Shown piece by piece: positions 1-26,029 of a stretch of DNA of 26,029 nucleotides. Source of the DNA: Candidatus Poribacteria bacterium (lineage in GTDB: Bacteria > Abyssobacteria > SURF-5); assembly GCA_016215705.1 (NCBI GenBank), contig JACRIR010000139.1, positions 1 through 26,029 of the forward strand, read 5' to 3'. The translations under genes were made by a program, and so were the position numbers. How positions within the stretch are numbered: position 1 is the first letter of the stretch; each line of letters starts with the position of its first letter. Below the pieces are notes generated by a model. That model made no database searches. It saw only the letters and a program-made list of their open reading frames with translations, and had not been told where the DNA came from.

Positions 1-81
1 CCCACGGCATAAACGGCCCCTGCGGCCAATCACACTGTGTTTGGATTCTCGGGAAATGAATGCGAGGAGGTGAAATCGAAA

Positions 82-1239
82 ATGGCAAAACGAGTAGCTA
101 TAGTCGGATTCGGCCAGACACATCACGCGACCACGCGGAGAGACGTGAACGGGGTCGAGTTGATTAACGAGGCCGTCGTGAGGGCGCTCGATGACGCCCA
201 TCTGACAATCAACGATATAGATGCCGTCGTCATAGGCAACATGGACCACTTCGAGGGAATCAACTACGTGGACAACTGGAGCGTCGACGGCTCAGGCGCA
301 TACATGAAGCCCCTCTTCAAGGTATGCACCGGCGGAACAACCGGCAGCACCGTCGCAATGGCCGGATTCTACCACGTCGCCTCCGGTATGTTCGACACCG
401 TCCTCGCAATCGGATGGGAAAAGAACTCGGAGTCCGATACGACCGGCGCAATCATCACCGCTTTCGAGCCGGTGTGGGACCGTCCCACTTTCGCGGGCGC
501 TGTCGGCGGCCTTGCGCAGGATGCCATGAGGTACATGCACGACACCGGCGCCACCCTCGAGGACTCGGCGCGCGTCGCCGTCCGTGACCGCCAACATGCC
601 CTGAATAATCCGTATTCGCACCTGAAACTGAACATCACAATCGATGACGTGATGAACTCACCCATGATCTCCTACCCGATCCGATTCCTCGATATGTGCC
701 CGCGCACCGATGGCGCCGCCGCCGTCATCTACGCCTCCGAGGACAAGGTGAAGAAGATTACCGATAAGCCCGCGTGGTTCCTTGCAACCTCGAACCGGCA
801 CGATTACACTATGGCCGGCGACATCCCCTTCGGACGCCTCACAAGCCTTGAAAGCGCCTCAAAAGAAGTCTACAAGAAAGGCGGCATAAAGGAGCCTCTG
901 AAGGAGATCGACGTGGCCGAACTCTACATGCCCAGTTCATGGGCGGGGCTCATGTGGATCGAGTCGCTCGGCTTCTGCAAGAGAGGACAAGGCCCAAAGC
1001 TCGTGGCCGACGGAGTCACAAACATGGGCGGTGAGCTTCCCATCAACCCATCGGGCGGAGTGCTCTCGTGCAATCCCATCGGCGCCACCGGCCTCATCCG
1101 CGTGGGCGAAGCCGCTCACCAGATAATGGGGAAAGCCGAAAAGAAGCAGGTTCCCGACGTGAAGATTGCTCTTACCACGGGATTCGGCGGATGCTTCTGG
1201 TCGGATGTCATACTCTTGGGCAAGAACAAGCCGAAATAA
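82..1239 (+). CDS. Thiolase-superfamily enzyme (SCP2/lipid-transfer-like), atypical active site
   Basis: A 385-residue thiolase-fold protein of the kind that works with a DUF35 partner, likely acting on acyl-CoA substrates (C-C cleavage, condensation or acyl transfer). The nucleophile-loop Cys is visible as C82 in KVCTGGTTGS. NPSGG (322-326) and a C-terminal SCNPIGATG (329-337) follow. In degradative thiolases the last motif is GHPxGATG; here the His is Asn331. The SCP2-type HDxF His position aligns with Ala279 in DVAELY. An extra Cys371 lies in GFGGCFW. The start at 82 is chosen because GAGGAGGTG lies 9 bases upstream; an in-frame ATG at 37 has no good ribosome binding site. The DUF35 gene begins 16 bases after the stop, so the two are probably cotranscribed. 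The family is confident, the reaction is not. Confidence 0.88.
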   Translation: MAKRVAIVGFGQTHHATTRRDVNGVELINEAVVRALDDAHLTINDIDAVVIGNMDHFEGINYVDNWSVDGSGAYMKPLFKVCTGGTTGSTVAMAGFYHVASGMFDTVLAIGWEKNSESDTTGAIITAFEPVWDRPTFAGAVGGLAQDAMRYMHDTGATLEDSARVAVRDRQHALNNPYSHLKLNITIDDVMNSPMISYPIRFLDMCPRTDGAAAVIYASEDKVKKITDKPAWFLATSNRHDYTMAGDIPFGRLTSLESASKEVYKKGGIKEPLKEIDVAELYMPSSWAGLMWIESLGFCKRGQGPKLVADGVTNMGGELPINPSGGVLSCNPIGATGLIRVGEAAHQIMGKAEKKQVPDVKIALTTGFGGCFWSDVILLGKNKPK

Positions 1240-1255
1240 GAAGAGGGAATCTATC

Positions 1256-1735
1256 ATGGCAGATGAAAAACCAAGAAAAGAGTTCATAAAGATAACGTCA
1301 GGCGACATGGCGCAGCCATTCGAGTGGTCGGTCGGCAGGCACGGAAGCAAGTTCCTCGCAGAACTAAGGGACAATAAGCGCTTCCTCGGCATCAAATGCC
1401 CAAAGTGCGGGACAGTCTATGCGACTCCGCGCCAGGTCTGCCGCACCTGTTTCGTCGAAATGAAGGAATGGGTTCCGCTCGGCAACGAAGGAACAATCGA
1501 GACCTTCACCATCCTCAATTTCGGGTTTGTCGATCCCGATACCGGCACGGAGCGGCCGGTACCCTACACCTGCATATTCGTCAAGCTGGACGGCGCCGAT
1601 ACATCCATCGGCCATTTCCTCGACGAGACCGATATCAATAAGATAAAAATCGGTATGCGCGTGCAGGCAGTCTTCGAGGAAAAGCGAAAGGGCTCGCTCC
1701 TCGACGTGAAACACTTCACGACAGTAAGCGAATAG
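1256..1735 (+). CDS. DUF35 OB-fold protein with N-terminal rubredoxin-like Zn ribbon
   Basis: A 159-residue acyl-CoA-associated OB-fold protein. The zinc ribbon is CPKCG (C48, C51) and CRTC (C62, C65). The OB domain follows from about residue 70 (WVPLGNEGTIETFTI). Its C-terminal core ends with GMRVQAVFEE. Known members form stable complexes with thiolase-like proteins: the archaeal thiolase/HMG-CoA synthase complex, ChsH2-Ltp2 in steroid side-chain degradation, BbsA-BbsB in anaerobic toluene breakdown, and PhlB-PhlC in diacetylphloroglucinol synthesis. Adjacency to the upstream thiolase makes a heteromer very likely. The start ATG at 1256 has AAGAGGGAA just upstream. Which of these chemistries applies cannot be told from sequence alone. 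Confidence 0.9.
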   Translation: MADEKPRKEFIKITSGDMAQPFEWSVGRHGSKFLAELRDNKRFLGIKCPKCGTVYATPRQVCRTCFVEMKEWVPLGNEGTIETFTILNFGFVDPDTGTERPVPYTCIFVKLDGADTSIGHFLDETDINKIKIGMRVQAVFEEKRKGSLLDVKHFTTVSE

Positions 1736-1754
1736 CAGCCATGTTGTAAATTAT

Positions 1755-1778
1755 AGGGGCACGGCGCGCCGTGCCCCT
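1755..1778. repeat. 24-bp perfect palindrome (GGCGCGCC-centred)
   Basis: A perfect self-complementary 24-mer whose arm begins AGGGGCACGGC, centred on GGCGCGCC. It lies 19 bases after the DUF35 stop, so in RNA it could act as a strong hairpin and perhaps a terminator, although only a weak T-rich tract follows. Related copies are at 3445-3468 (degenerate) and 7412-7434 (inside a coding gene). Confidence 0.85.
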
Positions 1779-1820
1779 GCTTCTTTCGCATCATTAGGAG
1801 AACTTTCTGCAAATACTGCG

Positions 1821-1861
1821 TTTATTCGGGGACACGATGCGGCATCGTGTCCCCGAATAAA
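1821..1861. repeat. 41-bp perfect palindrome, dispersed family
   Basis: Two 19-base arms (TTTATTCGGGGACACGATG and its reverse complement) flank the triplet CGG at 1840-1842. It sits between two plus-strand genes. The same palindrome with a CCG centre is at 18238-18278, and a copy with 13-base arms is at 24169-24197. It resembles REP-type elements. No REP-associated transposase gene is present in the window. Confidence 0.95.
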
Positions 1862-1950
1862 CGCTGCCCTCGGCGCTGGAATCGATTTCTCCGCCAAGTA
1901 TCACGCGTCTGTTCATGCTCATCCCGTTTCTTCCTAGACAACCATACCTC

Positions 1951-1980
1951 TTGTTTCTTTCCCGGCAACCGTGATAATAT
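1951..1980 (+). promoter_or_regulatory. Possible sigma70-like promoter for the amidohydrolase
   Basis: TTGTTT (1951-1956), an 18-base spacer, and an extended -10 TGaTAATAT (1972-1980), about 54 bases before the amidohydrolase start. The -35 matches the consensus in only four of six bases, so this is tentative. Confidence 0.35.
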
Positions 1981-2033
1981 TGCGCCTAAACGAATCCCTC
2001 CCGCAGAGAGGCATAACTTCAGGAGAAACTGCA

Positions 2034-3317
2034 ATGGACAAACAGTTGGCCGGCCGGCTGCACGACAAAATCAGCAACATCAAAATCATCGACACGCATG
2101 AGCATCTGATGAATCGCGAGATGTTCAAGGACTTGGGCTTCAATCTCTTTTCCGCTTTGGAAATGGAATACGTGAAGGACGACCTCCTCACGCAGGGGAT
2201 GGACCCAAACCTCCTCCTCGAAAAAGCCTCGGAGCCGGAAATCCTGTTTGCAGAACTGCTCCCGCTCCTCAAGCGCACACGAAACACGAGTTACTATCGA
2301 GTATTCTTTCAGGCCCTCCGCGATCTGCATGAACTAAACGGGGATGAACTCGATCCTGCGAATCTTAAGGCCGTCTCAGAACGCATCAGCCGCGCATACG
2401 AGCGAGCCGACTGGTATCAGTATGTCATTCGTGACATCTGCAAAATCAAGTGCATGCTCAGGGACATGGATTATCTGACGACAGACGACGATTTCATCAA
2501 GCCGGTCATCCGCATGGACAGCTACCTCATGCTCCGCCACAGAAACATCCTGCAGTCATGGATTGAAAAAGGGTATCCGATGTATGCGTTGCGCGTCCCG
2601 GAGGCCGAATATCCGGAGCGTGTGAAGAACCTCGACGATTACCTCGCTATCATAGAGGCCGACTTCCGCAGAGCGCTCGAATTCGGGACGGTTGCAGTCA
2701 AGATAGGCATCGCATATAGCCGGACACTCCAGTTTGATAATGTCTCGATTGACGACGCCAATCGCGCATTCAAGCTGCCGGACGAAAAGACAACATGGAG
2801 CGACATCAAGACGTTTCAAGATTTCATAATATTCAGAGTAATTGAAAACGCCGGCAAGCAAGGTCTCCCAGTTCAGATTCATACCGGCATGTTCGCACAG
2901 GGCAAGAACACGCTTTGGAACTCGAACCCGCTTCATCTTACAAATCTTTTTCTCGAGTTCCCGCACGTGAACTTCGACATCTTCCACGGAGGATTCCCAT
3001 TCACAGGAGAGATAGGTTCACTGGCGCTTATGTTCCCGAATGTGCATCTCGACACGTGCTGGCTACCCTTGATCTCTTATGAGAGCTTCAAGAAAGCGTT
3101 CAGTGAATGGCTCAGCTACGTGCCCTATGGAAAGATTCTGTGGGGCGGCGATTGCGGCTGCGCCGAGGGTATTTACGGAGCGGTGTACATGATCCGGCAG
3201 GCCCTGTCGGAGGTTCTCGCCGAAAAAATCCGGGACGGCCAACTTGATGAAGCCCTCGCCCTCGACATAGCTAAGGCGATCCTGCATGACAATGCTGCGA
3301 GGCTGTTCGGTCTTTAA
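2034..3317 (+). CDS. Metal-dependent amidohydrolase-superfamily protein
   Basis: A 427-residue TIM-barrel amidohydrolase of the amidohydro_2/uronate-isomerase-like type. The N-terminal HxH metal motif is IIDTHEHL (H22, H24). Further expected positions are AVKIG (a possible carboxylated or catalytic Lys), QIHTG (barrel His), FHGGFPF and the late Asp in WGGDCG. The start ATG at 2034 has AGGAG (2021-2025) at ideal spacing. An upstream in-frame ATG at 1971 falls in the promoter region and is not used. The gene is flanked by repeat-rich gaps and is likely monocistronic. The substrate is unknown: a hydrolase, decarboxylase or sugar-acid isomerase is possible. A sugar-acid role would fit the dehydratase cluster further along, but that is inference only. 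Confidence 0.85.
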   Translation: MDKQLAGRLHDKISNIKIIDTHEHLMNREMFKDLGFNLFSALEMEYVKDDLLTQGMDPNLLLEKASEPEILFAELLPLLKRTRNTSYYRVFFQALRDLHELNGDELDPANLKAVSERISRAYERADWYQYVIRDICKIKCMLRDMDYLTTDDDFIKPVIRMDSYLMLRHRNILQSWIEKGYPMYALRVPEAEYPERVKNLDDYLAIIEADFRRALEFGTVAVKIGIAYSRTLQFDNVSIDDANRAFKLPDEKTTWSDIKTFQDFIIFRVIENAGKQGLPVQIHTGMFAQGKNTLWNSNPLHLTNLFLEFPHVNFDIFHGGFPFTGEIGSLALMFPNVHLDTCWLPLISYESFKKAFSEWLSYVPYGKILWGGDCGCAEGIYGAVYMIRQALSEVLAEKIRDGQLDEALALDIAKAILHDNAARLFGL

Positions 3318-3371
3318 CTAGTGGGGGCGCCTTAAGTTTTTGCGCATACGCAGAACCATCCCCGTCCGTCA

Positions 3372-3389
3372 TTCCCGCGAAAGCGGGAA
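3372..3389. repeat. Short hairpin of the 'GTCATTCCCGC' intergenic type
   Basis: TTCCCGC-GAAA-GCGGGAA forms a 7-bp stem with a GAAA tetraloop, preceded by CGTCA. Very similar short repeats are common between genes in many bacteria. It lies 54 bases after the amidohydrolase stop. Confidence 0.6.
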
Positions 3390-3391
3390 CC

Positions 3392-3429
3392 ATAATTAAT
3401 TGCGGCACGAAACGTGCGCAATTAATTAT
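3392..3429. repeat. Two-tier inverted repeat
   Basis: Outer arms ATAATTAATTGC and GCAATTAATTAT (12 bp, perfect) enclose an inner GCACG-AAA-CGTGC stem, with one unpaired G at 3404. The whole 38 bases fold into one long hairpin. It may act as a terminator-like barrier after the amidohydrolase gene, but no T-run follows. Confidence 0.8.
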
Positions 3430-3444
3430 GACGTTGTGTATAGC

Positions 3445-3468
3445 AGGGACGCGGTGCGCCGTGCCCCT
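3445..3468. repeat. Degenerate copy of the GGCGCGCC-centred palindrome
   Basis: The right half (GCGCCGTGCCCCT) matches the copies at 1755 and 7412. The left half has several mismatches, so it is a decaying copy. It overlaps the 3' end of the frameshifted cysteine-rich gene by two bases. Confidence 0.6.
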
Positions 3469-3803
3469 AATAGAAGCTGTGATACAGCCATTCATGTTTC
3501 CGGCAGAACTTCTTGACGAATGGCAGCTTCAGGCCGTAGGGTATCACGCGGCTCGGCGTCCGGAATCCGATAAGTCCTGTATCTCTGTTGTAGGGATACA
3601 GGAAATTCACGACGCACCGCCTGCAAATCGAGAATCTCTCCTCGAGTATCAAACATCTTGAACCTGTGATGCGGACACGCGCCAACTGCGCTCTCTACGC
3701 TATATCCCTTCCCCTCCAACTCGCATTGTATGCTGATGTTCCCGTCCTTGAACATGTCAGCCTTCTTACAATGAATACATTCAAAACAATCATGAGAGAA
3801 CAT
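3467..3803 (-). pseudogene. Small cysteine-rich gene, apparently frameshifted
   Basis: I do not recognise the family. From ATG 3803 the first frame gives a cysteine-rich start (CFECIHCKKADM, a single Cys, then GACPHHRFK), plausibly a metal-binding knuckle. Unshifted, this frame continues to 3492, but from about 3660 its third codon positions lose the G/C bias of the region. The +1 frame then becomes strongly G/C-biased and reads as protein (CRRCVVNFLYPYNRD ... FCRKHEWLYHSFY) to a stop at 3467. A frameshift near 3655-3665 would join both parts into about 111 residues. It could be a pseudogene, a sequencing indel or, less likely, programmed shifting. The alternative is an intact 103-aa product ending at 3492. 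Confidence 0.45.
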
Positions 3804-3827
3804 GCGCTTGACCCTTCAAGTTGAACG

Positions 3828-3833
3828 ATTATA
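3828..3833 (-). promoter_or_regulatory. Possible -10 box for the cysteine-rich gene
   Basis: A consensus TATAAT on the minus strand, 24 bases before the start at 3803. No convincing -35 lies 17 bases upstream. A weak GAAGGG ribosome site falls between. It suggests the small gene is or was expressed. Confidence 0.35.
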
Positions 3834-4202
3834 TTAACCGTAGATGAACATCGATAAACACATCGCACCATAGCCGCAGATATCTTCTCGTTCAGAATTA
3901 ACTATCATTATAGCAGATTATTGGGACTAGCTGGCTTCTCCTATACCTTCATACTACTCTTTATCAAAATCACGAATTCTTGTCGATTCTCACAGCACAT
4001 TTTATGAAACTCACGCGGGCACACTGAATTGAGCCCCTACAGGCATATACCAGAAATTTCTGTAGGGGCGCGATTCATCGCGCCCGATGCGGCGACTTGG
4101 TTGCGGCTATGCTGCGCCATACTCTCGGTGGCAAATCATTTGTGTTCTCGCTTTACAGTTCAGTGGCAGGCATCGAAAGTTAATATATCTTCGCTGCCAT
4201 TT
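3834..4202. other. Intergenic stretch, no gene seen
   Basis: AT-richer than its surroundings. Open frames here are short and lack ribosome sites. It holds a fragment resembling a repeat seen again near 15450 (ccg(t/c)agatgaac-type, 3838-3856) and the inverted-repeat element at 4033-4085. Confidence 0.5.
4033..4085. repeat. TAGGGGCG-family inverted-repeat element
   Basis: GCCCCTACAG (4033-4042) pairs with CTGTAGGGGC (4060-4069). Overlapping its right arm is a second hairpin, GGGCGCGAT-TC-ATCGCGCCC (4066-4085). Relatives are at 6057-6085 and 19687-19797. Confidence 0.75.
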
Positions 4203-4232
4203 TGGACAAGAGCAAAAAGAGACTGGTATAAT
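4203..4232 (+). promoter_or_regulatory. Extended -10 promoter for the acyl-CoA dehydrogenase
   Basis: TGGACA (4203-4208), an 18-base spacer, and TGG-TATAAT (4224-4232), an extended -10 with a perfect hexamer. Transcription would begin near 4239, giving a leader of about 22 bases that includes the GAGGAGG ribosome site. Confidence 0.65.
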
Positions 4233-4260
4233 GTGCGCAACCCAAATGAGGAGGTTTCTT

Positions 4261-5958
4261 ATGATTCTGCTAAACCCCAAGAAGCACACACGTGAATACC
4301 TTGACGCCAAATCCCGGGAAATAATGCTGAAGACAATCGAGTTCTTCGAGAAGAAGGGCAAGAATAAAATCAAGGAAGACGACCACAAGAAGGTCTGGTA
4401 CGCCGATTTCCTTGAATTCCAGAAGAAGGAGAAGGTTTTCGCGACGCTCCTTACCCCTGCAAAGTACGGTGATAAGGACTGCCGCTGGGACACGTGGCGG
4501 ATATGCGAGTTTAACGAGATTCTCGGCTTCTACGGATTGGCCTATTGGTACACGTGGCAGGTCTCGATTCTCGGTCTAGGCCCAATCTGGATGAGCCCGA
4601 ACGAGGAGCAGAAACTGAAGGCGGCGCATCTGCTCCGGAAGGGCGCAATATTCGCCTTTGGCCTGTCCGAAAAGGAGCACGGCGCAGACGTCTATTCGAC
4701 CGAGATGACGCTCACGCCTCAGCCCGACGGCACTTACAAGGCCAATGGCGAAAAGTATTACATCGGCAACGGGAATGAGGCCGAAATGGTCTCGACTTTC
4801 GGCAAGGTTGCCGGCACAAAGGACTACGTCTTTTTTGCGGCCGATTCCAAGCACTCCCACTACGAGCTCAAGAAGAATGTCTGCGATTCGCAGAGCTACG
4901 TCTCCAATTACGCGTTGCATGACTACCCCATAACTGAAGCGGATATCCTCGAAAGAGGCCAGGGCGCGTGGGACGCCGCGCTCAATACGGTCAACATCGG
5001 AAAGTACAACCTCGGCTGGGCGTCAATCGGCATCTGCACGCATGCGCTCTACGAAGCGATCAATCACGCCTCACACCGCAAACTCTACAACATGTATGTG
5101 ACGGACTTCCCACACGTGAAGCAGATGTTCACCGACGCCTACACGCGCCTGGTGGCGATGAAACTGTTCGCACTCCGAGCGGCGGATTACATGCGAGTCG
5201 CCTCGCCGGAGGACAGGCGTTACCTGCTGTACAACCCAGTCGTAAAAATGAAGGTGACGACGCAAGGCGAAGAAGTGATCATTCTGCTGTGGGACGTCAT
5301 CGCGGCAAGGGGTTTTGAGAAAGACATGTATTTCGAGATGGCAGCGCGCGACATTCACGCCCTGCCGAGACTCGAGGGCACCGTTCACGTCAACATCGCC
5401 CTCATCGTGAAATTCATGGCCAACTACTTCTTCAATCCGGCCGAGTTCCCCGAAGTCGGCAAACAGATCGAACCGCGCAATGACGACTTTTTGTTCGAGC
5501 AAGGCCCCACCCGTGGACTGGGCAAAATCCGGTTCCACGATTACAGTGCAGCGTACAACAGCTACGATCTGCCCAACGTAAACGTGTTCAAGGAACAGAT
5601 AGAAGTCTTCAAAGAGTTTCTGGCCGCGGCAACGCCGGACGACGAGCAAAAGAAAGACATCGATTTCCTGATGGGTCTCGGAGAGATATTCACGCTGGTG
5701 GTCTACGGGCAACTCATTCTCGAAAACGCGAAAACATACAACATCGAGAACGACCTCGTCGACCAGATATTCGACTTCATGGTCAGAGATTTCTCAAAAT
5801 TCGCGCTGCAACTGTATGGAAAACAGAGCAGCACTCCTCAGCAAATGGAATACTTCATGAAGATGATACGGAAACCGGTCGTTGATAAGGCGCGATATCA
5901 GCGGGTGTGGAAGGATCATGTCTACGCATTGAAGGATGTCTATGCGATGAACGAGTAG
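4261..5958 (+). CDS. Acyl-CoA dehydrogenase family protein
   Basis: A 565-residue FAD-dependent acyl-CoA dehydrogenase, longer than the usual 380-400. The central FAD/substrate region is visible as FGLSEKEHGADV, the counterpart of the classical TEPxxGSD motif, followed by KYYIGNGNEAEMV. The C-terminal helical domain carries RLEGTVHVN. Its Glu372 is at the place of the catalytic base in the YEGT motif of the medium-chain enzyme. The extra C-terminal ~150 residues resemble long bacterial FadE-like members. It should oxidise an acyl-CoA to the 2,3-enoyl-CoA. The start at 4261 follows GAGGAGG at 7 bases; the longer frame from 4087 runs through the promoter and is rejected. No electron-transfer flavoprotein gene is adjacent. 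It may serve the same pathway as the upstream thiolase, but it has its own promoter. Confidence 0.88.
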   Translation: MILLNPKKHTREYLDAKSREIMLKTIEFFEKKGKNKIKEDDHKKVWYADFLEFQKKEKVFATLLTPAKYGDKDCRWDTWRICEFNEILGFYGLAYWYTWQVSILGLGPIWMSPNEEQKLKAAHLLRKGAIFAFGLSEKEHGADVYSTEMTLTPQPDGTYKANGEKYYIGNGNEAEMVSTFGKVAGTKDYVFFAADSKHSHYELKKNVCDSQSYVSNYALHDYPITEADILERGQGAWDAALNTVNIGKYNLGWASIGICTHALYEAINHASHRKLYNMYVTDFPHVKQMFTDAYTRLVAMKLFALRAADYMRVASPEDRRYLLYNPVVKMKVTTQGEEVIILLWDVIAARGFEKDMYFEMAARDIHALPRLEGTVHVNIALIVKFMANYFFNPAEFPEVGKQIEPRNDDFLFEQGPTRGLGKIRFHDYSAAYNSYDLPNVNVFKEQIEVFKEFLAAATPDDEQKKDIDFLMGLGEIFTLVVYGQLILENAKTYNIENDLVDQIFDFMVRDFSKFALQLYGKQSSTPQQMEYFMKMIRKPVVDKARYQRVWKDHVYALKDVYAMNE

Positions 5959-6056
5959 CGCTCAGCAGAAAAAAATCTCCCTTCAAAGATTGTCCCATGA
6001 TTGGCAGATGGATAGGATAAGGAAAATACTCCACTGGGACTGTACCGCAATTCTTT

Positions 6057-6085
6057 GTAGGGGCGACCCGCCGGGTCGCCCCTAC
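6057..6085. repeat. 29-bp perfect palindrome of the TAGGGGCG family
   Basis: Arms GTAGGGGCGACCCG and CGGGTCGCCCCTAC with a one-base centre. It lies 98 bases after the acyl-CoA dehydrogenase stop and between converging genes, so it may help end transcription. Confidence 0.85.
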
Positions 6086-6138
6086 GCCCAGAATGCAGGT
6101 CATTATAAGAAAAAGACCTTACGAGACACACCCTTCAT

Positions 6139-6158
6139 CCCCCTTTGAACAAAGGGGG
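6139..6158. repeat. CCCCCTTTG inverted repeat
   Basis: CCCCCTTTG-AA-CAAAGGGGG followed by a partial second G-rich copy (aGAGGGGGA). The same family occurs at 11135-11154 and 24108-24121. Confidence 0.8.
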
Positions 6159-6206
6159 AAAGAGGGGGATTTCTCCGCACAATTAAGAAATGGCATGTTG
6201 CAACCT

Positions 6207-8045
6207 TCAGTTTCTCAGCAGCATTATGTTCGGCCCTACGCGCGCGGCCTCACGGTAGTTCTCCATAATCCATTCGTAGATGAGTGGCGTCTTTTCTTCG
6301 GGCTTATGAACTTCGCCTTCGCGCATGAGCACGAGGGCAGGGGGTGAATCCTCAAGTTTCCTCAGCGCCTCGGCCTGCATCGAAGCGGGAGCCGCATACG
6401 CGATCTGGCAATAGGGCGTAGGATTCGTGCGGTCTGCAAGAAAATAGTAAGCGCCTTGATTCGAGAAGTCGAAGATCGGTTCATCCGGTTTCGCATGGCT
6501 GGTTATGAAGGCGACAACTTTCTCGACTTCTTGAGCCTGCTCCGATGGAACATGCACCCCGCCGGCCCGCTCAATGTTCAAAGATGAATAACCAACGAGG
6601 CCGCTTTCCTTCCATTCCCGCAGCCTGAATCTCCGGGTCACGATGCCACCGTTCCGGCAAGTCGCATAATAGTAGAGCACAAGCCCGAGAACAACGAAGC
6701 CGAAAGCAAGATAACTGAAACACAGACTCTGGAATCGGAGGAGCAACGGGGGCGTTTCATCGGGTCCGCCGCGCTGCCGCTTTATCGCCTTGCGGAAAAG
6801 CACGACCCTCTCGAGGAAACAGATGTTCAGAATCCAGAAAGGCCCGAGGGCATACATAATGTGGCCCTCATCCGCCCGGCCGGCTGCGGACCGATAGAAA
6901 ATGATTCCTGCCAGCGTGCAGAGGAGGAGCGCGGTGTCGTCGTCATTCAGTTTTCTTGCGATCAGTTCTGGCAACAACGCCAAAACGGCGCATGCATAGA
7001 CGAACATCGGATAGTACCACTTGATGATTACATAGATCACGCGGTTGCGGGCAGTGGAGTTCTCGAACGGACCCTTGAGACTGCTGAGCGGCGGCAGCGG
7101 AATTCCCCATGTCTCTTTTTGAAATCTCAATTGAAGATAGCAGTTGAGAATGAAATCATCGAGGATACCACGCCAAATAAGATAGGCGAGAAACGGCAAA
7201 GCACCCACCAAAGCGCCGAGGCAATATGAGACCATTTCGTCACGCAGAAACCGTCTTCCGCAGGCATTGTCGCCAACCGCAGAAAGGAGTATGAATGCCA
7301 CTCCGATAGCGCAGGCATATACACCGGTGTCGAGGCTGTAGAAAACCATCGCCGCCGCAAGCACTCCTGCGAAGAAGATGGAGGCATTGAAACTCTTCAA
7401 CATCTGGTGTGAGGGCACGGCGCGCCGTGCCCCTAGTGGCAACACTGCATCGAAATAGGATTTGCCGGATGGACTCGCCGTGGTTGCTCTTCGGCCCGCA
7501 ACCAACAGCGTCATGCTCAGAAAAGGCAGAAGATGTCTTTCGTTTATCATCACGTCTGCAAAAACCAACAGCACGAAGGTGGGAATTATCCAAAGCTTGT
7601 TTCGGAACAGAGAATAGAGGAGAAGATAAACGACTATCCAGACAACGGGAACAAGATATCCGCTGACATCTCCATTTGAAAGCCGGCGGTTAGCCGCGAC
7701 TGACACGCCGAAGAGCGAAAAGGCGAGCCTGGTGCGCAGGAGGTTGACGCCCCAGCCGTGCTGCAAGTATATGTCGCGGAACGGGAGTTTGTCGCGAAGC
7801 GTCTCGGCGGCCGGCGCGAGCGCTTCTCCCTCATGAAAGAGGTCGAGTGCGCCGTCAATGTTTGAGTCGTAGAAAGCAGCGTATATGATGAGGGGGATCA
7901 AAACAAAGAAGAACAAGCGCAGAAGTCCGCGATGCGCAGTTCCCGCACTTATCGGGGACTCTCCCCCACGGTCCCCTAAAGGCCCACGTCCGGACCCATC
8001 TGAGCTTTCAGTCACCGCTCCCTTGTCATTCACGCGTCCTTCCAT
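6207..8045 (-). CDS. Polytopic membrane protein, GT-C glycosyltransferase-like
   Basis: A 612-residue inner-membrane protein with about ten hydrophobic segments; the first is near residues 43-60. The first extracytoplasmic loop (DGALDLFHEGEALAPAAETL followed by PFRDIYLQHGWG) matches the layout of GT39/PMT-like enzymes that move sugars from polyprenyl carriers. In those enzymes an acidic loop precedes a P-[YF]-RDxxxxxG segment. RSAAGRADEGH later resembles another conserved loop. The last ~130 residues are a soluble periplasmic tail (FDFSNQGAYYFLADRTNPTPY). It starts 144 bases after the UxaA-type gene and may share its transcript, although the function looks unrelated. A palindromic repeat at 7412-7434 lies inside it, in frame. 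The start at 8045 has only GGAAAT as ribosome site. Family placement is moderate; donor and acceptor are unknown. Confidence 0.75.
   Translation of the reverse strand: MEGRVNDKGAVTESSDGSGRGPLGDRGGESPISAGTAHRGLLRLFFFVLIPLIIYAAFYDSNIDGALDLFHEGEALAPAAETLRDKLPFRDIYLQHGWGVNLLRTRLAFSLFGVSVAANRRLSNGDVSGYLVPVVWIVVYLLLYSLFRNKLWIIPTFVLLVFADVMINERHLLPFLSMTLLVAGRRATTASPSGKSYFDAVLPLGARRAVPSHQMLKSFNASIFFAGVLAAAMVFYSLDTGVYACAIGVAFILLSAVGDNACGRRFLRDEMVSYCLGALVGALPFLAYLIWRGILDDFILNCYLQLRFQKETWGIPLPPLSSLKGPFENSTARNRVIYVIIKWYYPMFVYACAVLALLPELIARKLNDDDTALLLCTLAGIIFYRSAAGRADEGHIMYALGPFWILNICFLERVVLFRKAIKRQRGGPDETPPLLLRFQSLCFSYLAFGFVVLGLVLYYYATCRNGGIVTRRFRLREWKESGLVGYSSLNIERAGGVHVPSEQAQEVEKVVAFITSHAKPDEPIFDFSNQGAYYFLADRTNPTPYCQIAYAAPASMQAEALRKLEDSPPALVLMREGEVHKPEEKTPLIYEWIMENYREAARVGPNIMLLRN
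7412..7434. repeat. GGCGCGCC-centred palindrome inside a coding gene
   Basis: Same sequence as 1755-1778 apart from one missing base at the left end. It encodes about residues 204-212 of the membrane protein on the minus strand (LGARRAVPS) and keeps the frame open. Confidence 0.85.
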
Positions 8046-8126
8046 ATTTCCGAAGGATATTTCATTCGCGACGCGAATGTCAAATTATGCAAAAGTGCGA
8101 GGCGCACAATAGGGACGAAGTCTCTT

Positions 8127-8187
8127 TCGCCTTGCTCTTTTTGTCTTCGGTCTCCATTTCGCCTTTGTCCTTTCGCCTTTCGCCTCT
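8127..8187. repeat. Degenerate pyrimidine-rich TTTCGCC repeats
   Basis: Four loosely repeated TTTCGCCTT-like words between the UxaA-type gene and the membrane protein gene. The stretch carries no open frame with a ribosome site. It may simply be low-complexity sequence. Confidence 0.4.
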
Positions 8188-8189
8188 TC

Positions 8190-9341
8190 CTAGAACGTCG
8201 GGCCTTGTTTCAGATAGTTAAAGGGGACCGACCTGTTCAGTTCGGCGCAGGTGCGTGCGCCATTGGCGACGGTGATTGAAAGCTCGAAAATCTCGTGGCC
8301 GACCTCCTCAAGCGTCTTGTCGCCATCCGCGATGGCGCCTGCGTTCACATCCATATCGCCGGGCATGTTCTTGAAAGTCCTCGAGTTGCTCGAAATCTTT
8401 ATTACGGGAACTCCGGGGAACCCGGCCGTCGAGCCGCGTCCGGTCGTGAAAAGGATTATTTGACAGCCGGCAGCAGCCTCGCCGGCCATCGAGTCAATGT
8501 CGTAGCCGGGCGTATCCATGATCACGAAGCCGCGTTTCGAGGGGCGGCCGGCATACTCCAGAATTTCGGTTATCGGAGTGGTTCCGCCCTTCATGATGCA
8601 TCCGAGCGATTTCTCCGTAATGGACGAAAGGCCTCCCTCGATATTGCCGGGCGCGATGACCATACCGGCAAGGTCTCCGAGCGACGCGCGCACGTGTCGT
8701 TCGTGGTTGTTCACGAGGTTCTCGATTTGCTCGCCCAGTTCGGGCGTTGCGCAACGGCGCTTGAGTATATGGGCTGTGCCTATCATTTCCGTCGTTTCCG
8801 AAAGGATGACGGTTCCGCCCTCGCGCACAAAGCGGTCGGCAGCCGCGCCGACAGCGGGATTCGCCGTCACGCCTGATAGAGCGTCCGAACCGCCGCATTC
8901 GAGTCCGATAGTCAGCTCACTCACGGGAACGGGAACCCGCTTCTGCGTTCTCAACTGTTTCTGGAACCGGGAGGCAATCTCGATCCCCTTTGCGGTCGCG
9001 GCGGCGCTTCCGCCCGATTCTTGTATCACAAGGGCTTCCGCCGGCTTGCCCTCGGCTACCTGCGTCAGATAGTCGGCCTTGAGCACCTCGCATCCCAGGC
9101 CGACAACCAGCACTGCGCCGACATTCGGATTATTGATAATGCCTGCAAGCGCGCGGTGGCTCACGCCCATGTCCGCAGGTCCATAGCCGCAACCGTAACC
9201 GTGGGTGATGGGCACGACATCGGGCAGGGCCCGGCCTATCGCATCGACGACACCGTTGGCGCATGCGACTGACGACATGACGAGCACGTAGTTGCGCACG
9301 CCGAATTTTCCGTTTTCGCGTTTGTATCCAAGAAAATCCAT
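8190..9341 (-). CDS. UxaA/SuyB-family dehydratase or lyase, catalytic subunit
   Basis: A 383-residue protein of the altronate/galactarate dehydratase family, matching the large domain only. It opens with GYKRENGKFGVRNYVLV, typical of this family. Conserved cysteines suited to a metal or Fe-S site appear in HGYGCGYGP, GLGCEV and GLECGGSDALSG, and the late motif FTTGRGSTAGFPGVPVIKI is also characteristic. The SAF domain that many family members carry at the N-terminus is a separate gene just upstream, as in sulfolactate sulfo-lyase SuyA/SuyB. The enzyme would remove water (or sulfite) from a hydroxy acid. The start at 9341 follows GGAGGGAAAC; an earlier ATG at 9413 falls in repeat-like sequence. 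Altronate, galactarate, sulfolactate and other acids cannot be distinguished here. Confidence 0.88.
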   Translation of the reverse strand: MDFLGYKRENGKFGVRNYVLVMSSVACANGVVDAIGRALPDVVPITHGYGCGYGPADMGVSHRALAGIINNPNVGAVLVVGLGCEVLKADYLTQVAEGKPAEALVIQESGGSAAATAKGIEIASRFQKQLRTQKRVPVPVSELTIGLECGGSDALSGVTANPAVGAAADRFVREGGTVILSETTEMIGTAHILKRRCATPELGEQIENLVNNHERHVRASLGDLAGMVIAPGNIEGGLSSITEKSLGCIMKGGTTPITEILEYAGRPSKRGFVIMDTPGYDIDSMAGEAAAGCQIILFTTGRGSTAGFPGVPVIKISSNSRTFKNMPGDMDVNAGAIADGDKTLEEVGHEIFELSITVANGARTCAELNRSVPFNYLKQGPTF

Positions 9342-9482
9342 GTTTCCCTCCGTTTCCCTCAACGAGTGCATACGTTCATTGAGGGTCCTCAATCTTTCAG
9401 CCTTTGTTTTCAATCCAATCCAAAATATGAATGCCTGCTTTCCTCCGCGCTTCTCTGCGTCCTCCGCGGTAATATTTTAGAA

Positions 9483-9767
9483 CTATTCCTTCAAATCGCC
9501 CGGAATCGGCTGTGCGTTGTGGACGTGCACCCACTCGCCGCGGGCGATGACGCGAGTGGCCTCGAGTATCGGTTCTCCATAGCGGAACACTTTACCGCCT
9601 GTGGGTATCTGCGCAAGCGCGATTTTATGGCCGGCCTCGACATTCTCGGCGGCCACAAGCGATTGATCCGCTGCGCCCTTCACGATGACCTGTTCGCCTT
9701 TGGTTATAGGCGTCGTCGCTATCACGACGTTGTCTTTAGCGTTAATCCTGAGAGCGTTGCTTTTCAA
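9483..9767 (-). CDS. SAF-domain small subunit of UxaA/SuyA-type dehydratase
   Basis: A 94-residue SAF domain matching the N-terminal part of altronate dehydratase and the SuyA subunit. ALRINAKDNVVIATTPITKGEQV opens it, ENVEAGHKIALAQI is the central strand pair, and GEWVHVHNAQ is the C-terminal signature. The start is TTG at 9767, supported by AAGGAG nine bases upstream; the nearby ATG is out of frame and hits a stop after seven codons. It lies 118 bases after the MFS stop and 141 bases before the catalytic subunit. The latter gap contains a CTCTGCGTCCTCCGCGG-type repeat. It most likely pairs with that subunit to form the complete enzyme. Confidence 0.9.
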   Translation of the reverse strand: MKSNALRINAKDNVVIATTPITKGEQVIVKGAADQSLVAAENVEAGHKIALAQIPTGGKVFRYGEPILEATRVIARGEWVHVHNAQPIPGDLKE

Positions 9768-9885
9768 AAGAAACTTCTCCTTTCCATTTTCGTGGATATG
9801 TGGATATTCAGAATCGTATCCTTGCTTTCCAACCCGGTGGAACGCCTCTTATCCTTCCCTGCAATACTGCTTAGGAAACTCACCG

Positions 9886-11115
9886 CTATTTTTCCTGGCG
9901 GACAGGCTTGATGGACAATGCCACCATGGCGCCCACCAGCATAAGCCCGATAAAAAGATAAAACACCGGCAAATAGGTTCCCCTGCGGTCAAAGAAGATC
10001 CCCGCGCTTACCGGCCCGATGGCGCCTCCGACAGTCCCCATTATGTTGAGGATTCCGTAAAGCGCTCCAAAGTTGCGCATTCCCAGATTCCCTGAGACAA
10101 GCAATGGGTTGAGGACAAGGGGCGCGCCGCTGGCAAAACCATAGACGGCCGCAAAAGTCAGGACAATACTGTAGGGCCGCGCAAACAGGATAATGACGAT
10201 TGCGCCCGCAAACATGAGGAAAGCAACCGCCGTTGCTTTCCGTGCGCCCCAGGAATCTGCAAGGGGGCCAAACACAACTTTCCCGAAAGTCATGATGCCC
10301 ATTACGAAGCTCCATGCGAAGGCGGCTCTCTTTGTGGAATGCCCAAGATCGTTGAGATAGGCCGGGCAATGATTGCCCAATCCGCCCGTTACGATCCCGA
10401 CGAGCAGCATGATTGCGGCGATCTGCCAGAAGACCGGAAGAGAGAACGCTTCTTTCACAGTCACTCCCCAGTTCTCTACGGAAGTCTTGGAGTTCTCCGA
10501 GGCGCTCCGGTATGGTTCCAGCCCCATTTCAGATGGGCGTGTGCGTATAAGAAAAAAGATCGTCGGAATGACCGTAACGAGAATGGTCAGCCCGCTAAGC
10601 GCGAACGCGACTCTCCATCCGTATTTCTCTATGATCCAATTTGCCACCGGTGACATCACCATACCGCCAATACTGGTTCCCACAAAAGCGCCGCTCATGG
10701 CTACTCCGCGACGAGACACGAACCAGTTTGAGATGATCAGCGAGCACGGAATGATGCTGGCGCACATAAGCCCGCAACCAATGAAAGCGAAAATGATATA
10801 GAGTTGCCAGAGATGCCATATCTGGCTCCCCGCCATCAGCCCGAGACCGATTATCAACGTCCCGGTTATCATGACCGGCTTCGCTCCGAACCTGTCAATC
10901 AACATGCCGGCGATCGGCGCCGAAACAGCGGTTCCAATTGCCCCCATCAAAAGCGCAATCGTCAAGGCGCCCCGCCCCCAGCCCATGTTTGTAGTGATAG
11001 GCTTAAGGAAGATGGGAAATGTGTTGAGCACCATTCCCCAAAGCATGTATAAAATAATGAAGCATGCGGCAAGGATGTAGAAACCATAGAACACCTTGGG
11101 TCTTTGCTGAGTCAT
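9886..11115 (-). CDS. MFS transporter, oxalate/formate- or monocarboxylate-type
   Basis: A 409-residue, 12-helix major facilitator. After a short cytoplasmic start (MTQQRPKVFYGFYILAACF), helix 2 is followed by the loop DRFGAKPVMITG. MRNFGALYGILN, then GGAIGPVSAGIFFDRRGTYL near helices 10-11, is typical of the OFA/MCT-like families that carry organic acids. It lies between the IlvD-type and UxaA-type genes, so import of their acid substrate is the natural reading. The start at 11115 is preferred because the 62-residue upstream extension (to 11301) is not MFS-like and is encoded by repeats. The G-rich ribosome site lies in a CCCCCCTTTG palindrome. The substrate is inferred from neighbours only. 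Confidence 0.9.
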   Translation of the reverse strand: MTQQRPKVFYGFYILAACFIILYMLWGMVLNTFPIFLKPITTNMGWGRGALTIALLMGAIGTAVSAPIAGMLIDRFGAKPVMITGTLIIGLGLMAGSQIWHLWQLYIIFAFIGCGLMCASIIPCSLIISNWFVSRRGVAMSGAFVGTSIGGMVMSPVANWIIEKYGWRVAFALSGLTILVTVIPTIFFLIRTRPSEMGLEPYRSASENSKTSVENWGVTVKEAFSLPVFWQIAAIMLLVGIVTGGLGNHCPAYLNDLGHSTKRAAFAWSFVMGIMTFGKVVFGPLADSWGARKATAVAFLMFAGAIVIILFARPYSIVLTFAAVYGFASGAPLVLNPLLVSGNLGMRNFGALYGILNIMGTVGGAIGPVSAGIFFDRRGTYLPVFYLFIGLMLVGAMVALSIKPVRQEK

Positions 11116-11134
11116 AAAAAGAAAATCCCCCCTA

Positions 11135-11154
11135 CCCCCCTTTGCAAAGGGGGG
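11135..11154. repeat. CCCCCCTTTG perfect palindrome
   Basis: A 20-base perfect palindrome with centre TTTGCAAA, 20 bases upstream of the MFS start codon. A weaker relative (CTTCCCCTTTTTGCAGAGGG-like) follows at about 11190-11213. As RNA it would form a stem next to the ribosome site. Confidence 0.85.
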
Positions 11155-11256
11155 ATGTTGAATGTGTCCGACGGTTTGGGTCTGTCTCCCCTTCCCCTTT
11201 TTGCAGAGGGAGAAGATGTCGCGGTTAATTGTGAAAGAAACAGCGTGTACCTCATC

Positions 11257-11279
11257 GTCATTCTGAGCGAAGAATCTCG
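11257..11279. repeat. GTCATTCTGAGCGAAG-type intergenic repeat
   Basis: A word found as a short intergenic repeat in many bacterial genomes; only one copy is seen here. It lies between the IlvD-type stop and the MFS start. Confidence 0.35.
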
Positions 11280-11323
11280 CTGCTCTTCTTGTTTCGTTCA
11301 ACCAGGAACCGGGAACCGATTTT

Positions 11324-13000
11324 CTAGGATATTATCGCGCCTTCGGCGGCGGACTTTGCGTTGGCGGCGTAACGCGCCAGATAGCCTTTTGTTATTCGCG
11401 GCGCCGGCCGTTTCCATTGCCTCATTCTCTTGTCCACTTCGGTCTCGCCAAGTTTGAGGTCAACTCTTCGCGCCTCGATGTCGATTGAAATGATATCGCC
11501 GTTTTGGACGATTGCAATCGGGCCGCCGTCGGCCGCTTCAGGTGACAGATAGCCGACACATGTGCCCTCGCTGTAACCTGAGAACCTGCCGTCGGTCACA
11601 AGATACACCTTCTTGCTGATACCTGCAAACTTCAAAAGCGCCCGGAACATCTGCATCTCGCGCATGCCGGGGCCGCCTTTGGGGCCTTCGTAACGGATCA
11701 CGATCACGCTTCCGGCCTTTATCTGCTGCGCCATGAGCGCCCGGGTGGCGTCTTCCTCGCAATCGAACACGCAGGCCGGCCCCTCGAATTTCCAGAGTTC
11801 CTTCGGGACCGCAACCTGCTTGATCACTGCGCCGCCGGGGGCGAGGCTTCCCCTCAGGACAGCGATGCCTCCGTATTCGTGAACGGGCGTGTTGAGCGTG
11901 CGAATGACATCGTCGTTGAACACCTCAGCCTTCGCGACATTCTCGCCGACGCTGCGGCCGGTCACGGTCAAAGCGTCGCGATTCAACTTGCCTTCGAGTC
12001 GCTTCATTACTCCGGGGATTCCGCCGGCCCCATCGAGATCGGTCACGGGATAAGGGCCGGAAGGCTCTATGCTGCACAGATGCGGGGTGACACGCGACAT
12101 CGCGTCGAACATATCCATGTTGACTTTGATTCCGAGTTCGTGCGCAATGGCTGGAATGTGCAGCACCGTATTGAGGGAGCCGCCGATGGCCATATTGACC
12201 CGCAACATGTTGTCAAACGCGGCCGAGGTCATTATCTTCGAGGGAGTCAGATTCTCTTTCAGCAGGCCCATGACCCGCGCGCCCGCCTCGACTGCGATCC
12301 GCTCTTTTTTGGCGGAAGTCGCAGGAGCCGTGCCGTCGCCGGGGAGCGACATTCCGACGGCTTCCGTCAGACAACCCATCGTGTTTGCGGTTCCCATGCC
12401 GTAGCACGCGCCGGCGCAAGGGTAGATGCAGGCAGTGAGTTCTTCCAACTGCTCATCGGTCAATTCGCCCCCTTCCCATTTCGGCCTCAACTCTTCCATC
12501 GCCTGCTCTCCCCACTTCATTTGGAAACGCGGCCAGTAGCCGGGGTACATCGGCCCGCCGGCCACGACGATTGCCGGGATGTCGAGCCTCGCGGCCGCTA
12601 TGAGCAAACCCGGCAGTATCTTATCACAAGAGCCGATGAGGACCATCGCGTCATAGCAGTGCGCTTGTACCGTGAGTTCGACGGAGTCGGCGATGATCTC
12701 GCGGCTAGGCAACACGTAGCGCATGCCCTCCTGGCCGACGGTAAGGCCGTCGCAGATGCTGATGGTGTTGAACTCCGCCGGCATGCCTCCCGCCATCAGC
12801 ACGCCTTCTTTCACCTTCACGGCTATGCGATTGAGGTGCGCGTGGCCCGGATGAAGCTCGTTCCATGTGTTGACGACGGCTACCAGCGGACGCTCTACCT
12901 GCTCACTCGTGAATCCGAGGGAGTAAAGTAGCGCCCTGTGGCCCCGGGCCGTCGGGTCTCCGCCCAAATAAATATGACTGCGTTTCTTGAGGTCGCTCAT
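11324..13000 (-). CDS. IlvD/Edd-family dehydratase
   Basis: A 558-residue Fe-S dehydratase. Key motifs are VNTWNELHPGHAHL, ICDGLTVG (C83), GSCDKILPG (C125, K127), GACYGMGTANTMGCLTEA (C199) and the late TDGRFSGYSEGTCVGYLSPEA. The position that supplies a third Cys in [2Fe-2S] members (PCN-type) is Gly52 in HPGH, as in the E. coli IlvD pattern. It would dehydrate a 2,3-dihydroxy acid: either the branched-chain intermediate or a sugar acid. No other ilv gene is nearby, while an MFS carrier and a UxaA-type enzyme follow, so a sugar-acid role is plausible but unproven. The start ATG overlaps the stop of a 55-residue peptide gene (ATGA). AAAGGAT lies upstream. Confidence 0.9.
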   Translation of the reverse strand: MSDLKKRSHIYLGGDPTARGHRALLYSLGFTSEQVERPLVAVVNTWNELHPGHAHLNRIAVKVKEGVLMAGGMPAEFNTISICDGLTVGQEGMRYVLPSREIIADSVELTVQAHCYDAMVLIGSCDKILPGLLIAAARLDIPAIVVAGGPMYPGYWPRFQMKWGEQAMEELRPKWEGGELTDEQLEELTACIYPCAGACYGMGTANTMGCLTEAVGMSLPGDGTAPATSAKKERIAVEAGARVMGLLKENLTPSKIMTSAAFDNMLRVNMAIGGSLNTVLHIPAIAHELGIKVNMDMFDAMSRVTPHLCSIEPSGPYPVTDLDGAGGIPGVMKRLEGKLNRDALTVTGRSVGENVAKAEVFNDDVIRTLNTPVHEYGGIAVLRGSLAPGGAVIKQVAVPKELWKFEGPACVFDCEEDATRALMAQQIKAGSVIVIRYEGPKGGPGMREMQMFRALLKFAGISKKVYLVTDGRFSGYSEGTCVGYLSPEAADGGPIAIVQNGDIISIDIEARRVDLKLGETEVDKRMRQWKRPAPRITKGYLARYAANAKSAAEGAIIS

Positions 13001-13164
13001 GATGTAATCCTTTCTGCCTCACAACCTGTTAGCCATTTCATGCAACAACTCTTCCCAACTATCGAGGTCCCCGAATTTCGCGATAGCATTATGCACATGC
13101 CGATGATTGAGAGTAACACCACGGAGAGGACCACTGCAAGAATTCCTGCCACTAGCTCTTTCAT
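12997..13164 (-). CDS. Small single-span membrane peptide coupled to the dehydratase gene
   Basis: A 55-residue peptide that I do not recognise. Residues 4-27 form one hydrophobic segment (LVAGILAVVLSVVLLSIIGM). A short polar tail with four cysteines follows (C24, C40, C41, C48). AGGAG sits 7 bases before ATG 13164, an ideal ribosome site. The gene starts 18 bases after the acyltransferase stop, and its TGA overlaps the ATG of the IlvD-type gene. Both features suggest translational coupling within one transcript. It may be a leader-like peptide that tunes dehydratase translation, or a small membrane protein in its own right. Being short, it could also be fortuitous, but the ribosome site, overlap and clean hydrophobic segment together argue that it is real. 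Confidence 0.6.
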   Translation of the reverse strand: MKELVAGILAVVLSVVLLSIIGMCIMLSRNSGTSIVGKSCCMKWLTGCEAERITS

Positions 13165-13182
13165 AACCGACTCCTGATTGTC

Positions 13183-14364
13183 TCACGTGGTCATTTCGGC
13201 TAAGGGTTCAGGGTGGGGAGCTTCGCGCCTTTTCAGCTTCATACCGAACAAGAAACGCATTGCGTTGAAGCGTCTCACACCCAATTCATATATCGTCATG
13301 ATTGCCGCAAACGAAGTCACGCACAGGAACACGTACTGAAGCATCACGCTTGCGGTCCAATCGATCATGAAATAGCCGATCACGATGATCACGCTCTGAT
13401 GAAGGATATAGAACGGCAGCACAGCCTCGCCCGCGTATTCCAGCGCGCGGTTGTTGAAATTCAGATGCTTGCTTCCGAATCCGAGTATCGCGACCAGCCA
13501 GAACCAGGAGTTGAAGGCGCGCAGGAACGAAAAGGGGTAACCATAAGGCGATAAATCTGCGTACTCGAGCAGATAGAAGCCGACCGCCGTCGCAATTATG
13601 CCCATGCCGAGCGCGGCCGCCCTCTGCTTCTCCAATGCAGGTCTGAGACCCCCGTCCGTCGCCAGCAGATAACCGGAAACAAAGAACACAAGATGCGGGA
13701 AGAGCGCCCAGCCGCCGAAATCTCTGGTGCCGACGCCCCTCGGGTCCAGGTTCACAAGCGACTCGACGATGCCGAGCGGAACGGCAAGCAGAAAGACAGC
13801 GCACGGCTTTGCCAGAAAACCCGCGATTCCCGCCATCGTCTTTTTCATCTTCTCGCTTCTTGTCCAGATGAAAAACGGCAACGTAATCAACGAGAAAAGA
13901 AAAAGCATTTCCAGGTACCAGAGGTGCAGCCCCATCCACGCGAAATTGCCGCCGAACGCATAGAAGCCGTCGAAGTAGTGCGGATAGAACGCGAAGAACG
14001 AGCCGGAGAAGCCTCCGTGGGTCGCGCGCTCGATGTAGACCTGAAAGGATATATGGGTGAGCGAGCCTACGATGAGCGGAACCAGCAATCGTTTCACCCT
14101 CGCGCCGAGATACGGGCGGCTACGGAGATAGTTGAGCGCATAATATGAGCTGATTCCGGAAAGCACAAAAAATAGCGGCATGAGCCACTGGGCGACGACG
14201 CCCACAAAGACAGACATGCCGTAGCTGACTTCGCCGCTCTTGGCGTGCCAGCCCCCGTCATCAAAAAATCTGGCGCAGTGAAAGAAGAACACCACCAGCA
14301 TTGCCAAAGCCCGGAGCCAATCAATGTCGTTACGTCGTTCAGTCATTCTTGCCATTTTGTCCAC
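13183..14364 (-). CDS. Acyltransferase-3 family membrane protein
   Basis: About 393 residues with roughly ten membrane spans. The N-terminus RRNDIDWLRALAMLVVFFFHCARFF carries the conserved first-helix His (H29) of the acyltransferase-3/OpgC-like family. RVKRLLVPLIVG and the terminal LPFYILHQSVIIVIGYF are also typical. Such proteins transfer acetyl or succinyl groups to sugars, glucans or lipids at the inner membrane. I chose the GTG start at 14364 because GGGGGAGGGGATC precedes it directly. ATG 14352 (longer spacing) and ATG 14394 (no site) are alternatives. It is followed by the small peptide gene at 18 bases. Its link to the acid-degradation genes is unclear. Confidence 0.82.
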   Translation of the reverse strand: MDKMARMTERRNDIDWLRALAMLVVFFFHCARFFDDGGWHAKSGEVSYGMSVFVGVVAQWLMPLFFVLSGISSYYALNYLRSRPYLGARVKRLLVPLIVGSLTHISFQVYIERATHGGFSGSFFAFYPHYFDGFYAFGGNFAWMGLHLWYLEMLFLFSLITLPFFIWTRSEKMKKTMAGIAGFLAKPCAVFLLAVPLGIVESLVNLDPRGVGTRDFGGWALFPHLVFFVSGYLLATDGGLRPALEKQRAAALGMGIIATAVGFYLLEYADLSPYGYPFSFLRAFNSWFWLVAILGFGSKHLNFNNRALEYAGEAVLPFYILHQSVIIVIGYFMIDWTASVMLQYVFLCVTSFAAIMTIYELGVRRFNAMRFLFGMKLKRREAPHPEPLAEMTT

Positions 14365-14394
14365 GATCCCCTCCCCCATTACTTTGCATTCCAA

Positions 14395-14625
14395 ATCGCC
14401 TTCAACAATCCGCGTAAATCAATCTAAATCAGTGAACTTCCTTATTCGTGTAATTCGCCGAATTCGTTTCATTCGTGATCCAACTCTTTTTCTTCTCTCC
14501 CCAAAATCAGTGCAAATCCGTGGTTGCGTGCTTCTTCTTTTTCCCGGAATCCCGTGTGAATCCGTGGTTCCCCTTGCTTGCTCTTTTCTTGGCGCCTTGG
14601 CGCCTTGGTGGTGAATCGGATGTCT
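14395..14625. repeat. Gap filled with degenerate short repeats
   Basis: No gene seen. AATCCGTGGTT occurs at 14515-14525 and 14559-14569. ATTCG(T)-rich variants run from about 14440 to 14480. CTTGGCGC is tandemly repeated at 14589-14608. These words resemble intergenic repeat debris found in several uncultivated bacteria. The gap separates the TetR gene from the acyltransferase on the same strand. Confidence 0.5.
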
Positions 14626-15321
14626 TTAGGCCTTGAGCCCTTGCACGAGAATCGAGACGAGATCGGGCAATGCCTCGGACTTACTGAAGAGCCGGCGCTT
14701 GCCCATCAGTTGTTTGTAACCGAACCATGCGAGCGCTTCCATCATGAAGCGGGCGGTCGCCGCCACCGAATGCAAAGGGCGAATGGCGCCCTGCTTGATC
14801 CGAAGGGTTGCGTATTCCTCCAATTGATTCAATACCCGCCTGCGCGCGTACTTGTCGTAAAGCTCGCCCAATTCCGGAAATTCGAGAAGCGATTTCTCAA
14901 GAATGACAATCTGGACCCGGTTCCTTTCGGTGATGTCCCACAATTCCTCCACAATTGCGGCAAGTTCCTTTCCCACGTCGATCCGCCCCGGCTGAGCTTC
15001 CAAACAATCCTGCACGCTCTCCAGCCGGCTGTTAGCCTTCAGCCTTTTTTTCAGGAGCGCAAGAAGTGTTTTTTCGCTCAATGAGGCGACCGTCTCGGGC
15101 GGCGGCAGCAGACCGCCCCCATCCGGCATCCCGGTTTCGAGCACATATTGAAACAAGTGTGCCTTGCTCTTGAAGTAGTAATAAAGCGTCGCTTTCGAGA
15201 CCTCCGCCTCTTCGGCGATCTCATCCATTTGCGTGAGTCTGTACCCTTTGTGGCTGAATACTCTGATCGCCGCGCGCACAATGTCGGGTATCCGGTTTTC
15301 CGGCATCACTCTCGGTGACAT
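14626..15321 (-). CDS. TetR-family transcriptional regulator
   Basis: A 231-residue TetR repressor. The N-terminal DNA-binding domain spans about residues 10-57, with the helix-turn-helix TQMDEIAEEAEVSKATLYYYF, the family hallmark, and then KSKAHLFQYVLE. The remainder is an alpha-helical ligand domain. Residues from 120 on (IVEELWDITERNRVQIVILEKSLLEFPELGELYDKYA) are typical of members that bind acyl-CoA or hydrophobic ligands, though the ligand cannot be read from sequence. The start at 15321 has AGGAGGAG ten bases upstream. The gene is preceded by an inverted repeat and a consensus promoter, indicating autoregulation. It is the first gene of the minus-strand run that includes the acyltransferase and the dehydratases. 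Confidence 0.92.
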   Translation of the reverse strand: MSPRVMPENRIPDIVRAAIRVFSHKGYRLTQMDEIAEEAEVSKATLYYYFKSKAHLFQYVLETGMPDGGGLLPPPETVASLSEKTLLALLKKRLKANSRLESVQDCLEAQPGRIDVGKELAAIVEELWDITERNRVQIVILEKSLLEFPELGELYDKYARRRVLNQLEEYATLRIKQGAIRPLHSVAATARFMMEALAWFGYKQLMGKRRLFSKSEALPDLVSILVQGLKA

Positions 15322-15351
15322 ACCAGCCTCTCCTCCTCAATATCGCATATT

Positions 15352-15374
15352 TAACTTACCAACTGGGTTAGTTA
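15352..15374. promoter_or_regulatory. TetR-type operator
   Basis: TAACTTACC-aactg-GGTTAGTTA: nine-base half sites with one mismatch and a five-base centre. It sits just downstream of the -10 box of the tetR promoter, around the predicted start of transcription. This is a classic autorepression layout. That the adjacent regulator binds it is inferred. Confidence 0.7.
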
Positions 15375-15379
15375 TTTAT

Positions 15380-15408
15380 ATTATACCGTCGGCCCCGCGC
15401 CTTGTCAA
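15380..15408 (-). promoter_or_regulatory. Consensus sigma70 promoter of tetR
   Basis: On the minus strand TTGACA (15403-15408), a 17-base spacer, and TATAAT (15380-15385). Both hexamers and the spacing are perfect. Transcription would begin near 15373, inside the operator. Confidence 0.88.
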
Positions 15409-15821
15409 GTGGAAAATGCGAGGAAGAAACAAAAGAAGCATATTCTTGACCGCCGATGAACGCCGGCGCACTCGGATAGATGAAGACGAAAGGAACCGCG
15501 CGAAGCGCGCGGGGTTCCGGGTTTCGGGTTTACGGAAACCTCTTTTTCATAAACAGCAAAAGGAGAAAAGGCTTGCACAAATCATTAACCGCAGAAGACG
15601 CTGAGGACATTGGCTTTCTACCGTTTTCCTCCGCGTCCTCTGCGGTTCAGGCTTCTTGTTTTGGACAGCAGTGAATTCTTGTCGTGGAATTCGTGTTTCA
15701 AATCTTCTTCTCTTAATTCGCGCGATTCGTCTCGCGCCTTGCGTCCCGCGTTTCGCGGGATGATACTCGTGTTCCCAAGGTTTCTTCTTCTTTTTGCTTA
15801 TGGCTGCGCTGTGGTCAGATG
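15409..15821. other. Intergenic stretch with hairpins, no gene seen
   Basis: No supported coding region. It contains GGAACC-GCGCG-aag-CGCGC-gGGTTCC-like hairpin bases at 15492-15518. A 21-base-arm hairpin is at 15587-15647. ATTCG(T)-type repeat words run at about 15676-15735, like those at 14440-14480. Open frames here translate repeats and lack ribosome sites. Confidence 0.55.
15587..15647. repeat. Hairpin repeat with 21-base arms
   Basis: Arms 15587-15607 and 15627-15647 match at 19 of 21 positions when one is reverse-complemented; they begin AACCGCAGA and end TCTGCGGTT. A related single arm (CTTCTCTGCGTCCTCCGCGG) is at about 9450-9469. It looks like a small non-coding mobile or REP-like unit. 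Confidence 0.75.
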
Positions 15822-17615
15822 TCAGTTTTCGTCTGGGATGACGGGCAAAACCAGGTGCGACGGATGCGCCGCGTCGTGGTAGATGGTCTGGTCGGCTTTA
15901 ACGATGTTCGCGTTCATGCCTATGGGATCGGCCGTATTCAGGTTTCGGCCGAATTCGGGGAAGTTTGAGCTGCTCACTTCGAGGCGAATGCGGTGACCCT
16001 TCTTGAAGACGTTGCTTGTCGAGCCGACATTTATGTCGAATTTGTAGACTGTTCCCGCTTCAAGAAAGGAAGGCTCCGCAAATGACTGTCGGTAACGAGC
16101 GCGAATCATCGCGGCGCGCAAGATTATGGCTTTTCCATCGGGATACACGTCCACCAGTTTTCCGGAGAAATCAGTATCGGGAGCGGATGAGGAGGCGTAG
16201 AGGGTGAGTGTGATCGGGCCTGTAACTTCCATATCTTTTTCGAGGGCGGGGGTTGAGTAGACCAGCACGTCGTCGCGCGCCTCGACCGCACGCTGGTCGG
16301 CGGGTCCGGCGACAGCGTTCCCGTAGATCGATGTTCCGCCGACGGATGGGACGGGGTTTTCGGGATCGTAGGTGAAACGGTCCGGTGGCTCGGTTTCCGG
16401 CGAGTTCGCGCTCAACATGCCGTCACCCTGCGCCGTGTTTGCTTTGCCGCCGCCGTGCAGATAGAAATCAATGAAGCGAGTCCTCTTGAGCGGCCACTCG
16501 TTTTCCGTCCTCCACTCGTTCTTGCCCATGACGAAGATTCTGATTGGGCCCTCGTCCAGGATTCCGTTGTTCTCGCCTTTCAGCCAGTAATTGTACCAAC
16601 GCAGCAGTGTCTTAATCTGCTGCATGAAATCGGCTCCCTTGCCGAAATCGACGCCGTCGAATTCTGAATGCGCCTGATGCGTCCACGGGCCTATGATTAT
16701 TTGACTCTTGCGGGCTTCGTCGCTTCCCCCGAGGGTCCGCATCCGATTGTAATCATCGAGCATCAATTCAAGATAGTAGTCGTACCAGCCGTCGATAAGT
16801 AGCGCGGGCGCCTTGATTGTTTCTACCTTGTCATCGACCCGTATTTGATCCCAGAATGCGTCCGGCGTTGGATGCCGTATCCAGTCATTGTAGGGAGAAA
16901 TGTCGACGCCCATGGCGTCGTCGGCCTCGATCATCGGCAGATGGCGAACGGCCTTGTCGATATCGATACCTTCGAGGCTGCGGTTTGTCTTGCATGTGTT
17001 GCCGTAATGCCAGAACAGGACATCGTTGTAGCGATAGATTCCGTTGTACGCCCACCTCGGGTATGGATTCTGGCTCGTCACAATCGGGACCATGGTTTTC
17101 AAATACTCACTTTGGTATGGCGCAGCGAGCCATTGCGTCGAACCAAAATACGAGAAGCCATAGGTTCCGATTTTTCCGGAGGACCAACTCTGGCGGCCGG
17201 CCCACTCGAACGTGTCGTGGCCGTCGCGGCCTTCATTCACGTACGGGTAGTATTCTCCTTCTGAGGCGTACTTGCCGCGCACGTCCTGAATGAGGCAAAC
17301 GAATCCCTGGCTTGCAAAGAGTCTTCCGGCAAACTCGTATTTATGTTGGGGATTGCCCTTGCCGTAAGGGGTTCTCACGACAATCGCGGGGTATCTTCCG
17401 GGGGTTCTCGGATGATAGATGTCAGCCGCGAGCCTGACACCGTCGCTCATGGGAATCATCACGTCTTTATCTGCGGTCACCGAATACTCAGGCTGCGGGA
17501 CATCGAGATAGAACGCGGCGACGCGCAATTTGGCCGTTTGGCACGACAGACTGCACGCCAGCGAAATCAAGAGACAAGCGGTCAGGGCAGTTCGCGAGTA
17601 TCCGGCCAGCTTCAT
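15822..17615 (-). CDS. CocE/NonD family hydrolase (X-Pro dipeptidyl-peptidase-like), exported
   Basis: A 597-residue serine hydrolase. The N-terminal 25 residues (KLAGYSRTALTACLLISLAC) look like a signal peptide. The cysteines near its end do not fit a strict lipobox. The alpha/beta-hydrolase domain runs to about residue 350. It includes VRTPYGKG, the oxyanion-side DVRGKYAS and the nucleophile elbow GTYGFSYFGS with Ser155. IDGWYDYY follows with the likely Asp, and GPWTHQAHSEF with the likely His. The C-terminal jelly-roll domain (VTGPITLTLYASSSAPDTDF to KGHRIRLEVSSSNFPEF) is that of cocaine esterase and X-prolyl peptidases. It should hydrolyse esters, amides or N-acyl bonds outside the cytoplasm; the substrate is unknown. 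GGAG is 8 bases upstream. It follows ridA by 27 bases. Confidence 0.9.
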   Translation of the reverse strand: MKLAGYSRTALTACLLISLACSLSCQTAKLRVAAFYLDVPQPEYSVTADKDVMIPMSDGVRLAADIYHPRTPGRYPAIVVRTPYGKGNPQHKYEFAGRLFASQGFVCLIQDVRGKYASEGEYYPYVNEGRDGHDTFEWAGRQSWSSGKIGTYGFSYFGSTQWLAAPYQSEYLKTMVPIVTSQNPYPRWAYNGIYRYNDVLFWHYGNTCKTNRSLEGIDIDKAVRHLPMIEADDAMGVDISPYNDWIRHPTPDAFWDQIRVDDKVETIKAPALLIDGWYDYYLELMLDDYNRMRTLGGSDEARKSQIIIGPWTHQAHSEFDGVDFGKGADFMQQIKTLLRWYNYWLKGENNGILDEGPIRIFVMGKNEWRTENEWPLKRTRFIDFYLHGGGKANTAQGDGMLSANSPETEPPDRFTYDPENPVPSVGGTSIYGNAVAGPADQRAVEARDDVLVYSTPALEKDMEVTGPITLTLYASSSAPDTDFSGKLVDVYPDGKAIILRAAMIRARYRQSFAEPSFLEAGTVYKFDINVGSTSNVFKKGHRIRLEVSSSNFPEFGRNLNTADPIGMNANIVKADQTIYHDAAHPSHLVLPVIPDEN

Positions 17616-17642
17616 TAATGAATCTCCGGTTGGGTTTATGGT

Positions 17643-18032
17643 TTAGGGTTCAGGGTTGAACGCGACCATTTCGACTTCTATGCCGACTTCCTTCGGCAGG
17701 CGAGCAACCTGGACGGTGCTGCGCGCCGGAGGTTCGGATGGGAAGAACCTGGAATAGACGCCGTTTATCTTCGGAAAATCGTCCATGTTCGCGATGAAGA
17801 GAGACACTTTGACCACGTGGCGGAGTGTTGCTCCTGCGGCCTCGAGCACTCGCTTCGAATTCGTGAGAACCAATTCAGTTTGCTCTTCGATCGTTCCGAG
17901 GACCAGTTGATTTGTCGCCGGATCAATGGGTATTTGGCCAGAGAGGTATATCCAGCCTCCCGCTTTGATTGCTTGCGAGTACGGCCCCACTGGCTTCGGG
18001 GCTTTTTCGGTAAGAACAATCTGTTTGTTCAT
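17643..18032 (-). CDS. ridA: RidA-family enamine/imine deaminase
   Basis: A 129-residue member of the YjgF/YER057c/UK114 family, a cytosolic trimer that hydrolyses reactive enamines and imines made by PLP enzymes. The family signatures are clear: KPVGPYSQAI (14-22), YLSGQIPIDP, VVKVSLFIANMDDF, and PARSTVQVARLP with the catalytic Arg104, ending EVEMVAF with Glu121. The length is typical. AGAGGAA precedes the ATG at 18032. The next gene on the strand, the CocE-type hydrolase, begins 27 bases after its stop, so the two are probably cotranscribed. Its upstream region contains the 29-bp repeat array, so any transcript from aroA would carry the array in its spacer. Confidence 0.95.
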   Translation of the reverse strand: MNKQIVLTEKAPKPVGPYSQAIKAGGWIYLSGQIPIDPATNQLVLGTIEEQTELVLTNSKRVLEAAGATLRHVVKVSLFIANMDDFPKINGVYSRFFPSEPPARSTVQVARLPKEVGIEVEMVAFNPEP

Positions 18033-18091
18033 CGTAAGTTCCTCTCGTCATGATGAGCGCGCGCCCTCGTGATGTGTGAGGTTTGAAGCGC

Positions 18092-18278
18092 GCTTGTTGC
18101 GGGCCACGATGCCACATGATGTTTATTCGGGGACACGATGCCGCATCTCGTTTATTCGGGGACACGATGCGCCATCTCGTTTATTCGGGGACACGATGCC
18201 GCATCTCGTTTATTCGGGGACACGATGCGCCATCTCGTTTATTCGGGGACACGATGCCGCATCGTGTCCCCGAATAAA
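18092..18278. repeat. 29-bp tandem array of half-palindromes
   Basis: Four 29-bp units at 18121-18149, 18150-18178, 18179-18207 and 18208-18236. Each begins GTTTATTCGGGGACACGATG, then a triplet, then CATCTC. The triplet alternates CCG, CGC, CCG, CGC, so bases 18121-18178 are exactly repeated as 18179-18236. A fifth unit (18237 on) opens into the complete 41-bp palindrome at 18238-18278. A decayed unit in the same register (20 of 29 bases) is at 18092-18120. It is not a CRISPR: units abut with no spacers. Confidence 0.95.
18238..18278. repeat. 41-bp perfect palindrome closing the array
   Basis: Nineteen-base arms around CCG, the same arms as at 1821-1861. It starts 10 bases beyond the aroA stop codon on the minus strand, so in the aroA transcript it forms a 19-bp hairpin that could stabilise the 3' end or attenuate readthrough into ridA. 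Confidence 0.95.
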
Positions 18279-18288
18279 CATGGCTTCC

Positions 18289-19641
18289 CTAAGAGATTGC
18301 GACTTTCCGCAGCAGCTCAAAGAAATCGGGAAACGAGGTTGACACACATGCCGTGTCATTGATCGTCACCGGTCCGTTGGCGACAAGCGCAGAGATCGCC
18401 ATTGCCATGGCGGTACGATGGTCCCCGAAACTCTCGACGGTTCCTCCCTTGAGGCGCTGGGGTCCGGTGATTATCAATCCGTCGGGCCTTTCTTCGATGC
18501 GTGCTCCCAGGACCGCAAGGTTTTTCGCAAGCGCGCTCAGGCGGTCGGTCTCCTTGACCCGCAGTTCGCCGGCGCCCTCGATAACGGTCGTGCCCTCCGC
18601 CCGCAGCGCGAGCACGGCGATTATGGGAACCTCGTCGATAAGCCTCGGAATATCGCGCGCGCCGATATGCGCGGCCTTCAGCGTTTTCGCTCCCTGTATA
18701 AGCACGTCATTCGAAGGCTCATTCAAACCGTAGTCGGGAATATCCACGCCGGACATCGGCGTTCCCATTTGCTCGAGCACGTCCAGGAATCCTGACCGCG
18801 TCCGATTCAAACCTACGTCGCGCAGGAGCAACTCCGAGCCGGGAAGCAGCGCCGCCGCTGCCATAAAGAAAGCAGCGGATGAGATGTCGCCGGGGACAAT
18901 GATTTCTGCGCCGTGAAGCGGCACAGGCCCCGTCACTGCCACGGTCAATTCCTTCACGTCAAGCGTAGCGCCGAGACGATGGAGCATGCGTTCGGTGTGA
19001 TCCCTCGACTTATATGGCTCGCGCACAACCGTCTTTCCGTTGCAGTAGAGGCCTGCGAGCAAAATGGCTGACTTGACCTGCGCGCTTGCGATCGGTGAGT
19101 CGTAAACAATCGGCTTCAGAGAGGCTTGGCCTGACGAGACACCCTCCGGTGAAACACCGTTGATCTCAATCGGCGCGTATCTGTCCCCCTCTTGTCCCCG
19201 AAGTTGCGCTCCCATTTGTCTGAGCGGTTGGATAACCCGGCCCATCGGCCGCCTTCGGAGGTATTGATCTCCGGTGAGGCGAGACGGAAACTTCTGTGCC
19301 GCGAGCAGTCCCATCATCAGCCGCATGGTCGTGCCCGAGTTGCCGCAATCGATTGTCTCCGACGGCGGCTTCAGTCCGTGGAGACCAACCCCTTCAATCT
19401 CCAATTCACCCGGCCCTTTTTCTTCGATACCGACACCGAGGAGCCGCATCGCATTCAGCGTCGAGACGCAGTCTCCAGCGTCGAGGAAGTTCTTGACCTC
19501 CACGCGACCTTCAGCTATCGAACCGATAAGAACCGCTCTGTGTGAGATAGACTTGTCGGGCGGGACTTTCAGGTCGCCCTGAATGAAGCGAGCCGGATAG
19601 ACGGTCTCAGAGAAAAGGGGGTCATTTTCGGGGATTGACAA
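18289..19641 (-). CDS. aroA: 3-phosphoshikimate 1-carboxyvinyltransferase (EPSP synthase)
   Basis: A 450-residue shikimate-pathway enzyme joining shikimate-3-phosphate and PEP. Motifs in order: VPPDKSISHRAVL (K30), CGNSGTTMRLMMGLL, LRRRPMGRVIQPLRQMGA, SPIASAQVKSAILLAGL, KSRDHTERML, GLNRTRSGFLDVL, IPRLIDEVPIIAVLA, GELRVKETDRL and FGDHRTAMAMAI. SAQxK, RDHTE and NxTR together match the class II (CP4-like) group, known for low glyphosate sensitivity; that is family inference. No in-frame ATG precedes the conserved region. I favour TTG 19641 (GGAG upstream). TTG 19698 lies within a repeat and would add 19 odd residues. No other aro genes adjoin. Confidence 0.95.
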   Translation of the reverse strand: MSIPENDPLFSETVYPARFIQGDLKVPPDKSISHRAVLIGSIAEGRVEVKNFLDAGDCVSTLNAMRLLGVGIEEKGPGELEIEGVGLHGLKPPSETIDCGNSGTTMRLMMGLLAAQKFPSRLTGDQYLRRRPMGRVIQPLRQMGAQLRGQEGDRYAPIEINGVSPEGVSSGQASLKPIVYDSPIASAQVKSAILLAGLYCNGKTVVREPYKSRDHTERMLHRLGATLDVKELTVAVTGPVPLHGAEIIVPGDISSAAFFMAAAALLPGSELLLRDVGLNRTRSGFLDVLEQMGTPMSGVDIPDYGLNEPSNDVLIQGAKTLKAAHIGARDIPRLIDEVPIIAVLALRAEGTTVIEGAGELRVKETDRLSALAKNLAVLGARIEERPDGLIITGPQRLKGGTVESFGDHRTAMAMAISALVANGPVTINDTACVSTSFPDFFELLRKVAIS

Positions 19642-19686
19642 AGTCTCATTTTCTCCGGGTCTGGTCGCGTTTCTTGATTCATGCGT

Positions 19687-19797
19687 GTAGGGGCGCAATT
19701 CATTGCGCCCGTGTGATTAGTGTGCGTTAGGTTCGTGCACGTAATCACGACATGAATTCACAATTTCAAACGTGAGTAGTACAAGGTTCGCCCCTAC
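19687..19797. repeat. 111-bp element with GTAGGGGCG inverted ends
   Basis: GTAGGGGCG (19687-19695) and CGCCCCTAC (19789-19797) are exact inverted termini. Inside are a GGGCGCAAT-TC-ATTGCGCCC hairpin (19691-19710) and a GTGATTA...TAATCAC pair. No coding capacity. It fills most of the aroA upstream gap and looks like a small non-autonomous element related to 4033-4085 and 6057-6085. Confidence 0.65.
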
Positions 19798-19824
19798 GGA
19801 CGGCTGCAGATTACAAGCTTATTC

Positions 19825-20232
19825 TTATGCCTGCTGATGAAGCGCTTTCAGCTTTGCCACTTTGTTTTGGATTCGTTCGTACCGCTTGTCTTTAGGATGG
19901 TCCAACAGGAAAGTCTCGTACAACTCAATCGCCTTGTCGTACTTGCCGAGTTTCTCGTAGCAGACGGCGCGCCTGAACTCGGCGTCGATCGCAGCGGGTT
20001 CATACGGGAAGTCCTTGAGGTTTCGTTCAATAATATCTATGGCGAGATTATAGCGAAACGTGAGATACGCGGAAGTCCCGAGCAAGTAGCAGACCTTCGG
20101 GGTGGCGGTAAGCTTGGGGTTCTTGACGCGGAAAAAATCTTCTGCCCGTAAGATGCCCTGCGTGTTGCATCCCATATAGACGACAAACGCGACTAAGAGA
20201 ATGAACAGAATCTTTTTCCATTGGCTGAACAT
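19825..20232 (-). CDS. Membrane-anchored TPR protein
   Basis: A 135-residue protein. Residues 6-21 are a hydrophobic signal/anchor (KILFILLVAFVVYMGC). The Cys22 context does not fit a strict lipobox. Two tetratricopeptide-like helix pairs follow: KVCYLLGTSAYLTFRYNLAIDIIERN, and AEFRRAVCYEKLGKYDKAIELYETFL, the latter a very clear TPR. It probably acts as a periplasmic or membrane-side scaffold; the partner is unknown. AGGGAGAAG precedes the ATG. The gene starts 18 bases after the stop of the zinc-finger membrane protein, so the two form a pair that may work together. No sign of truncation. Confidence 0.75.
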   Translation of the reverse strand: MFSQWKKILFILLVAFVVYMGCNTQGILRAEDFFRVKNPKLTATPKVCYLLGTSAYLTFRYNLAIDIIERNLKDFPYEPAAIDAEFRRAVCYEKLGKYDKAIELYETFLLDHPKDKRYERIQNKVAKLKALHQQA

Positions 20233-20250
20233 GGTCTTCTCCCTTGTTTT

Positions 20251-20583
20251 TTAAGGAATCAGCTTCCGTATCAGGTCGATGATGTCGCCGACACTGCGCA
20301 CTTTCTCGACCACGAGCACATAGTAGAGGACGACGATTATGATCGCGGGAACAAGGAATCTTCCCACAAGCTTGCCAATCGAGAGGCCCGGTTTGCGCGC
20401 TTCATCCAGTTTCTGGACGCGGTCCTGAAAGGCGTTCATTTTCTGGTAGCATTCGTCACTGCAGTAAATGCCGCCGGTCATTTTCTTCGCGCACCTCTCG
20501 CAAAGGGGTTTGTGGCATTGCTTGCATCTGGCTATTGCGGTGCGGTCGGGGTGATTCAGACATCTGGCGGGAGCTTGAGCCAT
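20251..20583 (-). CDS. B-box-type zinc-finger membrane protein
   Basis: A 110-residue protein. The N-terminal zinc domain has paired ligands C8-x2-H11, C20-x2-C23, C28-x2-C31 and C41-x3-C45, giving the B-box-like pattern CLNHPDRTAIARCKQCHKPL. A short charged helix (49-65) follows, then a single membrane span (about 76-92, FLVPAIIIVVLYYVLVV) and a 17-residue amphipathic tail. The zinc domain therefore faces the cytoplasm or binds a partner there. AGGAGG precedes ATG 20583. It lies 58 bases after thrS and 18 bases before the TPR gene. The function of such bacterial B-box/transmembrane proteins is not established. Confidence 0.8.
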   Translation of the reverse strand: MAQAPARCLNHPDRTAIARCKQCHKPLCERCAKKMTGGIYCSDECYQKMNAFQDRVQKLDEARKPGLSIGKLVGRFLVPAIIIVVLYYVLVVEKVRSVGDIIDLIRKLIP

Positions 20584-20641
20584 GCACGCCTCCTTTCCGG
20601 GCCACCGTCATTCGGCGCGTCAACGGCAAACAAAGGCCCAC

Positions 20642-22555
20642 TCACAACGTTTTGTTCCGTATCTCGGGAAGGAGCAGCCCTTCCAGAAAATCCTCGAATT
20701 TGCGCGGCCCGATGTCACCCTGTCGTCTATGGCGGACCGAGACCGTGCCGGAAGAGACTTCCTTATCGCCTACAATCAGCATATATGGGATTTTCTGAAG
20801 TTGTGCTTCTCGTATCTTGAAGCCGATTTTGTCGTCGCGCATGTCAGCTTCGGCGCGGATGTCGGCGCTCCGAAGCCGCTCGAGCAAACCTGCGCAGTAT
20901 GTGCGATGCCCCTCGCCGACGGGCAGCAGAATGGCCTGAACGGGCGCCAGCCACAAAGGAAAAGCGCCGCCGTAATGTTCGGTAAGGATTCCAAGGAATC
21001 TCTCGATTGCGCCATAGAGAGTCCTGTGAATCATGACGGGCCTGTGTCGCTGGTTGTCAGCGCCGACATAGGAGAGGTCGAATTTCTCGGGCATTGCGAA
21101 ATCGAGTTGGATTGTCGCGCATTGCCAAGTCCGCTTGAGACAATCACGTACGTGGAAATCTATCTTTGGGCCATAGAATGCGCCGTCGCCCTCATTCACT
21201 TTGTATTTCAGGCCGACTTTTTGGAGCGCGGCCCGGAGCCCGTCCGTTGCGTGTTCCCACATCTCATCGGTGCCGATGTGTTTTTCGGGCTTTGTCGATA
21301 ACTCGACAAGATACTCCAGTCCGAAGACCCTGTACATGTGATCGACGAAATTTATGACGCCGACAACTTCATCCACTATCTGTTCCGGCAGCAGAAATAT
21401 ATGGGCGTCATCCTGCGTGAACTGGCGCACTCGAAACAGGCCGAGCAGGACGCCCGATTTTTCATGGCGATGCACGAGTCCGACCTCCGCGCACCGGATC
21501 GGGAATTCACGGTAACTGTGGAGTCGAGTCTTGTAAATGAGCAGGCCGCCCGGACAATTCATCGGCTTAACCGCGAAATCCTGCTCGTCGATAGTAGTGA
21601 AATACATGTTTTCCCGATAGTGGTCCCAATGGCCCGATTGTTCCCACAGCGTGCGCCGGAGGATTATCGGGGTCCGCACCTCGACATAGCCCCTCTTCGT
21701 GTGCTCCTTCCGCCAGAAATCCAACAGGTTGTTCCAAAGCACCATGCCCTTCGGATGAAAGAAAGCGAAGCCGGGGCCCTCATCGTGAAAGCTGAACAGG
21801 TCGAGCTCGCGGCCAAGCTTGCGGTGATCCCGTCTCTTGGCTTCTTCGAGCAGATCGAGGTGCTCCTTCAGGTCTTTCTCTTTGCGGAAAGAGGCGCCGT
21901 AAATGCGTTGAAGCATTTTGTTATGCTCGTCGCCGCGCCAGTATGCGCCCGCAAGCGAAGTGAGTTTGAATGCTTTAATGTAAGAGCTATCGGGAACGTG
22001 CGGGCCGGTGCATAGGTCCTCAAACTCGCCGAGTTCGTAGATACTGACTTTGTCGTCCGGTATCGCTTCAATCAGTTCCGCCTTGTATATCTCGCCGCGC
22101 GAGCGGAACCGTTCGAGCGCCTCCTGGCGGGGAATCTCATAGCGTTTGAAGGGGACGGCTTGCCCCGCAAGCTCTTTCATTTTCTTCTCGATGCCGGCGA
22201 GATCGTCTTCGGTGAAACCGCTGGGCTTGTCAAAGTCATAGTAGAATCCGTTCTCGATTGCAGGCCCAATGGCGAACTTCGTGTCGGGGAACAGTTGCTG
22301 GACGGCGTATGCCATGAGGTGGGAACTGCTGTGCCGGAAAACGTCGCGGCCGTCTTCCGAATCAAACGTGAGAATCTCAACACTTGCGTCGTTTTCCAGC
22401 TTTGCGGACAGATCGAGTTTTCGTCCGTCGACTCGCGCTGCGAGCGCATCCTTGCCCAGCCGATTGCCTAATGACTTTGCCACTTCGGCAAGCGTTACGC
22501 CGCTCTCGAATGCTTTTTCCGAACCATCGGGCAATCTTACTTTTATTTCACTCAT
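20642..22555 (-). CDS. thrS: Threonyl-tRNA synthetase
   Basis: A complete 637-residue class II synthetase that charges tRNA-Thr. The TGS domain is at 1-62. The editing domain follows with HSSSHLMAYAVQ (H75, H79) and LCTGPHV. The catalytic core carries the zinc ligands C334 (MNCPGG) and H385 (QDDAH), in the same numbering as E. coli ThrRS, plus the motif-2 region EVGLVHRHEKSGVLLGLFRVRQF. HRTLYGAIERFLGILTEH contains the third ligand His and motif 3, and the anticodon-binding domain ends the protein. Length and motifs are standard. No clear Shine-Dalgarno precedes ATG 22555. A terminator-like hairpin ends 43 bases upstream, after the tRNA-Val gene. Confidence 0.97.
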   Translation of the reverse strand: MSEIKVRLPDGSEKAFESGVTLAEVAKSLGNRLGKDALAARVDGRKLDLSAKLENDASVEILTFDSEDGRDVFRHSSSHLMAYAVQQLFPDTKFAIGPAIENGFYYDFDKPSGFTEDDLAGIEKKMKELAGQAVPFKRYEIPRQEALERFRSRGEIYKAELIEAIPDDKVSIYELGEFEDLCTGPHVPDSSYIKAFKLTSLAGAYWRGDEHNKMLQRIYGASFRKEKDLKEHLDLLEEAKRRDHRKLGRELDLFSFHDEGPGFAFFHPKGMVLWNNLLDFWRKEHTKRGYVEVRTPIILRRTLWEQSGHWDHYRENMYFTTIDEQDFAVKPMNCPGGLLIYKTRLHSYREFPIRCAEVGLVHRHEKSGVLLGLFRVRQFTQDDAHIFLLPEQIVDEVVGVINFVDHMYRVFGLEYLVELSTKPEKHIGTDEMWEHATDGLRAALQKVGLKYKVNEGDGAFYGPKIDFHVRDCLKRTWQCATIQLDFAMPEKFDLSYVGADNQRHRPVMIHRTLYGAIERFLGILTEHYGGAFPLWLAPVQAILLPVGEGHRTYCAGLLERLRSADIRAEADMRDDKIGFKIREAQLQKIPYMLIVGDKEVSSGTVSVRHRRQGDIGPRKFEDFLEGLLLPEIRNKTL

Positions 22556-22597
22556 AGTCGGACTGATTCTAATCCTTCCACATCCGCTTCCCTTATG

Positions 22598-22625
22598 AAA
22601 AAAACAAGACTCAAGGTCTTGTTTT
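22598..22625 (-). terminator. Intrinsic terminator/attenuator between tRNA-Val and thrS
   Basis: A perfect 10-bp stem AAAACAAGAC-cttga-GTCTTGTTTT on the minus strand that runs into seven T residues (complement of 22598-22604). It can end the tRNA transcript. Because no separate thrS promoter is obvious in the 42 bases that follow, partial readthrough may supply thrS mRNA. Confidence 0.75.
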
Positions 22626-22669
22626 CCCCGGGTAACCGGCTCCCTTTGCTGAACCTGTGAAGATTCCGG

Positions 22670-22743
22670 TGGGCGCTAGTGGAATCGAACCACCGACCTC
22701 TTGCATGTCAAGCAAGCACTCTAACCATCTGAGCTAAGCGCCC
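22670..22743 (-). tRNA. tRNA-Val (GAC)
   Basis: A full cloverleaf: acceptor GGGCGCT/AGCGCCC, D-stem GCTC/GAGT, anticodon stem CTTGC/GCAAG with loop TTGACAT (anticodon GAC), variable AGGTC, T-arm GGTGG-TTCGATT-CCACT, discriminator A. The 3' CCA is not encoded; the next bases are CCGG. Length is 74. Confidence 0.96.
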
Positions 22744-22757
22744 CTAGTTTCCAAAAA

Positions 22758-22786
22758 ATACTATCACTTTCGGGGAAAAATGTCAA
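22758..22786 (-). promoter_or_regulatory. Sigma70 promoter of tRNA-Val
   Basis: Minus strand TTGACA (22781-22786), a 17-base spacer, and TAGTAT (22758-22763). The tRNA 5' end is 14 bases below the -10, fitting a short leader. Confidence 0.75.
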
Positions 22787-22834
22787 AGTCTTCGCGCGGC
22801 AAGTTCATCTCTTTTTTTTCCGCGCAGGAAATGA

Positions 22835-22840
22835 TACAAT
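22835..22840 (+). promoter_or_regulatory. Possible -10 box of the phosphofructokinase gene
   Basis: TACAAT, 63 bases upstream of the start codon. No good -35 at the usual spacing (only a T-run at 22812-22819), so this is weak. Confidence 0.3.
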
Positions 22841-22903
22841 CGACGGCAACGTGAGAATGTTCTGAGCGTCCGTCTGGGGAAAACTTCAACTAAGGAGAAG
22901 GCG

Positions 22904-24001
22904 ATGGCGCGCAACAAAGTAATCGGGATTCTGACAGGAGGCGGCGATTGCCCGGGCATCAACGCGGTGATAAGGGCCGTGGCGAAGACGGCTATCCACG
23001 ACCACGGCTGGCAAGTTATCGGGTTCCGGGATGGCTACGCGGGACTGGTGCTGCGCCAATCAGTCGACCTCACGAATGAAAAGGTCTCGAATATTCTGAG
23101 CCTCGGGGGAACCATCCTGGGCACGTCGAACAAAGCCGACCCTTTCAGGTGGGCCGAGAGCATTGACGGGAAGCTTACTTTTTTCGACAGATCCAAGGAA
23201 GCTTTGGCCTACTGTGAGGACCTCGAATTGAGCGCGCTCGTGTGCGTCGGCGGCGACGGCACGTTGAGCATAGCCAAGAGGCTTTCGGATCTGGGGCTCC
23301 CGATCGTGGGCATTCCCAAGACGATAGATAATGACCTCTCGGGTACGGATGTCACGTTTGGGCACGATTCGGCGGTAGCCACCGCGACGGACGCCATCGA
23401 CAAGCTGCACACGACGGCGCAATCGCATCACAGGGCAATGGTCATTGAAGTGATGGGGCGCTATGCAGGGTGGTTAGCGCTCAGTTCAGGATTGGCGGGA
23501 GGCGGCGATATCATCCTGATTCCCGAGATTCCATATCACGTAGAGAAAGTCTGTCAGACGGTGCGTCACCGCGCCAGCAGAGGAAAGCTGTTCAGCATCA
23601 TAGTTGTAGCCGAGGGCGCAGAGCCAGTGGGCGGGAAGAAAGTCATTCAGCAAATGGTTCCGGACAGCCCCGATCCCGTGAGGCTCGGCGGTATCGGAAA
23701 AGTGGTTGGGAATGAGATAGAGAAAAAGACCGGAATCGAGACACGCGTGACCGTTCTTGGCCACGTGCAGCGAGGGGGTTCACCCACGGCGTTTGACCGT
23801 ATACTCGCGACCAAATACGGAGTGGGCGCGATTGATCTTATCGAACAAGGCAGATTCAGCGAGATGGTGAGCTGGCAGAACGGCCAGATAACCTCTGTTC
23901 CTGTTTCCGAGGCTGTCGGGAAGTTGAAGCTCGTGCCGCCCGATTGCGAACTTGTGGGAACTGCTCGCTCAGTGGGCGCGATCTTCGGCGACGGCGATTG
24001 A
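22904..24001 (+). CDS. 6-phosphofructokinase (group III-like, predicted ATP-dependent)
   Basis: A 365-residue glycolytic kinase making fructose-1,6-bisphosphate. ILTGGGDCPGINAVIR binds the phosphoryl donor. The diagnostic GGDGT (116-120) and GIPKTIDNDL (137-144) follow, with the catalytic Asp142. MGRYAGWLALSSGLAGG and LGHVQRGGSPTAFDR are the remaining signatures. The donor-selecting pair, in E. coli numbering 104/124, is Gly119/Lys139. PPi enzymes usually have Asp at the first position. Gly with Lys is found in ATP-using members such as that of Streptomyces coelicolor. Hence ATP use is predicted, not shown. AAGGAGAAGGCG precedes ATG 22904. It is transcribed away from tRNA-Val and appears monocistronic. 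Confidence 0.93.
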   Translation: MARNKVIGILTGGGDCPGINAVIRAVAKTAIHDHGWQVIGFRDGYAGLVLRQSVDLTNEKVSNILSLGGTILGTSNKADPFRWAESIDGKLTFFDRSKEALAYCEDLELSALVCVGGDGTLSIAKRLSDLGLPIVGIPKTIDNDLSGTDVTFGHDSAVATATDAIDKLHTTAQSHHRAMVIEVMGRYAGWLALSSGLAGGGDIILIPEIPYHVEKVCQTVRHRASRGKLFSIIVVAEGAEPVGGKKVIQQMVPDSPDPVRLGGIGKVVGNEIEKKTGIETRVTVLGHVQRGGSPTAFDRILATKYGVGAIDLIEQGRFSEMVSWQNGQITSVPVSEAVGKLKLVPPDCELVGTARSVGAIFGDGD

Positions 24002-24107
24002 GCGGCCACATCTTAAGAACTCATTCGCTGACGCAAGATTCCTTTCTTTTATGATGTTTCGGCGAAGACGAGTATAACGAAAACTGGTAGAGTGCTTCCT
24101 AAATCCT

Positions 24108-24121
24108 CCCTTTGCAAAGGG
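24108..24121. repeat. CCCTTTGCAAAGGG palindrome
   Basis: A 14-base perfect palindrome extended by extra G residues on the right. Same family as 6139-6158 and 11135-11154. It lies between the converging phosphofructokinase and SEC-C genes. Confidence 0.7.
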
Positions 24122-24168
24122 GGAACGTCACCGAATCGATGCTATGTTATTCAGGAAACGTCATGCCG

Positions 24169-24197
24169 GGGACACGATGAGGCATCGTGTCCCCGAT
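24169..24197. repeat. Shortened copy of the GGGGACACGATG palindrome
   Basis: Arms CGGGGACACGATG and its complement (13 bases) around AGG (24182-24184). The outer TTTATT/AATAAA parts are missing. It is located between convergent genes. Confidence 0.9.
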
Positions 24198-24271
24198 TTT
24201 CCCGGTTTTTTCGATTCATCGCGCCCGGTCTGCTTTTCGGCTACAGCCGGGCCGCGCTGTGGTTCCACTCG

Positions 24272-25009
24272 TTATGCTCCAGCGGCGAGCAATTCGAGGG
24301 CGAGCGCGTTCAATAAATGCTTGTTGCCGGCCAGGAACTTTGCAAGGTCATCATCAGGATGGTCCTGGCGGTTCTTCTCGAATTCGGCGTTTATCGAATC
24401 CATGAGATTCTGTTTCTTGGCTGCCGGCAGAATCATCGGCGCGCCCGCGAGTTCTTTCTTTCCCCATGAACTCGTAACGCGGACAACCACTATCTCTCCG
24501 GCCTTGACCTCTTCACACGCCGATTTATCCTCAATCGAAAAGTTGGTCGTGTCAAAAACATCCGTAAGCTTGAGGACCCCACCCTCCGTCGATTGGACCT
24601 CGAATGCGCTCAAGCGCGAAGCATTCCATTCATCGAGCAGCTTCTTCTGATCCTCCTCCAGATGCTTCGCCCGCAATTCTGCGAACATCTCTATAATACG
24701 CTTACCGGACTTCGAGTCTACGTGTTCGTTGATGAACCAGTCGAGGAAACGGATGTTCTCCAGGGGGTCCTGCTTCAACAGCAAGCCGGTGTCTATTCCA
24801 CCCCGATGGTACTTGCGGAACGCCTCAACCATTTCGTCCTTGAAGCGCGCGCCCGTCGCGAATTTCAGAATTTCAGACCTGAGGTTTTCCTCCGACCGCT
24901 TGTGGCGAAACTCTCCCAGGTCGACTGAGCTTTCTTTCAGCATGCAGCACTTCTTGTACTTTTTTCCACTGCCACAGGGGCACGGCTCGTTCCGACCGAC
25001 TGTTGTCAT
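24272..25009 (-). CDS. SEC-C motif protein
   Basis: A 245-residue protein with an N-terminal SEC-C zinc knuckle, VGRNEPCPCGSGKKYKKCC (C10, C12, C21, C22), the same motif that ends SecA. The rest is a charged, mostly helical domain that I do not recognise. It includes DWFINEHVDSKSGKRIIEMFAEL, then a segment (LSAFEVQSTEGGVLKLTDVF, VRVTSSWGKKELAGAPMIL) that reads like a small beta-rich domain. Similar SEC-C proteins with long C-terminal domains occur in many bacteria without an assigned role. Start ATG 25009 is preferred: GGAGAGAGAT precedes it and the motif follows at once. An earlier ATG at 25078 adds 23 residues without a ribosome site. The next gene upstream is 129 bases away. Confidence 0.85.
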   Translation of the reverse strand: MTTVGRNEPCPCGSGKKYKKCCMLKESSVDLGEFRHKRSEENLRSEILKFATGARFKDEMVEAFRKYHRGGIDTGLLLKQDPLENIRFLDWFINEHVDSKSGKRIIEMFAELRAKHLEEDQKKLLDEWNASRLSAFEVQSTEGGVLKLTDVFDTTNFSIEDKSACEEVKAGEIVVVRVTSSWGKKELAGAPMILPAAKKQNLMDSINAEFEKNRQDHPDDDLAKFLAGNKHLLNALALELLAAGA

Positions 25010-25138
25010 ATCTCTCTCCGAATGGTTTATTGGGAACCGGGTTTTCATTATTATATTCCAACGAGAAACTTTCGGCAAGTTGCGATTCAGGAAGAGATTG
25101 CGAATCTATCGTTCATTCACGATTATTTCGAGGGGGCA

Positions 25139-26029
25139 TCATCGACCGGATTGATCAAGGAGACGAAGCCCTTCTTTGGCCTGCTCCATGCCCGGATCGA
25201 GCGCGAGGGCGCGGGACCATTCTGATCCAGCCTCCTCCAGTCGGCCGCGCGAGAAGAGAATGGCCGCCAGATTGTTATGCGCGCGCGCGTAGGCAGGATC
25301 GGATTCTATCGCTTTTCGATACATGGCCTCGGCTTCCCCCAGGCGGCCGACGGTCGCATACATCAGCCCCAGGTTGTAACTCACCTGCGGAAAATCGGGC
25401 CGCAAACGAAAAGCCGTCTCGGTATGGGCGAGCGCATTCGCAATGTCGCCCCTGCGAAAATAAGCATTGCCCAGATTGTATTGGACGCGAAAATTACCCG
25501 GCGCGCAGGATGCCGTAACGCGATAGAGCGTGAATTCGTCTTTCCATGCGGTGTTGCGCTTGATCGTCCTGAACGAAAGCGCAAGAACAATCATGACAAA
25601 CGCCAGTATGCACAAGCGCGGGCGGGTATGTGTCTCCCCGCCGGATGCACTCCCGGCAGTCCTCGCATATATACATGCGCCTAGAAGACCCGCGAGCGCA
25701 CAGAAACCCACCGACGGCAAGTACAAGAACCGTTCCGCTTTCATTACCGAAATCGGAATTATCTGAAGCACCGGCAGGAGGCTGAGAAACACCCACGCGG
25801 CAAAGAATCCACCGGGTCGCCTTTTGATGATGAGAACTCCGATGCCGCCGCACAAGATGAGCAGCGACTCGATAGCGACAAGAACCATTGCTGTAAGGTC
25901 ATGGCGCAGGCCGACGACATAGTCTGCGCAGAGATGGATAGGCGCTATAAGAATCCGAAGATAGTCCCAGACTACGACCGGCATCGTAAAGAGAATCTCT
26001 TTGGCGCTTAGCCTTTCCTGCAATTGCGG
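25139..26029 (-). CDS. Membrane protein with C-terminal TPR repeats (TMTC-like), 5' end outside window
   Basis: The reading frame stays open to the window edge, so this is only the C-terminal ~296 residues. The visible part has four or five membrane spans (LTAMVLVAIESLLILCGGIG, FFAAWVFLSLLPVLQIIPI and others). ERFLYLPSVGFC follows, a loop typical of the O-mannosyltransferase-like TMTC/DUF1736 proteins. At least three tetratricopeptide repeats come after: RVQYNLGNAYFRRGDIANAL, QVSYNLGLMYATVGRLGEAE and RAHNNLAAILFSRGRLEEAG. It is probably a GT-C fold glycosyltransferase-like membrane protein with a TPR tail facing the periplasm. Substrate unknown. The TTG at 26023 that could serve as start is internal. 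Confidence 0.85.
   Translation of the reverse strand, partial: PQLQERLSAKEILFTMPVVVWDYLRILIAPIHLCADYVVGLRHDLTAMVLVAIESLLILCGGIGVLIIKRRPGGFFAAWVFLSLLPVLQIIPISVMKAERFLYLPSVGFCALAGLLGACIYARTAGSASGGETHTRPRLCILAFVMIVLALSFRTIKRNTAWKDEFTLYRVTASCAPGNFRVQYNLGNAYFRRGDIANALAHTETAFRLRPDFPQVSYNLGLMYATVGRLGEAEAMYRKAIESDPAYARAHNNLAAILFSRGRLEEAGSEWSRALALDPGMEQAKEGLRLLDQSGR

Follow-up and report, generated by a model that had tools for sequence, protein, structure and literature searches.

The genome that contains the aroA-ridA locus studied here harbours a family of REP-like palindromes, and at 23 loci within the 1.64 Mb surveyed in detail, extra copies of a single palindrome arm were found near a complete palindrome. 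These loci have a common architecture: extra arms of like orientation flank one side of a single complete palindrome, with a locus-specific spacer. With moderate confidence, we propose that such half arrays arose when one arm was copied with the hairpin as template (template switching), and then grew by ordinary tandem slippage. The arrays bear on the maintenance of perfect stems in REP-like palindromes and on how clusters of them form. With hundreds of copies and some twenty arrays, the genome offers a natural record in which arm copying, slippage and insertion can be separated. Half-arm arrays add a modest new variation to the known REP-type repeats and are a useful footprint of DNA hairpin growth in replication.

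A dispersed palindrome family

The window, i.e. the whole stretch of 26,029 nucleotides that was analysed, belongs to a draft metagenome-assembled genome (G000) of 5.47 Mb in 270 contigs, estimated as 92% complete. Our detailed survey covered 30% of it (including about 32 kb of N), and since some contigs were chosen for holding arrays, array frequencies given below are not genome estimates. The 12-nt arm had 411 exact matches in G000, compared with 0 for the reversed control, and the core GGGGACACGATG-NNN-CATCGTGTCCCC formed 136 perfect 27-nt palindromes. This bears out an earlier note on the window, in which the palindrome was described as dispersed and REP-like. No perfect core palindrome was detected in 59 other genomes, two of the same family included, and a looser form, CGGGGACA-N13-TGTCCCCG, was present 251 times in G000 and 0 times in two sister genera. 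Each copy is a 43-nt hairpin whose arms consist of a conserved 12-nt core and 8 outer bases and enclose a 3-nt loop. Among the perfect copies in the surveyed 1.64 Mb, inner-stem subfamilies CGATG (57 copies), CCATG (25) and CCTTG (7) were distinguished. Only 37 of 139 palindrome copies were located inside called ORFs, as opposed to 87% of random 43-mers.

Other repeats were encountered as well. The second family of dispersed palindromes, AGGGGCACGGC...GCCGTGCCCCT, occupies window positions 1743-1778, 3433-3468 and 7399-7434; in the sampled part of G000 it was represented by 25 arm pairs and 0 half arrays. The statistical contrast obtained when the GGGGACA family was set against the others (Fisher p 0.002) was inflated, about 12 contigs having been chosen for holding arrays, and was abandoned. 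A third repeat family, TGTAGGGGCGCGATTCATCGCGCCCG (window 4061-4086 and 19686-19711), is often situated beside GGGGACA palindromes.

The array in the aroA-ridA spacer

Direct reading of the sequence revealed four exact 29-bp units at 18121-18236, followed by a complete palindrome (Table 1). Each unit is made up of the left arm (20 nt), a triplet, CATC and TC. Identity with a period of 58 extends over 18121-18263. The array is no product of chance: allowing 3 mismatches at most, the 19-mer arm has 8 matches, where shuffled sequence would yield 0.01. The earlier note had reported the 29-bp tandem units, the alternation of CCG and CGC triplets with the resulting exact 58-bp duplication, the completion of the palindrome only at the array end (18237-18279) and a decayed unit preceding the array in register (18092-18120, two core mismatches), and all of these readings hold, coordinates included. 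Two details had to be amended: the palindrome, which is indeed present, is a perfect inverted repeat of 43 bp instead of 41 bp, and the unit recipe of arm, triplet and four bases was right in these parts and omitted two more bases, TC.

Table 1. Palindrome copies, array units and flanking genes in the window
Feature	Position	Strand	Remark
Solitary complete palindrome of GGGGACA family	1818..1864	.	perfect 47-bp inverted repeat
ridA (RidA-family protein), downstream gene	17643..18032	-	name from first reading; homologues adjoin aroA in both sister genera
Decayed half unit, in register	18092..18120	+	core CGGGCCACGATG, 2 mismatches
Half unit 1	18121..18149	+	loop triplet CCG
Half unit 2	18150..18178	+	loop triplet CGC
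Half unit 3	18179..18207	+	CCG; unit 1 copied exactly
Half unit 4	18208..18236	+	CGC; unit 2 copied exactly
Array-terminating complete palindrome	18237..18279	.	perfect 43-bp inverted repeat, 20-bp stem, 3-nt loop
aroA (EPSP synthase), upstream gene	18289..19698	-	name from first reading; homologues in two sister genera
Solitary palindrome, core only	24168..24194	.	outer flanks unmirrored

The array had been placed between aroA and ridA on their coding strand. Its position between the genes was correct; by way of a small correction, both genes are encoded on the minus strand, and along transcription the complete hairpin therefore comes first and the half units after it. The palindrome lies 9 bp after the aroA stop codon. 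As RNA, the complete hairpin (18237-18279) has a predicted fold of -33.5 kcal/mol. An intrinsic terminator was considered and dropped, since none was predicted at the hairpin and a T run after the stem is absent. A CRISPR array was likewise dropped, the 29-bp units being contiguous, with no unique spacers between them.

In both sister genera, aroA and ridA are also neighbours, separated by a spacer of about 190 bp (G002, L054) or 24 bp (G001). GGGGACA is absent from these syntenic spacers (G001, G002); most simply, the palindrome would have entered the aroA-ridA spacer after the genera split. The closest named relative by aroA was Ca. Abyssobacteria SURF_17, with 72% identity.

Half-arm arrays at other loci

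The earlier note had looked to a genome-wide search for the unit, and half-unit arrays were indeed found to recur elsewhere, with locus-specific units; a search with exact arms yielded 20 close same-orientation pairs in G000. The orientation of an extra arm agreed with that of the neighbouring arm in 26 of 26 cases, a frequency biased by the picking of about half of the array loci through the same-orientation exact-arm pattern; at loci picked without this pattern, like orientation was observed in 13 of 13 (binomial p 0.0002). The shortest common array unit (23-24 nt) corresponds to one arm plus the loop. The array spacers differ from locus to locus, examples being GAATTAAGGGTGCG, ATTTTTCTGGCGTTG and GTTTTTCCCGG, and their last bases are a loop triplet; 4-12 nt resembling a remnant of the lost arm were retained in the window and at L114, L124, L125, L165, L177 and L205.

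The outer arm was more decayed than the inner one at 11 loci and the reverse was observed at 0, for which reason the outer array end appears to be the oldest; detection thresholds may add to the difference in decay. Array polarity showed no clear link either to GC skew (15:8) or to the coding strand (14:9). In 20 of 23 cases the extra arms were of the same subfamily, which was at one point taken to support in-place duplication. This argument was dropped, as the search pattern demanded identical subfamily; among loci found otherwise, the subfamily was the same in about 6 cases, different in 3 and unclear in 1.

Mirroring of the outer arms

The eight flank bases next to the core were mirrored within the locus at 0.83-1.00 per position in 89 palindromes with a perfect core, while flanks paired across different loci matched at only 0.30-0.92 per position. 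There were 28 distinct mirrored 8-mers among 69. Independent mutation would leave the arms unmatched; therefore, to judge from these flanks, the family must be subject either to copying from arm to arm or to selection that favours perfect hairpins through repeated double changes. Homogenisation of hairpin arms via template switching has been documented (PMC8794818, PMC8604942).

The spacers of the arrays carry a similar signal. In the inner spacer (the 10 nt that directly follow the inner arm), 56 informative sites matched the mirror of the opposite arm, i.e. a reverse-complement copy of its flank such as template switching would leave, and 12 matched the outer native flank; counted by locus, the ratio was 18 to 2. 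The flanks of the extra arms thus mirror the opposite arm. This points to copying templated by the hairpin, which would in one step give a mirrored extra arm of like orientation that starts at a loop triplet. Contrary to this trend, the spacers of L125, L199 and part of L126 match the outer flank. At the aroA-ridA locus, the mirrored stretch comprises 8-10 flank bases and is no longer than in solitary palindromes; nor were mirrored stretches significantly longer in array palindromes as a group (Mann-Whitney p 0.11).

Transposases

The earlier note had suggested looking for a RAYT/IS200-type transposase elsewhere in the genome, and genes of the IS200-type tyrosine class were found, one pair of them with related GGGGACA repeats. 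G000 contains three Y1 (PF01797) transposase genes. The pair, on C28, comprises two near-identical genes resembling REP-associated tyrosine transposases, about 1.75 kb apart (L119:1-2440). Its second copy scored 56 bits against NF047646, under the curated cut-off of 80, and is flanked by inverted TTATTCCGGGGACATAATACC repeats; the GGGGACA termini of the C28 pair (GGGGACATAATACC) are related to the GGGGACACGATG arms, not identical with them. The C225 transposase (82 bits, cut-off 80) has a DnaA-like C-terminal domain, and its gene has GGGGTCAG ends. None of the three Y1 genes in this 92% complete genome was found to be bounded by an exact GGGGACACGATG arm. G001, a sister genome, encodes a transposase of its own between GGGGACAGAGACC repeats, with 21 dispersed arms, and two of its loci carry plain 67-bp tandem duplications of the terminal repeat. 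The transposase ends in G000 and G001 are similar to GGGGWSAS, the motif published for TIRYT elements.

A model for the origin of half arrays

According to the model that we favour, the new strand would fold back at a hairpin during replication, and one arm would be extended with the opposite arm, together with about 8-15 nt of the flank of that arm, as template. The strand would then return to its original template, at the tip of the hairpin or close to it, and copy the arm again, leaving a complete, perfectly mirrored palindrome and a like-oriented extra arm preceded by the loop triplet. Once two units were present, tandem slippage could enlarge the array; slippage, already put forward in the earlier note, accounts for the exact 58-bp duplication in the window. 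The extra half units would accordingly arise in place, and dispersal of the family would presumably depend on a transposase.

A serious rival is that the polymerase slipped at the hairpin and simply duplicated one arm in tandem, the arms being equalised later by family-wide correction. Mirroring could have been imposed after such a duplication, and because the duplication could precede it, mirroring does not date the copying step. The spacers of L125 and L199, which match the outer native flank, would be expected under slippage, as would the resemblance of the distal part of the L126 spacer to that flank; the plain duplications in G001 provide a precedent, and slippage is required anyway for multi-unit arrays. 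It sits less well with the 18 of 20 informative loci that match the opposite-arm mirror, and the unit boundaries coincide with the loop and with the limit of the mirrored stem more regularly than random slippage needs. We regard slippage followed by correction as rather unlikely. Alternatively, some arrays may be juxtaposed insertions, in which a new complete palindrome inserted next to or within an older copy, and the near arm of the latter was lost. L165 resembles a complete palindrome abutting a second, truncated one, and L199, L151 and L205 (L205:2537) combine arms of different subfamilies. Insertion into the loop, however, should give arms on both sides (++--), which was never clearly seen, and the identical units in long arrays (L123 and the window) would go unexplained; it seems improbable that half arrays originated by repeated insertion.

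It is similarly doubtful, in our view, that hairpin-primed replication during REP spread left half-hairpin arrays as its footprint, with a RAYT/TIRYT enzyme nicking single-stranded hairpin DNA and the free 3' end priming copying or joining arms. Tyrosine transposase genes are present, one pair with related termini, and it has been proposed that REPs spread by using the 3'-OH for replication (PMC8266576). Half arrays were almost absent from the other palindrome families examined, a contrast weakened by the choice of contigs. Against this, the C28 termini are related to the family arms but not identical with them, and the cut of known enzymes falls at CT beside the stem and not in the loop (PMC8266576), which does not support the nick at the stem envisaged in the earlier note. 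Repeats in a genome assembled from a metagenome may also be assembly artefacts, and the fragmentation of the draft into 270 contigs and the position of the L163 array at a contig end might raise suspicion. Nevertheless, arrays with different spacers lie within many contigs, and the copies differ in loop triplets and in decayed outer units, so that we consider an artefact very improbable.

Relation to known repeats

Terminal repeats of TIRYTs share the motif GGGGWSAS, and single, dimeric and grouped copies of them were reported (Di Nocera et al. 2013, PMC3733652); TIRYT/RAYT transposases constitute subclass 2.1 of PMC6006769. On sequence grounds, the repeat described here may be filed next to this terminal-repeat branch of REP-like elements. 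GGGGACAC, present in arms of all three inner-stem subfamilies, fits GGGGWSAS (PMC3733652), the copies are many, dispersed and mostly intergenic, and IS200-type tyrosine transposases are encoded in the same genome. What differs is the grouped form, which is here a half-hairpin array ending in a complete hairpin. High copy number, mostly intergenic location and locus-specific cluster flanks are also shared with Pseudomonas REPINs and their tandem clusters (PMC3116915) and with BIMEs of E. coli. In those clusters, however, the unit is a whole REP or REPIN, whereas here it consists of one arm and the loop, and the units lack the complete hairpins of BIME-2 or REPIN tandem clusters. The 5' GTAG/GGAG tag of GTAG REPs and REPINs is absent, and the outer bases are variable and A/T-rich (GAATAAAC, GATTTTCT and others).

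Template-switch (quasipalindrome) mutations (PMC8794818, PMC7202029, PMC8604942) resemble our case in that arms become perfectly complementary by copying of the opposite arm. They have been published as correction or creation of stems, unlike the REP-array context here. None of the papers in the collection searched tied template switching to REP elements, and searches for half-palindrome arrays and for GGGGACA with tyrosine transposase returned no match. Our findings suggest a part for template switching at hairpins in shaping REP families.

Finally, the palindrome was also encountered in a contig from a viral collection (L291, IMGVR_UViG_3300046652_000019), with a perfect core at 4652-4678 and, at 1816, one arm that matches exactly. 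Judged by eye, the ORFs of this contig resemble phage structural genes. When its stretch 4200-5400 was compared with G000, the palindrome was the sole match.
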